From positions 3,840,501-3,904,500 of the forward strand of contig NZ_CP088149.1 in assembly GCF_002845275.2 (NCBI RefSeq): a stretch of 64,000 nucleotides of DNA. The letters run 5' to 3'. Origin of the DNA: Pseudomonas sp. S06B 330 (GTDB lineage: Bacteria; Pseudomonadota; Gammaproteobacteria; Pseudomonadales; Pseudomonadaceae). The notes beneath the pieces were generated by a model. The model was not told the origin of the DNA and searched no databases. It worked only from the letters and a program-made list of their open reading frames with translations. A program made the translations under genes and the position numbers. Shown here piece after piece: positions 1 to 64,000 of this stretch (position 1 is its first letter; the number at the start of each line of letters is the position of its first letter).

Positions 1-2
1 TG

Positions 3-2453
<2,451 letters not shown>

Positions 2454-2460
2454 GAGCGCT

Positions 2461-3930
2461 ATGGACCTGACGATTCAACACTTTATCGCGCTTGCGCCGC
2501 TGCTGATTACCACCATCACCGTTGTCGTGGTGATGCTGGCAATCGCCTGGCGCCGCAACCATTCGCAAACCTTCCTGCTGTCGACCGTAGGCCTGAACCT
2601 GGCCCTGCTGTCGATCCTGCCGGTATTGAAAGTCGTACCCCTGGCAGTGACCCCGCTGCTGACCATCGACAAGTTCGCCTGCCTGTACATGGCGCTGATC
2701 CTGGTCGCCACCCTGGCGTGCGTCACCCTCGCCCACGCGTATCTGGGTGATGGCGGCAAAGGCTACCCAGGCAACCGCGAAGAGCTGTACCTGCTGATCC
2801 TCATGGCTGCTCTCGGTGGCCTGGTACTGGTCAGCGCGCAGCACCTGGCTGGCCTGTTCATTGGTCTTGAGCTGCTGTCGGTACCGGTCTACGGCCTGGT
2901 CGCTTATGCCTTCTTCAACAAGCGTTCGCTGGAAGCCGGCATCAAGTACATGGTGCTGTCAGCTGCCGGTTCTGCGTTCCTGCTGTTCGGTATGGCCCTG
3001 CTCTACGCCGATGCCGGTAGCCTGAGCTTCGACGGTATCGGTAAGGCGCTGGCCGCTACCAACATGCCAAGCCTGCTGGCACAGCTGGGCCTGGGCATGA
3101 TGCTGGTGGGTCTGGCGTTCAAACTGTCGCTGGTGCCGTTCCACCTGTGGACCCCGGACGTCTACGAAGGTGCTCCGGCACCGGTCGCCGCCTTCCTGGC
3201 CACCGCCAGCAAGGTCGCGGTGTTCGCCGTTGTCGTGCGTCTGTACATGCTTTCGCCTGCTGCCAGCAGCGGCGTGCTGACCACCGTGCTGTCGGTGATT
3301 GCCGTTGCCTCGATCCTGATCGGTAACCTGCTGGCACTGACCCAGAGCAACCTCAAGCGTCTGCTTGGTTACTCGTCCATCGCCCACTTCGGCTACCTGC
3401 TGATTGCCCTGGTGGCGAGCAAGGGTCTGGCCGTTGAAGCCATCGGCGTGTACCTGGTCACCTACGTGATCACCAGCCTCGGTGCTTTCGGCGTGATCAC
3501 CCTGATGTCCTCGCCGTACAACGGCCGTGACGCGGACGCCCTGTATGAGTACCGCGGCCTGTTCTGGCGTCGTCCGTACCTGACCGCAGTGCTGACCGTC
3601 ATGATGCTGTCGCTGGCCGGTATCCCGCTGACCGCAGGCTTCATCGGCAAGTTCTACATCATCGCCACCGGTGTCGAATCGCAGCTGTGGTGGCTGGTCG
3701 GTGCCCTGGTGATCGGTAGTGCCATCGGTGTGTTCTATTACCTGCGCGTGATGGTCACCCTGTTCCTGATTGAGCCGAACCTGCGTCGTCACGATGCCCC
3801 GCTGAACTGGGAACAGCGTACCGGTGGCGTCATGCTGCTGGCGATCGCGATCCTGGCCTTTGTGCTGGGTGTGTACCCGCAGCCGTTACTGGACATGGTT
3901 CAGCATGCAGGCTTGCAACTGATCGGTTGA
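2461..3930 (+). CDS. nuoN: NADH-quinone oxidoreductase subunit N
   Basis: NuoN (489 residues) is the third antiporter-like membrane subunit of complex I and the last gene of the nuo operon. The frame is open from 2398, but the ATG at 2461 ([15 protein letters not shown]) gives the expected N-terminus and lies just 7 bases after the nuoM stop, so translation is probably coupled. Seen: multiple hydrophobic helices and the conserved [19 protein letters not shown] segment with the pumping-channel Lys just before it. An intrinsic terminator follows 18 bases after the stop, which marks the operon end. Confidence 0.96.
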
Positions 3931-3948
3931 TCGATCTTGCAATGACAG

Positions 3949-3978
3949 ACACCCCGCTTCGGCGGGGTGTTTTTTTTT
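3949..3978 (+). terminator. Rho-independent terminator of the nuo operon
   Basis: A perfect stem ACACCCCGC / GCGGGGTGT with a TTCG loop is followed by nine T residues. It lies immediately after nuoN and is the strongest intrinsic terminator in the window. Confidence 0.93.
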
Positions 3979-4008
3979 GCCCCCCACTCGTATAACGCGC
4001 TGCCCCCT

Positions 4009-4042
4009 TGTGGGAGCCGGCCTTGCCGGCGATGACGCCGGT
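4009..4042. repeat. REP-like palindromic element
   Basis: The sequence TGTGGGAGCCGGCCTTGCCG, followed by GCGATGACGCCGG, resembles the short repetitive extragenic palindromes common in Pseudomonas: a GTGGGAG head and a GCCGGC-CTT-GCCGGC stem. It lies between the nuo terminator and the next gene. Related heads occur near 10199 and 51173. The genome-wide copy number cannot be judged from this window. Confidence 0.6.
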
Positions 4043-4114
4043 ACAGATCAGCGACTGTGCTTCGTCTGATAGTTGCGACGTCTGATTCCCGCTCACAGTC
4101 CCGGAACCCCTTCG

Positions 4115-6199
4115 ATGCGCCCCACCCTACCCCGCTCCTCCCTCGCCGTGCTGATCTCCTGCGCCGCCTCAGTCCAGGCCAACGAAGGCATTGAACTTGG
4201 CCAAGTGTTGATCCAGGAACAGGAGCAGAGCGAACTGCAAGACGCCCGTGAACGCCTGAATCAGGTACCAGGCGCCAGCAACCTGATTGACATGCAACGG
4301 GTGGAGCAAGGTCGGGTCGCCAGCAACCAGGACGTACTGGCCTACCAGCCGGGCGTATTCGCCCAGTCCGCCGGCAACGACGGCATCAAGTTGTCGATCC
4401 GTGGCTCTGGCATCAACCGCGCACCGGGCAGCCACGGTTCTGGCGTGTACACAATGTTCGACGGTCTGCCGCTGACCGGTCCGGGCGGCACGCCTTATGA
4501 GTTGTTCGAACCGTTGTGGCTAAGCCGTGCCGAAGTCCTACGCGGCGCCAACGGTTTCGACCGCGGCGCTCTGGCCCTGGGTGGCGCCATTGATTACATC
4601 ACCCACACCGGTTACGACGCCGCGCCTTTGCAAGTTCGCTATGAAGTGGGCAGCCGCGGCTATGCCAAGCGCCAGATCAGTTCGGGCCAGGTCTTGGGTG
4701 ACCTGGACTACTACGTGGCCCTGACTGACGCTGAGTACGATGGCTATCAGGAGCACAGCAGTGGCAGCAGCAAGGGGATTGCCGCCAACGTCGGTTACCG
4801 TTTCAATCCGAATCTGGAAACGCGTTTCTACCTGCGCTATAGGGAAACCGAGAACGACCTGGCTGGGCGCCTGACCAAAGCGCAAATCAAACATGATCCG
4901 CGTGCGGCCAATCCGCTCTACCTGAGTCGCGATGCCAGCCGTCCGCAACCGGGCAGTACCTGGGTAGGCAACAAGACCACGTTTTTCCTTGATGATGATT
5001 CACGTCTGGAGGCCGGGCTGGTCTACCACGACTACCCGATGGACCTACGCGAAGGTGCTAACCGTTTGAAAGTCGCTTACAGCGACGTCAGCGGCACCTT
5101 GAACTACTTGCGTCGTGACACGCTGTTCGGCCACGAGAGCAAAACCACTGTTGGCTGGCGCACCACAAAGCACTTGCCCAACAGTGGTGCGTCCGAATTT
5201 GTCCGGGTATCGGAAAACAGCAATGGCAACCTGCCCGTAGGCACCCGCACCCGCGACTTCAGCTACCAAGGTTCCGACAGCGTTGTGCATGTTGGCAATG
5301 ACCTTGAGTTGGTGCCGAATCTGTGGCTGACCAGCGGCCTGGCAATGATCTACACCCGTCGCGAAAGTGCCGTGACCTACCCGGAAAACGGCGGCAAGGT
5401 CAGCCAACATGACTGGGACTACGCTCCACGCCTGGGTTTACGCTATGACCTGAACCCAAGCCTGCAACTGTACGGCAACCTTAGCCGCTCCGTTGAACCG
5501 CCCCACCCCTGGGCGTTGATCTGGAGCTCGCCGCGGGTCAATGGCCAGCAGATCCAGCCCATCGAAATGCAAAACCAGACCGCCACAACCCTGGAACTGG
5601 GTGCTCGCGGTGAGGCGCAGATCGGGCGCTGGGACCTGGCCTGGTATTACTCGGACGTGCGCCACGAGTTGCTGGCAGTGGAGATCGTGTCGGGCCTGCC
5701 CGCCGCCGAATTCAACGCCAGCCCCACCGTCCATCAAGGCGTAGAAGCTGGCCTCGACAGCCTGCTCTGGCAACGTGCCGACGTCGGCAAGCTGTCGCTG
5801 CGCCAGGCCTACACCTTCAGTGACTTCCACTACCGTGATGACGATACCTTTGGCGACAATCGCCTGCCCGGTATCCCGATGCACTACTACCAGGCCGAGC
5901 TGCGCTTTGACCTGCCCAGCGGTTTGTATGCCGGGATCAATACGCAGATGGCGTCCAAGGTCCAGGTCGATTATGCCAACAGCTATCCGACAGATGCCTA
6001 TGCCCTTCTTGGCGCAACCTTGGGCTACAACTCGCCGAAACAAGACTGGCAGACCTGGCTGGATCTACGCAACCTGACCAACAAGCGTTATGCCGCCACG
6101 GTAACACCAGGCTACAACGACAATGGCAAGGACATTGCCCACTCGACCCCAGGCGAAGGCTTTGGCGTCTACGCTGGCGTGTCCTACAGTTTCCGCTAA
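4115..6199 (+). CDS. TonB-dependent outer membrane receptor
   Basis: A TonB-dependent receptor of 694 residues that would import a chelated metal or another scarce substrate across the outer membrane. The frame is open from 4073, but the ATG at 4115 gives a proper signal peptide (MRPTLPRSSLAVLISCAASVQA), so I prefer it. Seen: a plug domain (about residues 35-150, with VLAYQPGVFAQ and LSIRGSGINR) and a 22-strand-type barrel ending in an aromatic residue (SYSFR), as expected for outer membrane assembly. There is no N-terminal STN signalling domain, so it is not a FecI/FecR-type transducer. No transport or regulator gene adjoins it, and the substrate is unknown. Confidence 0.88.
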   Translation: MRPTLPRSSLAVLISCAASVQANEGIELGQVLIQEQEQSELQDARERLNQVPGASNLIDMQRVEQGRVASNQDVLAYQPGVFAQSAGNDGIKLSIRGSGINRAPGSHGSGVYTMFDGLPLTGPGGTPYELFEPLWLSRAEVLRGANGFDRGALALGGAIDYITHTGYDAAPLQVRYEVGSRGYAKRQISSGQVLGDLDYYVALTDAEYDGYQEHSSGSSKGIAANVGYRFNPNLETRFYLRYRETENDLAGRLTKAQIKHDPRAANPLYLSRDASRPQPGSTWVGNKTTFFLDDDSRLEAGLVYHDYPMDLREGANRLKVAYSDVSGTLNYLRRDTLFGHESKTTVGWRTTKHLPNSGASEFVRVSENSNGNLPVGTRTRDFSYQGSDSVVHVGNDLELVPNLWLTSGLAMIYTRRESAVTYPENGGKVSQHDWDYAPRLGLRYDLNPSLQLYGNLSRSVEPPHPWALIWSSPRVNGQQIQPIEMQNQTATTLELGARGEAQIGRWDLAWYYSDVRHELLAVEIVSGLPAAEFNASPTVHQGVEAGLDSLLWQRADVGKLSLRQAYTFSDFHYRDDDTFGDNRLPGIPMHYYQAELRFDLPSGLYAGINTQMASKVQVDYANSYPTDAYALLGATLGYNSPKQDWQTWLDLRNLTNKRYAATVTPGYNDNGKDIAHSTPGEGFGVYAGVSYSFR

Positions 6200-7260
6200 C
6201 TGGGCAGTTGCACCTGAGGTTTAGTCGCGACGAAGATCGCCCAGCTGGAGATAAACAGTGCGGCGATCAGCGGTCCGATGACGAAGCCGTTAATACCGAA
6301 TACGGCCAGGCCACCCAGGGTTGAGACCAGAACCAGGTAATCCGGCATTTTGGTGTCCTTGCCCACCAGGATCGGCCGCAACACATTGTCCACCAGACCA
6401 ATCACGAAGACACCGTACAGCGCCAGCACTACACCTTGCCAGAATGAACCGGTAGCGACGAAGTACACTGCCACCGGTGCCCAGACAATGCCGGCGCCCA
6501 CTGCCGGCAGCAATGATAGAAAGGCCATCAGCACGCCCCAGACCAGTGGGCTGGGTATGTCCAGAACCCAGAAGATAACGCCTCCCAAGGCCCCCTGGGT
6601 CACGGCCACCAGCAGGTTGCCCTTCACGGTGGCCCGTACCACACGGTTAAACTTCAATTGCAGGCGGCGCTTCTGCTGCTCGGCCAGTGGCACCGCCGCG
6701 CGGATCTTGCGCACCAGTTCCGCGCCGTCGCGCAAAAAGAAATACAACAAATAGAGCATGACGCCGAAACTCACCAGAAATTCGAACGTACCCTGGCCAA
6801 AACTGAACGCCTGGCCGGCGAAGAACTGGCTGCCTTGCATCGCGCCTTTGGTAATTTTGTCGCGCATACCCTCCAGATCGCCCATACCCATGCGCTCAAG
6901 ACCATTCTGGGCGTAAGGCGGGAGCATGGCCTGGAAGCGCTCAATGTAACCGGCGATATCCAGCTGGCCGCTTTCAATGTTTTTGTATAACGCCGCACCT
7001 TCCTGGACCAGCAGGGTACTGATGACGATCATCGGCAAGATAGCGATCAACAGACACACCAGCAAGGTCAGGCCGGCCGCCAGGTTACGCCGCCAGCCCA
7101 TGCGCGGCAGCAGCCGTCGCTGTAAAGGCGCAAAGAGGATGCCGAGAATCACCGCCCAGAACACCGCGCCGTAGAACGGCAGCAAGATCCAGATAAAGGC
7201 AATGGTCACCAAGGCCAGAAACAGGTGCAGGGCCTTGTGCTGCAGGGCGGTTTCGTTCAT
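6196..7260 (-). CDS. AI-2E / PerM-family permease
   Basis: A polytopic membrane protein of 354 residues in the AI-2E transporter (PerM, PF01594-type) family, whose members export small molecules or act as Na+/H+ antiporters; the substrate here is unknown. Seen: N-terminal helices (FLALVTIAFIWILLPFYGAVFWAVILGILFA), a central hydrophilic portion, and the conserved C-terminal blocks GVVLALYGVFVIGLVDNVLRP and STLGGLAVFGINGFVIGPL. The frame is open to 7329, but the ATG at 7260 has a GGAG ribosome site and gives the family's usual start. Its stop overlaps that of the convergent receptor gene by 4 bases. Confidence 0.88.
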   Translation of the reverse strand: MNETALQHKALHLFLALVTIAFIWILLPFYGAVFWAVILGILFAPLQRRLLPRMGWRRNLAAGLTLLVCLLIAILPMIVISTLLVQEGAALYKNIESGQLDIAGYIERFQAMLPPYAQNGLERMGMGDLEGMRDKITKGAMQGSQFFAGQAFSFGQGTFEFLVSFGVMLYLLYFFLRDGAELVRKIRAAVPLAEQQKRRLQLKFNRVVRATVKGNLLVAVTQGALGGVIFWVLDIPSPLVWGVLMAFLSLLPAVGAGIVWAPVAVYFVATGSFWQGVVLALYGVFVIGLVDNVLRPILVGKDTKMPDYLVLVSTLGGLAVFGINGFVIGPLIAALFISSWAIFVATKPQVQLPS

Positions 7261-7347
7261 GTGCGCTCCGTTGCTGTTCACAACGTTAGTGCACGCCAGC
7301 GTGGTAAAAGTGCCGTTGCGCCGAAACAATCCTCCTCTGGCCGGGCA

Positions 7348-7848
7348 TCAAGCCCCAGCATGCCAATTCTGAGCCTCTAGCCCCGCCAGCAAATCGCTCT
7401 CCCAGTAAAACAGCGCGTTCAGTTCTATTTGCACATAGTCTGAATCATCGTCGCAGTCTCTCTGAGCATAATTCCAGCTGGTCAGTGACTGTCCGTAACA
7501 CTCGTCGCTGCCTGGTTGGGGCGCGTTATACCAGGCCCCCTGGGCAATCGACGTGCTCCAGCTGATCGCTCCAGGCAGTTGCGAACCGCCATCGTGCTCA
7601 CTACCGTTGTGCGCGGTAGGTTGGGGGGGCATTGTGTGCGCGGCGGATGCCAAAGGAATGACTTGGCTTGAGAACGAGAACGTGCAGTTGCTGGCCCCCG
7701 CCAGGGTTTGCCCTTTCCAGTTCCAGGAGTAAGTGGTATCCACTCCGGTGCTTTCATTCAAGGTGTAATGGGCTTGGAAGTTTGCACGAGAGTCGGTGGG
7801 TCGATTGACGGTGATGGACCACTGCCCATGCGATAAAGTCAAAGTCAT
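7348..7848 (-). CDS. Hypothetical protein downstream of the FNR paralogue
   Basis: A protein of 166 residues that I do not recognise. Start chosen at 7848 (MTLTLSHGQWSITVNRP), with an AAGG site 6-9 bases upstream; the frame continues to 7923 only by running back into the preceding gene. No signal peptide or membrane helix is visible. It is rich in Ser, Thr, Trp and Asn, has short amphipathic strands (predicted beta-rich) and contains three Cys (about residues 59, 116 and 130), the last beside an acidic run RDCDDDSDYVQ. It begins 20 bases after the stop of the ANR-type regulator on the same strand, so the two are probably co-transcribed. It could be a lectin-like or aegerolysin-like beta protein, but this is a guess. 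Confidence 0.7.
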   Translation of the reverse strand: MTLTLSHGQWSITVNRPTDSRANFQAHYTLNESTGVDTTYSWNWKGQTLAGASNCTFSFSSQVIPLASAAHTMPPQPTAHNGSEHDGGSQLPGAISWSTSIAQGAWYNAPQPGSDECYGQSLTSWNYAQRDCDDDSDYVQIELNALFYWESDLLAGLEAQNWHAGA

Positions 7849-7867
7849 TTTATACGCCTTAACGCGA

Positions 7868-8578
7868 CTAGTTAAACATCTGCACGGGGTCAATAATGCG
7901 TACTTCCTTGCCTTCAACTTCAATCAAGCCGTTTTGCTGAAGACGGGTGAACACTCGGGATACGGTCTCTCCCGCCAACCCCAAGTAGTTGCCGATGTCG
8001 TTGCGAGAAATGCTCAAGTGCAGTTGATTGGCGGAATAGCCTAAGGCGCTGAAGCGTTCTGCCAGGTCAACCAGCAAGCTGGCGACCCGCGGATCGGCCG
8101 CTTTTTTCGTCAGCAACCGAGTCATTTGCTGGGTATTGCGAATCTCGCGGCTCATCGCCCGAATCAGATGGCGGCGGATCTTGGGCAAGCGAATCAACTG
8201 CGCATCCAGCGCGTCGAAAGGCAACTCGCAGACCTCGCTGTTGTCTAGCGCCCGAACCGAAATCGGATAGGTGGCCGCGCCCATCCCCGAGAGGCCAATC
8301 AGTTCACCGGGCAGATGCAGACCCAGAATCTGTTCTTCGCCGTCTTTGCTCACGCTAAAGGACTTCAACGCGCCGGAACGTATCACGTAAATGGCATTGA
8401 AACTGTCGCCCTGACGAAACAGAAATTCGTCCTTTTTCACTTGGCGACCGTGTTTGACGATGTCATCAAGCAGGTCGATTTCTTCGTAGCTCACTGAACC
8501 AGGCAGACATAGCAGCGCAAGGCTGCAGGTCTTGCAATGCATCTGGCTGTCAGCGTGCAGCTTTACCGAGTCGAGCAT
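7868..8578 (-). CDS. ANR/FNR-family oxygen-responsive transcription regulator (paralogue)
   Basis: A CRP/FNR-superfamily regulator of 236 residues. Seen: the N-terminal cysteine cluster HCKTCSLALLC (Cys15, Cys18, Cys24) plus Cys117 in NSEVCELPF, the four ligands of the oxygen-labile [4Fe-4S] cluster in FNR; a cyclic-nucleotide-binding-like fold; and the recognition helix GNYLGLAGETVSRVF with the E..SR residues that read TTGAT-N4-ATCAA. The frame is open to 8647, but the ATG at 8578 has an AAGGA site and matches ANR length. ANR itself usually lies beside hemN, so this is more likely one of the extra ANR paralogues known from P. putida. It is divergent from trhP and followed by a small unknown gene. 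Confidence 0.9.
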   Translation of the reverse strand: MLDSVKLHADSQMHCKTCSLALLCLPGSVSYEEIDLLDDIVKHGRQVKKDEFLFRQGDSFNAIYVIRSGALKSFSVSKDGEEQILGLHLPGELIGLSGMGAATYPISVRALDNSEVCELPFDALDAQLIRLPKIRRHLIRAMSREIRNTQQMTRLLTKKAADPRVASLLVDLAERFSALGYSANQLHLSISRNDIGNYLGLAGETVSRVFTRLQQNGLIEVEGKEVRIIDPVQMFN

Positions 8579-8667
8579 GTAGAGGTCCTTACGAAATGAC
8601 ACGATGCGTGCCTGAGCCTTAGCAATCAGGCGCAGCTTACGAGCCATTCAATATTCCCCCGGGCCCG

Positions 8668-8685
8668 ATTGAGATGCTTCTCAAT
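8668..8685. promoter_or_regulatory. Perfect 18-bp palindrome upstream of the FNR paralogue
   Basis: ATTGAGATGCTTCTCAAT is a perfect inverted repeat (7-4-7), 90 bases upstream of the regulator's start. The half-sites resemble neither the 14-bp FNR box nor a good Fur box. It is a likely operator for an unidentified factor. Confidence 0.45.
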
Positions 8686-8773
8686 AATCGTCATTTAGTA
8701 TCAAGCCATTGAATTTAATGAATAAATTCAAAAAAGTGTCAGCCGATACAACAACACCATCCGCGCTGGGCTA

Positions 8774-8787
8774 TTGACCCACGTCAA
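8774..8787. promoter_or_regulatory. ANR/FNR box at class II position of trhP
   Basis: TTGACCCACGTCAA is a perfect dyad of the form TTGAY-N4-RTCAA, the ANR/FNR recognition pattern. Its centre (8780.5) is exactly 41.5 bases upstream of a start site predicted at about 8822 from a TAGCAT hexamer at 8810-8815, the geometry of FNR class II activation. The trhP ATG is at 8841. It could also affect the divergent regulator gene. Confidence 0.75.
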
Positions 8788-8840
8788 TTAGCCGATGGGC
8801 CTGAACCGGTAGCATCCGCGCCTTTTAATCCGGCCCGATC

Positions 8841-10157
8841 ATGACTCCGCTTGCCAAACCTGAACTGCTCGCCCCTGCCGGCACCCTGAAAAACATGCGC
8901 TACGCCTTCGCCTACGGCGCCGATGCGGTGTATGCCGGCCAGCCTCGCTACAGCCTGCGGGTGCGCAATAACGAGTTCGACCACGCCAACCTGGCTCTCG
9001 GCATCAAGGAAGCCCAGGCGCAAGGCAAGCGCTTTTACGTCGTGGTCAACATTGCTCCGCATAACGCCAAGCTGAAAACCTTCCTCAAAGATCTGGCGCC
9101 GGTCATTGAGATGGCTCCGGATGCGTTGATCATGTCCGACCCTGGCTTGATCATGCTGGTTCGCCAGCATTTCCCGCAGATGCCGATTCACCTGTCGGTA
9201 CAGGCCAATACCGTGAACTGGGCCAGCGTCGAATTCTGGCGCAGTCAGGGGCTGACGCGGGTGATCCTGTCCCGCGAGCTGTCGCTGGAAGAGATTGAGG
9301 AAATCCGCCAGCAGGTGCCAACAATGGAGTTGGAGGTGTTCGTTCACGGCGCGCTGTGCATGGCCTACTCCGGTCGTTGCCTGCTGTCGGGCTACCTCAA
9401 CCGCCGCGATGCCAACCAGGGCAGTTGCACCAATGCCTGCCGCTGGAAGTACAGCGCCACCGCAGCGACGGAAGATGTCAGCGGCGATATCGTGCGCGAA
9501 GTACAGCCGACCCTGGGTGTTGGCGCCCCCACTGAACAGGTATTCCTGCTCCAGGAGAGCAACCGTCCGGATGAAGACATGCCAGCGTTCGAGGACGAAC
9601 ACGGCACCTACATCATGAACGCCAAGGACCTGCGTGCCGTTCAACACGTCGAACGGCTGACACAAATGGGGGTGCATTCGCTGAAAATCGAAGGCCGGAC
9701 CAAGTCGCACTTTTACTGTGCACGCACCACCCAGGCGTATCGCCAGGCCATTGATGATGCCGTGGCCGGACGTGAGTTTGACCGCAGCCTGATGCTCAAC
9801 CTCGAGTCATTGGCCCAGCGCGGTTACACCGAAGGCTTCCTGCGCCGCCATGTGCATGATGAATATCAAAACTATCAGCGCGGCAATTCGGTGTCTGATC
9901 GTCAGCAGTTTGTGGGCGAGCTGACCGGTGAACGTGTTGATGGTCTGGCCGAAGTTAAGGTCAAAAATCGCTTCGTCCTGGGCGATCACCTGGAACTGAT
10001 GACCCCGCGTGGCAACTATCACTTCGACCTGCACCAGTTACGTGATCGTCAGGGTGCAGCAATCGAAGTGGCACCGGGGGATGGACATACGGTGTACCTG
10101 CCGATTCCTGAGCAGGTGGATCTGGCGTTTGGCCTGTTGTTACGGGAGTTAGTGTAA
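8841..10157 (+). CDS. trhP: tRNA 5-hydroxyuridine modification protein TrhP (YegQ, U32 family)
   Basis: A protein of 438 residues very close to E. coli YegQ/TrhP along its whole length (it shares KPELLAPAGTLKNMRYAFAY). TrhP carries out the prephenate-dependent, oxygen-independent hydroxylation of U34 in certain tRNAs, the step leading to cmo5U. Seen: the U32 barrel, the cysteines Cys173, Cys180, Cys196 and Cys200 in the CMAYSGRC...GSCTNAC region that fit an Fe-S site, and the C-terminal small domain. There is no clear Shine-Dalgarno before the ATG at 8841; the predicted leader is only about 19 bases. An ANR box at 8774 suggests induction at low oxygen. Older annotations call it a U32 peptidase. 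Confidence 0.92.
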   Translation: MTPLAKPELLAPAGTLKNMRYAFAYGADAVYAGQPRYSLRVRNNEFDHANLALGIKEAQAQGKRFYVVVNIAPHNAKLKTFLKDLAPVIEMAPDALIMSDPGLIMLVRQHFPQMPIHLSVQANTVNWASVEFWRSQGLTRVILSRELSLEEIEEIRQQVPTMELEVFVHGALCMAYSGRCLLSGYLNRRDANQGSCTNACRWKYSATAATEDVSGDIVREVQPTLGVGAPTEQVFLLQESNRPDEDMPAFEDEHGTYIMNAKDLRAVQHVERLTQMGVHSLKIEGRTKSHFYCARTTQAYRQAIDDAVAGREFDRSLMLNLESLAQRGYTEGFLRRHVHDEYQNYQRGNSVSDRQQFVGELTGERVDGLAEVKVKNRFVLGDHLELMTPRGNYHFDLHQLRDRQGAAIEVAPGDGHTVYLPIPEQVDLAFGLLLRELV

Positions 10158-10196
10158 AAAACCCAATGCTCTTGGTTATGGGGAGCTCTTGTCTTA

Positions 10197-10242
10197 ATTG
10201 TGGAGCTGGCCTTGCCAGCGCCGATTCTATCGCCAGCAAGGC
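10197..10242. repeat. REP-like element
   Basis: TGTGGAGCTGGCCTTGCCAG is followed by a second, inverted GCCAGCAAGG-type segment. It resembles the elements near 4009 and 51173. It lies in the gap between the convergent trhP and pvdQ genes. Confidence 0.5.
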
Positions 10243-10259
10243 TTGCCCTATGCTTAGGG

Positions 10260-12572
10260 TCAAGGCAGGGAGGCTGCTACCGCCGTTGTGTCCGCTTCAC
10301 GAATTACCTGCAGTCGATACTGCGGATCAGCCTTGATCTGCGCCTCAGTAAATGGAATCTGGTGCCATTTTTTGGCCGAGAAGGCGCGGGTCTGGTCACT
10401 GGCGTGCGGCGACCCTGCTTCGCTGGACTCTGAAAAAGCGAGCAGCCCCAAAGCCTGCGGTCCCTCATTATCAAAGGTGACCAGCTGTAAGTAACTGGTG
10501 CCACTGACAACGAGACGCTTGCCCTGACCGGTCGGCACGCTTTGGATGGCATTGTAAACGCCAAGACGGGCAGGTCCGCCATGAATCGGCGTGCCGTCAG
10601 CGGCTTGCTGAATCTGTCCCCAGCGTACATCGGGGCTCAGCTTGGCCTGTTGCACCTGCGCCAGTGAGGCCAAGACCGCTTGGTTCAAGGCGTCTGCCAC
10701 CTCGACACGCTCGACGGCCAAGCCACTCGGGGTGTGCTGAGGGTCAGCCGGATCAAAAGCCACTCGCCAGATATCCGGACGCTCAAGCAAGCGCTGCAGG
10801 ATATTCTGGAAATGTACCAGGCCTAGGCCACTGTCCAGATCGGCGCGCAGGTTCCAGGCTTTCAAACTGCTGCACAGCCCGACAATCTGTACATCCGCCT
10901 GCTTGCCACACCAATGCAATACATCCGGCATCAACAGTTCGGCCAGATAAACCTGGTTGTCCATCACCATCTGCTGCAGGTCGGCACCGCTGAGCTTGCC
11001 GTCGCGACTCAGACGTTGCAGGGCAAAGCGGCTACGTGGGCCCAGGGGCTGGTCCTCGCGACTGACCAACGGCGAAAAACCACGCAACGGTTGCGCCGGG
11101 TTGACCATCCAGGCGGAGTCATTGGAGTGCTGGATATAATCCTTTCGGCTCAGGCTCGGTTGCAGTTGTGTGGGGAAAATGCCTGGCTGCGCGGCCCGCG
11201 GATCGACCTTCCAGTTGCAGGCGCTGCGCGAACCGTCGAGCACAATCAACTCCTGACCGGCGGCTGGATCGCTGCACTTGGCCAGCAAAGCAGCGTCGAC
11301 AAAGGGCACCACAGACTGATTCAGATATAACGTCTGGCCCTTGGCATCCACCGCCAGGGTGTTAACCCAGGGTATCCCTTGCAGGCGCTGCACCGAGTCT
11401 TGCATGGCCTTGAGGCTGTCAGCCTGGTTCATGCTGTACCACTGCTGCAGAACGCGGGTGTTATCCAGGTTGGCATCGCGCAAGCTGTAGGCGTATTGCT
11501 TGTTCCAGTCCAGGCGCCCTGGCCACTGGACCACCGGGCCGAATACCGAGCTGTAGACGTCGCGTTTGACCGGCGTAAGCGTGCCGTCCTTTCCCTTGAC
11601 CATCACCGTCAACGGTTGGCGGCTCATGGCCTGTGACTTGCCATCAAGCAGATAACGGGTCGAGTCCTTGGGGTCGAGTTCCAACCGATACAAGGTGAAG
11701 TGCTTGGAGGTATCTACCGTATGGGTCCAGGCCAGGTGGCGGTTGAAACCGATGTTGATCAATGGCAGTCCTGGCAAGGCAGCGCCCATGACATCCAGCT
11801 TGCCCGGCAGCGTCAGTTGCATCTGATAAAAACGCATGCCGCCTGCCCAGGGAAAGTGTGGATTCGCCAGTAACATGCCATAACCGGTGGCGGAGCGTTC
11901 GCTGCCCACCGCCACCGCATTGCTGCCTCGTTCGAGGGCAAAATTGTCCTGACGTGCCTGCGCCATACTCATGTCCAGGTGCAACCCTGCCACAGCGTTG
12001 GGTGGTGTGGCACCCGCCAACGCTTCAGCAAACTGCCCGACGCCGCCTTCGACCAGCAAGCGCCGGGTCAGCTTGATCAGGTCAAGCGTGGTAATCGGCC
12101 GCAGCCACTGGGCTTGCAAACACTGCGCCCCCTGCCCCTGAGCCAGGCGCTCGGCCAGCGCACGGTTGTAACCTTTGGCATAACCTTCGAGCAATGCGCG
12201 CACCTGCGGCGGCTGTGCCTGCCAGAAGCCGAACACCGCTGCAGGCGTATTGAGCCAGCTGAAGAACAGGTCGCTGGCAAGGTTCTCACGCTGCTCGAAT
12301 GTGACCTGCTCAGGCCCGAAGTAACGTGAACGCTCGGCATTGACGGTGACGACTTCGTTGGCCAACAGGCACAGGTTGTCCTGGCCATAGGCATAACCGA
12401 TTCCGTATCCCAACCCCTGTTCATCCCTGGCCAGGATGTGCGGTACACCAAAACTGCTGCGGCGGATCTCAGCGCTGGCATCACCCTGGGCGACACGAGC
12501 CTGGGCCGCGCCGTTGAGCACGACGAGCAGTCCGGCCAGACAGACGCTTGCCAAAGGACGGGATTTGATCAC
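10260..12572 (-). CDS. pvdQ: Acyl-homoserine-lactone / pyoverdine-precursor acylase PvdQ
   Basis: A periplasmic Ntn-hydrolase of 770 residues, closely resembling P. aeruginosa PvdQ (762 residues) throughout. PvdQ removes the fatty acyl chain from the pyoverdine precursor and also cleaves long-chain acyl-homoserine lactones. Seen: a signal peptide ending near QARVAQ, an alpha chain, the spacer, and the autocatalytic Gly216-Ser217-Asn218 (ERGSNAVAVGS), where Ser217 becomes the N-terminal nucleophile of the beta chain; also NPHFPW and the Asn of QHSNDSAW. The start is GTG at 12572 with an AGGAG site 5 bases before it. No pyoverdine synthesis genes adjoin it. A PvdS-like promoter candidate lies upstream. 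QuiP-type acylases are related, but the match is closer to PvdQ. Confidence 0.9.
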   Translation of the reverse strand: MIKSRPLASVCLAGLLVVLNGAAQARVAQGDASAEIRRSSFGVPHILARDEQGLGYGIGYAYGQDNLCLLANEVVTVNAERSRYFGPEQVTFEQRENLASDLFFSWLNTPAAVFGFWQAQPPQVRALLEGYAKGYNRALAERLAQGQGAQCLQAQWLRPITTLDLIKLTRRLLVEGGVGQFAEALAGATPPNAVAGLHLDMSMAQARQDNFALERGSNAVAVGSERSATGYGMLLANPHFPWAGGMRFYQMQLTLPGKLDVMGAALPGLPLINIGFNRHLAWTHTVDTSKHFTLYRLELDPKDSTRYLLDGKSQAMSRQPLTVMVKGKDGTLTPVKRDVYSSVFGPVVQWPGRLDWNKQYAYSLRDANLDNTRVLQQWYSMNQADSLKAMQDSVQRLQGIPWVNTLAVDAKGQTLYLNQSVVPFVDAALLAKCSDPAAGQELIVLDGSRSACNWKVDPRAAQPGIFPTQLQPSLSRKDYIQHSNDSAWMVNPAQPLRGFSPLVSREDQPLGPRSRFALQRLSRDGKLSGADLQQMVMDNQVYLAELLMPDVLHWCGKQADVQIVGLCSSLKAWNLRADLDSGLGLVHFQNILQRLLERPDIWRVAFDPADPQHTPSGLAVERVEVADALNQAVLASLAQVQQAKLSPDVRWGQIQQAADGTPIHGGPARLGVYNAIQSVPTGQGKRLVVSGTSYLQLVTFDNEGPQALGLLAFSESSEAGSPHASDQTRAFSAKKWHQIPFTEAQIKADPQYRLQVIREADTTAVAASLP

Positions 12573-12609
12573 GGGTACTCCTGCTCACGGAACGATTGGT
12601 TCTGATTGA

Positions 12610-12632
12610 ACGAAGCACAGCCGAAAAATTTA
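12610..12632 (-). promoter_or_regulatory. Candidate PvdS-type (iron-starvation sigma) promoter for pvdQ
   Basis: On the minus strand TAAAT is followed after 15 bases by CGT(T), close to the iron-starvation box TAAAT-N16/17-CGT recognised by PvdS. The CGT lies 38 bases before the pvdQ start codon. The spacer is one base short of the usual range, so this is tentative. Confidence 0.38.
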
Positions 12633-12780
12633 CGGTAACTGCAGGCTCGAAACGTCTTTACCTATGTGGCCCGATAATTTTTTTCGTCAGGCACTGCAGT
12701 TTTGCCACGCTCATTCGTCTTATAGGGTGAGAGGCATCATCACGACGGTATCTGGACTGGCCACGAAAGGGAGCGTTCAC

Positions 12781-13167
12781 ATGTACAATCAGCAACAGGC
12801 AGCGATCGCCAACCGCCCGGCGCGAAAAACTCGGCAAGCCATGGCCATGAATGCCGAGAGCGGCGACAACGAGCGCCCTGGCAACGAGCATATTCGCGAA
12901 TTGCTCAAGTCATTCGGCCTGCGCACCAGCCTGATTCGCCTCAAGGTCATCGATGCCTTGCACATGGCCGATCGCAACGGGCGCAGCATCGGTGTCCGAG
13001 GTGTTCACAGCCAGCTTGAGCAGCTGGACATTCCGCTGTCGTTCCTCAGCGTTCGAGAGGTACTCAAACGCCTGTGTGTAGAAGGTGTGATCACCATGGG
13101 CCCGGACAAATGCTACAGCCTCAACCCCGAGGCCCGCAGCATTCTGCAGCAACCCGGCTCACGCTAA
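12781..13167 (+). CDS. Fur-like winged-helix protein lacking the metal/dimerisation domain
   Basis: A protein of 128 residues with a basic N-terminal tail and a single winged-helix domain (about 38-120). The pattern ELLKSFGLRTSLIRLKVIDAL, then FLSVREVLKRLCVEGVIT, follows the N-terminal DNA-binding domain of Fur/Zur (GL+.T..RL+IL..L ... TVYRVLN.L..AGIV). The C-terminal half with the His/Cys metal ligands and dimer interface is absent, so it is not a classical Fur. Start at 12781 chosen for the GGGAG site; the frame is open from 12664. The gene is divergent from pvdQ with 208 bases between start codons. Function is unknown; it could be a transcription factor or an inhibitor that binds Fur-type sites. 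Confidence 0.75.
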   Translation: MYNQQQAAIANRPARKTRQAMAMNAESGDNERPGNEHIRELLKSFGLRTSLIRLKVIDALHMADRNGRSIGVRGVHSQLEQLDIPLSFLSVREVLKRLCVEGVITMGPDKCYSLNPEARSILQQPGSR

Positions 13168-13173
13168 GCGACA

Positions 13174-13191
13174 GGCCGGCAGAAGCCGGCC
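13174..13191. terminator. Candidate bidirectional hairpin between convergent genes
   Basis: GGCCGGC-AGAA-GCCGGCC lies 6 bases after the stop of the Fur-like gene and 12 bases before the stop of the convergent small gene. There is no T-run, so termination is only inferred from position and stem strength. Confidence 0.4.
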
Positions 13192-13203
13192 GCGTGGAAC
13201 ACC

Positions 13204-13392
13204 TCAGGGCTTGACCTTGCGGCGCATAATGCCATTGATCACCACCACCGCGACTGCCACAGCAATGGCAATGTACTGGAACACTTGCTCAGTGATCGTT
13301 CCTTGCTTTTGCAGGTAAGACAGTCCGAGCATGATCCCCAGCACCAGCAGCGAGATCAGAATGGAATATTTCAGGCGTTGACCTTGAGTCAT
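13204..13392 (-). CDS. Small two-helix membrane protein
   Basis: A small protein of 62 residues (MTQGQRLKYSILISLLVLGI...) with two hydrophobic helices (about 10-27 and 37-55) and a basic C-terminus (RRKVKP). The open frame runs to 13743, but only the ATG at 13392 has an AAGGA site (spacing 7) and gives a plausible membrane protein. No family recognised; similar tiny membrane proteins are common and uncharacterised in Pseudomonas. Confidence 0.65.
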   Translation of the reverse strand: MTQGQRLKYSILISLLVLGIMLGLSYLQKQGTITEQVFQYIAIAVAVAVVVINGIMRRKVKP

Positions 13393-13549
13393 TGATATTT
13401 CCTTGCAACATCGAGATAAGAAGCCGAAAAGGCCCAGGCGCATCATACAACGCAGACCTGCCGCGAGCGGATAATTTCCTTCTTCAGCAGCCCCCTGCTT
13501 GCTGAAACCATGGCATCCCGGGTATTGCCCAGACGAATGGAAGATCGCC

Positions 13550-14008
13550 ATGTTCATCCGCAGCTTGCTTGGCTGTATCACCTTGCTGATAGGTCTTGAA
13601 GCGCAAGCGCTCCCGACCGCAGCACTGTCTTCTGAACAACGAACTGCACTAGGCAAGCAACTGGCTGAGCAGGCCGGCGCCAGCCAATGGCAGCAGCTTT
13701 GGCAGCGCACGCGACACGCCGGGCACCTGGATGGGCACGCCAATACCGCCTACTTCGACCTTGCTCCAACCCAGCTCATCGCGTCGGTCTTCTTGACGTT
13801 GTCCCAGCCGCAGCAGACAAGCGCGGTTAAACAGACTCAGGTGCTGTATCGCCGGGATTTCCTGCCGCAAACCGTCGGCAAGCACGCTGAAACCCATTTC
13901 AGCGCCATCTGTGTCTGGGTTGATTGGCGCACGCTGCCGACGCACTCAGTCAACCGACCCGGCCCTTACCTTGGACAAATCAGCCTGCTGCTGGCGCGTC
14001 CCTGCTGA
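13550..14008 (+). CDS. Hypothetical exported protein
   Basis: A protein of 152 residues starting at ATG 13550 (MFIRSLLGCITLLIGLEAQA), with a clear signal peptide cut near residue 20 and a GGAAG ribosome site. The mature part has no motif I recognise; it holds one Cys pair-like arrangement near the end (ICVWVDW and the final LLARPC). The C-terminal half (TQVLYRRDFLPQTVGKHAETHFSAICVWVDW) reads like a compact beta domain. It is the first of several plus-strand genes of unknown role (13.5-16.0 kb). Function is unknown. Confidence 0.65.
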   Translation: MFIRSLLGCITLLIGLEAQALPTAALSSEQRTALGKQLAEQAGASQWQQLWQRTRHAGHLDGHANTAYFDLAPTQLIASVFLTLSQPQQTSAVKQTQVLYRRDFLPQTVGKHAETHFSAICVWVDWRTLPTHSVNRPGPYLGQISLLLARPC

Positions 14009-14229
14009 TGAGCATGGGTTGCTCAACCTTGAAGCACTCAATCCTGCACCTGGAACGAAGAACCAAGGGCTTTCAGCCTATCCAGGATGGCCTTCCTATT
14101 CACATGACCCACATTGCCTACAGACCATATACCCGATGCCCACCCTTCCTGCTGTGCTTGCTGCCTGTTACTAACTGCACGGATGTTCAAACATGAAGGT
14201 GTCCAGTCAACACCTACAAGGAAGTCACC
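14009..14229. other. Intergenic region before the Mor-family gene
   Basis: 221 bases without a convincing gene. Short frames present here (87-90 residues) overlap each other and have no ribosome site or recognisable protein features. A promoter for the downstream regulator is expected here, but I cannot place one. Confidence 0.5.
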
Positions 14230-14610
14230 ATGGAACTGCGCGACCTCGACCGTATCGACATTCACCAACTGCCCCATTCCCTGCAAATGCTGATCGAATG
14301 CCTGGGTATTGAAAACGCCTATAACCTCACCTGTGCTTTTGGTGGCCGCCCCAAGTACATCCCCAAGCATCGTGAGCGCACTGCACTGGCCGAAGTGCTT
14401 CCCCCTGCGGCCCTGGATGCCCTGATCCAACGTTTTGCCGGCATGGCCCTGGAGATTCCCAAGGTCGACCACTTCCTGCGCCAATTGCGCAATCAACAAA
14501 TCCAGCAAGAAAGCGCCGAGGGTCTGTCGCGCAGCATGCTGGCCAATAAATACGGTTTGAGCTTGCGCCAGATCGGCAATATTCGCCGACAGGAAGCCTG
14601 CACGCACTGA
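14230..14610 (+). CDS. Mor/C-family transcription activator-like protein
   Basis: A protein of 126 residues with an AAGGA site before the ATG. It resembles the Mor transcription activator family (phage Mu Mor and C): an N-terminal acidic dimerisation part, IPK...LAEVLPPAALDALIQRFAG in the middle, and a C-terminal helix-turn-helix, RSMLANKYGLSLRQIGNIRR (about 103-122). Mor proteins are dimeric activators that bind near the -35 region of phage middle promoters. No phage structural, integrase or transposase genes are nearby, so this appears to be a domesticated or stand-alone regulator, plausibly controlling the two DUF2589 genes that follow on the same strand. Confidence 0.8.
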   Translation: MELRDLDRIDIHQLPHSLQMLIECLGIENAYNLTCAFGGRPKYIPKHRERTALAEVLPPAALDALIQRFAGMALEIPKVDHFLRQLRNQQIQQESAEGLSRSMLANKYGLSLRQIGNIRRQEACTH

Positions 14611-14692
14611 CCCCTTACCCTGTGAGTCGCCAACCTCGGCACTCAGAGACCTATCCGCACAATGAAGTGCATCCACCAAAAGGAACTTCCCA

Positions 14693-15334
14693 ATGGCAAC
14701 AATTGATAACAGCTTGATCGGCTCGGTAATGAACGCACTGCCGCTGGATCGGATGATCTCCGGCCCCTTGCAGGCGATGATTCAGGCGCAGGTATCGGCA
14801 AGCAAGTCGTACGCCGACTTCCTTATGGGGGTCTGTATCCAGGACGGCAAGGCCGTCGCCATTCAATTCGACTACGACGAAACCATCACCGATGAACAAG
14901 GGGTTTATCAGGGTACTGTATCCAAGAAGATGCAGATCCCGCTGCTGGCAGCGATTACCCACCCCAACATTGTCATTGAAGAAGGCAACATCGACTTCGA
15001 ATTGACCATCAGCCAACAAGCCGAGAGCACCTCTGAAACAAGCGGCGAGTCCAGTTTTGGCGCCTCATTGGGTTGGGGGCCGTTCAAACTCAACGTCAAG
15101 GGTCAGGTCAGCCACAAGTCCAGCCAGACCCGTAAAACCGACACCCGCGCACGCTATGCGTTCAACACCAAAGTCCGTCGCCAGGACCCACCGGAGGCGT
15201 TGATGCGCGTGATTGATTTTCTCACCGACGCAGCCACCAAGCCGGTGATCATGGCAGATGCCAGCGCTCAAAACCTTGATGCGCTGCCTCCGTCGGCGTT
15301 GCCAATGCCCGACAAGGCAGCAGCACAGCCTTAA
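14693..15334 (+). CDS. DUF2589-family protein, copy 1
   Basis: A protein of 213 residues that I assign to the DUF2589 family: hydrophobic/amphipathic N-terminal helices (SLIGSVMNALPLDRMISGPLQAMIQAQ), a beta-rich centre (VAIQFDYDETITDEQG... KKMQIPLLAAITHPNIVIEEGNIDFELTI), a Ser/Thr-rich loop, then FKLNVKGQVSH and a conserved C-terminal motif DPPEALMRVIDFL. The ATG at 14693 has an AAGGAA site. No signal peptide. The motif PPEAL.R.I recurs in the next gene, which shows the two are paralogues. The biochemical role of the family is unknown to me. Confidence 0.78.
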   Translation: MATIDNSLIGSVMNALPLDRMISGPLQAMIQAQVSASKSYADFLMGVCIQDGKAVAIQFDYDETITDEQGVYQGTVSKKMQIPLLAAITHPNIVIEEGNIDFELTISQQAESTSETSGESSFGASLGWGPFKLNVKGQVSHKSSQTRKTDTRARYAFNTKVRRQDPPEALMRVIDFLTDAATKPVIMADASAQNLDALPPSALPMPDKAAAQP

Positions 15335-15369
15335 ACATCGCTTGATCGAGACTCACTGCTAACGACCTT

Positions 15370-15391
15370 GGCCTCTCCCACACGAGAGGCC
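15370..15391 (+). terminator. Perfect hairpin between the two DUF2589 genes
   Basis: GGCCTCTC-CCACAC-GAGAGGCC is an 8-bp perfect stem, 36 bases after the first DUF2589 stop. It is followed by TCTTGC rather than a T-run, so it may be an attenuator or a processing/stability element rather than a full terminator. Confidence 0.45.
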
Positions 15392-15421
15392 TCTTGCTAG
15401 ATATACAAGGAGTGCGAACGC

Positions 15422-15985
15422 TTGGATGATCTCTCCTCGAAAAACGCCCCCATTACCGCCAGCGATCTTTGTGACATTACCCGTGGACTGCAAGAAGCGG
15501 CTGCCGCCACCAACAACCTGATTGCCCAGCAGTACATCAAGCTCTTCGACCAATTCTTCGACTATGACGCCGAAGCGTTGGGCACACCGATGAAAGCCAA
15601 GATGGTTGAAGTGGCAATGGACGATCAGCACAAGATGCACGTTCCGCTGATTGCCCTGGTTTCACCCAGAGGGTTGGCACTGGAGCGTATGCAGGTTGAC
15701 CTGTCAGTGAGGATCCAGAATACCGAAACCACAGCGGCCAGTGAAAACCTCCAACGCGAGCGCTTCTTTGTGACGGTGGGGGGCCAGACCAAACGTAATG
15801 GAGACGCCCGAGATCCCGATGAAGTGCAGATCCGCATGCAGTTCCAGGCGTGCGAGCCACCCGAAGCCCTTAATCGCCTGATTGAAGAGTACACCCACTT
15901 GATCAGCCCGCAGCGCCTGCACGTTCCCGCCAAGCCCACGGACGACAGCAACGAGTTCATCGATGCTGCGACCGTACGCCGATAG
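15422..15985 (+). CDS. DUF2589-family protein, copy 2 (TTG start)
   Basis: A protein of 187 residues, paralogous to the preceding one: an N-terminal helix with a long Ala/Gln run, a beta-rich core (TPMKAKMVEVAMDDQHKMHVPLIALVSPRGLALERMQVDLSVRIQ) and the shared motif CEPPEALNRLIEEY. Start is TTG at 15422, set by an AAGGAG site at 15407-15412 with 9-base spacing; no in-frame ATG lies near. The second copy carries a TTTAASENLQRERFFVTVGGQ segment in place of the Ser-rich loop of copy 1. No signal peptide. Its stop lies 7 bases from the convergent tamB stop. The paralogue pair suggests a hetero-oligomer, which is inference. Confidence 0.75.
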   Translation: MDDLSSKNAPITASDLCDITRGLQEAAAATNNLIAQQYIKLFDQFFDYDAEALGTPMKAKMVEVAMDDQHKMHVPLIALVSPRGLALERMQVDLSVRIQNTETTAASENLQRERFFVTVGGQTKRNGDARDPDEVQIRMQFQACEPPEALNRLIEEYTHLISPQRLHVPAKPTDDSNEFIDAATVRR

Positions 15986-15991
15986 CGATTG

Positions 15992-18900
15992 TCAGAAGTC
16001 GCGCTTGTAGAAAATGTCCAAGGAGCTGGCCAGGCCACTGGCCGCTTCCAAGTAAACCTTCTTGCTCAGTTTGTAACGCAACGCAACCGTGTTGACCGGT
16101 TCGAAGACACCCACACCATACCGCAAGCTCAAGCGCTCAGTCAGATTGCCACTGGCCACTACACTGGTGCTGTCGCCACTGCCTTCGGTATCCAGCTGGA
16201 AGTCGTCGATCCCCAGGCTTGACGCCAGACTACCGGTCACCCCGGCACTGCTCGCCAGCCCCAGGCCAAGGGCTGCTTGGGCAAGCATGTTATTGTCTTC
16301 CCCCGTGGTGCCCAGTGGTCGGCCCAAGACCAGGTATGACAACGCCTGCTCCTGGCTCATGGCCGGTTCCGAGAACACCTGGGTGGTGGGCTGTTCGGCA
16401 CTGCCACTGAGGCGGATACCGGCAATCACGTCATCCGTCTGGCGAATGGCTTCAATGTCCAAGTAAGGCTGGTCGATGGGCCCGGCGAACAACAAGCGCG
16501 CACGGCGGATGGTCAGGCGTTGCCCGTATGCACGGTAACGGCCATCGGCCAGACTCAGCTCACCGCGGGTGTCGAGGTTGTCACCGATGTGCACATGGCC
16601 AAGCAGATTGGCGGTCAGACCAAAGCCACTGAACGAAAGTGTGTCCTGACCGACCTCGACATCAATGTCCATGGCCACCGCAATGGGTGCTTTGCCCTCT
16701 TCGGTCTGATGACCGACGATCACGGTGTCATCAGACACCTTAACCGTCGAAGGTGGCAATTCACGCACGGTGATTTTACCTTTGGGTACCAGCACCTTGC
16801 CCGCGATCGCCAACTTGTCACCGGCCAGGCTGATCAAGAGATCGGGCGCCACCTCAAGGTCGGCATAGGGCTCAACAGTGACGGGCAGGCGTTGCCCCTG
16901 CAACTTCAGATCAACAGCCAGCGCCGGCCCCCAACCGATTTGCCCACGCAAGCTGCCCTGGCCGGCTTCGCCACTTTTCCAGGCGCCACTGAGCTGCACC
17001 TGCTCACCCGCAATCATTGCCTGCACGTTCAGGTCTTTGAGGCTAATCGGCAATTCTGCGCCAGCAACTTCTCCACCGACCAGGTTCAAGCTACCGTTGA
17101 CCTGCGGCGACAATAACGTGCCAGACAACTGTCCGCTGCCGTTAAGTTGCCCGGCCAGGCGCTCGACCATTGGTGCAAAAGGACGGGCAATGGCGATGTC
17201 CAGACCGGTCAGGCGGAACGTCCCACTCAATGGCTTGTGGTTGGCAATCGGATCAAGCCGGGTGACCAACGCCAGTTCACCCAGGCGTTCACCGCGAAAA
17301 TCGACCCGCGTATCAACCCGACGTGGCGCCAGGGTGCTTTCCAGACGCAAGGTCTGATAAGGAAAGTCCAGCCATTGGTCTTTCTCGCGCAAGCGCAAGG
17401 TGCCACCGCTGGCATCGACGACGATGGTGCCTTTGGGGCCGCTGGCGGGTAGATCCAGATTAATGTCGGCATTGAGCAGGCCCTGCCAGGCGAAGTCTTT
17501 GGGCAACCACTGGGCCAGACTTTGCAGCGGGAACTGCTTGAGGTGATAACGCAGGCGCGGCTCTGGCGCCAGGCGCTGATCGTCACCACACAGACTGGCT
17601 TGCCCCGAACGCCAGCAATGGGCACCGAAATCCAACTGCCCAGAAGCCAGGCGCTGCAGTTTCGCCGGTGCTTGCAGGCGCCAGTCCTGACCGCCGGCCT
17701 GGATCTGGCCGCTGGCCAGGCGCCCACGCCAGTTACCTTTGTCCAGCTGGCCATCCAAGCCCAGATCGAGTTTGAGCTTCGGCCCGTCTAGGCCGAGCTC
17801 CAACTGTTGCTGGCGAATATCGCCGCGGCCCTTGGCACTGAGTACACCCAAGGCAGTATCACCTAGACGAATACCGCCGGCCTGCAGGTCAATAACTGCA
17901 CGCTGGGCACTGTCCAGCTTGGCGTCCAACGCCAGGCGTTGCAGGTGATTGTCCGCTTGCGCCAGTTGCTGACCTTGCACGGTCAACGTGCCTTGCGGTG
18001 CCTGCAAGGTACCGGCAACCTCCAGTTTACCCTTGAGCTGCCCCTGCAATTGTGGCCAGAGTTGACCAAGACGCGGCAGGTTAAGGTCCAGTTGCCCGGC
18101 TAAACGTTGCTGCAGGCTGCCACTACCGTTGATGTGGTTATCGCCCAGGCGGATATCCAGGGTACCGAGGGTCCAGTTCTGGCCAGCGCCTTGGGCAACA
18201 GCCTTGAGCACCGCCGGTTGGCCACGCAGGCGCCCTTTCAGGTCAAGATCAGCATCCAGGCTCACTTCGCCATTTTTTATCTGACCCTTGCTGCGCAGCG
18301 GGCCCGCTAGCGTGCCGGGCAGTTCGGCGAGCCAGTACGCCGGGTTCAGCGCCGACAGTTCCAGCGCCGCATCCCAGGCCAACGCGTCAGCAAACTGCAC
18401 ACTTACGTTACCGGCGAGCTTGCCTTGCCCTGCAGTCAGCGCCAATTGTGCCAAGGTGATTTGTTGCAGGTCGCCCTTGAACGGACTGCTCAGACTGAAC
18501 GCCCCAGCCGGCCCATCAAGGTCGCCCTTGAACTCGCCTTGATAGGTGCCATCAAGGTATTGCACCTGGCCGTTGAAACGCCGCAGGGACACTTGAGGGG
18601 CTTGTTCCAGCGGATACAGTCGCAGCCAGGGGAAGTCCAGCCAGTCGATGGTCGCCACCGCGCTCAGGCCCTGTTGCCAGTCGGCGCTGGCCGTCAGTTT
18701 AAGGTATTGATCCGCGCTGGCCGTAAGGTCCAAGGCGCTCAGTTGGGCACCCTTGGCGTCGACGTTGCCCAGCAGGCTCAACGCCACAGGCCCCTGTTCC
18801 GCCGGCAGGCTGGCTGAGCCGAGCAATTGGTAGCCGCTTTGCAGGTTGCCCTTGGCGCTGAGTACAAGATTGTTCAACTGCAGGGTATCGGGCAGGTCAG

Positions 18901-19666
18901 CACCGGGTTTGAAGGACGCTGCACTGACTTGCAAAGTGGCCGGCAACTGCTCAGCCAGCGCTTGCAGTTCACCGTTGAGCCGGGCATTCAGGTAACCACT
19001 GCTGTCAGCACTAAGCGAGAGGGTTTTCTGCAGCTCACCGTTGACCTGCAATGCCACCTGCCAATCTTGTCCATCGACCTTGGGCAACTGCAGCTGGCCT
19101 TTGACCTGCAACGGCCAATCGCCCTCAGGTTGCAGCAGCCCTTGCAGGCTCAAGCGCAGGTCATCACGCTGCAGCTGCAGGCTGTCGATCTGCAAGCCCG
19201 CGACGGTCCAATGGGCTGCCAGGTGCAACTGACTCAATTGCTCATTACCATCCAGACGCAGGTGACCGATACGCACCTCACCCAGCTCAATCGCCAGCGG
19301 CAGCTTCAGCGCCGGCAATTGCAGCGGACCACTCTCGGGTTTCGGCTCACTCGGCGCGAAAGCCAGGTTGACCTGATCTGCCTGCAGACGTTCGATGCAC
19401 AGGGTCATGCGCAACAGGCAATGAGGCGACCAATCGAACCTAGGTGCTACCACCTCGACCCGATCCTCACCCTGCTCCCATAGCACACGTTCAGCCTGCC
19501 ACTGACCCGCCAGGCGTCCTTGGAAGTTATCAAGTTGCAAGCCTGGCACCAGCCCCAGCGTCCAGCGACTGCCCGCCTGGGTGCCGAGCAACAGGCCCAG
19601 CGCAAGCACCAGCAACAGCAGCAGAGCCAGCAGCGTGAGGAGGATATTTCTGAAAACGCGACTCAC
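15992..19666 (-). CDS. tamB: Translocation and assembly module protein TamB
   Basis: TamB (1224 residues) is an inner-membrane-anchored, beta-helical periplasm-spanning protein that works with TamA in outer membrane biogenesis and is now linked to phospholipid transport (AsmA-like family). Seen: one N-terminal anchor helix (NILLTLLALLLLLVLALGLLLG), a very long repetitive beta-rich body with recurring L.L.G.L.G-type strands, and the conserved C-terminal DUF490/TamB domain (about residues 880-1224) ending in YKRDF. Length is normal. It overlaps the end of tamA by 4 bases, so the pair is translationally coupled. Composition is uniform with its neighbours. Confidence 0.93.
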   Translation of the reverse strand: MSRVFRNILLTLLALLLLLVLALGLLLGTQAGSRWTLGLVPGLQLDNFQGRLAGQWQAERVLWEQGEDRVEVVAPRFDWSPHCLLRMTLCIERLQADQVNLAFAPSEPKPESGPLQLPALKLPLAIELGEVRIGHLRLDGNEQLSQLHLAAHWTVAGLQIDSLQLQRDDLRLSLQGLLQPEGDWPLQVKGQLQLPKVDGQDWQVALQVNGELQKTLSLSADSSGYLNARLNGELQALAEQLPATLQVSAASFKPGADLPDTLQLNNLVLSAKGNLQSGYQLLGSASLPAEQGPVALSLLGNVDAKGAQLSALDLTASADQYLKLTASADWQQGLSAVATIDWLDFPWLRLYPLEQAPQVSLRRFNGQVQYLDGTYQGEFKGDLDGPAGAFSLSSPFKGDLQQITLAQLALTAGQGKLAGNVSVQFADALAWDAALELSALNPAYWLAELPGTLAGPLRSKGQIKNGEVSLDADLDLKGRLRGQPAVLKAVAQGAGQNWTLGTLDIRLGDNHINGSGSLQQRLAGQLDLNLPRLGQLWPQLQGQLKGKLEVAGTLQAPQGTLTVQGQQLAQADNHLQRLALDAKLDSAQRAVIDLQAGGIRLGDTALGVLSAKGRGDIRQQQLELGLDGPKLKLDLGLDGQLDKGNWRGRLASGQIQAGGQDWRLQAPAKLQRLASGQLDFGAHCWRSGQASLCGDDQRLAPEPRLRYHLKQFPLQSLAQWLPKDFAWQGLLNADINLDLPASGPKGTIVVDASGGTLRLREKDQWLDFPYQTLRLESTLAPRRVDTRVDFRGERLGELALVTRLDPIANHKPLSGTFRLTGLDIAIARPFAPMVERLAGQLNGSGQLSGTLLSPQVNGSLNLVGGEVAGAELPISLKDLNVQAMIAGEQVQLSGAWKSGEAGQGSLRGQIGWGPALAVDLKLQGQRLPVTVEPYADLEVAPDLLISLAGDKLAIAGKVLVPKGKITVRELPPSTVKVSDDTVIVGHQTEEGKAPIAVAMDIDVEVGQDTLSFSGFGLTANLLGHVHIGDNLDTRGELSLADGRYRAYGQRLTIRRARLLFAGPIDQPYLDIEAIRQTDDVIAGIRLSGSAEQPTTQVFSEPAMSQEQALSYLVLGRPLGTTGEDNNMLAQAALGLGLASSAGVTGSLASSLGIDDFQLDTEGSGDSTSVVASGNLTERLSLRYGVGVFEPVNTVALRYKLSKKVYLEAASGLASSLDIFYKRDF

Positions 19667-21405
19667 AATTCCGGCCCCATGGAGAAGTGCAGACGAAAAC
19701 CACCGTCGTCATCCAGCGCATGGGCCAGATCCAGACGCAACGGCCCCACTGGAGAGACCCAGCGCACACCGATACCGACACCGGTCTTGAGGCTGGGAAA
19801 CTCCAGATTGTTGAATGAATTACCCTGGTCGACAAAGGTCGCCACGCGCCACTTGTCCATCACCTCGTACTGGTACTCGACACTGCCGGCCACCAGATAG
19901 CGGCCACCAATACGATCGCCATCGGAGTTCTCCGGCGACAAGCTTTGGTAGTCATAGCCACGCACACTCTGGTCACCACCGGCGAAGAAGCGCAGCGACG
20001 GCGGTATCGAACTCTGGTAATCGTTGGTGGCACTGCCGCCGGCCTGCACACGGCCGAGAAAACGGTGTTTACGGCCCAGCGTGGTCAAGCCCTTGAGCAC
20101 CACATTGGCATGCAGCAGGTTGGTGTCGGACACCAGCCCTTCCTTGGCCGCCTGTACATCGAATTGCAGGCGATAGCCATTGTGTGGATCGATGCGGTTG
20201 TCGCTGCGCAGATAGGAATAACTGACGCCGGGCATCAACAGGTTACTCAGGCCCGAGTCATCTCCCAGGCGGTATTCTTCGCGTTGATACTTGAGCGACA
20301 GCACCCGTTGCCAGCCACTGGGCAGCTTGCTGTGCCATTCCGGGCCAACGGTGAGCAGCTTGCTCAAGGTGTCGGTGCCGGCGATCTCCTCGTTTTGGTA
20401 GCCACCGGCAAAGCGAAATTTATCGGTCAACGGCGGATCGAGAGGAATGTCGTACCACAGCCCGACGTTCTGCCGAGGTGCCGACAGTTCGGTTTCCCAA
20501 CCATAACTGTGGCCTTGCGGGTTGACCCAATGACGCGTCCAGTTGGCCTTGCCCCGCGGACCGACGTCTGTCGAAAACCCCAGGCCCAGGCCCATGGTGC
20601 GTGGCTTGCGAGTCTGCAGCTGGACCGCCACCGGAATGCGCTGCTCCACTGCAGCGGTGGGCGCGGCATCCACGCGCACACCCTCGAAATAGCCACTCGA
20701 TTGCAGGGCGTTATTGAGTTCGGCAATCAGTTCAGAGTCGTACGGGGTGTCAGCCTTAAATGGCACCATGCGCTGCAGCAAGGTCTCATCGAACGGTGTG
20801 TCGCCGTCAAAGCTGACCTTGCCCAGACTGTAGCGTGGGCCACTCTGGTAGATCAGTTCAATGTCGGCCACGCCCGCCTGGGGGTCGACTGCCAGGCGCT
20901 GACGAGTAAAACGCCCACTGAAGAAACCGTAACGCGCAGCCTGGTTTTGAATCAGGCGCTTGGCATCTTCGTATTGGCCATGATTGAGTACTTCGCCAGT
21001 GCGCAGGGCCTTGCTGTTGGGCAGGCGAAATGTCTTGAGTTCACTGGCCGGGCCATCGATGCGAATGGTGACATCACGCAGGTGTACCGGCTCGCCCGGC
21101 TCGATGGTGAGAATCAGCTGTGGCTCTTTATCGGCTTTGGCCGGCGCTTTGACCTCGGTGTCGATCTGCGCCTGGTAGTAACCCAACGCCTGGGCTGCTT
21201 TGCGCGCCTGCTCGACAGCGCCGCGGCTGAAGCGCAGTAGCGCCTCTTCATCGCGTTTACCAAGGCTGCCGATATAGCCTTCGACATTGGCCTTGAGTTC
21301 GTTATTGGCAGGCTTGATCCGTACCACCAGCTCGCTCTGCGCATACACGCCAATGCTGGTAAAACACAGAATCAAACCGCAGGTGAATCGTCCTGAATAC
21401 GTCAT
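19663..21405 (-). CDS. tamA: Translocation and assembly module protein TamA
   Basis: TamA (580 residues) is the Omp85-family outer membrane partner of TamB. Seen: a signal peptide (CGLILCFTSIGVYA), three POTRA repeats (about residues 25-265) and a 16-strand barrel with the family signature FAGGDQSVRGYDYQSL (lid-lock RGY motif) and a C-terminal strand RLHFSMGPEL. The start at 21405 gives the signal peptide directly. It is followed by tamB with a 4-base overlap, and a GNAT gene ends 57 bases upstream on the same strand. Confidence 0.93.
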   Translation of the reverse strand: MTYSGRFTCGLILCFTSIGVYAQSELVVRIKPANNELKANVEGYIGSLGKRDEEALLRFSRGAVEQARKAAQALGYYQAQIDTEVKAPAKADKEPQLILTIEPGEPVHLRDVTIRIDGPASELKTFRLPNSKALRTGEVLNHGQYEDAKRLIQNQAARYGFFSGRFTRQRLAVDPQAGVADIELIYQSGPRYSLGKVSFDGDTPFDETLLQRMVPFKADTPYDSELIAELNNALQSSGYFEGVRVDAAPTAAVEQRIPVAVQLQTRKPRTMGLGLGFSTDVGPRGKANWTRHWVNPQGHSYGWETELSAPRQNVGLWYDIPLDPPLTDKFRFAGGYQNEEIAGTDTLSKLLTVGPEWHSKLPSGWQRVLSLKYQREEYRLGDDSGLSNLLMPGVSYSYLRSDNRIDPHNGYRLQFDVQAAKEGLVSDTNLLHANVVLKGLTTLGRKHRFLGRVQAGGSATNDYQSSIPPSLRFFAGGDQSVRGYDYQSLSPENSDGDRIGGRYLVAGSVEYQYEVMDKWRVATFVDQGNSFNNLEFPSLKTGVGIGVRWVSPVGPLRLDLAHALDDDGGFRLHFSMGPEL

Positions 21406-21462
21406 AGGCGCGGATGCTACCAGAGCTTGGCGCCAGCATGGAGCCCGAGGCGCTTCAGCCTG

Positions 21463-22122
21463 CTACGCAGGCAGGGCCGAAGCACGCTGAGATGACTGGG
21501 GATTAGGATGAAAGAACACATGCTCGCGAACTGTTCCTACAGCAATTTCGCCAATTTCCTGGTAGCCCTGACGCTGATAGAACGCCAAGTAATGCTCGTT
21601 ACCCGTGTCCAGCACGACGCCTTGGGAGTGTTCATCTTCAGCACACCAGTCATGCACCGCTTGTAACAACTGCTCACCATACTGTTGACCCTGGAACTGC
21701 GGATGAATCCCCAGCAACGGCAAGACATGCACCGCATCACCGGGCAGGCACGCCATCAGCGCCGCCTGGTAATCCAGGTAACGCCGAGTGCAGCGAAAAC
21801 CGGTGCTCAGGACCATGCGCATGCGCCAGGCCCAGCTCTCGGTAATCCCCAGGCGTCGCTGTGGCGGCGCGATCAGGGCAATACCGATCAAGCGGTCGTC
21901 GACCAACAAGCCCAACGCCGGCAACTCTTGGAAAAAGTGTTGCTTGACCAGTTCGCGTACAGTGGCGCGAATGCGCTGGTCATACCCCGGGCGCTGGGCC
22001 TCGAACAAAAATGCATAGGTCGGGTCGTGGCGATAGGCGTGATACAACAGCGAACGCGCCTCACGACTATAGCCACCATCAAGCAGGCGAAGCTGAGCCG
22101 GGACAGTAGTCGAATCGGTCAT
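21463..22122 (-). CDS. GNAT-family N-acetyltransferase
   Basis: An acyltransferase-fold protein of 219 residues. Seen: the GNAT acetyl-CoA site, with VHVLPLLGIHPQFQGQQYGEQLL matching motif A (Q/R-x-x-G-x-G/A) and the following VLDTGNEHYLAFYQRQGY (motif B). The acceptor substrate is unknown. The frame is open to 22140; the ATG at 22122 (MTDSTTVPAQL) is preferred because a GGAGGG site lies 9 bases upstream. It is transcribed towards tamA and diverges from xthA. Confidence 0.85.
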   Translation of the reverse strand: MTDSTTVPAQLRLLDGGYSREARSLLYHAYRHDPTYAFLFEAQRPGYDQRIRATVRELVKQHFFQELPALGLLVDDRLIGIALIAPPQRRLGITESWAWRMRMVLSTGFRCTRRYLDYQAALMACLPGDAVHVLPLLGIHPQFQGQQYGEQLLQAVHDWCAEDEHSQGVVLDTGNEHYLAFYQRQGYQEIGEIAVGTVREHVFFHPNPQSSQRASALPA

Positions 22123-22283
22123 GCTGACAACCCTCCACAATGGGCATTCATTGCCGTTGAAGCGTACGTTGCCCCGATGTTCACTTCGAGCACCACGTTA
22201 GCAGCCTATGGCGAGGCGCGCCACGCTGGCCGCAGGCGTCGATGTCGGCTAGGATCCTTCGTTTTACCAGGATTGTGTTTGCC

Positions 22284-23096
22284 ATGAAGATCGTCTCGTT
22301 CAACATCAATGGCCTGCGCGCCCGGCCCCATCAGTTGGCGGCGTTGATCGAAAAGCACCAGCCGGACGTGATCGGCTTGCAGGAAACCAAGGTCAGCGAC
22401 GAGCAGTTTCCCTTGGCCGAGGTCCAGGCATTGGGTTATCACGTGCATTTTCATGGCCAGAAAGGCCACTACGGCGTCGCCCTGCTCTCACGCCAGGCGC
22501 CCCTAAGCCTGCACAAGGGCTTTGCCAGCGATGAAGAAGATGCCCAGCGCCGCTTTATCTGGGGCACCTTCGCCGATGCCAATGGCACCCCGATCACCAT
22601 CATGAACGGCTACTTCCCCCAGGGCGAAAGCCGCGACCACCCCACCAAGTTCCCGGCCAAACAGCGCTTCTATAGTGACCTGCAGGCCTTGCTGGAAAGC
22701 CAGTTCAAGAACGATCATCCGTTGGTGGTGATGGGCGATGTCAACATTTCGCCCGAGGACTGTGACATTGGCATCGGAGCCGACAATGCCAAGCGCTGGC
22801 TCAAGACCGGCAAGTGCAGCTTCTTGCCCGAAGAGCGCGAGTGGATGGTGCGCCTGAAAAACTGGGGGCTGGTCGACAGTTTCCGCCACCTGCATCCGGA
22901 GGTCGCCGACCGTTTCAGCTGGTTCGACTACCGCAGTCGCGGTTTCGAAGACGAGCCCAAGCGCGGTCTGCGTATTGACCTGATCATGACCTCCCAAGGT
23001 TTGCTGCCGCGGATCAAGGCTGCAGGCGTCGACTACGACCTGCGCGCCATGGAAAAGCCTTCGGACCATGCACCGATCTGGCTGGAGCTGGCTTAA
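22284..23096 (+). CDS. xthA: Exodeoxyribonuclease III
   Basis: The protein has 270 residues ([18 protein letters not shown]...), the standard size for XthA, the AP endonuclease / 3'-5' exonuclease of base excision repair. Seen: SFNINGL with the metal-site Asn, LQETK (catalytic Glu), [14 protein letters not shown] (Asp/Asn pair), LRIDLIM and the terminal KPSDHAPIW with the catalytic Asp-His. The frame is open from 22242, but the ATG at 22284 gives the canonical N-terminus. It is monocistronic: a repeat element follows the stop. Confidence 0.95.
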
Positions 23097-23109
23097 GGGC
23101 GGGATACGG

Positions 23110-23201
23110 TGTAGCCACTGCCGCGAGGCTGCGATCGACTGCGCAGGACAGTGTTATACGGCCCTTTTGCGGCCGTTCGCAGCCTGGCGGCAGCGCTACA
23201 G
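23110..23201. repeat. Long imperfect palindromic repeat (copy 1)
   Basis: It begins TGTAGCCACTGCCGCGAGGC, continues TGCGATCGACTGCG, and ends with the inverted counterpart CGCAGCCTGGCGGCAGCGCTACAG. The left arm is nearly identical to that of a second copy at 48751-48892, so this is a dispersed repeat family, probably a paired REP/BIME-type element. It lies between xthA and the PhoB-controlled gene. Confidence 0.7.
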
Positions 23202-23210
23202 GTGATCACC

Positions 23211-23239
23211 CTGTCATCTTACGGTCATCCAACCGTCTT
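23211..23239 (+). promoter_or_regulatory. PhoB box (three direct repeats, 11-bp period)
   Basis: CTGTCATCTTACGGTCAT (23211-23228) is an excellent match to the 18-bp Pho box CTGTCAT-A/T4-CTGTCAT. A weaker third unit, CCGTCTT, follows in phase at 23233. It lies 41 bases before the start codon of a PstS-like gene, which fits phosphate-starvation control. Confidence 0.82.
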
Positions 23240-23279
23240 AATCTGCGGCACATCCTTTGCCTGAAGAGTGCCTGCCGGC

Positions 23280-24602
23280 ATGCTCCGCCACCTCAGCCTG
23301 CTCCTGCTTTGTCTATTTCCCCTCCTTGCACCTGCCGCCCCGCAAGCGCCGGCGCAGTTGCGTATTCAGGGCTCCAATACCATTGGTGCTGCCTTGGCAC
23401 CGGCACTGGTCAAAGGCATGCTGGAAGCACAAGGTGCCGGCGAGGTAAGGATTGAAACGCAGGCAACGGCCAACGAAGTCCAGGTCCGCGCCCTCGATCA
23501 GCAGGGCACGCCGATCCGCGTCGACATCGCCGCCCACGGCTCCAGCACCGGTTTCACCGCCCTCAAGAGCGGCGAGGCAGACCTGGCTGCAGCGTCACGC
23601 CCGGTCAAGCCTAGCGAGCGAGCCGAACTGCAGCCCTTGGGTGACCTCAACAGTGCCGCCGCCGAACAGATCATCGGCCTGGATGGCGTCGCCGTAATCG
23701 TTCACCCCGACAACCCACTGCCTCAGGTCAGCACCGTGCAACTGGCGCAGATCTTTGCCGGGCAAATTACCACCTGGGAGGCGTTGGGCCTCGGAAATGG
23801 GCCTATTCATCTGTACGCCCGAGACGATCGCTCGGGCACATTCGAAACCTTCAAGGCTCTGGTGCTCGATGACCGCGGTCAGACGCTGGCCAACACCGCG
23901 AAACGCTTCGAATCCGGCGAACAGTTGGCCAAAGAGGTGCTCAATGATCGTCAGGCCATCGGCTTCAGCAGCCTGGCCTCGGTGCATGGTGCCAAGGTAC
24001 TGGCGATTGCCGACGGTGATTCTCGCGCCATGCTACCGAGCTCAGCCCTGGTGGCCAGTGAAGACTACCCACTGTCGCGGCGCCTGTATTTGTATATGCC
24101 GCCCACTCAAGCCACACCCTGGGCTCGGGCACTGGTGGAGTTTGCGCAAAGTGCCAAGGGCCAGGCCATCGTCACCGCCAACGGTTTTGTCGGTCAGCAC
24201 ATCCATGCAATCAAAGTGCCCCCGGCCGACGGCATGCCGCCGCCGTATCGGGCACTGGTGCGCAACGCGCAACGCTTATCAGTGAATTTCCGCTTCCAGG
24301 AAGGTAGTGCCAACCTGGACAACAAAGCCTTGCGCGATGTTCAGCGAGTGATCGACTACCTGCGCCTACACAATAAGCTGAAACAGGACGTCGTGCTGGT
24401 AGGATTCGGCGATGCCAAGCACGACCCTGAGCGCGCCGCTCTGCTTTCACGTCTGCGCGCCATGGCTGTGCGCCGGGAGTTGGCAAAGGAAGGCATCACC
24501 TTGCGTGAAGTTATGGGGCTGGGCGACGAACTCCCCGTAGCAACCAATACCGCCGAAGAAGGCCGCCTGCGCAATCGAAGAGTGGAAGTCTGGGTCTACT
24601 AG
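23280..24602 (+). CDS. PstS-like phosphate-binding domain fused to an OmpA domain
   Basis: An exported protein of 440 residues (signal MLRHLSLLLLCLFPLLAPAAP). Domains: a PBP-like phosphate-binding domain (about 25-300) with LRIQGSNTIG, AHGSSTGF, SRPVKPSE and the phosphate-loop-like ARDDRSGTFETF; then an OmpA peptidoglycan-binding domain (about 325-440) with NFRFQEGSANLD and NRRVEVWVY. Such fusions are annotated in Pseudomonas as a phosphate ABC substrate-binding/OmpA protein. The OmpA part should tether the phosphate-binding part to the cell wall. No pst permease genes are adjacent. The upstream PhoB box predicts induction by phosphate starvation. A GTG at 23268 is an alternative start. Confidence 0.88.
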   Translation: MLRHLSLLLLCLFPLLAPAAPQAPAQLRIQGSNTIGAALAPALVKGMLEAQGAGEVRIETQATANEVQVRALDQQGTPIRVDIAAHGSSTGFTALKSGEADLAAASRPVKPSERAELQPLGDLNSAAAEQIIGLDGVAVIVHPDNPLPQVSTVQLAQIFAGQITTWEALGLGNGPIHLYARDDRSGTFETFKALVLDDRGQTLANTAKRFESGEQLAKEVLNDRQAIGFSSLASVHGAKVLAIADGDSRAMLPSSALVASEDYPLSRRLYLYMPPTQATPWARALVEFAQSAKGQAIVTANGFVGQHIHAIKVPPADGMPPPYRALVRNAQRLSVNFRFQEGSANLDNKALRDVQRVIDYLRLHNKLKQDVVLVGFGDAKHDPERAALLSRLRAMAVRRELAKEGITLREVMGLGDELPVATNTAEEGRLRNRRVEVWVY

Positions 24603-24771
24603 CCCCTGGCCGAAGGCTCACGCAACCATTTGTTACACCCCCAGTTGGGCTGCCGCCGTCATCGGGTCTAGGCTTTCAGGTGTGACGCCGGGCCCCTCTG
24701 ACGGCTGCCAAGCCGCCATGTCGGAGTCACTGTTGCCGCTGTTGGCAACGACGACAATCAAGGAGGGGCGC
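24603..24771. other. Leader region upstream of the TerC-family gene
   Basis: 169 bases with several GC-rich imperfect stems but no motif I can assign. I looked for the yybP-ykoY manganese riboswitch often found before this gene family and did not find its conserved GGGGAGUA-type core. Confidence 0.4.
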
Positions 24772-25779
24772 ATGGCGGCTCTACAGGCATTTCTCAACAA
24801 TGACGTTCTCGGCACCAGCACCTGGTTCTGGTTGGCATTCATTGGCATTGTCCTGACCCTGCTGGTACTGGATCTGGGCGTGCTGCACCGCAAAGCTCAC
24901 GAAATCGAAATGCGCGAAAGCCTGCTGCTGTACGCAGGCTATTTCAGCGTCGGCGTGCTGTTTGGCGGCTGGGTCTGGCTGGAGTTAGGCGCGCAACCTG
25001 CCCTGGAGTTCTACACCGGCTTTCTGGTCGAGCAGTCGCTGTCCATGGACAACGTCTTCGTCATGGCGATGATCTTCAGTTACTTCGCTATCCCTCGCCT
25101 CTACCAGCACCGCGTGCTGTTCTGGGGCATCCTCGGTGTGGTGGTGTTACGCGCGATCATGATCGGTGTGGGCAGCGCACTGGTTCAAGAGTTCGCCTGG
25201 ATTCTCTATGTGTTTGGCGCCTTCTTGCTGATCACCGGCGTGAAAATGCTGTTTTCCCGCGAGGAAGCTCATCCAGACCTGGCCAACAATCGGGTGCTGA
25301 AGTTTGTGCGCAGCCATTTGCGCGTCACCGATGACCTGCATGGACCGCGCTTTTTTGTTCGGCTCAAAGCTGCTGGGCAGCACAAGGCGATGCTTTATGC
25401 GACGCCACTGTTCCTGGCACTGGTGCTGATCGAACTGGCCGATCTGGTGTTTGCCGTGGACAGCGTGCCGGCCATCTTCGCCATTACCCAAGACCCGTTC
25501 ATTGTCTATACCTCGAACATCTTCGCGATCCTTGGCCTGCGTGCGCTGTATTTCGCCTTGGCGGCGCTGATGCACCGTTTTATCTACCTTAAGTACGCGC
25601 TGGCCCTGGTGTTGATTTTCATCGGTGGCAAAATCTTCTATCACGGCTTCATCGGCGCGGTACCGGCGTTGCTGTCGTTGAGTGTGACGCTGGGGCTGTT
25701 GAGTGGCGGCGTGCTGTTGTCATTGTTCAAAACGCGCGACCAGCCGCAACACCCGGCCAATTCCGGCAGCCACAAATGA
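24772..25779 (+). CDS. TerC-family (Alx-like) integral membrane protein
   Basis: A protein of 335 residues with about nine membrane helices. Seen: the TerC-family blocks SLSMDNVFVMAMIFSYFAIP and LIELADLVFAVDSVPAIFAIT, with the membrane-embedded acidic residues thought to bind a metal. Alx-type members export manganese in several bacteria, so Mn2+ (perhaps during alkaline or redox stress) is the best guess. The start at 24772 is chosen for the AGGAGG site at 24761-24766; the frame is open from 24682. The gene stands alone. Confidence 0.88.
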   Translation: MAALQAFLNNDVLGTSTWFWLAFIGIVLTLLVLDLGVLHRKAHEIEMRESLLLYAGYFSVGVLFGGWVWLELGAQPALEFYTGFLVEQSLSMDNVFVMAMIFSYFAIPRLYQHRVLFWGILGVVVLRAIMIGVGSALVQEFAWILYVFGAFLLITGVKMLFSREEAHPDLANNRVLKFVRSHLRVTDDLHGPRFFVRLKAAGQHKAMLYATPLFLALVLIELADLVFAVDSVPAIFAITQDPFIVYTSNIFAILGLRALYFALAALMHRFIYLKYALALVLIFIGGKIFYHGFIGAVPALLSLSVTLGLLSGGVLLSLFKTRDQPQHPANSGSHK

Positions 25780-25821
25780 CACAGGCCCGCAGTGGCGGGC
25801 CTGATATCGACAGCGTGCAAA

Positions 25822-27051
25822 TCAATGCTCGCTGCGCAGCATCTCCTTGGGCACATACTTGCCGATTTCATACTTGCCAATCGCTGCCCGGTGCACCTCA
25901 TCCGGGCCATCGGCCAGGCGCAAGGTACGTTGCATGGCGTACATGTAAGCCAGCGGGAAGTCGCCACTGACGCCGGCCCCGCCATGGATCTGAATCGCCC
26001 GGTCAATAACCTTCAACGCCACGTTCGGCGCCACTACCTTGATCTGCGCGATCTCGCTGCGCGCCACCTTGTTGCCTACGGTGTCCATCATGTAAGCCGC
26101 CTTGAGCGTCAGCAACCGCGCCATATCGATTTCCATGCGCGAGTCGGCAATCTTGTCGACGTTGCCACCCAGGCGCGCCAGCGGCCGGCCAAACGCGGTG
26201 CGCTCCACCGAACGCTTGCACATCAATTCCAAGGCTCGTTCAGCCATGCCGATCGAGCGCATACAGTGGTGGATACGCCCAGGGCCCAGTCGCCCCTGAG
26301 CAATTTCGAAGCCGCGGCCCTCGCCCAACAACACGTTTTCGTAAGGCACCCGTACATTCTCGAACAACACTTCGGCATGGCCATGAGGGGCATCGTCGTA
26401 ACCGAAGACCGGTAGTGGTCGGACGATTTTTACCCCCGGGGTATCCGTCGGCACCAGGATCATCGAATGCTGCTGATGACGCGGGCCGTCCGGATTGCTC
26501 AGGCCCATGAAGATCATGATCTTGCAGCGCGGATCACAGGCACCTGAAGTCCACCACTTGCGGCCATTGATCACCCATTCGTCACCCACGCGCTCAGCAC
26601 GTGCGGCCATGTTGGTGGCGTCGGAAGAGGCTACGTCCGGCTCGGTCATGGCAAAGGCCGAACGGATCTCACCGCGTAACAGCGGCTCCAACCACTGGCG
26701 TTTCTGCGCCTCGCTGCCGTAGCGCACCAGTACTTCCATGTTGCCGGTGTCCGGTGCCGAGCAGTTGAACGGCTCCGGACCGAGCAGCGAGCGGCCCATG
26801 ATCTCTGCCAGCGGCGCATATTCCAGGTTGGTCAGCCCTGCGCCCAGCTCCGACTCAGGCAGGAACAGGTTCCACAGCCCTTCAGCCTTGGCCTTGTTTT
26901 TGAGCTCTTCCATGATCGCCGTGGGCTGCCAACGGTCACCTTCGGCGACCTGCCGCTCGAACACCGCTTCAGCGGGATAGACATAAGCATCCATGAACGC
27001 TGTGACACGTTCGCGCAACGCCTGGACCTTGGGTGAATAGGCGAAATCCAT
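25822..27051 (-). CDS. Acyl-CoA dehydrogenase family protein
   Basis: A flavoprotein of 409 residues in the acyl-CoA dehydrogenase superfamily. Seen: an N-terminal helical domain, the FAD/substrate segment [34 protein letters not shown], then the C-terminal helical domain with [42 protein letters not shown]. It resembles the long-chain/ACAD10-11-like bacterial subgroup; the exact acyl substrate cannot be read off. The divergent LysR gene 139 bases away is its likely regulator. Confidence 0.9.
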
Positions 27052-27190
27052 GGGCAGTACCTTCAGTGGAAAGGGGATCTGATCAAGAGCCTAGATCAGC
27101 CAGCAAAATCCACCTAATCTATTCTCGGCGTGTATAAACATTCATAACCAATATATGATCCACCCATAACACCAACAAAGAGCAGCGCCC

Positions 27191-28129
27191 ATGAACCTGA
27201 GCAAGGTCGACCTGAATTTGTTCATCGTCTTCGATGCCATCTACACCGAAGCCAACCTGACCCGTGCCGGGCAGATTGTCGGCATTACCCAGCCTGCGGT
27301 TTCCAACGCCCTGGCGCGGCTGCGCGAGACCTTCAACGACCCGCTGTTCGTGCGCACCGCTCAAGGCATGGTGCCCACGCCCATGGCACAGAACATCATC
27401 GGCCCGGTGCGCAATGCCCTGTCGCTGTTGCGGGTGTCGGTGCAGGAAAGCCGAATCTTCAACCCACTGCAGGCGAACAAGACGTTTCGCATCAGCATGA
27501 CCGACCTCACCGAGGCGGTGATCCTGCCACCATTGTTCCAACGCCTGCGCCGCCTGGCCCCGGCGGTGGTGATCGAAAGCTTTTTGTGCAAGCGCCGAGA
27601 GACCACCAAGGAACTTGCCGCCGGGCGCCTGGACTTTGCCGTCGATGCGCCCCTCAATACCGATCCGCAGGTACGCCACGTCAAGCTGATGCAGGATCAA
27701 TACGTCTGCGCCTTGCGCCAGGGTCATCCGCTGACGAAAGATAAACTTAGCCTGGACGATTACCTGAGCCTGACCCACATCCATATTTCCAGCCGCCGTA
27801 ATGGCTTGGGGTATGTCGACCTGGCATTGGGCAAAATGGGCTTGCAGCGCAAGATCGCACTACGCTCACAGCACTATCTGATGGCCTCACAAGTGCTGCA
27901 GCAGACCGACATGGTCATGACCGTACCGGAGCGCTTCGCCCGTCGCCATCAACTCAATTACCTGCGCCTGCCGGTCAACGACGTACCGCCATTGGAGACC
28001 CACCTGTACTGGCACGAAAGCACCGACCAGGACCCAGCCAATCGCTGGATGCGTGAACAGATTATTGAGTTGTGCCAGGCGGTAGTGGCGCAGGATGAGC
28101 GGGTCAGCAAGGTTACAGAAAAGGTCTGA
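27191..28129 (+). CDS. LysR-family transcription regulator
   Basis: A regulator of 312 residues. Seen: an N-terminal winged HTH (LNLFIVFDAIYTEANLTRAGQIVGITQPAVSNALARLRE, about 9-47) and a C-terminal effector domain (about 93-300) of the periplasmic-binding type. The closest general resemblance is to the NodD/LeuO-like LysR subgroup that starts with KVDLNLF. It is divergent from the acyl-CoA dehydrogenase gene; the AT-rich spacer (27110-27175) holds ATTCATAACC and AATATATGAT half-sites that could form a LysR-type T-N11-A operator. Fatty acid or acyl-CoA metabolism is the inferred target. Confidence 0.9.
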   Translation: MNLSKVDLNLFIVFDAIYTEANLTRAGQIVGITQPAVSNALARLRETFNDPLFVRTAQGMVPTPMAQNIIGPVRNALSLLRVSVQESRIFNPLQANKTFRISMTDLTEAVILPPLFQRLRRLAPAVVIESFLCKRRETTKELAAGRLDFAVDAPLNTDPQVRHVKLMQDQYVCALRQGHPLTKDKLSLDDYLSLTHIHISSRRNGLGYVDLALGKMGLQRKIALRSQHYLMASQVLQQTDMVMTVPERFARRHQLNYLRLPVNDVPPLETHLYWHESTDQDPANRWMREQIIELCQAVVAQDERVSKVTEKV

Positions 28130-28157
28130 GCAAGCCCCGAGCTCGACGATTCCTTGC

Positions 28158-28187
28158 TTGACGTATACGTCAACCTGCCTTTAGGTT
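28158..28187 (+). promoter_or_regulatory. LiuR operator and MerR-type promoter
   Basis: TTGACGTATACGTCAA (28158-28173) is a perfect 16-bp palindrome of the type bound by LiuR. Its left end doubles as the -35 TTGACG, and a TAGGTT -10 at 28182 leaves an 18-base spacer, longer than the usual 17, as in MerR-family promoters. It lies 43 bases upstream of liuR. Confidence 0.72.
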
Positions 28188-28215
28188 AGCTCATGCCCTT
28201 TTCCCGAGCCAGACC

Positions 28216-28617
28216 ATGAGCAGCCAGACCTACAGTATCTCCGACCTGTCCCGCGAGCTGGACATCACCACCCGGGCTATCCGCTTCTATGAAGAACAGG
28301 GCTTGCTCAGCCCGGAACGCCGAGGCCTGGAACGCATTTATACGGCCCGTGACAAGGTCAGCCTGAAGCTGATCCTTCGCGGTAAACGTATCGGCTTTTC
28401 TCTGGCCGAATGCCGTGAGTTGATCGAACTTTATGACCCGTCCAGCGGCAACCTGAAGCAGTTGCACAGCATGTTGGCAAAAATTGCCGAACGCCGTGCC
28501 CAGCTCGAACAGCAATTGCTCGACATCCAGCAGATGCAGTTGGAGCTGGACACCGCCGAAGAGCGCTGCGAGCAAGCGCTGGCCGCCACCTTGAACAATC
28601 AGAAAAATAGCCATTGA
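28216..28617 (+). CDS. liuR: MerR-family regulator of leucine/isovalerate catabolism (LiuR/GnyR)
   Basis: A MerR-family protein of 133 residues. Seen: an N-terminal winged helix (YSISDLSRELDITTRAIRFYEEQGLLSPERRGLERIY, about 6-43), a second helical part, and a long C-terminal coiled coil (KIAERRAQLEQQLLDIQQMQLELDTAEERC) for dimerisation. This sequence type controls the leucine/acyclic terpene liu genes in Pseudomonas. It sits 18 bases before mvaB/liuE and behind its own predicted operator, so it should be autoregulated. The rest of the liu cluster (dehydrogenase, carboxylase and hydratase genes) is not in this window. Confidence 0.86.
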   Translation: MSSQTYSISDLSRELDITTRAIRFYEEQGLLSPERRGLERIYTARDKVSLKLILRGKRIGFSLAECRELIELYDPSSGNLKQLHSMLAKIAERRAQLEQQLLDIQQMQLELDTAEERCEQALAATLNNQKNSH

Positions 28618-28635
28618 GCCCTGAGGAACCGTGCC

Positions 28636-29535
28636 ATGTCATTGCCTGAAAAAGTCCGCCTGGTTGAGGTCGGCCCGCGCGACGGCCTGCAGAACGAAGC
28701 CCAGCCTATCAGCGTGGCGGATAAGGTCCGGCTGGTCGATGACCTGACAGCGGCGGGCCTGTCCTATATCGAAGTAGGCAGCTTCGTGTCCCCCAAGTGG
28801 GTACCGCAAATGGCCGGATCAGCTGAGGTGTTTGCCAATATCCGTCAGCAGAACGGCGTCACCTACGCGGCCCTGGCACCGAACTTGCGCGGCTTCGAGG
28901 ATGCGCTGGCGGCCGGCGTGAAAGAGGTCGCGGTGTTCGCTGCGGCCACTGAGGCCTTCTCCCAGCGCAATATCAACTGCTCAATCAACGACAGCCTGCA
29001 GCGTTTTGTGCCAATCATGGAGGCCGCTCGCGAACACGGTGTGCGCGTACGCGGCTATGTCTCCTGCGTTCTGGGCTGTCCTTATGACGGGGCGGTTGCT
29101 GCCGAACAGGTCGCGCCTGTGGCCCGCGAGCTGTACGACATGGGCTGCTATGAAGTGTCGCTGGGCGACACCATCGGCACCGGCACTCCAGGCGCTACCC
29201 GTCGACTGTTCGAGGTGGTCGCAGCGCAGGTGCCGCGCGCGCAACTGGCGGGCCACTTCCACGATACCTATGGCCAGGCGCTGGCCAACGTCTATGCCAG
29301 CCTGCTCGAAGGCATCAGCGTCTTCGACAGCTCGGTCGCAGGCCTGGGCGGCTGTCCCTATGCCAAGGGCGCCAGCGGCAATGTCGCCAGCGAAGATGTG
29401 CTCTACATGCTTCAGGGGCTGGGTATCGACACCGGCATCGACCTTGAACAGTTGATCCTCGCCGGCCAGCGGATCAGCGCCGTGCTGGGCCGCGCCAGCG
29501 GCTCACGGGTAGCGCGCGCGCGTAACGCGCAATAA
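28636..29535 (+). CDS. mvaB: Hydroxymethylglutaryl-CoA lyase
   Basis: A TIM-barrel lyase of 299 residues that splits 3-hydroxy-3-methylglutaryl-CoA into acetoacetate and acetyl-CoA, the last step of leucine degradation. Seen: EVGPRDGLQNE (catalytic Asp with Arg), GSFVSPKWVPQMAG, the VSCVLGCPYDG loop, SLGDTIGTGTP, GHFHDTYGQALANV (metal-binding His pair) and GGCPYAKGASGNVASED with the catalytic cysteine. It is co-transcribed with liuR. It is also called liuE in P. aeruginosa. The CrcY sRNA gene follows. Confidence 0.95.
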   Translation: MSLPEKVRLVEVGPRDGLQNEAQPISVADKVRLVDDLTAAGLSYIEVGSFVSPKWVPQMAGSAEVFANIRQQNGVTYAALAPNLRGFEDALAAGVKEVAVFAAATEAFSQRNINCSINDSLQRFVPIMEAAREHGVRVRGYVSCVLGCPYDGAVAAEQVAPVARELYDMGCYEVSLGDTIGTGTPGATRRLFEVVAAQVPRAQLAGHFHDTYGQALANVYASLLEGISVFDSSVAGLGGCPYAKGASGNVASEDVLYMLQGLGIDTGIDLEQLILAGQRISAVLGRASGSRVARARNAQ

Positions 29536-29543
29536 ACACAGGC

Positions 29544-29609
29544 GGTAACAGTCCGGCCGCGGCCGGGGTGTTACCGCACCCGCACTTTCCGGTGAAAAAC
29601 CGGGTAACA
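29544..29609 (+). promoter_or_regulatory. Probable CbrB upstream activator sites
   Basis: Three TGTTAC/GTAACA half-sites occur: GTAACA at 29545-29550, TGTTAC at 29569-29574 and GTAACA at 29604-29609. This is the half-site of CbrB, the sigma-54 activator known to drive crc sRNAs. They lie about 110-170 bases upstream of the predicted CrcY start, where an enhancer belongs. The first pair also frames the palindrome CCGGCCGCGGCCGG (29553-29566), which might alternatively serve as the mvaB terminator. Confidence 0.6.
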
Positions 29610-29689
29610 CGGAAACAAATCGACAGCCCTCCCTCCTCCCCCTGCCCCTCAAAAAAACCAAGCCATTGATTTTATTGGGTTTTTAAAAG

Positions 29690-29706
29690 TTGGCACGGCA
29701 TCTGCT
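29690..29706 (+). promoter_or_regulatory. Sigma-54 (RpoN) promoter of CrcY
   Basis: TTGGCACGGCATCTGCT matches the -24/-12 consensus YTGGCACGRNNNTTGCW at every specified position but one. The predicted transcription start is about 11-12 bases downstream, near 29718. Confidence 0.88.
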
Positions 29707-29717
29707 ATATCTTTGGT

Positions 29718-30076
29718 ACAAGAACAATAAAAAATACGAAACACCCAATAAAAATAAGACGTAACGACTCTGACATAACAAGAACAACACGACAGAGACG
29801 CAGCTAACAGATTTTTTTGGAGAGGATGTGCTTTCCAGGGGCTTGCCCCGCAACCGGACACAGAACAATAAAACTACCCCAAGGTAGCGCCTGTCACGGT
29901 TGGATCAGCAATGATGAGAGTAGATCAGCGCTCAAAAAAATACGTTTGCTCTTGATCCCGAATGGGGATCGCCAGTGACAAGAGGCAACGGTTGCCAAAA
30001 ACAACAATAGACCGCCCTCCAATAACAAAAAAAGAGCACGCAACAATCTTTGAGGGGAGCTTCGGCTCCCCTCAGT
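29718..30076 (+). ncRNA. crcY: CrcY small RNA (Hfq/Crc decoy)
   Basis: A non-coding RNA of about 360 bases that in P. putida, with CrcZ, titrates Hfq/Crc and relieves carbon catabolite repression. Evidence seen: a strong sigma-54 promoter, CbrB-type half-sites upstream, an A-rich sequence with six clusters of the Hfq/Crc-binding motif AAnAANAA (near 29720-29733, 29747-29757, 29777-29787, 29864-29871, 29997-30007 and 30021-30031), and a terminal 10-bp stem-loop at 30051-30074. The length fits CrcY/CrcZ. The location between mvaB and mgtC is, from memory, that of crcY in P. putida. Short open frames here lack ribosome sites and are not genes. The 5' end is inferred from the promoter. Confidence 0.88.
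30051..30074 (+). terminator. Stem-loop ending CrcY
   Basis: TGAGGGGAGC-TTCG-GCTCCCCTCA is a perfect 10-bp stem with a UUCG tetraloop. There is no long T-run after it. It overlaps the last codons of the convergent mgtC gene and may act in both directions. Confidence 0.7.
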
Positions 30077-30596
30077 GCTTCCTGCCCTCCTCGTTTTGGT
30101 CATCGTCATCCTTCTCGAACGTGTTCACTACCCAAGGCATCACACCCAGCACCAGCAACGCCAGTAGCGTGCTGATCACTGCCGTGGCTTCGCGTCCCAT
30201 GCCGGCAGCCACACCGATGGCAGCAGTCATCCACAACCCGGCCGCGGTGGTCAGGCCTTTGACGTGGTCAAGTTGCTGATGGTGCCCTTTGAGAATGGTG
30301 CCGGCACCGAGAAAGCCGATACCGGCAACGATACCCTGGATGACCCGACTCAAGCCGGCATCGTCGACGCCAGCCATGCGCGGTACCAGTACGAACAAGG
30401 CGGCCCCCATCGCCACCAGCATATGCGTGCGCACACCAGCGGCTTTGCCCTTGAGTTCACGCTCAAAACCCAGAATGCCACCGAGCAACGCGGCCATCAG
30501 CATGCGCACCGTTACCTGGGTCAGTTGCTTGGCATCGTTGAGGTCAGCGAACTCGGCCACCAGGGTCAACCAGACTTGATGCCACCAGGCGTCCAT
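30072..30596 (-). CDS. MgtC/SapB-family membrane protein
   Basis: A protein of 174 residues with about four to five membrane helices. Seen: the family block LMAALLGGILGFERELKGKAAGVRTHMLVAMGAALF with the conserved ERE..GK.AG.RTH motif, then GIGFLGAGTILK and GLTTAAGLWMTAAIGVAAGMG. Family members are linked to Mg2+ or low-phosphate adaptation and to control of the ATP synthase. This short form has no C-terminal ACT-like domain. The start at 30596 is supported by a GGAG site; the frame is open to 30695. It is convergent with CrcY. Confidence 0.88.
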   Translation of the reverse strand: MDAWWHQVWLTLVAEFADLNDAKQLTQVTVRMLMAALLGGILGFERELKGKAAGVRTHMLVAMGAALFVLVPRMAGVDDAGLSRVIQGIVAGIGFLGAGTILKGHHQQLDHVKGLTTAAGLWMTAAIGVAAGMGREATAVISTLLALLVLGVMPWVVNTFEKDDDDQNEEGRKH

Positions 30597-30741
30597 TGAC
30601 GTGCTCCGCAACAGAGGTGTTATAAGATGGACTGCGCGGCGGCGCACAAGTGCGGCGGTGACCGCTGATCGGTTGACTACAGCAACAACGTCCACGCTGG
30701 GGTCTCAACCTATAAGCCCCACTCGCCAGGAGATCGCCAAC

Positions 30742-30981
30742 ATGCCCATCGAAATCGATGAAACCAGCCAGCGCTGCACGCTGATCAGCGACGACATGCA
30801 TATCCAGGGCGCCGCAGCCGATGTCACAGTGGTCACTGATGAAAACCTGCGCATGTCTGTGGCAGAGCTCGGCGGACAGCGTGTACCGATCACAGAAGCC
30901 GAAGCGGACGCCTTAACTGTAGCGGGTGCGGTGGATGGTCGCAGGCACCTCAAGACTACCGAGCCAGGCTCGGTAATCTAA
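30742..30981 (+). CDS. DUF3203-family small protein
   Basis: A small protein of 79 residues (MPIEIDETSQRCTLISDDMHIQGAAADVTVVTDENLRMSVAELGGQRVPITEAEADALTVAGAVDGRRHL...). I place it in DUF3203, a family of unknown role found in Pseudomonas. It is acidic and beta-rich, without a signal peptide or membrane helix. The start at 30742 is fixed by an AGGAG site at 30728-30732. A TATAAG hexamer near 30619 could be its -10 element. It is divergent from mgtC with 145 bases between. Confidence 0.75.
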   Translation: MPIEIDETSQRCTLISDDMHIQGAAADVTVVTDENLRMSVAELGGQRVPITEAEADALTVAGAVDGRRHLKTTEPGSVI

Positions 30982-31102
30982 GGCCTGCAGGTTATTGCAG
31001 GAAAATCTGATACGGTTTTTATCGAAATACCTGAGTCTGTTATGCAAACAGATGGGACGCCATAGTGCTCTGGCCTGATCGAGGCCTGATGAGCGACGAA
31101 CC

Positions 31103-32515
31103 ATGAGCGATAGAATTCCCGTCCAGATCGTTGAAATTGCCGAGCCTTCCACTTTCAAGAAGAAGACCGCCAGTAGCGACGGAAAGATCCACACCCGCAG
31201 CTTTACCGGCTTGTTTCGTAACCTGCGCCTGACGGGCGCGGGTTTTCTGTTTTTGCTGTTTTTTGGCACCGTCTGGTTGAACTGGAACGGCCGCCAGGCC
31301 GTGCTCTGGGACTTGGCCGAGAGCAAATTCCATATTTTCGGTGCGACCTTCTGGCCCCAGGACTTCATCCTCCTGTCAGCCCTGCTGATCATCTGCGCCT
31401 TCGGTCTATTCGCCATCACCGTGTTTGCCGGCCGGGTGTGGTGTGGTTACACCTGCCCACAAAGCTCCTGGACCTGGATCTTCATGTGGTGCGAAAAAGT
31501 CACCGAAGGTGATCGCAACCAGCGGATCAAACTCGATGCCGCGCCGTGGGGCCTTAGCAAACTGGCGCGGCGCTCGGCCAAGCACACACTGTGGTTGGCC
31601 ATCAGCCTGCTTACGGGCCTGACCTTCGTTGGTTACTTCACGCCGATCCGGCCGTTGACTGAGGAGCTGTTCACCCTGCAACTGGGCGGAGTCAGCCTGT
31701 TCTGGATCCTGTTCTTCACCGGTGCCACCTACATCAATGCCGGCTGGCTGCGTGAAGCGGTATGTATGCACATGTGCCCTTACGCACGGTTCCAGAGCGT
31801 GATGTTCGACAAGGACACCCTGGCCATCGCCTACGACCCTTCACGCGGCGAATCCCGCGGCCCGCGCAAAAAAGACAGCGACTACAAGGCCAAAGGCCTG
31901 GGCGACTGTATTGATTGCCAGATGTGTGTGCAGGTCTGCCCGACCGGTATCGACATCCGCGATGGCCTGCAGATGGAATGCATTGGCTGCGCGGCGTGCA
32001 TCGACGCCTGTGATTCGATCATGGACAAAATGGGCTACGCCCGTGGCCTGGTCGGCTACAAGTCCGAACACAACCTGCAAGGTGGCAAGACCAACTGGTT
32101 GCGACCTCGCCTGCTCGGCTATGTCACCGCGCTGGTGGTCATGATTGGTGCGCTGGTCATCGCCCTGCAACAACGACCGATGGTATCGATGGACGTGATC
32201 AAGGACCGTGGCCTGTTCCGTGAGAACAACCTGGGTCAGATCGAAAATATTTATACCCTCAAGGTCATCAACAAAACCCAGCAAGCACAACACTATCGCT
32301 TGCGCCTGGTCGATGCCGAGGGCTTCGAATTACACGGCAAGACCGAGTTCACCCTGGACGCTGGCGAGATGAGCGAGTTGCCGGTATCGGTGGCGATGCT
32401 TGCCGAACGGGCACAAAGCAGCTCCCGGGAAATCGGCTTCGAAATCAGTGACAGCGACGAGCCAGGGGTTTCCAGTGTGGCTCACAGCCGTTTTGTCGCG
32501 CCATTGAACCGTTGA
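31103..32515 (+). CDS. ccoG: Cytochrome c oxidase accessory protein CcoG (FixG)
   Basis: A membrane protein of 470 residues with two ferredoxin-type clusters that reduces Cu2+ during assembly of the cbb3 oxidase. Seen: helices near 43-60, 84-110, 162-180, 193-212 and 337-358; AGRVWCGYTCPQSSW; CMHMCPY; two [4Fe-4S] motifs CIDCQMCVQVCP (Cys269, 272, 275, 279) and CIGCAACIDACD (Cys293, 296, 299, 303); and a C-terminal periplasmic immunoglobulin-like domain. The usual ccoNOPQ and ccoIS neighbours are not here. I see no ANR box in the 121 bases upstream. The ribosome site before 31103 is weak. Confidence 0.94.
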   Translation: MSDRIPVQIVEIAEPSTFKKKTASSDGKIHTRSFTGLFRNLRLTGAGFLFLLFFGTVWLNWNGRQAVLWDLAESKFHIFGATFWPQDFILLSALLIICAFGLFAITVFAGRVWCGYTCPQSSWTWIFMWCEKVTEGDRNQRIKLDAAPWGLSKLARRSAKHTLWLAISLLTGLTFVGYFTPIRPLTEELFTLQLGGVSLFWILFFTGATYINAGWLREAVCMHMCPYARFQSVMFDKDTLAIAYDPSRGESRGPRKKDSDYKAKGLGDCIDCQMCVQVCPTGIDIRDGLQMECIGCAACIDACDSIMDKMGYARGLVGYKSEHNLQGGKTNWLRPRLLGYVTALVVMIGALVIALQQRPMVSMDVIKDRGLFRENNLGQIENIYTLKVINKTQQAQHYRLRLVDAEGFELHGKTEFTLDAGEMSELPVSVAMLAERAQSSSREIGFEISDSDEPGVSSVAHSRFVAPLNR

Positions 32516-32553
32516 TCACATACACTTCGCAGCAGTCAGAACTGTCCTGAGCC

Positions 32554-33966
32554 ATGATGAAACGCTACGAAAAATTTGCCGACGACATTGCCGAACTGAT
32601 TCGCTCCGGGGTCCTGGGCCCCGGTCAGCGTGTACCGTCGGTGCGCTATGCCAGCCAGACCCACGGGGTCAGCCCCTCCACGGTGTTCCAGGCTTATTAC
32701 CTGCTGGAACGCCGTGGACTGATTCGCGCGCGGCCGCGCTCGGGCTATTTCGTCAATGCCCATGCGCCGCGCCAATTCAGCGAACCGCAGATCATCGAAC
32801 AAGCCAGCGAGTCCACCGAAGTGGATGTCAGTGAGCTGGTGTTCTCGATCCTCGACTCGATCAAGGACCCGCAGACCGTCGCCTTCGGCTCGGCCTTCCC
32901 CAGCCCCAACCTGTTCCCGCTGCCGCGTCTGGCCCGTTCCATGGCCAGTGCCAGCCGCGAAATGGACCCACGCATGGTGGTCACCGACCTGTCACCGGGC
33001 AACCCGCAGTTGCGCCGGCAAATTGCCCTGCGTTACATGGTCGGCGGCTTGATGCTGCCAATGGAAGAGCTGCTGATCACCAATGGTGCACTGGAGGCGC
33101 TGAACTTGTGCCTGCAGGCAGTGACCGAGCCGGGTGACCTGGTGGCGATCGAGGCCCCGGCCTTCTATGCCTGCCTGCAAGTGCTTGAACGGCTTAAGCT
33201 CAAGGCCGTAGAAATCCCCGTGCACCCGCGCGAAGGAATCGACCTTGGGGTCCTGGCGCAGACCCTGGCCAAGCACCCGGTCAAAGCGGTCTGGTGCATG
33301 ACCAACTTCCAGAACCCGGTAGGCGCGAGCATGCCAGAGGAGAAAAAGCAGCAACTGGTCGAATTGCTGCGTGAGCATCAGGTGCCACTGATCGAAGACG
33401 ATGTCTATGCCGAACTGTATTACGCCCAACAAGCGCCGAAACCGGCCAAGGCCTTCGACACCGATGGTCTGGTGATGCATTGCGGCTCGTTTTCCAAGAG
33501 CCTGGCGCCGGGTTACCGGATTGGCTGGGTCGCCGCTGGCCGCTATGCGCAGAAAATCGAACGGCTCAAGCTGATGACTTCACTGTGTGCCTCGATGCCG
33601 GCTCAGGCAGCAATCGCCGACTACTTGCAGCACGGTGGCTACGACAGGCACTTGCGCAAATTGCGTTACGCCCTGGAAGAGCAACAGAGCGCCATGCTTG
33701 CCGCCATTGCCCGGCACTTCCCCGCACAGACTCGGGTCAGTCATCCGTCCGGCGGTTATTTCCTGTGGCTGGAGCTACCGGAACAGATGGATTCGCTCAA
33801 GTTGTTCCAGATGGCCCTGGCCCAGGGCATCAGCATCGCGCCGGGACCGATCTTTTCGCCGACCCAACGCTTTCGCAACTGCATCCGCCTGAATTACGGC
33901 AGCCCTTGGACCGAACAATCGGAAAAGGCCATGGAAACCCTGGGCAGGATCGTGCGTTCGTTCTAA
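32554..33966 (+). CDS. MocR-type regulator (GntR HTH fused to class-I aminotransferase domain)
   Basis: A protein of 470 residues. An N-terminal GntR winged helix (about 1-70: KFADDIAELIRSGVLGPGQRVPSVR...GVSPSTVFQAYYLLERRGLIRARPRSGYFV) is joined to a fold-type I PLP-dependent aminotransferase domain (about 90-460) with NGALEALNLCLQAV, YFQ-like NFQNPVG, EDDVYAELYY and the PLP-binding Lys in GSFSKSLAPGYRIGW. MocR proteins use PLP as a cofactor and sense amino acids, vitamins or polyamines; the target here is unknown. It begins 38 bases after ccoG. The second ATG at 32557 is equally possible. Confidence 0.9.
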   Translation: MMKRYEKFADDIAELIRSGVLGPGQRVPSVRYASQTHGVSPSTVFQAYYLLERRGLIRARPRSGYFVNAHAPRQFSEPQIIEQASESTEVDVSELVFSILDSIKDPQTVAFGSAFPSPNLFPLPRLARSMASASREMDPRMVVTDLSPGNPQLRRQIALRYMVGGLMLPMEELLITNGALEALNLCLQAVTEPGDLVAIEAPAFYACLQVLERLKLKAVEIPVHPREGIDLGVLAQTLAKHPVKAVWCMTNFQNPVGASMPEEKKQQLVELLREHQVPLIEDDVYAELYYAQQAPKPAKAFDTDGLVMHCGSFSKSLAPGYRIGWVAAGRYAQKIERLKLMTSLCASMPAQAAIADYLQHGGYDRHLRKLRYALEEQQSAMLAAIARHFPAQTRVSHPSGGYFLWLELPEQMDSLKLFQMALAQGISIAPGPIFSPTQRFRNCIRLNYGSPWTEQSEKAMETLGRIVRSF

Positions 33967-34002
33967 ATACCTGGCAGGCCCAACCCTTGATCTGGGGCTG
34001 GC

Positions 34003-34749
34003 TTAGCGCCCGCCCCCCAGGTCAATGAAGCTACCGGTGGCGTACGAGGCTTTATCCGAAAGTAGCCAGAGAATCGCCTCAGCCACTTCCTCAGCCTGAC
34101 CGCCCCGCCCCATCGGGATACTCGGTTCAAGCTTACTGACACGCTCAGCGTCGCCGCTGAGGGCATGAAAGTCAGTAAAGATATAGCCAGGACGCACGGC
34201 ATTGACCCGAACACCGTCAGCAGCGACTTCCTTGGCCAGCCCCAGCGTGAGCGTGTCCAACGCCCCCTTGGACGCCGCGTAATCGACATACTCATTGGGC
34301 GAACCGAGCCGCGCGGCCACCGATGACACGTTGACGATACTGCCGCCCTTGCCGCCGTGGCGCTTGGACATGCGCTGCAAGGCATGCTTGCTACAAAGCA
34401 TTGGTCCGACCACGTTGGTTTTCATCAGTTTAAGCAGGCGAAATTCCGACATGTGCTCAAGCTGACTCTTTTGGCCGATGGTCCCGGCATTGTTGACCAA
34501 TGCAGTGATCGGCCCAAGCTCGGCATCGACGCGCTGAAACAAGTGGATGATTTCGTCTTCGACACTGACATCGGCTTTGACCGTGATGGCCTCGGCCCCC
34601 GCTTCACGGACCTCAGCCAGCACCCGCTGGGCAGCCTCATCGTCGTTCAGATAGTTGATGCAGATACGATAGCCTTCACGTGCGGCCAGACGTGCAGTCG
34701 CCGCACCAATACCCCGGCTGGCGCCGGTAATCACAATGACCTTGTCCAT
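34003..34749 (-). CDS. SDR-family oxidoreductase
   Basis: A short-chain dehydrogenase/reductase of 248 residues. Seen: the Rossmann motif VIVITGASRGIGAATA (TGxxxGIG), NNAGTIG, the catalytic Ser in NVSSVAARLG, YxxxK as YVDYAASKGAL, and RVNAVRPGYIFTDF. The sequence resembles glucose/ribitol-dehydrogenase-type SDRs; the substrate is not predictable. The ATG at 34749 has an AAGGAG site; the open frame extends much farther upstream through the next gene but is not the real start. Confidence 0.88.
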   Translation of the reverse strand: MDKVIVITGASRGIGAATARLAAREGYRICINYLNDDEAAQRVLAEVREAGAEAITVKADVSVEDEIIHLFQRVDAELGPITALVNNAGTIGQKSQLEHMSEFRLLKLMKTNVVGPMLCSKHALQRMSKRHGGKGGSIVNVSSVAARLGSPNEYVDYAASKGALDTLTLGLAKEVAADGVRVNAVRPGYIFTDFHALSGDAERVSKLEPSIPMGRGGQAEEVAEAILWLLSDKASYATGSFIDLGGGR

Positions 34750-34819
34750 CAATTCTCCTTGCCCCAATGACCTTGCCCCTTGAAGGCTATCGCAGTCAGG
34801 GGGCAAGCGGAAAGTTGCT

Positions 34820-35968
34820 TCAGGCCGCCGGTGGCACCTTGGGTTCGGGCTTGCGCAGCGGGTACAAGTGCTGGCGCAGTATGCCTTCGGGCAAGTCCTT
34901 ACCGAACACACCGTAACGTGTTGGCCATTCCTTGGGGGGCAGCTTGAACGTGCCGAACAGCATGTCCACCAAGGGGGTGTGGATGGCGTAGTTTTTGTAG
35001 ATGTAGTCCTTGTGCCGAGCGTGGTGCCAGTGATGGTAGCGCGGCAGCACCAGCAGGTAATTGAGCCAACCACCGTCAATGCGCACGTTGGCATGCGCCA
35101 GCACGGCTTGGACACCAACCAGGATGACATAGGCGTTCATCGCCTGCGGCGAGAAGCCCAGCAGGATCAACGGCGCCAGCACCCCCGTACGGGTCAGGAG
35201 GATTTCGCAGAAATGGATGCGCGAACCGGCCAACCAATCCATGTGCGTACTCGAATGGTGCACGGCATGAAAGCGCCACATCCAAGGCACCACGTGGTAC
35301 AGGCGGTGCAGCCAGTACTGACCGAGGTCAGCAACAAGCACCGCGAGCAGAAACTGCACGACAATCGGCAGGCTCTGCACCTTGGCCTGCAGCGTGTCAG
35401 ACACCACCCAGTCGGCCAGCCAGCTGGACGACGCCGTGACAAAGATCAGGATGAATTGCACCAGCATATGACTGACAAAAAAGTAGCTCAGGTCCGTGCG
35501 CCAATGCGGGCGCAGGATGTTCTGCTGGGGATCCTTGGCGTAGAGCTTTTCCAGCGGGATGAAAATGATGGCCGAGACCAGCAGCGCCAACACGAACCAG
35601 TCCAGGCCCAGTGAATAGGGGGTCTGGCCGATGGTTTCGGTCTGAATGTTGGTGCCGCCGAGAAACATTGCCAGGCCAGCGGCGGTGATGCCGGTGAATC
35701 CCAGGCGCTTACGCTGGTTGAGGAGGATGTTCAGGGTACCAAGACCGAAGGCCAGGATCAGGCCAATCAACAGCACCGTACGGGCGAACTGTTCGCTGTA
35801 GACCTTGCGAAACTCGGCAAAGGTCAACCACTGTGGAAACAGAAAACACAGTACTGCCAGCAGGCTGAGCAGCCCTAACGTTGCCGAAATGTAACCGCTG
35901 ATACGCCCTTCACCAAGCTTGAACGGCGCATTGCCGTGGCGTTTGAAATAGGCCTTGATTGCCTGCAT
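34820..35968 (-). CDS. Sterol desaturase / fatty acid hydroxylase family membrane protein
   Basis: A di-iron membrane oxygenase-family protein of 382 residues. Seen: about six to seven helices and the histidine clusters of the family, HRLYH (in LGQYWLHRLYHVVPWMWRFHAVHHSS) and HYHHW-type YHHWHHARH, which bind the non-haem iron pair. Such enzymes hydroxylate or desaturate lipid chains; the bacterial substrate is unknown. The start at 35968 (MQAIKAYFKRHGNAPF) is supported by an AAGGAA site; the frame is open to 36088. It lies upstream of the SDR gene on the same strand with 70 bases between, so a two-step lipid or alcohol oxidation is conceivable. Confidence 0.85.
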   Translation of the reverse strand: MQAIKAYFKRHGNAPFKLGEGRISGYISATLGLLSLLAVLCFLFPQWLTFAEFRKVYSEQFARTVLLIGLILAFGLGTLNILLNQRKRLGFTGITAAGLAMFLGGTNIQTETIGQTPYSLGLDWFVLALLVSAIIFIPLEKLYAKDPQQNILRPHWRTDLSYFFVSHMLVQFILIFVTASSSWLADWVVSDTLQAKVQSLPIVVQFLLAVLVADLGQYWLHRLYHVVPWMWRFHAVHHSSTHMDWLAGSRIHFCEILLTRTGVLAPLILLGFSPQAMNAYVILVGVQAVLAHANVRIDGGWLNYLLVLPRYHHWHHARHKDYIYKNYAIHTPLVDMLFGTFKLPPKEWPTRYGVFGKDLPEGILRQHLYPLRKPEPKVPPAA

Positions 35969-36068
35969 GAATCGTTGTTCCTTAGATGTGATGAGTCTCC
36001 CTACGGCGCAAAGTATACCGGCCTGCCCTCGGCAACGGCCATCACACCACAGCCACTTGCCCGTTGAG

Positions 36069-36084
36069 CTGACAATTCTGTAAT
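36069..36084 (+). promoter_or_regulatory. Candidate CopR-type copper box upstream of copA
   Basis: CTGACAATTCTGTAAT is an imperfect dyad (ATTACA-N4-TGTcAg on the other strand) resembling the sites of heavy-metal response regulators of the CopR/CzcR type. It lies 72 bases before the copA start, in the divergent gap. No copRS genes are in the window. Confidence 0.5.
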
Positions 36085-36155
36085 CCACTGCTCAGTTTGC
36101 TGACAGTCATTGCTCGCTAAGGTCATGCCATCCTCGCTTAAGGACTGGCATCACC

Positions 36156-37865
36156 ATGCTTGCACACCCGACCCGCCGCACCTTCGTCAAAGGATTCGCC
36201 GCCGGTAGCGCCCTGGCCGGTCTCGGCCTTTGGCGCTTGCCCGCTTTCGCCGCAGACGCCCCACTTGGCAATACCCTCAGCGGTCGCGACTTCGACCTGA
36301 TTATCGGCCAGACCCCAGTCAATATTACCGGTCGCCCGCGCACAGCGCTGACCATCAACAACAGCCTGCCCGGCCCGGTGCTGCGCTGGCGTGAAGGCGA
36401 CACTGTCACCTTGCGCGTGCGCAATCGCCTGACCGAGCCGACATCGCTGCACTGGCACGGCATCATCCTGCCGGCCAACATGGACGGCGTGCCAGGCCTT
36501 AGCTTTGCCGGCATTGAGCCTGGTGGCGAGTACCTCTATCAGTTCACCCTGCAGCAAAGCGGCACCTACTGGTATCACAGTCATTCCGGACTGCAAGAGC
36601 AGGCTGGGGTGTACGGGGCGATCGTCATCGAACCGAAAGAACCTGAACCTCATCGCTACCAACGCGACTATGTGCTGCTGCTCAGTGACTGGAGTGACCA
36701 GACGCCCGAGGCGCTGATGGCGACCCTGAAGAAGCAATCGGACGCGTTCAACTATCACAAGCGTACCGTGGGTGACTTCATCGAAGACGTCGCCGCGCAC
36801 GGCTGGTCGAAGACGGTGGCCGAGCGCAAAGGCTGGGCCCAGATGCGCATGAGCCCGACCGACCTGGCCGACATCAGCGCCGCAACCTACACCTACCTGC
36901 TTAACGGCCAGCCGCCAGACGGCAATTTCACCTGCCTGTTCCAGCCTGGTGAAACCGTACGTCTGCGCCTGATCAATGGCTCAGCGATGAGCTATTTCGA
37001 CTTCCGCATCCCCGGCCTGAAACTGACGGTAATCGCTGCCGACGGCCAGCCGGTACAGCCAGTTGAAGTCGATGAACTGCGCATCGCCGTGGCCGAGACC
37101 TACGATGTGCTGGTTCGCGTCGGCGATCTGCCTGCCTACACCCTGTATGCCCAGAGCATGGACCGCAGCGGTTATGCCCGCGGCACACTCGCCCGTAGCC
37201 CTGGCCTGAGCGCCGAAGTTCCCGCACCGGACCCACGACCAATCCTGACCATGGCCGACATGGGCCACGGCGGCATGGAGGCGATGGCGGGCATGGACCA
37301 TAGCCAGATGGGCAATATGGATCATTCCGCCATGGGGGGGATGCAAACCCACCCTGCCAGCGAAACCGACAATCCACTGGTCGACATGCAGACCATGAGC
37401 CCCAAGCCCAACCTCAGCGACCCTGGCATTGGCCTGCGCAACAATGGTCGACGGGTGCTGACCTACGCCGACCTGAAGAGCACCTTCGCCGACCCCGATG
37501 GCCGCGAGCCGTCACGCGACATCGAGCTGCACCTGACCGGACACATGGAGCGCTTTGCCTGGTCGTTCAACGGCATCAAATTCTCCGACGCCCAACCCTT
37601 GCGGTTGCGCTATGGCGAGCGCCTGCGCATCACCCTGGTCAACGACACCATGATGGCCCACCCGATTCACCTGCATGGCCTGTGGAGCGACCTGGAGGAC
37701 GAGCACGGGCGCTTCCAGGTGCGTAAGCACACCCTCGACATACCGCCGGGCAGTCGCCGCAGCTACCGGGTCAGTGCAGATGCCCTGGGGCGCTGGGCCT
37801 ACCACTGCCACCTGCTTTACCACATGGAGATGGGTATGTTCCGCGAGGTACGCGTCGATGAATGA
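36156..37865 (+). CDS. copA: Copper resistance multicopper oxidase CopA
   Basis: A periplasmic multicopper oxidase of 569 residues. Seen: a Tat signal ([20 protein letters not shown]), three cupredoxin domains with the copper ligands [22 protein letters not shown] and [12 protein letters not shown] (type 1 copper Cys-His-Met), and a Met/His-rich insert (about residues 367-395, [17 protein letters not shown]) of the kind that binds Cu(I). It oxidises or sequesters periplasmic copper. It overlaps copB by 8 bases. A copper-responsive box is proposed upstream. This is not the cytoplasmic-membrane P-type ATPase that shares the name copA. Confidence 0.94.
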
Positions 37866-38769
37866 AGTTTTCAGCCGTCCACTGCTGGGCAGCCTGGCGC
37901 TGCTCACCTTGCTGGCCAGTGAAGACGTCCGCGCCCAGGGCATGGGCCATGGCGCGATGAATCACGGCAGCATGAACCACAGCAGCAAGTCCCAAGCGCC
38001 AATGGATCACGCCGGTATGGACCACAGCAGCATGGGCCACGGCCAAGCAGCGGACGCACCGCGCACGCCGCTACCACCGATCACTGATGCCGACCGCCGC
38101 GCCGCCTTCCCGCCCTTGCCAGGGCATCAGGTGCATGACCGGCAGACCAACTGGGCTGTGGTTGTCGAGCAACTCGAATACCAGAACTTCGAAAGCAGTA
38201 GCGCACTCAAATGGGACGCCAACGCCTGGGTCGGCGGTGATATCGATCGCCTGTGGCTACGCAGCGAAGGTGAGCGTGAAGAGGGTGTCACCCACAAGGC
38301 CGAACTGCAGGCACTGTGGGGCCATGCCATCAGCCCCTGGTGGGAACTGGTGGGAGGCCTGCGCCAGGATTTCAAACCGTCCAGCGGGCAAACCTGGGCC
38401 GCGTTCGGTGTTCAAGGCATGCCCTTGTATGGCCTGGAGCTGGAGGCCACCGCCTATGTCGGTGAGCGGCAACAAACCGCGCTGCGCATAGAGAGCAGTT
38501 ACGCTATCCTGCTGACCAATCGGTGGATACTTGAACCTTCGTTGGAGGCCAATTTTTATGGCCGCAACGATGCCAGCCGCGATCAGGGCAGTGGCCTTGC
38601 CGACAGCGAGATCGGCCTGCGTCTGCGTTATGAGATCACCCGCGGCTTTGCCCCTTACCTGGGGGTCAGTGTCAACCGCAGCTACGGCAATGCCGCCGAA
38701 CAGATCCGCGATGACGCTGGCGATATCGGCCAGACCCGTCTGGTCGCCGGTGTCCGCCTACGTTTCTAG
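37858..38769 (+). CDS. copB: Copper resistance outer membrane protein CopB
   Basis: A protein of 303 residues with a signal peptide ([20 protein letters not shown]), a Met/His-rich stretch ([16 protein letters not shown] ... [14 protein letters not shown], about 28-62) and a beta-barrel of about 210 residues ending in RLRF. CopB is the outer membrane partner of CopA in Pseudomonas copper resistance. The ATG at 37858 lies inside the last codons of copA (8-base overlap, translational coupling); the open frame upstream of it is not coding. Confidence 0.92.
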
Positions 38770-38783
38770 CAGTGGAGAATCAC

Positions 38784-39212
38784 ATGTTGAGCAAAAAAAT
38801 CGTCGCTTTCGGCCTGTTGGCCCTGAGCACCCTGGCCCAGGCGGGGCAGACCATTGATGTCTTCCGCGACCCCAACTGTGGTTGCTGCAAGGAGTGGATT
38901 AGCCACCTGCGCGACAACGGCTTTACCGTCAACGACCATGTCGAACCGAACATGAGCGCGGTCAAGCAGCGCTTGGGCGTGGCTCCGCGCCTGGCGTCGT
39001 GCCACACCGGCGTGATTGACGGCAAGTTCGTCGAAGGTCACGTACCGGCCGAGCAGGTCAAGCTGCTGGCCAAGCGTTCCGACCTGCGCGGCCTGGCCGT
39101 GCCTGGCATGCCGATGGGCTCGCCGGGCATGGAAATGGGCGATCACAAGGACGCCTACCAGGTCATCGGCCTGACCCAGGACGGCCGCGACGAAGTGGTC
39201 GCCAACTACTGA
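38784..39212 (+). CDS. DUF411 periplasmic copper-binding protein (CopG-like)
   Basis: A protein of 142 residues with a signal peptide (KKIVAFGLLALSTLAQA) and the DUF411 metal motif FRDPNCGCCKEW (CxCC), plus the second conserved segment LASCHTGVIDGKFVEGHVP and a Met-rich MPMGSPGMEMG. These proteins bind copper in the periplasm and occur with copAB. The ATG at 38784 with a GGAG site is preferred over a GTG at 38772. It follows copB by 14 bases and completes the copper module. Confidence 0.88.
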   Translation: MLSKKIVAFGLLALSTLAQAGQTIDVFRDPNCGCCKEWISHLRDNGFTVNDHVEPNMSAVKQRLGVAPRLASCHTGVIDGKFVEGHVPAEQVKLLAKRSDLRGLAVPGMPMGSPGMEMGDHKDAYQVIGLTQDGRDEVVANY

Positions 39213-39222
39213 TCCTGTTTCG

Positions 39223-39657
39223 ATGTTGAGTGAATGGGCGCTGTTCTTCAGCGCCTTCGGCGCCGCAACGCTATTGCCGCTGCAATCGGAAGCCGTGCTG
39301 GTGGGCTTGCTCCTGCACGACCGGCAGGCACTTTATAGCCTGTTGTTGATTGCCACCGCGGGCAATGTGCTGGGTTCGATCGTCAATTGGCTGCTGGGGC
39401 GCGGCATCGAGCACCTGCGTGACCGGCGCTGGTTTCCGTTCAAGCCCGCCCAGCTTGAGAAAGCCCAGCAGCGTTATCAGCGCTACGGTCAATGGTCGCT
39501 GTTGCTGAGCTGGATGCCGGTAATCGGTGACCCGTTGACCCTGATCGCCGGGATCATGCGCGAGCCGTTCTGGCGCTTCGTCTTGCTGGTCACCCTGGCC
39601 AAGGCCGGGCGCTATGTGGTGTTGGCGCTGTTGACCGTGGGCTGGATGCAACACTGA
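39223..39657 (+). CDS. YqaA-type (DedA/VTT superfamily) membrane protein
   Basis: A protein of 144 residues with about four membrane helices. It resembles E. coli YqaA and other short VTT/SNARE-associated proteins: LLPLQSEAVLVGLLL, GNVLGSIVNWLLGRG and SWMPVIGDPLTLIAGIMREPFWRF (G/P-rich re-entrant loop). The role is unknown; DedA relatives act in lipid carrier recycling. It begins 10 bases after the DUF411 gene, so it is probably transcribed with the copper genes. Confidence 0.83.
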   Translation: MLSEWALFFSAFGAATLLPLQSEAVLVGLLLHDRQALYSLLLIATAGNVLGSIVNWLLGRGIEHLRDRRWFPFKPAQLEKAQQRYQRYGQWSLLLSWMPVIGDPLTLIAGIMREPFWRFVLLVTLAKAGRYVVLALLTVGWMQH

Positions 39658-39736
39658 ATCCTCGTCTGCGGGGCCACGCGCCGCAGATCGGGGAGCCCGA
39701 GCGCTTTCACCAGCGCCTGCTCGGATAGCTTAAGCG

Positions 39737-40318
39737 CTAACGCCCCCAGATCTGCGCTTCGGTCCAACCCAGTTCTGCGAAGTCCTGGGCGCGCAGGTGC
39801 GCTTCGTCCTCGCAAAAGAACTCATCCAGCTGCGGCGGGCGTACCGACGTATCACTGAGCATGGCATGCACCTGGCCGCGGTGGTGGATCTGGTGCTGGA
39901 ACAGGTGCGACAGCAGCCGCAGTCGTTGCTCACGCTGAACCCAGTCGGGGCGCACGATACTCACGTAGCGTTGCAATTGCTCGTCGTGCAGTTGGCTGCA
40001 ATAAGCAATCAAGCGGTGATCTGCCTGGGCCTGTTCGGCATTCAGTGCCTCGCAGTCGGCAAACGGTTCTTCGGGCTCGAAGAAGCGCTCGCTGTCCGGT
40101 TCCGGGGCCTGGCCACGTTGCTCGGATTCAAGGGCATTGAGGTAGAACCAGTCCACCGTGAGGATATGGTTGAGGGTCGCCTTGATCGACCCGAAAAAAC
40201 TGCAGCGCGGCGCCAGGAACTCGTCCTGGCTCAGTTGCAGGCAGGCCTTGTAGAGCCTGTGGTTGGCCCAACCGTTCTGGTAGGCCATGGTCAGCAGATG
40301 GTGCGATAGCGGCTGCAT
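39737..40318 (-). CDS. DinB-family protein
   Basis: A protein of 193 residues with the DinB/YfiT four-helix bundle: MAYQNGWANHRLYKAC at the N-terminus, GSIKATLNHILTVDWFYL and LLSHLFQHQIHHRGQVHAML, giving the three metal-binding His (about 47, 137 and 141). Such proteins are metal-dependent thiol or hydrolase-like enzymes, often of unknown substrate; they are unrelated to the DinB DNA polymerase. The ATG at 40318 (MQPLSHHLLTM) is chosen; the frame is open to 40468. Confidence 0.85.
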   Translation of the reverse strand: MQPLSHHLLTMAYQNGWANHRLYKACLQLSQDEFLAPRCSFFGSIKATLNHILTVDWFYLNALESEQRGQAPEPDSERFFEPEEPFADCEALNAEQAQADHRLIAYCSQLHDEQLQRYVSIVRPDWVQREQRLRLLSHLFQHQIHHRGQVHAMLSDTSVRPPQLDEFFCEDEAHLRAQDFAELGWTEAQIWGR

Positions 40319-40329
40319 GATCGACTCCT

Positions 40330-41448
40330 TCAACAGAAGCGTTGCAGTTGCATCTCCCGCAAGCGGCTCAGGGTGCGCCGGAACGGGAACTCCAGATACC
40401 CTTGAGTGTAGAGTGCTTCCAGGGGCACTTCGGCTTCCAGGTACAAGGCGATCCGACGGTCGTAGCATTCATCGACCAAGGCGATGAAGCGCCGCACGCT
40501 GTCATCGTGAATCGACAACTGCGGCAGCTCACGGTCGCCGGCCACGACCCGCTGGGCACCATCTTCGGTGCCGCGGGCAATCTTCGCCGGGCGCTGGCGC
40601 GCGCCAAGGGCTGGGACATCGCCGAGCAAAATGGCCTGAAAACTGTCACACAGGGCCATGAAATCCATGGCAGCGAAGGGTTGCTCGCAAAGATCGGCGT
40701 AACGGCACCAGAGGACGCTAGCGCAGCGTTGCACCACCGTCAGTCGCCGAGACCCAATGCTCAGTGCCTGATCAGTTGCAGCTTGCTCGCCGCGCAGTTG
40801 TTCGAACACCTGCTCAAGTGCCGTGGGTTGTCCGTCGTCGCGCACCCAGTAGCGTTGTTGCCCGGCGCCTGGATGCAAACGGTGATCCTGGTCACCGGCC
40901 ACAGCAATTACCTGCATGTGCTGCTCGATCGCCGCAATTGCTGGCAGAAAGCGCTCTCGATTGAAGCCATCGCTGTAAAGCTGATCTGGCGGCTGGTTGG
41001 AGGTGGCAACGATTACCACACCGGCCTCGAACAACACCTGGAATAGACCGCCGAGAATGATTGCATCGCCAATGTCATTGACGAACAACTCATCGAAACA
41101 GAGCACACGAATTTCTTCAGCCAATGACAGTGCCAGGGCCTGTAAGGGCTCTGCGGTGCCGTTGAGCTGAAACAGACGCTGATGCACCCACCGCATGAAG
41201 TGGTGAAAATGCTGACGCCGCGCGGGCACCTGCAAGCAGGCATGAAACTGGTCCATCAGCCAGGTTTTGCCGCGACCGACTGGCCCCCAGAGATAAACGC
41301 CTTTAGGCGTTTCGCCGCGCTGCAGGGCCTCAAAGCAGAGTTGAAGCTCAGCTGCAGCCTGCAATTGCGCCGTGTCACTGACAAAACCCTGCGAGTCGAT
41401 AGCCTGCTGGTACAACTGCAAAGGGGACGGTTCGGTGAGGCAGGACAT
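40330..41448 (-). CDS. zapE: Cell division ATPase ZapE (AFG1/LACE1 family)
   Basis: A P-loop ATPase of 372 residues. Seen: Walker A GPVGRGKTWLMD (about residues 60-71), Walker B VLCFDELFVND, sensor-like VATSNQPPDQLY, and the AFG1-family C-terminal part with LALYLEAEVPLEALY. ZapE associates with FtsZ at late division in E. coli. This may be a second paralogue, as many pseudomonads have a zapE near the ribosomal rplM/rpsI genes, and it is slightly divergent. The start at 41448 (MSCLTEPSPLQLYQQAI) is preferred; the frame runs to 41466. DinB begins 11 bases downstream. Confidence 0.85.
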   Translation of the reverse strand: MSCLTEPSPLQLYQQAIDSQGFVSDTAQLQAAAELQLCFEALQRGETPKGVYLWGPVGRGKTWLMDQFHACLQVPARRQHFHHFMRWVHQRLFQLNGTAEPLQALALSLAEEIRVLCFDELFVNDIGDAIILGGLFQVLFEAGVVIVATSNQPPDQLYSDGFNRERFLPAIAAIEQHMQVIAVAGDQDHRLHPGAGQQRYWVRDDGQPTALEQVFEQLRGEQAATDQALSIGSRRLTVVQRCASVLWCRYADLCEQPFAAMDFMALCDSFQAILLGDVPALGARQRPAKIARGTEDGAQRVVAGDRELPQLSIHDDSVRRFIALVDECYDRRIALYLEAEVPLEALYTQGYLEFPFRRTLSRLREMQLQRFC

Positions 41449-41515
41449 GAACAGCGCCTGTGGCAAAAGGCCTTATTCTAGCCTTCTTCGTGGCTGTTAG
41501 AAGCACTGCAGGGCT

Positions 41516-42664
41516 TTACAGATCAAGCCCCACCTTCAATAACGCGCCATCCTCAGCATCTGTCAGCAGATACAGGTACCCGTCCGGCCCTACCCGCACG
41601 TCGCGGATCCGTGCATTGAGCTCGCCAAGCAAGCGCTCTTCATGCACCACGTTATCCCCGTCCAGCTGTAAACGGATCAGCTCCTGGCTCAACAGCGCGC
41701 CAATGAACACGCTTTGATTCCAGGCATTGAAACGTGGGTTGTCGTAAAACGCCATGCCGCTGATAGCGGGCGATTTTTCCCAGACATGATGAGGATCGAC
41801 CATACCGTCGACATGCTCGCCCTGGGCTTCAGGAATCGGCAGCAGCGTGTAGTTGATGCCATGGGTCGCAATCGGCCAGCCGTAATTCTTGCCGGGCTTG
41901 GGCAGATTGATCTCATCGCCGCCACGCGGGCCGTGCTCGTTGGTCCACAACTCACCGGTCCAGGGGTTGAGCGCTGCGCCCTGCTGATTACGGTGACCAA
42001 AGGACCAGATTTCCGGGCGTACGTTGTCCTGGCCGACAAAGGGGTTGTCTTTGGGCACGGTGCCATCCGGGAGGATGCGCACGACCTTGCCTTGCAGCTT
42101 GTCCAGGTCTTGGGCCGTAGGGCGCTGGTTGTTTTCACCCAACGCGATGAATAGATAGCCATCACGATCAAACACCAAACGTGAGCCAAAGTGATTACTC
42201 GTCGACAGCTTGGGCTGTTGACGGAAAATCACGTTGAAGTCTTCAAGCTTGGCCAAGTCTGCAGACAAACGCCCACGGCCCACCGCAGTACCGGCTTTAC
42301 CCTCCTCGCCACCGCCCTCGGCATAGCTCAGGTAGACCATGCGGTCCTGCTTGAAGGTCGGCGATAGCACCACATCGAGTAAACCGCCCTGGCCCGTAGC
42401 CCAGACTTCAGGCACCCCAGCCAGCGGCGCGCCGACCTTGCCCTCGGGGCTGACAATACGCAGATTACCGGGTCGTTCAGTGACCAGGATGCCCTTACTG
42501 TCTGGCAAGAAGGCCAGGGCCCAGGGGTGGCGCAGGCCTTCGGCCAGTGTGCTGACCGTCACACTGCCCTCTTCACTCTTGAAACTGCGCTCAGGCGCGG
42601 CCTCGGCCAGCAGCGGCAACAACGCCGCGGTCAACAGGCTGGGAATCCAGGTACGTACGGGCAT
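41516..42664 (-). CDS. PQQ-dependent sugar dehydrogenase family (GSDH / YliI-like) protein
   Basis: An exported beta-propeller protein of 382 residues. Seen: a signal peptide (VRTWIPSLLTAALLPLLAEAA), then GSDH-family blocks GLRHPWALAFLPDSKGILVTERPGNLR, NHFGSRLVFDRDGYLFIALGE, SFGHRNQQGAALNPWTGELWTNEHGPRGGDEIN and RIRDVRVGPDGYLYLLTD. E. coli YliI (Asd) oxidises aldoses with PQQ, and electrons would pass to the respiratory chain. The start at 42664 has an AAGGAA site. It follows a small exported protein by 30 bases. Confidence 0.88.
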   Translation of the reverse strand: MPVRTWIPSLLTAALLPLLAEAAPERSFKSEEGSVTVSTLAEGLRHPWALAFLPDSKGILVTERPGNLRIVSPEGKVGAPLAGVPEVWATGQGGLLDVVLSPTFKQDRMVYLSYAEGGGEEGKAGTAVGRGRLSADLAKLEDFNVIFRQQPKLSTSNHFGSRLVFDRDGYLFIALGENNQRPTAQDLDKLQGKVVRILPDGTVPKDNPFVGQDNVRPEIWSFGHRNQQGAALNPWTGELWTNEHGPRGGDEINLPKPGKNYGWPIATHGINYTLLPIPEAQGEHVDGMVDPHHVWEKSPAISGMAFYDNPRFNAWNQSVFIGALLSQELIRLQLDGDNVVHEERLLGELNARIRDVRVGPDGYLYLLTDAEDGALLKVGLDL

Positions 42665-42694
42665 CAGCGTTTCCTTCCAGGGAGGGCAAGCCAA

Positions 42695-43009
42695 TCAAGG
42701 CATGCGGGGCGACTCGCGTGGCGGGCGGGTGGGTTCCAGGTGCGGCGTGGTTTGTTCGCGGCGCATGTTTTCGCCATTACCGATGCCACGATTCTCAACA
42801 GTCGGGATACGGGGGTTGGGCTGGGTCGATGGACCCCGTACGGGAGGCGTGGCCGGTACGCTGCCTTGTCGGCTGTTGGGGTTGGCCCGCATGATCGGGC
42901 TGTTGTAGGGGTTGTTCGGCGAGGCGGCCACGTGTATCGGTGCCGCCCCTGCCAGCCCCGGTACGTTCAACAGCAAGCCCAGGGCCAGGCCCAACAGTGA
43001 TCTGTTCAC
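42695..43009 (-). CDS. Small proline/asparagine-rich exported protein (GTG start)
   Basis: A protein of 104 residues beginning with GTG at 43009, set by a perfect AGGAGGT site 3-4 bases upstream. Seen: a signal peptide (NRSLLGLALGLLLNVPGLAGA) followed by a low-complexity tail rich in Pro, Asn, Arg and Thr (NPYNSPIMRANPNSRQ...TPPVRGPSTQPNPRIP...RPPRESPRMP) that should be disordered. No family recognised. It lies directly upstream of the GSDH-family gene and may be an accessory periplasmic protein; that link is only positional. Confidence 0.7.
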   Translation of the reverse strand: MNRSLLGLALGLLLNVPGLAGAAPIHVAASPNNPYNSPIMRANPNSRQGSVPATPPVRGPSTQPNPRIPTVENRGIGNGENMRREQTTPHLEPTRPPRESPRMP

Positions 43010-43118
43010 GGTTACCTCCTGCGCGAAACGACGCGCCCAAGCATTGGATAGCCTAAGGCGCGTCAGGTTCGTCAGCAAACCGCAATTTCTCCTACAGGTA
43101 ATTCATTTTGTTTCCAGC

Positions 43119-44084
43119 TCAGCGGTCGACCTTGTGCCGGGCGGCGTACAGGCAGAGCATTTCCATCGCCAGCGTCGCCCCGGCCAAGGCGGTGATATCG
43201 GCATGATCGTAGGCTGGCGCGACCTCTACCAGGTCCATCCCCACCAGGTTGATACCGCGCAGGCCGCCGATGATTTCCAGCGCCTGCAACGTGCTTAGCC
43301 CGCCACACACCGGCGTGCCGGTGCCCGGCGCGTAAGCCGGATCAAGGCAATCGATATCGAAGGTCAGGTACACCGGATGGTCACCTACGCGCGCGCGAAC
43401 CGCCTCGATGATCGCCGCACATCCCCGCTGGTGCACCTGCCGCGCATCAAGTACGGCAAAGCCCTGAGGATCGTCATTGGTGGTACGCAGGCCGATCTGC
43501 ACCGAGCGCGACGGATCCACCAGGCCTTCACGCGCGGCGTGCCAAAACATCGTGCCGTGGTCGACACGCCCGCCCCCCTCCTCGTCCGGCCAAGTGTCGC
43601 TGTGGGCATCAAAATGAATCAGAGACAACGGCCCGTGTTTACGCGCATGCGCCTTGAGCAGCGGATAACTGATGAAGTGATCACCCCCCAGGGTGAGCAT
43701 GGCGCACCCCCCTTCAAGGATCTGTTCGGCATGAGCCTGGATGCGCTGGGGAATGGTCTGCGGGCTGCCGTAATCGAAATCACAGTCACCGTAGTCGATC
43801 ACCGCCAGATGATCGAACGGATCGAATTCCCATGGCCAGTGGCGAGCCCAGGCCTGTTGCACCGAGGCTGCACGAATGGCCCGCGGGCCGAAGCGCGCAC
43901 CCGGACGGTTACTGGTGGCGGTGTCGAACGGCACGCCGCTGACTACCACATCGACACCGCGCAGGTCGCGGCTGTAGCGCCGCCTGGAAAAACTGGTGAT
44001 ACCGGCAAAGGTATTTTCCGCGACCGTGCCATACAGGCTTTCGCGGGTCATGGCCTGGTCGTTGTTGGGGGCGAGATCCATCAT
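43119..44084 (-). CDS. speB: Agmatinase-type ureohydrolase
   Basis: A binuclear manganese ureohydrolase of 321 residues. Seen: GVPFDTATSNRPGARFGPRAIR, GGDHFISYPLL (metal His), IHFDAHSDTW (DAHxD) and YLTFDIDCLDPAYAPGTGTPVCGG (DIDxxDP). Agmatinase converts agmatine to putrescine and urea. The adjoining polyamine-type binding protein and LysR gene support a guanidino/polyamine substrate, but guanidinobutyrase (GbuA) is a close relative and cannot be excluded. Two ATGs (44084 and 44081) are possible; a GGAG-like AGGAGC precedes them. Confidence 0.82.
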   Translation of the reverse strand: MMDLAPNNDQAMTRESLYGTVAENTFAGITSFSRRRYSRDLRGVDVVVSGVPFDTATSNRPGARFGPRAIRAASVQQAWARHWPWEFDPFDHLAVIDYGDCDFDYGSPQTIPQRIQAHAEQILEGGCAMLTLGGDHFISYPLLKAHARKHGPLSLIHFDAHSDTWPDEEGGGRVDHGTMFWHAAREGLVDPSRSVQIGLRTTNDDPQGFAVLDARQVHQRGCAAIIEAVRARVGDHPVYLTFDIDCLDPAYAPGTGTPVCGGLSTLQALEIIGGLRGINLVGMDLVEVAPAYDHADITALAGATLAMEMLCLYAARHKVDR

Positions 44085-44102
44085 CGGGCTCCTGGTTCTT
44101 TG

Positions 44103-45182
44103 TTATTGGCGACTACGAAAAGCGGTCCACAGCCGGGTGCGCTGGCGCATGTCGGCCAAGCTCATGCTACGGTCGGCAAACAGCCGCGCGCGCACTTCAT
44201 CCGAGGGGTAGATGTCCGGGTCGCCACGTACCGCTTCGTCCACCAATACGGTGGCAGCTTGGTTGGCGTTGGCGAAAAACAGCGTGTTGGTCAGCGGCGC
44301 CACCGAATCAGGGCGCAGCATGAAAGCAATGAAGGCCTTGGCCGCCTCTGGGTGCGGCGCATCTTTGGGGATGGCCAGATTGTCTTGCCAAATGATCGTG
44401 CCTTCCCGGGGAATCCGGTACACCACCTGGTAGGGCTTGTCGGCTTGCCGGGCCTGATCGGCGGCCATGGCCGCATCACCGTTATAGGTCAGCGCCAAAC
44501 ACACACTGCCGTTGGCCAGGTCGTTGATCTGCCGACCGTTGGCCACATAGCTGACCGACGGCTGCAGCTGCTGGAGCAGCGCCTGGGCTGCGGCCAGATC
44601 GTCCTTGTTACGGCTGTACGGGTCTTTGCCCAGGTAGTGCAAGGCCACACCGATCACCTCCTGAGGCGAGTCGGACATGGCTATTCCGCAGTCCTTGAGC
44701 TTGCTGGCGTATTCGGGTTTGAACAACAGGTCAAGGCTGTCCAGCGGCGCATCGCCCACACGCTGGCGCACCGCTTCAAGGTTCATCCCCAGTCCCAGCG
44801 TGCCCCAGGTGTAAGGCACCGCGTACTGGTTGCCGGGGTCCACTTCGGCCAGCTTGGCCAACAGGTCCTTGTCCAGATTGCTGTAGCCGGGCATTTGTTG
44901 GGCCTGCAGCGGTTGCAGGGCGCCGGCCGCCAGAGCACGGGCCAGCAGGCTGGAGGACGGCACAACCACGTCATAACCACTGCCACCGGTGAGCAACTTG
45001 GTTTCCAATACCTCTGTGGTGTCGAACGTGTCGTACCGCACCTTGTAGCCGCTTTCCTTTTCAAAGCGCTGCAAAACCTCTGGCGCCACGTAATCGGCCC
45101 AGCTGTAGAGGTTGAGGACTTTTTCTTCGGCCTGAAGCGGCAAGGCCAGCATCACCGGGAACAACCACAGGTATCTACGCAT
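44103..45182 (-). CDS. Polyamine-type ABC transporter substrate-binding protein (PotF/PotD-like)
   Basis: A periplasmic binding protein of 359 residues: a signal peptide (RRYLWLFPVMLALPLQA), then KVLNLYSWADYVAPEVLQRFEKESGYKVRYDTFDTTEVLETKLLTGGSGYDVVVPSS, which is the spermidine/putrescine-binding family pattern, and NLAIPKDAPHPEAAKAFIAFML. No permease or ATPase genes are adjacent, so it may use a transporter encoded elsewhere. The ATG at 45182 is preferred over GTG at 45191 because the AAAGGT site then has normal spacing. It precedes the ureohydrolase gene by 18 bases: a putative polyamine/guanidine uptake and degradation operon. Confidence 0.87.
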   Translation of the reverse strand: MRRYLWLFPVMLALPLQAEEKVLNLYSWADYVAPEVLQRFEKESGYKVRYDTFDTTEVLETKLLTGGSGYDVVVPSSSLLARALAAGALQPLQAQQMPGYSNLDKDLLAKLAEVDPGNQYAVPYTWGTLGLGMNLEAVRQRVGDAPLDSLDLLFKPEYASKLKDCGIAMSDSPQEVIGVALHYLGKDPYSRNKDDLAAAQALLQQLQPSVSYVANGRQINDLANGSVCLALTYNGDAAMAADQARQADKPYQVVYRIPREGTIIWQDNLAIPKDAPHPEAAKAFIAFMLRPDSVAPLTNTLFFANANQAATVLVDEAVRGDPDIYPSDEVRARLFADRSMSLADMRQRTRLWTAFRSRQ

Positions 45183-45282
45183 GTCGGGCACCTTTATCAG
45201 TGAATGCCGCCAGCATGCACGCCGGGTTACATTACAAAAATGGCAACTTCCTTAAGCTGACATTCATCAGGAGCAATGTTTG

Positions 45283-46173
45283 ATGCTCGGACAACTGCAC
45301 GACCTCGACCTGCACCTGCTGCGGCTGTTCGTCACTGTAGTCGAGGCCGGCGGCTTCAGCGCCGCTCAGGGCGTACTCGGGCTGAGCCAGCCCAGTATCA
45401 GCCAGCAGATGGCGCGCCTGGAAACGCGTCTCGGCTATCGTCTGTGCAGTCGCGGCAAAGGCGGCTTTGGCCTGACCGCCAAAGGCGAGGTGCTGCTTAA
45501 GGCAACCCGGGAACTGCTGGTACAGATAGAAGCCTTCCGTCATCAGGCCAATGGCGTCGCTGGACGCTTGCTTGGTGAAGTGCGCGTAGGTATTTCTGAA
45601 GCCCAGGACAGCAGCGTGACCCTACGCCTGGCGCAGGCCATCGAGCGTTTTCGCCAGCGCGACGAATCCGTGCGCCTGGAACTGGTCAGTGCCATGCCCG
45701 CGGATCTTGAGCGCCTGCTGTTGCAGCAGCGCCTTGACCTTGCCATTGGTTACTTCTCCGGCAAACAATCGGCGTTCGACTACACGCCGTTGTTCGAGGA
45801 GACCCAGCGCCTGTATTGCGCCAGCCACCATCGGCTGGCCAACCAGGCGCAGGTGAGCCTGGAAGTACTGCTGCAGGCCGACCAGGTCGAGCACCCCTAC
45901 AGCTTTCTGGAAAGTCCCGACCCGCTCAGTGGTGGCCGTGCTTCAGCACGCTCCGAACAGGTCGAGGGTGCCCTGGCGTTCATTCTTTCCGGGCGCCACA
46001 TTGGCTATCTGCCCTGCCACTTCGCCGCGCCCTGGGTTGAGCGTGGGTTGTTGCAGGGCTTGGACCCGGCATTGAACTTTGAGGTGCCCTTCGTCCTCGC
46101 TCGTCATCGCGCCCAAGTGCCCAGCGACGCTCAGCAGGCCTTTGAAGCCGACCTGCTGACGACCTTCGCCTGA
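45283..46173 (+). CDS. LysR-family transcription regulator
   Basis: A regulator of 296 residues, divergent from the polyamine-binding protein gene with 100 bases between. Seen: an N-terminal HTH (LHLLRLFVTVVEAGGFSAAQGVLGLSQPSISQQMARLETRLGYRLCSRGKGGFGLT) and a substrate-binding-like C-terminal domain. ATG at 45283 with an AGGAG site at 45269-45273. Its position suggests that it controls the adjacent speB-type operon; that is inference. Confidence 0.88.
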   Translation: MLGQLHDLDLHLLRLFVTVVEAGGFSAAQGVLGLSQPSISQQMARLETRLGYRLCSRGKGGFGLTAKGEVLLKATRELLVQIEAFRHQANGVAGRLLGEVRVGISEAQDSSVTLRLAQAIERFRQRDESVRLELVSAMPADLERLLLQQRLDLAIGYFSGKQSAFDYTPLFEETQRLYCASHHRLANQAQVSLEVLLQADQVEHPYSFLESPDPLSGGRASARSEQVEGALAFILSGRHIGYLPCHFAAPWVERGLLQGLDPALNFEVPFVLARHRAQVPSDAQQAFEADLLTTFA

Positions 46174-46174
46174 C

Positions 46175-48616
46175 TCAATACGCCATCGACCAGGTCAAGG
46201 TGTAGGTGCGACCGCGGCCTTGGTAGTCATACAGGTACTCCGGGCCGTAGGTTGGCGAGTAGAACAGGGTTGCACGCTGACCCCAGACTGTACTGTATTC
46301 CTTGTCCAGCAGGTTCTGGATGCCAGCGCTGAAGGTGCCGAAACCTGTCTCCTGGCTGCCCAGCAAGTCGAAGGTGGTGTAGCCCTTGATCTCGTGATCA
46401 GCATCGTCTTTGAGGGTGAAGGCATGGTTGGCTTGCAGGCGCGCACTTCGCCCCTCGTTTTTCCAGCCGACAAAGGCCGTGGACTTGGACAACGAAGCAT
46501 AACGGGCGTCACGCTTGATCCAGTCACCGTCTTTGTCTTCTTCCTCTGAACGCACCAGGTGCAGGGTGCTACCGGCTTCCCAACCGCTTTCGAAATGACG
46601 GGTCAGTGCCCCTTCAAACCCGAAGTCACGGCTCTTTTGGTCCTCCACGTTGATGGTCAGGGTGGCCATGTCGGTGGTGATGATCTTGTCCGACCAGATG
46701 TAATACACCGCCGCTTGCGCATCCCAGTCAAGGTCGGCGTAGCGCCAGCCCATTTCCACCTGGCGGCTCTTGATTCCGGCCAGCGGGTTGTCCTCAACGC
46801 TCAGGCCAGGTTTTCCATAAAACTTGGCCGGGTCTGGCAGGTCGAAGCCCTCACCGTAGTTGGTCCAGACCTGATGACCATTCTTGAAGTCGTAGATGGC
46901 ACCGAGGTTGAACAGGTTAACCTGATAATCGTTGCTGCCGCCGGGCACACCCTTGAAATCGCCGACATCGACATCCATTTGCTGGCGGCGGGCACCGCCG
47001 GAGACGGTCAGGTTGTCCGTCGCATGCCAGTCCATCTGGGCGTAGTACGACAGACCATCAACCCGGTAACTGGGATAGCGCGGGGCCTTGCTTTCCTTGT
47101 CCAGGTCCAGCCCGCCGCTTTCGGATGAGGTCTGGGAGTCGAAGGTAGTCTGCTCGGCATTGAAACGCTCACGGTCCAGGTCCACCCCATAGGTCAGTTT
47201 GAGGGTGTCCCATTGCTTGGCAAACAGTGCCTTGAGGCTACTGACCTCAAAGTTCTGCTGCGAAGCGGCAAAATACACACCCTTGGCACCGGCCGGTTTG
47301 CCGTTGTAGTACGGGAACGGGTAGAAGTTGTCGTCTTCCTTGCGGTACGAGGCCTGCAGGTAGAAGTCCTGGCCAAGCACATCGCTGTGGTGATAGTTGG
47401 CATTGAGCAGCACGCGCTTGGTCCGTGGCTCAAGGTCCGTGGAGTAACCGCCGCGCAGTTCAGCGTCTTCCAGGTCAGAGGGGGCGTTGTGGTTCAGGTT
47501 GGGAAAGTAAATCCCGGTGCTGCCATGATTGCCTGAGTCATAGTACTGGGCGAGCAGGTCCAGACTCTGTTCATCGTTGAATTTCATACCCAGGCTGCCG
47601 AGCACGTCGATGGTGCGGTTGTACTGCAGGTCGGTCTGGGTGTTGTCGATGAAGACCTGGTCGCCAGCGCCATCGTAGAAGGCTTCGTTCTGCTCGCCAG
47701 AAATACCCAGGCGCGCATTGATTCGCTCGTTGCCACCACTGACCGACTGGGCAATGCGGGTCGACAGGTCGTCGCTGTTGTTGAAACCGCTACTGGCGCC
47801 CAACTGAGTCTCGAAGCGGGCTGGGCCTGCCTCACCTTTCTTGGTCACGATGTTGATGATACCGCCGGTGGCGCCGCCACCGTAGATGGCGCTGGCACCC
47901 GAGAGCACTTCAACGCGCTCGACGTTGAATGGTGAGATGCTGTCGAACTGGCGCGACAAGCCACGGGAGCTGTTCTGGCTGACCCCGTCGATCATCACCA
48001 GCACATTGCGCCCGCGCATGTTCTGGCCGTAGTTGGTGCGCCCTTCCGGGGCGAGGTCGAGGCCAGGTACCAATTTGCCAATAGCTTCTTTAAGGCTGAC
48101 ACCGCTGTTGATCTGCTCGTTGAGCTGCTGCTGGTCGACCACCCAGACGGTGCCCGGAATTTCACTGATCGAGGTGCTGGTACGCGAAGCCACACTGACT
48201 TCAATCGGCTTGAGGCTGACGCTCGCCGGTGCAGCCTGGGCCTTGCGCAGGATAACCGTGCGCGAATCGCTGAACTGCCAGCTCATGCCGCTGCCGGCCA
48301 GCAGGCTCTGCAAGGCCTGGGCGATGCTGTAGCGGCCGCTGAGGGCCGGGCTGTGCAAGCCGGCGACATCGGCGGTGGTGAACAGCAAGTGAAGCCCAGC
48401 CTGGTCGGCGAAAGCTGTCAGGGCCTGATCGAGGTTCTGGGCCGGCAGATCCAGGCTGACCTCGCGGTCTTGCTGGGCGCTCGCTTGCCCAGCACTCACG
48501 GCTTCGGCCGCCAATGCCCAAACCGGGCCGAGCAGTGCGGCGACGGCGGTTGAAGCCAGCAGAACGTGTTTGAAACGAGCGGTGGAGCAAGCGATTGGCT
48601 TAAGCGGACCCTTCAC
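46175..48616 (-). CDS. TonB-dependent siderophore receptor with STN domain (IutA/ChtA-like)
   Basis: A receptor of 813 residues. Domains: signal sequence; STN signalling domain (about 55-105, VSLDLPAQNLDQALTAFADQAG); plug (about 150-260); 22-strand barrel. The C-terminal block (TVWGQRATLFYSPTYGPEYLYDYQGRGRT) and the plug (LVPGLDLAPEGRTNYGQNMRGRNVLVMIDGVSQNSSRGLSRQFDSI) closely follow E. coli IutA, the ferric aerobactin receptor. The extra STN domain makes it like ChtA of P. aeruginosa, which takes up aerobactin, rhizobactin 1021 and schizokinen. The start is GTG at 48616 with a GGAAG site. The fecR and fecI genes lie upstream on the same strand, so uptake should be self-inducing. No aerobactin synthesis genes are present: it imports a foreign siderophore. 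Confidence 0.88.
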   Translation of the reverse strand: MKGPLKPIACSTARFKHVLLASTAVAALLGPVWALAAEAVSAGQASAQQDREVSLDLPAQNLDQALTAFADQAGLHLLFTTADVAGLHSPALSGRYSIAQALQSLLAGSGMSWQFSDSRTVILRKAQAAPASVSLKPIEVSVASRTSTSISEIPGTVWVVDQQQLNEQINSGVSLKEAIGKLVPGLDLAPEGRTNYGQNMRGRNVLVMIDGVSQNSSRGLSRQFDSISPFNVERVEVLSGASAIYGGGATGGIINIVTKKGEAGPARFETQLGASSGFNNSDDLSTRIAQSVSGGNERINARLGISGEQNEAFYDGAGDQVFIDNTQTDLQYNRTIDVLGSLGMKFNDEQSLDLLAQYYDSGNHGSTGIYFPNLNHNAPSDLEDAELRGGYSTDLEPRTKRVLLNANYHHSDVLGQDFYLQASYRKEDDNFYPFPYYNGKPAGAKGVYFAASQQNFEVSSLKALFAKQWDTLKLTYGVDLDRERFNAEQTTFDSQTSSESGGLDLDKESKAPRYPSYRVDGLSYYAQMDWHATDNLTVSGGARRQQMDVDVGDFKGVPGGSNDYQVNLFNLGAIYDFKNGHQVWTNYGEGFDLPDPAKFYGKPGLSVEDNPLAGIKSRQVEMGWRYADLDWDAQAAVYYIWSDKIITTDMATLTINVEDQKSRDFGFEGALTRHFESGWEAGSTLHLVRSEEEDKDGDWIKRDARYASLSKSTAFVGWKNEGRSARLQANHAFTLKDDADHEIKGYTTFDLLGSQETGFGTFSAGIQNLLDKEYSTVWGQRATLFYSPTYGPEYLYDYQGRGRTYTLTWSMAY

Positions 48617-48638
48617 AGTGTTCTTCCAGACAAATTAT

Positions 48639-48657
48639 GTAAATGAGAATGAATTGC
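48639..48657. promoter_or_regulatory. Possible Fur box upstream of the receptor
   Basis: GTAAATGAGAATGAATTGC matches 12 of 19 positions of the Fur consensus, in the promoter region 23 bases upstream of the receptor start. It is weaker than the fecI site. Confidence 0.38.
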
Positions 48658-48750
48658 TGATCAGTCTCACTACGACGATTGAGCGAGGAAGAACTTGCAG
48701 TGAATAAGTGAAATAATTTTTTGGCAGGCTCAAGTGAGCAGCACTACATG

Positions 48751-48892
48751 CTGTAGCCGCTGCCGAGGCACGAGGCTGCGATCGACTGCGGAGCAGTCGC
48801 CACTCGAGCGCAGCGTTGGGCCTGGCAGATCGCGCAGGCCAGGTTTTGCGGGCGTTTCACGCCCGATCGCAGCCTTCCGGCAGCGGCTACAG
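48751..48892. repeat. Long palindromic repeat (copy 2)
   Basis: A 142-base element bounded by a perfect 15-bp inverted repeat, CTGTAGCCGCTGCCG and CGGCAGCGGCTACAG, with internal GAGGCTGCGATCGACTGCG as in the copy at 23110. An internal hairpin (GCGGGCGTTTCACGCCCG) is also present. It separates fecR from the receptor gene, in what would otherwise be a single operon, and could attenuate read-through. Confidence 0.75.
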
Positions 48893-48918
48893 GTGCCAGA
48901 AGCGGGCTTGCTGCGCAA

Positions 48919-49797
48919 TCAGTACACCACAGCCAACCAGGGCAGATAAGTCACCTTCAAGGCGTAGCGCTGCTCCAGCGTACGCAGCAATCCTTGCGGG
49001 TCATCCAGGTCAAATACCCCACTGACCTGCATTGCCCCCAACTGCTGATCGGACAACACAATGCGCCCGTGCTGATAACGCTCAAGCTCGGCCAGCACCT
49101 CGCGCAGGGGCTTGCCATTGAAGATCAGCTTGCCGCGCTGCCAGGCAGTCTGTGCCCGCGCATCGGGTGTGCTGCTGAGCACGTGCTCGCCGATTTGTGC
49201 CTGCCCCTGAGCAATCACCACACGGTTATGGCTGCCATCACGACGTACACTGAACACCGCCCCGCTACCTTGCACCGCTTCGCCACCCGCCTCGACAATG
49301 AACGGGCGCGGATCGTCAGCGGGCTCGAACAACGCTTCGCCTGCCTTGAGCATCACTCGACGCTGACCAGTGCTGAAATCCACCGACAAGGCACTGCCAC
49401 TGTTGAGCAACACCTGCGAGCCGTCGGCGAGGGTAATACGCTGCTGTTGGCCAACGCTGGTGTGGTAGTCGGCAAGCAAGGCCGGGGCTTGCTGCCAACC
49501 GCCATAACCGACCAGCGCCAACACCAGGGAAGCCGCCAAGGCACTGCCCCAGTGACGGCGACGCGGTGCAGCGGCCTTCAGTTCGGTGGCCGCTCGGGTC
49601 TGGCCCAGATCGCCCCACAAAGATTCGGCTTCTTGGGCGGCATGAGCATGCGCGGGGCTGAGCTGACGCCAACGCTGGTATCGAGCACGCTCGGCATCCG
49701 TAGCATTGCCGGAGTGCAGCAATACCTGCCAGTCGAGGGCATCGTCGGACAAATCACTGATCGGCTGCGGTGCAAGCATGGCGAGGGCATCAGTCAT
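48919..49797 (-). CDS. FecR-family anti-sigma / sigma regulator
   Basis: An inner membrane regulator of 292 residues. Seen: an N-terminal cytoplasmic DUF4880-like part (ALDWQVLLHSGNATDAERARYQRWRQLSPAHAHA), one membrane helix (ALAASLVLALVGYGGW, about 88-105) and a periplasmic FecR domain (ITLADGSQVLLNSGSALSVDF...) with a C-terminal STN-contacting region. It would relay the receptor's signal to the FecI sigma factor. ATG at 49797 overlaps the fecI stop by 8 bases, so the two are coupled. Confidence 0.9.
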   Translation of the reverse strand: MTDALAMLAPQPISDLSDDALDWQVLLHSGNATDAERARYQRWRQLSPAHAHAAQEAESLWGDLGQTRAATELKAAAPRRRHWGSALAASLVLALVGYGGWQQAPALLADYHTSVGQQQRITLADGSQVLLNSGSALSVDFSTGQRRVMLKAGEALFEPADDPRPFIVEAGGEAVQGSGAVFSVRRDGSHNRVVIAQGQAQIGEHVLSSTPDARAQTAWQRGKLIFNGKPLREVLAELERYQHGRIVLSDQQLGAMQVSGVFDLDDPQGLLRTLEQRYALKVTYLPWLAVVY

Positions 49798-50308
49798 GGT
49801 TGTGTTTGAGCCAGTCGCGGCAGTGGCGCAGTGCCTGGCCGATGTATTTTGCCACCATGCTCTCGGAAACGCCCAACTGTTGTGCAATCTGCGCCTGCGT
49901 CAGCCCTTCAACCCGGTTGAGCAGCAGCGCCTGACGTGCGTTGGGCGATAGCTGCAGCAAGGCTTCGTCAAGTTGCTCCAGGCGCTCACGGGCCAGCAAG
50001 GCAGCCTCCGGCGCGGGTGCCGGACACGGTACCTGGCGCACCGCGTCGGTATCGTCGAGGTTGCCGGCCATACGCTGCTCGCGGCGCAAGGTATCGATGG
50101 CCAGGTTGCCAGCGACGCGGAAGATAAAACGGCGGGCATGCAGCACCGGCAGCTCCTGCTGCTCGATCTTGACCAACTTGAGGTAGGTTTCCTGAGCCAC
50201 ATCAGCCGCACGCTGCCGGTCGCTCATGCGCCGGGTCAGGAACTGCAGCAAGTCATCGTAATGTTCCTGGAAACTGGCCAGCAGCCCGGACACGGGAGAC
50301 GTCAACAT
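49790..50308 (-). CDS. FecI-type ECF sigma factor
   Basis: An iron-starvation ECF sigma factor of 172 residues: sigma region 2 (FQEHYDDLLQFLTRRMSDRQRAADVAQETYLKLVKI) and region 4 (LSPNARQALLLNRVEGLTQAQIAQQLGVSESMVAKYIGQAL). It should transcribe the IutA-like receptor gene when FecR is signalled. A strong Fur box lies 38 bases upstream of its start at 50308, so it is made under iron limitation. Confidence 0.92.
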   Translation of the reverse strand: MLTSPVSGLLASFQEHYDDLLQFLTRRMSDRQRAADVAQETYLKLVKIEQQELPVLHARRFIFRVAGNLAIDTLRREQRMAGNLDDTDAVRQVPCPAPAPEAALLARERLEQLDEALLQLSPNARQALLLNRVEGLTQAQIAQQLGVSESMVAKYIGQALRHCRDWLKHNHD

Positions 50309-50345
50309 GGAGGGGTTCGATGGGCCTTGGGAACAAGAAATACAC

Positions 50346-50364
50346 GCTAATGAGAAACAGTATC
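50346..50364. promoter_or_regulatory. Fur box controlling fecI
   Basis: GCTAATGAGAAACAGTATC matches the 19-bp Fur consensus GATAATGATAATCATTATC at 15 positions. It sits just upstream of the fecI start. Confidence 0.75.
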
Positions 50365-50449
50365 GTTCATATTGACCGTGGTTTTCAACGCCCCCGTGTA
50401 TTTGCCGTACCGGATTGGCCCACCCGCGCTGACAGTCTCTGCGAAGGCC

Positions 50450-50704
50450 TTACTTGGCCGCCGCCATCAGCTTGTTGACCTCACTGCGGACCATGTTGGC
50501 GAACTCGGGCGGCGACATGCCGTCCAGTTCAGAACGTACCCATTCGGCCCACTTGCCTTTACGCCGCGGTTTTTCCGCGATCAGTCGAGCCGCTTCGCCC
50601 TTGGCCTTGCCCAGGTTGGTCTGCCAGAGCTCGAACAATCGTGCTTTCTCGTCCTCGATCTGCGCCCGTTCGGCGAAGCTCTTATTGGCCAGATTGAAAC
50701 TCAT
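50450..50704 (-). CDS. Small conserved-looking hypothetical protein
   Basis: A protein of 84 residues (MSFNLANKSFAERAQIEDEKARLFELWQTNLGKAKGEAARLIAEKPRRKGKWAEWVRSELDGMSPPEFANMVRSEVNKLMAAAK). It is highly charged and helical throughout, with no membrane segment; it looks like a soluble helical-hairpin protein. I do not recognise a family. Start at 50704 with an AGGA site; the upstream extension to 50818 lacks support. It is divergent from the ElaB-like gene. Confidence 0.65.
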   Translation of the reverse strand: MSFNLANKSFAERAQIEDEKARLFELWQTNLGKAKGEAARLIAEKPRRKGKWAEWVRSELDGMSPPEFANMVRSEVNKLMAAAK

Positions 50705-50835
50705 GAGGGTGTCCTGCCGCTGGAAAATAGGCGCTATCTTACACTGTAGCCAGCAAGGGTCGGCAAAGCCGCTGCAACTTTCCGCCCCCAGCGCTATCCA
50801 CTGTTCAATGCCCATCACTCTATGAGGAACTGTCC

Positions 50836-51156
50836 ATGGCCAGGAAAACCACCCTGCAAGCCGAAGCCGAGCAAATCAAGGACCAGGCTTTCAGCGAACT
50901 GCAGGCGTTGATCGAAGATTCGGAAAAACTGCTACGCGACAGCGCAGCCCTGGTGGGCGAAGACGCGGAAACCCTGCGCGCTCAGGTCAGCCTCAAACTT
51001 AAGCAGGCGCGAGAAGCGATGGGTAATGTGCGCAGCAAGGCACAACCAGTGGTGGATGCCACTCAGGACTACATCGGTGGTCACCCATGGCAGACAGTAG
51101 CTATTTCGGCAGGCTTTGGCTTGGTGGTGGGGCTGCTTCTGGGGCGGCGTTCTTAA
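50836..51156 (+). CDS. ElaB/YqjD/DUF883-family membrane-anchored protein
   Basis: A protein of 106 residues: a long charged helix (about 5-70) followed by HPWQTVAISAGFGLVVGLLLGRRS, a single C-terminal membrane anchor ending in the glycine-rich helix and arginines typical of ElaB/YqjD (DUF883). E. coli members bind 70S/100S ribosomes to the membrane in stationary phase under RpoS. The ATG at 50836 has an AGGAA site. Confidence 0.88.
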   Translation: MARKTTLQAEAEQIKDQAFSELQALIEDSEKLLRDSAALVGEDAETLRAQVSLKLKQAREAMGNVRSKAQPVVDATQDYIGGHPWQTVAISAGFGLVVGLLLGRRS

Positions 51157-51172
51157 ATCATCGCAGCGACCG

Positions 51173-51230
51173 GTGGGAGTCAACCTTGCTGTTACGCGGT
51201 GCCTGCATCGCTGGCAAGGCCAGCTCCCAC
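51173..51230. repeat. REP-like inverted pair
   Basis: GTGGGAG...CCTTGCTG and, inverted, GGCAAGGCCAGCTCCCAC flank a short spacer. The heads match the REP-like elements near 4009 and 10197. It lies between the convergent ElaB-like gene and the response regulator. Confidence 0.6.
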
Positions 51231-51235
51231 TGATA

Positions 51236-51865
51236 TCAGGGCTGTGGCCCCAACGGCTCAACCACGCCACAGGCAATCGCCATCCCCACCAATGCAGGCA
51301 ACGTGTCAGCCTCCATGCGCTTCATCACCCGTGACCGGTACAGGTCGACGGTCTTCACACTGACCTCAAGCTGTTCGGCAATCTCACGGTTACTGAACCC
51401 TTGCACCAACGGCACGAAGACATCCCGCTCACGCGGTGTCAGGCTATCGATCCGCGCTTGCACCACCGCCCGTGGTCCGCTACCAGCAAGGGCTCGACGC
51501 GAGCGATCGAGCGCGGCCTGGACAGCGTCCAGCAGTAACTGATCGTTGTAAGGTTTTTCAATAAAGTCGCAGGCACCAGCCTTGAACGCTCGAACCACGA
51601 TCGGTACATCGGCGTGGCCGCTAAGAAAGATCACTGGCAGCTCGATACCGCGCTCGCCCAAAGCCTGCTGGACACTCAAACCGCCCATCCCGGGCATGCG
51701 CACATCAAGCAGCACACACGCTGGCAAGTGTTCGTCACACGCCTGCAGAAACGCCTGGCCATTGGTAAACGGCAGCGCCTGAATACCAACTGACTCCAAC
51801 AGCCAGACCGTTGAGTCGAGCATGCCTTGGTCATCGTCGACCACATAGACTTTCGCTTGCTGCAT
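51236..51865 (-). CDS. LuxR/FixJ-family response regulator
   Basis: A response regulator of 209 residues: a receiver domain with the acidic pair DDD (10-12), the phosphoacceptor Asp54 (VLLDVRMPGMGG) and Lys in FIEKPYNDQ, then a LuxR-type HTH (LTPRERDVFVPLVQGFSNREIAEQLEVSVKTVDLYRSRVMKRM). This is FixJ/NarL-subfamily. The ATG at 51865 shares its first base with the last base of the kinase stop codon. Its likely targets are the divergent acyl-CoA synthetase and dehydrogenase genes. Confidence 0.92.
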   Translation of the reverse strand: MQQAKVYVVDDDQGMLDSTVWLLESVGIQALPFTNGQAFLQACDEHLPACVLLDVRMPGMGGLSVQQALGERGIELPVIFLSGHADVPIVVRAFKAGACDFIEKPYNDQLLLDAVQAALDRSRRALAGSGPRAVVQARIDSLTPRERDVFVPLVQGFSNREIAEQLEVSVKTVDLYRSRVMKRMEADTLPALVGMAIACGVVEPLGPQP

Positions 51866-53676
51866 CACACGCCCTCTGTTCCGACACTGGCCACCGGCGC
51901 CAGCCGACAACACAAGATCAATCCACCCGTCGCCCCCGGCAGCGCCTGCAAGGTGCCGCCAAAACCTTCGATGATACTGCGGCTCATGCTCAAGCCAAGG
52001 CCCAGACCCTCCGGTTTGCTGGTGTTGAAGGGGGTAAAAATACCGTCCAGCCGCTCAGCCGCCACCCCCGGCCCCTGGTCGCTGACCTGTATCTGCACCT
52101 GCCCGGCGACAAGCGCGGCGCTGAGCACAATACGCGAAGGCTGCCCTTGATGCTGCTCGCGGTTGGCATCAATAGCGTTGCGCAACAGGTTGAGCAGTAC
52201 CTGTTCAAGCAGCACCCGATCGGCATAGACCGCCGGCAGCGGATCGCTCACCTGCAACTCGACACTCACCCGGTCTCGGCTCGCCTCCCAGGCACAAAGG
52301 CGCACCGCCTCAACAGCGACATCGGCAATCGACAAAGCCTGCAGGCGCCGCGGCTCCTTACGCAGAAACGCACGCAGACGCTTGATCACTTCAGCGGCGT
52401 GGGTTGCCTGCTCAGTAATACGCGCCAAGCCCTGAGCAACCCGCGCTGCCGCCTGTGGATCACGCTCCAGAGCCTGCAGGTAGCGCTGGCTGGCGCCCGC
52501 ATAGTTGACCACTGCCGCCAGCGGCTGGTTGATCTCATGGGCAATGCCTGATGCCAGCTCGCCGAGGGTGATCAGGCGCGCACTGTGGGCCAGTTCATCT
52601 TGATGACGACGTTGTTGGCTTTCACGCAACTCACGCTCGGTCATGTCGCGGGCAACCAATGAGTAGTAGCGTTGGCCGCCGGTGGCGCGATGGGCGATCA
52701 ACACCAGTGATACCGGAAACGCCGCGCCCCCCTGCCAAGGGATCAAGCGTGTCTCGGCATGCCAGACGCCGGTTTGCTCGGCGCGCTGCCAGCCTTCACG
52801 TTGCAACTGTTGCTGCAGCCCAGGGTCGAGCAACACCTGCAAAGCCGGGAGTGTCTGTACGTCCTGCAGACCCAGGGCGCGCCGTGCCGAACCGTTGAGG
52901 TAGCTCAGATGGCCTTCGCGGTCGGTGAACAGCACCAGGTCGGTGTTGGCCTCCACCACTTCGGCGAGCCGTCGACGGTTTTCCTGGGCCTCGACGCGCA
53001 CGGTGATGTCCCGCGAAACACTGACGATTTCCACCACCGCCCCGGTGTAGGTCTCGCGAATCGCCCGGCTGGCGATTTCGAACCACAAGTAGTGGCCGTG
53101 ACGATGGCGTACCCGGCAGGTCATGGTCTGGTAACCATCCTGCTCCAACGCCTGAGCCGCTTGCAGCAGCGATTGTTGACGGTCCTGGGGGTGAAACAGC
53201 GACTGCACCGCAACGCCGCGCAACGCTTCGGGCCAATAACCGAGCAGTCGATAGGAGGCCGGCGACGCATCGAGAAAGCAGCCATCGGGGCTGTGCCGGG
53301 AGATCAGGTCGGTGGTGTTCTCAGTAATCAACCGATACAGGCGCCGCGCCTGGCTGGCCTCACGTTCAGCCAGGCGTTCGGCGCTGGCATCACGACATCG
53401 CGCCAGTACCTGATCGGGACTGATGGGGATAAAGGTCCAGAGCAGAATCTGCCCGGCCACCTGCGCTTCGACATCACTAATGGCCCGGGCTTGACTGCGG
53501 CAGGCGTTCACCAGCGCCTGGAAATTACTTGGCAACCAGTAGTCGGCTGAGCGCTGCGGCCAAGGTCCGAGCATGGCCTGCAAGGCCGGGTTGACCGCCA
53601 GCACTGCGGCTGATGCGTCGAGAAGCAGGCTGGGCTGGGGATCGCTGGCGAGCAAAGGGGTCATGGGTGCGCTCAA
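51865..53676 (-). CDS. PAS-domain sensor histidine kinase
   Basis: A soluble-looking kinase of 603 residues with PAS domains (about 8-90, 110-220 and 235-350; the central one contains the fold VIVSVSRDITVRVEAQENRRR) and a HisKA/HATPase core: phosphoacceptor His in GELASGIAHEINQPLAAVVNYAG, N box LLRNAIDANRE, G boxes DQGPGV and GLGLGLSMSRSIIEGFGG. No membrane helix is evident, so it should sense a cytoplasmic signal, plausibly an acyl-CoA or redox cue. The FixL-like arrangement with a FixJ-type partner is clear, but I see no haem-binding motif. The start could also be at 53664. Confidence 0.9.
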   Translation of the reverse strand: MSAPMTPLLASDPQPSLLLDASAAVLAVNPALQAMLGPWPQRSADYWLPSNFQALVNACRSQARAISDVEAQVAGQILLWTFIPISPDQVLARCRDASAERLAEREASQARRLYRLITENTTDLISRHSPDGCFLDASPASYRLLGYWPEALRGVAVQSLFHPQDRQQSLLQAAQALEQDGYQTMTCRVRHRHGHYLWFEIASRAIRETYTGAVVEIVSVSRDITVRVEAQENRRRLAEVVEANTDLVLFTDREGHLSYLNGSARRALGLQDVQTLPALQVLLDPGLQQQLQREGWQRAEQTGVWHAETRLIPWQGGAAFPVSLVLIAHRATGGQRYYSLVARDMTERELRESQQRRHQDELAHSARLITLGELASGIAHEINQPLAAVVNYAGASQRYLQALERDPQAAARVAQGLARITEQATHAAEVIKRLRAFLRKEPRRLQALSIADVAVEAVRLCAWEASRDRVSVELQVSDPLPAVYADRVLLEQVLLNLLRNAIDANREQHQGQPSRIVLSAALVAGQVQIQVSDQGPGVAAERLDGIFTPFNTSKPEGLGLGLSMSRSIIEGFGGTLQALPGATGGLILCCRLAPVASVGTEGV

Positions 53677-53696
53677 ACGGATGGCTTTGAATGCGC

Positions 53697-53716
53697 ATAT
53701 AGTACTTCTACTATAT
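53697..53716. promoter_or_regulatory. Perfect 8-4-8 inverted repeat in the divergent promoter region
   Basis: ATATAGTACTTCTACTATAT is a perfect dyad in the AT-rich gap between the kinase gene and the acyl-CoA synthetase gene, followed by TGCTATAGTCTAT. It is the best operator candidate for the LuxR-type regulator. Confidence 0.5.
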
Positions 53717-53868
53717 TGCTATAGTCTATCTTCCAAGTACCATAGCGTTTCACGTAAAAAATGTGACACCTGAAGGGCCTGCCCTTCGCGCCACCTGATC
53801 AGAGCTAACAATCAGCCACCGGGGGTTTGCAGTACGCCACACAGGCGCCCCCTGCACAGGAACCATTC

Positions 53869-55491
53869 ATGTCGATTTTCTCTCAGGGCCTGGCGCCCTC
53901 TCCTGTCAATCATCAAGCATTGAGCCCCTTGAGCTTCATCGAACGCACCGCGACGGTCTATGGCCAATACCCGGCGGTGATTCATGGCGCCATCCGCCGC
54001 AACTGGCAACAAACCTACGAACGCTCCCGGCGCCTGGCCAGTGCGCTGGCCGGACGCGGTATTGGCCAAGGCGACACCGTAGCGGTGATGCTGCCAAACA
54101 TTCCAGCGATGCTGGAAGCGCATTTTGGCGTGCCGATGATTGGCGCCGTGCTCAATGCCCTGAACGTACGCCTGGACGCCGAAGCCATTGCGTTCATGCT
54201 GGAACACGGTGAAGCCAAGGTACTGATCACCGACCGGGAGTTCCACAAGGTCATTGCCGGCGCACTGGCATTGATGGAGTACCCACCCCTGGTGGTCGAT
54301 GTTGACGATCCAGAATACGGTGAAGGTCAAGCGGTCAGCGAACTGGACTACGAAGCGTTTCTTGCCGAAGGTGATCCGCAGTTTGCCTGGCAATGGCCGC
54401 AGGACGAGTGGCAGGCCATCTCGCTGAACTACACCTCTGGCACCACAGGCAACCCCAAAGGCGTGGTCTATCACCACCGGGGCGCCTACCTCAATGCTCT
54501 GGGCAACCAGATGACCTGGGCCATGGGCAATCACCCGGTGTACCTGTGGACCCTGCCGATGTTCCACTGCAACGGCTGGTGCTACCCCTGGACCGTCACC
54601 GCACTGGCCGGCACCCATGTGTTCCTGCGCCGGGTCGACCCACAGAAGATCCTCACCCTGATCCGTGAACATCAGGTCAGCCATCTTTGCGGTGCGCCAA
54701 TCGTGCTTAACGCATTGATCAACATGCCTGAGTCAGCCAAAGCGGCCATCGATCACCCAGTCAACGCCATGGTCGCGGGGGCCGCGCCTCCGGCCAAGGT
54801 CATCGGTGCGGTGGAAGAAATGGGTATCAAGGTCACCCATGTCTATGGCCTGACCGAAGTCTACGGACCGGTAACTGTTTGCGCCTGGCATGCCGAATGG
54901 GACGAGCAGCCCCTGGCCGAACGGGCGCGGATCAAGTCGCGCCAAGGCGTGCGCTATCCCACCCTTGAAGGCCTGATGGTCGCTGATCCGCAAACCCTGG
55001 AGCCGGTACAGCGCGATGGCAACACCCTGGGTGAGATCTTCATGCGCGGCAATACGGTCATGAAGGGCTACCTGAAAAACCCCGAAGCCACTGCTGAAGC
55101 GTTCCGCGGAGGCTGGTTCCACACTGGCGACCTGGCAGTCTGGCACGCTGACGGCTATGTCGAGATCAAGGACCGGCTCAAGGACATCATCATCTCCGGC
55201 GGCGAGAACATCTCCACCATCGAAGTCGAGGACACCCTCTACAAGCACCCTGCCGTGCTTGAGGCGGCGGTGGTCGCCCGGCCGGACGAGAAATGGGGCG
55301 AAACGCCCTGCGCTTACATCACCCTCAAGATCGGTTTCGAGCAGACGCGCGAGGCGGAAATCATCAGCTTCTGCCGCGAACACCTGGCCGGATTCAAACT
55401 GCCCAAGACCGTGGTCTTCAGCGAGCTGCCGAAAACGTCCACCGGCAAGATCCAGAAGTACTTGTTGCGCGACTGGGCCAAGGCGCTCTGA
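53869..55491 (+). CDS. Acyl-CoA synthetase (AMP-forming)
   Basis: An AMP-dependent synthetase of 540 residues. Seen: the P-loop-like YTSGTTGNPKGVVYHHRGAY (AMP motif), FHCNGWCYPW, HVYGLTEVYGPVTVC, GWFHTGDLAVWHADGYVEIKDRLKDIIISGGENISTIEVE and the catalytic Lys in LPKTSTGKIQKYLLR. The subgroup (HCNGWCYPW, no N-terminal extension) contains medium/short-branched-chain acyl-CoA ligases, but the substrate is not certain. Start at 53869 with an AGGA site. The neighbour 23 bases downstream is an acyl-CoA dehydrogenase, so the pair activates and oxidises a fatty acid. Confidence 0.9.
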   Translation: MSIFSQGLAPSPVNHQALSPLSFIERTATVYGQYPAVIHGAIRRNWQQTYERSRRLASALAGRGIGQGDTVAVMLPNIPAMLEAHFGVPMIGAVLNALNVRLDAEAIAFMLEHGEAKVLITDREFHKVIAGALALMEYPPLVVDVDDPEYGEGQAVSELDYEAFLAEGDPQFAWQWPQDEWQAISLNYTSGTTGNPKGVVYHHRGAYLNALGNQMTWAMGNHPVYLWTLPMFHCNGWCYPWTVTALAGTHVFLRRVDPQKILTLIREHQVSHLCGAPIVLNALINMPESAKAAIDHPVNAMVAGAAPPAKVIGAVEEMGIKVTHVYGLTEVYGPVTVCAWHAEWDEQPLAERARIKSRQGVRYPTLEGLMVADPQTLEPVQRDGNTLGEIFMRGNTVMKGYLKNPEATAEAFRGGWFHTGDLAVWHADGYVEIKDRLKDIIISGGENISTIEVEDTLYKHPAVLEAAVVARPDEKWGETPCAYITLKIGFEQTREAEIISFCREHLAGFKLPKTVVFSELPKTSTGKIQKYLLRDWAKAL

Positions 55492-55514
55492 CCCCCTTTG
55501 ACAGCGAGATTTCC

Positions 55515-57284
55515 ATGCCAGAATTCAATGCTCCACTGCGCGATATGCGCTTTGTCCTTCATGAAGTATTCCACGGCCCGGCCCTCTGGGCGCGCCTGCC
55601 GCTCCTGGCCGAGCGGGTTGATGCGGAGACCGCCGATGCCGTCCTCGAAGAAGCCGCAAAAATCACCGGCCAATTGATTGCCCCGCTCAATCGCAGCGGC
55701 GATGAACAGGGCGTACTGTTCGACAACGGCCAGGTGCATACCCCAGACGGCTTTGCCCAGGCCTGGCAGACTTACCGCGAAGGTGGCTGGGTGGGTCTGG
55801 CGGGTAACCCTGAGCACGGTGGTCTGGGCATGCCGAAAATGCTCGCGGTGCAGTTCGAAGAAATGCTCTATGCCGCCAACTGCAGCTTCAGCCTTTATTC
55901 AGCCTTGAGTGCCGGGTGCTGCCTGGCGCTGGACGCCCATGCCAGTGATGACCTCAAGACTACCTACTTGCCGCCGCTGTACAGCGGTGAGTGGGCCGGC
56001 ACCATGTGCCTGACCGAACCACATGCCGGTACCGATCTGGGCATCATTCGCACCAAAGCCGAACCCAACGCTGATGGCAGTTATCGCATCAGTGGCACCA
56101 AGATCTTCATCACCGGCGGCGAGCAGGACCTGACCGAAAACATCATCCACCTGGTCCTGGCCAAGTTGCCCGACGCCCCTGCCGGGCCCAAGGGCATTTC
56201 GCTATTTCTGGTGCCGAAGTTCCTGGTCAATGCCGATGGCAGCCTCGGCCTGCGCAATCCGGCGTACTGCGGCTCCGTTGAACACAAGATGGGCATCAAG
56301 GCCTCGGCCACCTGCGTGATGAACTTCGACGAAGCCACCGGCTACCTGATAGGCGAAGCCAACCGCGGGCTGGCGGCAATGTTTACCATGATGAACTACG
56401 AGCGCCTGTCGATTGGCCTCCAGGGCATCGGCTGTGCAGAGGCCTCCTACCAGAATGCTGCGCGCTATGCCCAGGACCGTTTGCAAAGCCGGGCCGCGAC
56501 CGGTGCGCAAGCACGCGACAAGGTCGCCGACCCGATCATCGTGCACCCGGATGTTCGCCGCATGTTGCTGACCATGCGCGCCCTGACTGAGGGCGGACGG
56601 GCCTTTGCTACTTATGTCGGTCAGCAACTGGATATCGCCAAATATGCCGACATCGCCGAGGAGCGGGAGCTCGCCCAGCGTCAGGTAGCCTTGCTGACAC
56701 CGGTGGCCAAAGCGTTCTTCACCGACAACGGCCTGGAAAGTTGTGTGCTCGGTCAGCAGGTGTTTGGCGGTCACGGCTACATTCGTGAATGGGGTCAGGA
56801 GCAGTTGGTGCGCGATGTACGTATCGCCCAGATCTATGAAGGTACCAACGGCATCCAGGCCCTTGATCTGCTGGGTCGCAAGGTGGTGGCAGATGGCGGC
56901 ACGGCCCTGGCCGAGTTCACGGAACAGATTCGCCGTTTCTGTGCTGTCGACTCCCCCTATCGCGAACCGCTGCTGAGCGCGACCAACGCGCTGGAAAGCC
57001 TCAGTCAGTGGCTCTGCCGCCAGGCTGGCGAGGATGCCAATGCCGTTGGCGCCGCCTCGGTCGAATACTTGCAGTTGTTCGGCTATGTGGCCTACGCCTA
57101 CATGTGGGCACGCATGGATGCCGTAGCCGAAGCAAATCGGATGCAGGATCCGGTTTTTTATGGCGCCAAACGTGCCACGGCCGCGTTCTTCTTTGCCCGC
57201 CTACTGCCCCGCACCTTGTCCCTTGAGGCCAGCATCCGGGCAGGCAGTGCGTCACTGTTCAGCCTCGCAGCCGAGCAATTTTGA
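55515..57284 (+). CDS. Acyl-CoA dehydrogenase (long form with C-terminal domain)
   Basis: A dehydrogenase of 589 residues. Seen: N-terminal domain, TMCLTEPHAGTDLGIIRTKAEPNADGSYRISGTKIFITGGE (FAD/substrate region), SVEHKMGIKASATCVMNFDEATGYLIGEANRGLAAMFTMMNYERLS, and GQQVFGGHGYIREWGQEQLVRDVRIAQIYEGTNGIQALDLLGRKV (catalytic-base region), plus a C-terminal extension found in the FadE5/DMSP-dehydrogenase-like group. The ATG at 55515 lies 23 bases after the synthetase stop; the longer open frame upstream is a shadow of that gene. It carries out the first beta-oxidation step on the CoA ester made by the upstream enzyme. Confidence 0.92.
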   Translation: MPEFNAPLRDMRFVLHEVFHGPALWARLPLLAERVDAETADAVLEEAAKITGQLIAPLNRSGDEQGVLFDNGQVHTPDGFAQAWQTYREGGWVGLAGNPEHGGLGMPKMLAVQFEEMLYAANCSFSLYSALSAGCCLALDAHASDDLKTTYLPPLYSGEWAGTMCLTEPHAGTDLGIIRTKAEPNADGSYRISGTKIFITGGEQDLTENIIHLVLAKLPDAPAGPKGISLFLVPKFLVNADGSLGLRNPAYCGSVEHKMGIKASATCVMNFDEATGYLIGEANRGLAAMFTMMNYERLSIGLQGIGCAEASYQNAARYAQDRLQSRAATGAQARDKVADPIIVHPDVRRMLLTMRALTEGGRAFATYVGQQLDIAKYADIAEERELAQRQVALLTPVAKAFFTDNGLESCVLGQQVFGGHGYIREWGQEQLVRDVRIAQIYEGTNGIQALDLLGRKVVADGGTALAEFTEQIRRFCAVDSPYREPLLSATNALESLSQWLCRQAGEDANAVGAASVEYLQLFGYVAYAYMWARMDAVAEANRMQDPVFYGAKRATAAFFFARLLPRTLSLEASIRAGSASLFSLAAEQF

Positions 57285-57317
57285 GTCGCCTCGAGCGTCA
57301 GTCGACCACGGTTAAAC

Positions 57318-57349
57318 AGCACTACCTCGTCACCAGGCGGGGTAGTGCT
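57318..57349 (+). terminator. Candidate hairpin after the dehydrogenase gene
   Basis: AGCACTACC pairs with GGTAGTGCT across a 14-base loop, 33 bases after the stop codon. No T-run follows, so termination is uncertain. Confidence 0.4.
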
Positions 57350-57472
57350 GAGAACTCAGTGCATTTGCAGGATTTTAACGGCTAAAAATCTTACAACTGA
57401 TAGTCATTCGCCATTATCTCGGGTTCTCCCACCTACGCTGCAAGGGTAGAATAGGCAAAACCGGGAGTCTTG

Positions 57473-58480
57473 ATGAACCACACCAGCCGCAGCGCCGACC
57501 CACACGATGCCATCACTGATGCCGCTGCACATTGGTGCCTGCGCCTGCAAGCTGAAGACTGCACGGAAGCCGAACGCCAGGCCTTTGAACTGTGGCTGGC
57601 CGCCGATCCGGTGCATGCCGAGGAATACCAGGCCATGCTGGATATTTGGCAGACTGCTGACCAACTGCCACGCAGTCACACGCCCGGCAAGGTCATTACC
57701 CTTCCTCAGCGCCGTCGCAGCGTTTGGCGTCACTACGCTTCAGCCGCCGCCATCACGTTGCTGGCCCTGCCGGCAGGGGCGTGGATCGGCTGGGAGCAAG
57801 GCTGGCTGCCGAACCATTACCAGTACCTGGAAAGCGGCAACACCATCAGCCATGTAGTGCTCAACGACGGTAGCCAGGTCGAGTTGAACCTGGGCAGCGC
57901 GTTGCGCTTCACCAACTACAAGGACGAACGCCGGGTCACCCTGGTCAAGGGCGAGGCGTTCTTCAAGGTCCAGCACGATAGCCAGCATCCATTCGTGGTC
58001 CATGCCGCCCAAGGCCAGGCCCGAGTGACCGGCACCCAGTTCAATGTCTGGAAGTATGAAGATCAGGTCAAAGTAACCTTGGTTGAAGGATCGGTACTGG
58101 TCAGCAGCGATGCGCATGACAGCGATGGTGGCTATCGCCTGGGACCAGGCATGCAGGCCAGCTACCAGTCCGGCGACTTCGAACCACGCCTGAGCCAGAC
58201 CTACACCCACGACACCAGCCTGGCCTGGCGCAACGGCAAGTTGATCCTCGACAACCTGAGCCTCGCTCAAGCCCTGCCGCAAATCAACCGCTACCTGGAC
58301 AAGCCCCTGCAACTGGCTGACGAAAGCACCGGCAACATTCGTATCAGTGGCATCTACGACACCAGTCAGATCAAGCGCCTGGTCGGCAACTTGCCCAAAG
58401 TCTTGCCGGTCTACCTGACCCGGACCAAAGACGGCAACATGCTCCTCAACCGGATCTCGCCACCACCTGCACGAGGTTGA
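57473..58480 (+). CDS. Orphan FecR-family protein
   Basis: A protein of 335 residues with FecR architecture: an N-terminal DUF4880-like cytoplasmic part (AAHWCLRLQAEDCTEAERQAFELWLAADPVHAEEYQAMLDIWQ), one membrane helix (ITLLALPAGAWIGWEQGWL, about 95-113), the periplasmic FecR domain (VVLNDGSQVELNLGSALRFTNYKDERRVTLVKGEAFFKV) and a C-terminal domain (DTSLAWRNGKLILDNLSLAQALPQINRYLDKPLQL). No fecI or receptor gene adjoins it. The ATG at 57473 has a GGGAG site; a TTG at 57470 is also possible. The upstream sequence TGATAGTCATTCGCCATTAT is Fur-like but has a base too many. A hairpin follows the stop. Confidence 0.88.
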   Translation: MNHTSRSADPHDAITDAAAHWCLRLQAEDCTEAERQAFELWLAADPVHAEEYQAMLDIWQTADQLPRSHTPGKVITLPQRRRSVWRHYASAAAITLLALPAGAWIGWEQGWLPNHYQYLESGNTISHVVLNDGSQVELNLGSALRFTNYKDERRVTLVKGEAFFKVQHDSQHPFVVHAAQGQARVTGTQFNVWKYEDQVKVTLVEGSVLVSSDAHDSDGGYRLGPGMQASYQSGDFEPRLSQTYTHDTSLAWRNGKLILDNLSLAQALPQINRYLDKPLQLADESTGNIRISGIYDTSQIKRLVGNLPKVLPVYLTRTKDGNMLLNRISPPPARG

Positions 58481-58497
58481 GCCTTGCGCTCAACCTC
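58473..58497. terminator. Hairpin between convergent genes
   Basis: GAGGTTGAGC-CTTGC-GCTCAACCTC is a perfect 10-bp stem spanning the fecR-like stop codon, 14 bases from the end of the convergent antiporter gene. Probably a bidirectional terminator, though without T-runs. Confidence 0.5.
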
Positions 58498-58510
58498 GCT
58501 TGGTTGAGTG

Positions 58511-59830
58511 CTAGAGCATCATGGCCGCCAGCCAACCGAACGCCAGCAAGGGCAAGTTGTAATGGAGGAAGGTCGGCACCACGGTGTCCCAGATATGGTG
58601 ATGCTGGCCATCGACGTTAAGCCCCGAGGTCGGACCCAGGGTCGAATCCGAAGCCGGTGAGCCCGCATCCCCCAGTGCACCGGCGGTTCCGACGATGCAC
58701 ACGGTGGCCACCGGGTCGAAGCCCAACTGCACGCACAGCGGCACGAAAATCGCGGCAAGAATTGGCACGGTAGAAAACGACGAGCCAATCCCCATGGTCA
58801 CCAACAAGCCCACCAGCAACATCAACAGTGCGCCGACACCTTTACTGTGATCAATCCAGGCCGCCGAGGTCTCCACCAGGCTCTTGACCTCACCCGTGGC
58901 CTTCATGACTTCAGCGAAACCGGACGCGGCGATCATGATGAAGCCGATCATGGCCATCATCTTCATGCCTTCCGTGAACAGGTCATCCGTTTCCTTCCAG
59001 CGCACGATGCCCGAAACCGAGAAAATCAAAAAGCCGGCCATAGCGCCAATGATCATCGAGTCCAGCCACAACTGGATGATGAATGCTGCGGCGATGGCAA
59101 TACCGGCCACCAGCAGGGTCAGCGGGTTGTAGCGCACCGCCACCTGTTCGACCTGTTCGATTTTTTCCAGATCATAGACGCGCTTTTTGCGGTAGCTGAA
59201 CAACACCGCCAGGAGCAGGCCAAAGAGCATCCCCGCTGCCGGAATAGCCATCGCGTGCGTAACGTTGACAGCACTGACATCCACGCCACTGCGGCTGACG
59301 TTGGCCAGCAGGATCTCGTTGAGGAAGATGTTGCCAAAGCCCACCGGCAAGAACATGTACGGCGTAATCAGACCGAACGTCATCACGCAGGCCACCAGGC
59401 GTCGATCGATCTGCAGCTTGGTCAGCACATAGAGCAGTGGCGGCACCAGCAATGGAATAAAGGCGATGTGGATTGGCAGGATATTCTGCGAGGAGATCGC
59501 CACCACCAGCAACAAGCCAATCAGTAGCCATTTGACCTTGCCGGCATTGCCATGGCCTTGCTGACCGACCATGGCCAAGGCGCGATCGGCCAGGGCATGG
59601 GCCATGCCGGACTTGGCAATCGCCACGGCGAAGGCGCCGAGCAAGGCATAGGACAAGGCAACCGTCGCGCCACCGCCCAGGCCACTGTTGAAGGCCTTGA
59701 GCGTTCCGTCGATGCCCAGGCCACCCACCAGTCCCCCAGCCAGGGCGCCGACGATCAGGGCGATCACCACATGCACGCGGGACAGACTCAAGATCAGCAT
59801 GATGCCGACCGCGGCAATTACTGCATTCAT
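58511..59830 (-). CDS. Na+/H+ antiporter-family membrane protein (NhaC/YuiF-like)
   Basis: A protein of 439 residues with about 11-12 membrane helices in the Na+/H+ antiporter/ArsB-like superfamily. Seen: [61 protein letters not shown] and [32 protein letters not shown], a block conserved in YuiF-type proteins. The substrate could be sodium, or an amino acid as proposed for some relatives. The ATG at 59830 has a GAGGT site at 7-9 bases; the frame extending to 60112 overlaps the MCP start and is not real. Confidence 0.85.
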
Positions 59831-60021
59831 TCCTGTGACCTCTAGAAACCAGACAAAAAGCGACCGATTCGGCGACAAACTGCCCGCAGGCAATGGCCGA
59901 ACGACGGTATTTTTATGGAGGGCGCACACTCTGAAGCAGGGCTTCGCGCTTGTCAAAGTCCGCAGTGCGATCAGTGTCGTAGGAATGACCGAAAACGACG
60001 CATCTAAATTGAACGTTTGAA

Positions 60022-60048
60022 TAAAGAAACGGGCGAATCTGCCGATAA
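60022..60048 (+). promoter_or_regulatory. FliA (sigma-28) promoter of the chemoreceptor gene
   Basis: TAAAGAAA (60022-60029), 11 bases, then GCCGATAA (60041-60048): a consensus -10 and a good -35 at exactly the sigma-28 spacing (TAAAGTTT-N11-GCCGATAA). It lies 41 bases before the ATG. Confidence 0.88.
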
Positions 60049-60089
60049 GGTCGGCAGCCTCAATCTTTTTTGGATCAAAGGACTTCGCC

Positions 60090-62237
60090 ATGTCGTTCAG
60101 ACAACTTTCCATTCAGTGGAAAATCACCCTGCTAGCCGGCTTGTGCCTGGCCAGCATCGTTACCCTGCTGGTTGGCCTTTCGTTGTACCGCATGGAACAG
60201 AGCTCGGCGCTGGTCAAGGCCAGCAGTATGCAGATGCTCACTGAAGCGGCCCAGGGACGCATCGAATCCCAGGGCGAAGTCCAGGCTTTGAACATTCGCC
60301 GCCAGTTCATGGATGCCTATCAGTACGGCGCCGGCTTCGCCCGCCAGGTCCTATTCTTGCGCGAACAGTCGGAGAAGCGCTTTCTCGATGCTTTCGATCT
60401 GCGTGAGGACCTGACTCGCCAAGTACGTGCAGCCTTGCAGGCCAACCCTGATTTGCTTGGCCTGTCGCTGGTATTCGAGCCCAATGCGCTGGACAACAAA
60501 GACGAATTGTTCGTCAACCAGGAGCAACTGGGCAGCAACGAAAAAGGCCGCTTTGCCCTGTACTGGTCGCAACCGACCCCGGGCAAGCTGACCTCCATGG
60601 CCCTGCCGGAAAGTGACATGGCCGATACCAGCATCGGCCCCAGCGGCGAGCCAGCCAACACCTGGTCGGTGTGCCCGCGTACGACCGGCAAGACCTGTGT
60701 CATCGAACCTTATTTCTATGAGATTGACGGCCAACGGGTGCTGATGACCAGCATCGTGTTCCCGCTGATGGTCGCAGACAAAGTGGTCGCCACCTTGTCC
60801 ATCGACATTAACCTGAACAGCCTGCAGGCCCTGAGCCAACAAGCCAGCAGCAACCTTTACCAGGGCCAGACCCAGGTGAGCATCCTCAGCCCCGTGGGCT
60901 TGCTGGCTGGCTACAGCCCGGACGCGGGCAAACTGGCCCAGCGCATTGATCAGGTCGACACTGAGAAAGGTGCCGAACTGATCCGCCTGCTGGCCGACAG
61001 CACACCGCTGCACAGCATCCAGTATGAGCAGCGTCTGAAAGTCCTGGCTTCCTTTGCGCCGATCCCCGGCGGCAAAGCCTGGGGCGTGCTGCTCGACGTT
61101 CCGCAAAGTGCCCTGACCGGCCCGGCCGAAGCCCTCAAGCAAGAACTCGACCGCAGCAACACCAGCGGCACCCTGGTCGAACTCGGTCTGGGCGGACTGG
61201 CAGCCATCGTCGGCCTGTTGCTGATCTGGCTGCTGGCCCGCGGCGTAACCCGCCCGATTCTCGGCGTAGCGTCCATGCTCAAGGACATCGCCAGCGGCGA
61301 AGGCGACCTGACCCGGCGCCTCACCTACGACAAACACGACGAGCTGGGCGAGCTGGCGGGCTGGTTCAACCGTTTCCTGGACAAGCTGCAGCCGACTATC
61401 GCCGAGGTCAAACGCTCGGTTCAGGCCGCCCGCGATACCGCCGATCAGTCGTCGGCGATTGCCAGCCAGACCAGCGCTGGCATGGAACAGCAATACCGCC
61501 AGGTCGACCAGGTCGCTACCGCCTCGCATGAAATGAGCGCCACCGCCCAGGACGTTGCCCGCAGCGCCGCCCAGGCCGCCCAGGCTGCCCGCGACGCCGA
61601 TCAGGCCACACGCCAGGGCCTGGCGGTCATCGATCGCACCACCACCAGCATCGACACCCTGGCGGCAGACATGAGCACCGCCATGGCGCAGGTGGAAGGT
61701 CTGGCCGAGAACAGCGACAAGATTGGCTCTGTCTTGGAAGTGATCCGTTCCATCGCCGAGCAGACCAACTTGCTGGCCCTCAACGCGGCCATCGAAGCCG
61801 CGCGCGCCGGTGAAGCCGGTCGTGGTTTCGCCGTGGTCGCCGATGAGGTGCGTAACCTGGCTCGCCGTACTCAAGAGTCGGTGGAAGAAACCCGCCAGGT
61901 CATTGAACAGCTGCAAGCCGGTACCCGCGAAGTGGTCGGTGCCATGGACAGCAGCCATCGTCAGGCGCAAGGCAGTGTTGAACAGGTCAGCCAGGCGGTC
62001 ACTGCCTTGCAGCAGATCGGTGATGCGGTCACCGTGATCAGTGACATGAACCTGCAGATCGCCAGCGCCGCCGAAGAGCAAAGCGCTGTGGCCGAAGAGA
62101 TCAACAATAACGTCGCGACCATTCGCGATGTGACCGAGTCGCTCTCCGGCCAAGCCAATGAATCGGCCCGGGTCAGCCAGTCGCTCAACAGCCTGGCCAA
62201 CCAGCAGCAAGGGCTGATGGATCAGTTCCGAGTGTGA
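60090..62237 (+). CDS. Methyl-accepting chemotaxis protein with dCache-type sensor
   Basis: A chemoreceptor of 715 residues. Seen: TM1 (about 13-31), a periplasmic domain of about 325 residues with double-Cache features ([19 protein letters not shown]..., [27 protein letters not shown]), TM2 (about 367-388), a HAMP domain ([36 protein letters not shown]) and the signalling hairpin [42 protein letters not shown]. It ends [10 protein letters not shown] without the CheR pentapeptide. The ligand is unknown; dCache receptors often bind amino acids, polyamines or organic acids. The sigma-28 promoter shows it belongs to the flagellar/chemotaxis regulon. Confidence 0.93.
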
Positions 62238-62248
62238 CCGTATCACGA

Positions 62249-62288
62249 GGCAATCCCGCTCCTGCAGCACAGCAGGAGCGGGATTGCC
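62249..62288. repeat. Strong palindromic element (REP-like / terminator)
   Basis: GGCAATCCCGCTCCTGC and its exact complement GCAGGAGCGGGATTGCC flank a 6-base loop: a 17-bp perfect stem. The GCTCCTGC/GCAGGAGC core recalls Pseudomonas REP elements. It lies 12 bases after the MCP stop and may end its transcript or stabilise it. Confidence 0.6.
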
Positions 62289-62345
62289 CCGCGAAGGCGC
62301 CCGCCGACTACACTTGCCAGACTCCCTTTCTGAGAGCGAGGCACC

Positions 62346-63356
62346 ATGAACCGACTCATCACCCTACTCAGCAGCGCTCTGCTGACGTTGAGCCTGGTTA
62401 CCCAAGGCCTTGCCACCGATAACCGCAGCCCTATCCTTTTCGGCGACATCACGTGGGAAAGCGGCAGCCTGACCACGGAAATCCTGCGCCTAATCGTTGA
62501 GAAAGGTTACGGCTACTCCACCGACACCCTCCCCGGCAGCACTGTCAGTATGGAAGTAGCCCTGGCGCGCAACGACATCCAGGTGATTGCCGAAGAATGG
62601 GCAGGTCGCAGCCCAGCCTGGGTCAAGGCCGAACAGGCCGGCCGAGTGTTCGCCATTGGCGACACGGTGAAAAATGCCGATGAAGGTTGGTATGTGCCGG
62701 AGTATGTGATCAAGGGTGATGCTGCGCGTGGCATCCAGGCCCAGGCGCCGCAGCTGCGATCGGTGGATGACCTCAAACACTATGCCAAGGTGTTCAGCGA
62801 CCCGGAATCACCCGATAAAGGCCGCTTTCTCAACAGCCCCAGTGGCTGGACCTCGGAAACCGTCAACAGCCAAAAGCTCAAGGCGTACGGCCTGGACGAC
62901 CTGTACGTGAACTTTCGTACTGGCTCCGGCGCCGCACTGGATGCGGAAATCACCTCGGCCATCCAGCGCGGCAAACCGGTCCTGTTCTACTACTGGTCGC
63001 CGACACCGCTGATGGGACGCTTTACGCTGGTACGCCTGGAAGAACCCGCGTTCAATGAGGCGGCCTGGCAGACACTGACCGATGCCAACAACCCCACCCC
63101 TAAAGGCACTCGCTCACTGCCAGCAAAACTGTCCATCGGCATCTCAGCCCCGTTTCGCCAGGACTACCCAGAACTGGTCGAGTTCTTCGCCAAGGTCGAT
63201 CTGCCTATCGATACCTTGAACACGTCTCTGGCGCACATGAACGAAAAGCGCCAATCGCCCAAAGACGCAGCACTGACCTTCATGCGTGAGCACCCGGACA
63301 TCTGGAAAGCCTGGCTACCGGCCACTGTCGCCAGCAATGTTGAGGCTGGCCTGTGA
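62346..63356 (+). CDS. Glycine betaine/proline-type ABC substrate-binding protein (ProX-like)
   Basis: A periplasmic binding protein of 336 residues of the OpuAC/ProX type: a signal peptide (NRLITLLSSALLTLSLVTQGLA), PILFGDITWESGSLTTEILRLIVEKGYGYSTDTLPGSTVSMEVALARNDIQVIAEEWAGR, then FLNSPSGWTSETVNSQKLKAYGLDDLYVNFRTGSGAALDAEITSAIQRGKPVLFYYWSPTPLMGRF with the aromatic residues that box a quaternary amine. Such proteins deliver betaine, choline, carnitine or related solutes. It overlaps the permease start by 4 bases. Confidence 0.88.
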   Translation: MNRLITLLSSALLTLSLVTQGLATDNRSPILFGDITWESGSLTTEILRLIVEKGYGYSTDTLPGSTVSMEVALARNDIQVIAEEWAGRSPAWVKAEQAGRVFAIGDTVKNADEGWYVPEYVIKGDAARGIQAQAPQLRSVDDLKHYAKVFSDPESPDKGRFLNSPSGWTSETVNSQKLKAYGLDDLYVNFRTGSGAALDAEITSAIQRGKPVLFYYWSPTPLMGRFTLVRLEEPAFNEAAWQTLTDANNPTPKGTRSLPAKLSIGISAPFRQDYPELVEFFAKVDLPIDTLNTSLAHMNEKRQSPKDAALTFMREHPDIWKAWLPATVASNVEAGL

Positions 63357-64000
63357 GTGAAGGTTTTCCGCAAGCGCTGCATTTCTCTTTCGCCGATAGC
63401 GTCAATCGCTTTGTCGACTGGCTGGTACTGGCCTACGGGGATCAATTGCGCAGCGTTTCGCAAAGCCTGCTACACCTGCTGGTCGGCTTGGAAAATCTGC
63501 TGCGGGCAACGCCTTGGTGGTTATTGCTGGTGGTGGTTGCGCTACTTACCTGGCATGCCAGCCGTAGCATCATCCGGGCGCTGGTGCTCACGGGCCTGCT
63601 GTTTCTGATTGGAGTCATCGGCCTGTGGGACAAGCTCCTGCAAACCTGCGCCCTGGTGCTAGTGAGCACTGGCCTGTGCATCCTCATCGGGGTACCTGTC
63701 GGCGTATTGCTGGCCAGCCACCCGCGAGCACGCCGTTGGATGATGCCGGTCCTCGACGTCATGCAAACCCTGCCTAGCTTCGTCTACCTGATTCCAGTGC
63801 TGATGTTGTTTGGACTGGGCAAGGTTCCGGCGATTTTCGCCACCCTGATCTACGCGCTGCCGCCGCTGATTCGCCTGACCGAGCTGGGCTTGTCGCAAAT
63901 CGATCCGTCGCTGACCCAGGCCGCCCAAGGGTTGGGGGCCGGGCGCTGGCAACGCCTGCGCCGGGTCATGCTTCCGCTTGCCATGCCGAGCATCATGGCC
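63353..64000 (+). CDS. ABC transporter permease, ProW-like (3' end outside window)
   Basis: The frame opens with GTG at 63353 (VSEGFPQALHFSF) within the stop of the ProX-like gene (GTGA overlap) and runs without a stop to the end of the window, 216 codons so far. Seen: hydrophobic helices (PWWLLLVVVALLTWHA, ALVLTGLLFLIGVIGLWDKL, ALVLVSTGLCILIGVPVGVLLA), the segment PVLDVMQTLPSFVYLIPVLMLFG that is typical of ProW/OpuAB permeases, and the EAA-like loop LTQAAQGLGAGRWQRLRRVMLPLAMPSIMA. It is the membrane channel for the upstream binding protein. The remainder and the ATPase lie beyond the window. Confidence 0.9.
   Translation, partial: MSEGFPQALHFSFADSVNRFVDWLVLAYGDQLRSVSQSLLHLLVGLENLLRATPWWLLLVVVALLTWHASRSIIRALVLTGLLFLIGVIGLWDKLLQTCALVLVSTGLCILIGVPVGVLLASHPRARRWMMPVLDVMQTLPSFVYLIPVLMLFGLGKVPAIFATLIYALPPLIRLTELGLSQIDPSLTQAAQGLGAGRWQRLRRVMLPLAMPSIMA

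Follow-up and report, generated by a model that had tools for sequence, protein, structure and literature searches.

Is trhP, the gene for a tRNA hydroxylase that works without O2, controlled by ANR, the low-oxygen regulator of Pseudomonas? This question is posed by the window analysed here, a stretch of 64,000 nt from Pseudomonas sp. S06B 330 (GCF_002845275.2, NZ_CP088149.1, positions 3,840,501-3,904,500, forward strand). The trhP gene (8841-10157, plus strand) encodes a prephenate-dependent tRNA U34 hydroxylase of 438 amino acids (NF011996; Peptidase_U32, Peptidase_U32_C). This identity, given in the preliminary description of the region, is borne out by the TrhP equivalog model NF011996, which the protein passes with 802 bits (cut-off 534), while its scores for UbiU (183; cut-off 440) and UbiV (55; cut-off 275) lie under their respective cut-offs. 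The TrhP enzyme of E. coli was reported to form ho5U34 from prephenate in an O2-free manner, whereas TrhO uses O2 as the oxygen donor, and this dual pathway was proposed to suit both aerobic and anaerobic life; FNR is absent from the main text of that report (PMC6599085).

We consider it the best explanation of our data, with a probability of about 0.86, that trhP is transcribed from a class II ANR-dependent sigma-70 promoter that raises its expression when oxygen falls, with TrhP backing up TrhO.

The promoter region of trhP

Upstream of trhP lies the ANR/FNR box TTGACCCACGTCAA (8774-8787, plus strand), a perfect dyad of the type TTGAC-N4-GTCAA that has no mismatch to the FNR-type consensus TTGAYN4RTCAA and is kept at a fixed spacing in relatives. 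It is followed, 22 nt further 3', by the -10 hexamer TAGCAT (8810-8815, plus strand). Judged by the -10 alone, trhP transcription is predicted to start at 8822 (plus strand), and given this start, the centre of the box (8780.5) is located at -41.5. The box and its class II geometry, both claimed in the preliminary description, consequently stand. Position 8822 is, however, an atypical start, and this counts against the class II reading: the bases 8820-8826 read GCCTTTT and provide no purine at exactly 8822, which instead forms the edge of a CTTTT tract (8822-8826) conserved in a footprint of 101 representative promoters. When 8400-9200 was scanned with a simple sigma-70 consensus, the trhP promoter was not reported, as is expected when an activator stands in for the -35 element.

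Taken by itself, the motif proves nothing. TTGAN6TCAA occurs a single time in the window, and shuffled sequences contain it 0.69 times on average; it is the conservation at fixed spacing described below that marks the box as real. In the complete genome of the strain, 39 TTGAYN4RTCAA sites are present versus 10 for the reversed pattern.

The composite of box, 22 nt and TAnnnT was found seven times in this genome, all occurrences being reported on the forward strand, and not once in the reversed control. Besides trhP, it is followed by hemN (591 bits; cut-off 325), by the gene for an anaerobic-type ribonucleoside triphosphate reductase (NF006126, 799 bits; cut-off 548), by a gene for a NarK-type transporter of the NarK family (213 bits, below the cut-off of 312), by the genes for a DUF3079 protein and an unassigned 147-aa protein, and, behind a double box, by a short ORF. 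With the NrdD model, the reductase reached 295 bits, below the cut-off of 326, its protein being shortened by the edge of the locus. Genes for anaerobic ribonucleotide reductases and NarK-type transporters are familiar ANR/FNR targets. The identical composite before hemN, the reductase gene and the NarK-type gene consequently makes the trhP layout one that is common to classic low-oxygen genes, hemN likewise being a familiar target of ANR (PMC6588701). Unlike these three genes, trhP was not found described as an ANR/FNR target. It counts against the ANR reading that TrhP, yegQ, U32, peptidase, protease and tRNA are all absent from the main text, supplement aside, of the study on the Anr core regulon (PMC6588701); the literature searches, supplements aside, brought up no report of ANR/FNR control of trhP (YegQ/U32), and the available text of PMC4505428, PMC6588701, PMC6599085, PMC6747719, PMC10470549 and PMC11742490 contains no such control.

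A related system is known from E. coli, where FNR was reported to activate ubiUV, an O2-independent U32 pair, via the site F1, 36 nt upstream of the start (PMC10470549). As at trhP, an FNR-type box stands there at roughly class II distance before the gene of an O2-independent hydroxylase of the U32 family (PMC10470549). The two systems differ in that UbiU and UbiV serve ubiquinone and not tRNA, and in that the regulator is FNR and not the ANR of Pseudomonas; furthermore, trhP of E. coli itself lacks such a box. The genome of strain S06B 330 also carries an ANR box (G000:C1:2523780-2523793) upstream of a UbiU-sized U32 homologue (2523907-2524782), and among the matches listed, none lies within 26 kb of a larger U32 homologue at 2053670.

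Conservation of the arrangement and its reach

Conservation of the box before trhP in other pseudomonads had been set beforehand as a check on the preliminary description, and the box passed it. In our sample of 199 Pseudomonas genomes, the one under study included, TrhP is present in 162 by hand count, while nine genomes have no match and 28 have weak U32 matches alone. A box with at most one mismatch precedes trhP in 146 of these 162 genomes and is followed by TAnnnT exactly 22 nt further on in 140 of them; 16 lack a box of this quality. The main set comprised 150 of the 162 genomes (L007-L036 and L117-L236). Within the 160 nt preceding the anchor, their best-matching box upstream of trhP had no mismatch in 39, one in 100, and two in 11 cases. 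Among the 139 upstream regions with at most one mismatch, TAnnnT follows at exactly 22 nt in 133 and at 21 nt in six. Of the remaining 12 trhP upstream regions, the most divergent ones, seven stay within one mismatch and have the 22-nt spacing; two further ones keep the 22 nt but have two to three mismatches, and three are without such a site. The best 80 of 595 confirmed named trhP loci yielded 70 with no more than one mismatch in the box, 68 of them with the 22-nt spacing. Some named loci recur among those taken from the genome sample, so that the 230 regions include 211 distinct ones; 191 of these 211 have at most one mismatch, and 183 of the 191 have the 22-nt spacing.

In a control window located 600-760 nt upstream, a box with at most one mismatch was seen in 1 of the 230 regions and the composite in none, and one-mismatch boxes occurred in 0.6% of mononucleotide shuffles. 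With the fixed spacing found in 140 of 162 genomes versus 0 of 230 control regions, an origin of the box by chance is ruled out, and we assign it practically no weight. An FNR-type box, a 22-nt spacing to the -10 and selection in the relatives, three features of a class II promoter, are thus all present at trhP, and its promoter is most likely an ANR-dependent one of this class.

For the footprint, regions had to carry TA at the -10 and no more than two mismatches in the box; 214 qualified, and 101 representatives less than 80% identical to each other were retained from these. Box and -10 stand out in it, and the rest of the promoter is near-random. Because the TA of the -10 and some letters of the box were imposed by this selection, these columns are no evidence, and we therefore point to those positions that were not selected: the central CAG of the box (C in 84, A in 85 and G in 89 of the 101 representatives), the TA after the box (95 and 81 of 101) and the T that ends the -10 (101 of 101). 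Among the 101 representatives, position 2 of the box is A more often than T (53 versus 36), and in about half of them the upstream half-site reads TAGAY in place of TTGAY, so that many loci offer a weaker match to ANR.

In P. putida, ANR and its paralogues PP_3233 and PP_3287 were reported to bind the FNR consensus site anaerobically, and all three were assayed on the class II promoter FF-41.5, O2 inhibiting their activity (PMC4505428). One might argue that Dnr or another FNR-type protein binds the site upstream of trhP, or that ANR acts from it as a repressor. The consensus sequences of Anr and Dnr from P. aeruginosa are indeed reported to be indistinguishable (PMC6588701), and the genome of strain S06B 330 contains a third, cysteine-bearing FNR-type gene (L003; match at G000:C1:3018372). 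We nevertheless regard this alternative as quite improbable, as every one of the 199 genomes has a strong ANR-like match, in keeping with a box found across the genus. Moreover, FNR-family proteins placed at -41.5 usually activate transcription, and this speaks against repression. For a class II ANR promoter, the chain of events would be as follows: when oxygen falls, ANR would retain its [4Fe-4S] cluster and dimerise, the dimer would bind at 8774-8787 and contact RNA polymerase at the -10 (8810-8815), and this contact would increase trhP transcription. On these grounds, low oxygen very probably turns trhP on.

The arrangement is restricted to the Pseudomonas lineage. Outside the family, the box that matched best no more than 300 nt away from trhP was judged for the 29 best-scoring gammaproteobacterial loci (L268-L296), lower-scoring matches being left out, and for E. 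coli K-12, and in none of these 30 cases was a box found with TAnnnT at 18-27 nt. Boxes with at most one mismatch were present in 3 of the 29 loci, far upstream in L268 (an exact box) and L294, and at the start codon in L274. Conservation of the arrangement throughout the Gammaproteobacteria is consequently rejected (0 of the 29 best-scoring loci from other families, and E. coli). Within the family, 26 loci from other genera were evaluated, i.e., the best 30 minus the genome under study and three of the same genus, with about a dozen weaker trhP matches excluded. One of these (L424) has a one-mismatch box at 22 nt and seven (L429, L432, L434, L437, L438, L441 and L449) have a two-mismatch box at this distance, while 18 have neither; a box of at most one mismatch is missing from 25 of the 26. 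The named Stutzerimonas loci (L110-L115) have no box of this quality. The arrangement thus characterizes the Pseudomonas lineage, with a few neighbors perhaps sharing it.

The divergent regulator gene and the perM side

The preliminary description had pointed to an ANR-type regulator gene divergent from trhP and had hinted at its product as the controller of trhP. This gene (7868-8578, minus strand) does belong to the FNR/ANR family: its product reaches 241 bits with the Fnr subfamily model (cut-off 228), contains the motif C-x2-C-x5-C plus a fourth cysteine, and in an alignment with E. coli FNR has all four cluster cysteines and the E-x-x-S-R recognition motif. The open reading frame extends to an ATG at 8647, yet homology with ANR and other paralogues begins at the ATG at 8578, which is probably the true coding start. 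That the divergent gene is ANR itself is rejected; ANR is encoded elsewhere in the genome (G000:C1:4090256) and is 62% identical to the regulator of the window, which belongs to a long-branched clade of fast-diverging duplicates. The family assignment made earlier thus holds, and an equation with ANR does not.

The paralogue is found next to trhP in 4 of the 230 loci (the window, G015, G089 and P. arcuscaelestis). The copies are 70-72% identical versus 96-97% for the neighboring TrhP proteins, which means that the paralogue diverges much faster; the further matches, among those listed, are at most 64% identical. In the paralogue tree, the four copies form a single clade (100/100) with a long stem inside Pseudomonas ANR, their exact place being unsure owing to the long branches. 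All four have a Gly in place of the Val that ANR and E. coli FNR possess just before the recognition Glu. In the CRP/FNR family, the residue preceding this glutamate helps to set specificity, and the specificity of the paralogue may hence differ.

Could this paralogue, as a dedicated local regulator with a perhaps different O2 sensitivity, control trhP in the four-member clade? Its divergent position in all four loci, the kept cysteines and E-x-x-S-R motif, and its confinement to one firmly supported clade are in line with such a role, and so are the FNR paralogues of P. putida, which were reported to vary in their O2 sensitivity (PMC4505428). Like strain S06B 330, P. putida possesses more than one FNR protein with cysteines, PP_3233 and PP_3287 among them (PMC4505428); the window paralogue was seen next to trhP in only four loci. 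The altered residue beside the recognition Glu speaks against this role, as does the fact that the trhP box is kept at loci where the paralogue is not adjacent, an observation that makes ANR itself the likelier regulator. We therefore regard control of trhP by the paralogue as unlikely, and the earlier hint is not upheld, although paralogue and ANR may both bind the trhP box. An A+T-rich stretch (8682-8729, no strand assigned) between the paralogue gene and trhP is conserved in the alignment of the four paralogue loci and contains TTTGATATCAA-like dyads; it may be part of the promoter from which the paralogue itself is transcribed, or serve as an autoregulatory site. A 166-aa ORF (7348-7848, minus strand) without Pfam or NCBIfam match accompanies the paralogue in all four loci and, being 39-45% identical in the three relatives, diverges faster still. 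Elsewhere in the genome, two ANR boxes (G000:C1:3017747 and 3017867) lie about 0.5-0.6 kb upstream of the FNR-type match at 3018372.

The usual divergent neighbor of trhP is a perM-like gene for an AI-2E family transporter (6196-7260, minus strand, in the window). As the dyad is symmetric and perM so regularly adjoins it, the box could be there for the divergent gene, usually perM and here the paralogue, its closeness to trhP being incidental. This is very improbable in our view. The exact 22-nt spacing to a conserved -10 lies on the trhP side, and the sigma-70 scan of 8400-9200 reported no site on the minus strand, a weak argument given that it missed the trhP promoter too. The insert of the paralogue region has shifted perM away from trhP. 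On the perM side of the window, TTGCGCCGAAACAA (7316-7329, plus strand), with mismatches at 3 of 10 positions, is a probable decayed relic of the ancestral box; its flank AAAAGTGCCGTTG is shared with relatives. In both insert-bearing loci that were read, the perM-side box is decayed (three mismatches in the window, two in L037) and the trhP-side box is exact. Selection on the box consequently follows trhP. Also near the region are genes for a TonB-dependent receptor (4073-6199, plus strand) and a penicillin amidase family protein (10260-12572, minus strand).

TrhO and the proposed oxygen logic of U34 hydroxylation

The preliminary description had also put forward a switch of the hydroxylation route with oxygen. 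This idea gains from the distribution of trhO, which is present in 198 of the 199 genomes of the genus sample and yet, in all 86 of the 162 trhP-bearing genomes that were examined (two with less than 200 nt upstream), lacks an upstream box of one mismatch or fewer; the induction of trhP itself is the part that we infer. Taken together, a box-less TrhO, an O2-free TrhP and the UbiUV precedent lead to TrhP as the ANR-boosted low-oxygen partner of TrhO, and we consider this the best reading. At low oxygen, TrhP would thereby form ho5U34 from prephenate without O2 and back up the O2-dependent enzyme.

In some genomes without trhP, the picture is different. Exact ANR boxes precede trhO in 7 of 37 trhP-less versus 0 of 86 trhP-bearing genomes (Fisher p 1.4e-4; some of the genomes counted as trhP-less are incomplete, e.g., G080 with 86% completeness). 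This count suggests that ANR control may move to trhO where trhP is lost. The seven boxes (L311, L315, L481, L484, L491, L492 and L507) are located 33-45 nt before the trhO -10 TAGAAT, a spacing that is not class II. In G051 and G080, which are not counted among the seven, the trhO -10 lies 23-24 nt from a one-mismatch site. No trhO box was found in nine trhP-less genomes of other genera.

In a trhO gene tree of 78 of 138 genomes, those with the full gene in hand, all seven box-bearing genomes fall within a 16-row clade whose sole trhP-bearing member is G018. They again group together (14 rows, one trhP-bearing) in a second, quick tree made from the trhO upstream region with the box masked for all 123 genomes of the genus set. 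There, the trhP-bearing genomes G050 and G155 join G026 and G115, which the gene tree places inside the clade, so that the clade is not purely trhP-less. As all seven boxes are in one group, they may stem from one event followed by losses. Tree-based independent pairs (sign test p 0.5-1) do not support a link between trhO boxes and the loss of trhP. A broader idea, that oxygen control of U34 hydroxylation is a selected trait that hops between genes, acting on trhP, on trhO after trhP loss, and through the paralogue planted as a sensor with altered recognition, is possible but on balance doubtful.

If the trhO boxes act in the trhP-poor clade, an O2-dependent enzyme would be raised there when its substrate runs short. 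For the trhP-bearing majority, control by ANR would tie the low-oxygen regulator of Pseudomonas to the chemistry of tRNA decoding, and the dual TrhP/TrhO pathway would gain a candidate regulator. If so, the origin of ho5U34 would shift between prephenate and O2 with the oxygen level, and TrhP would join HemN, anaerobic ribonucleotide reductase and UbiUV as an O2-free substitute that is induced when oxygen is low.
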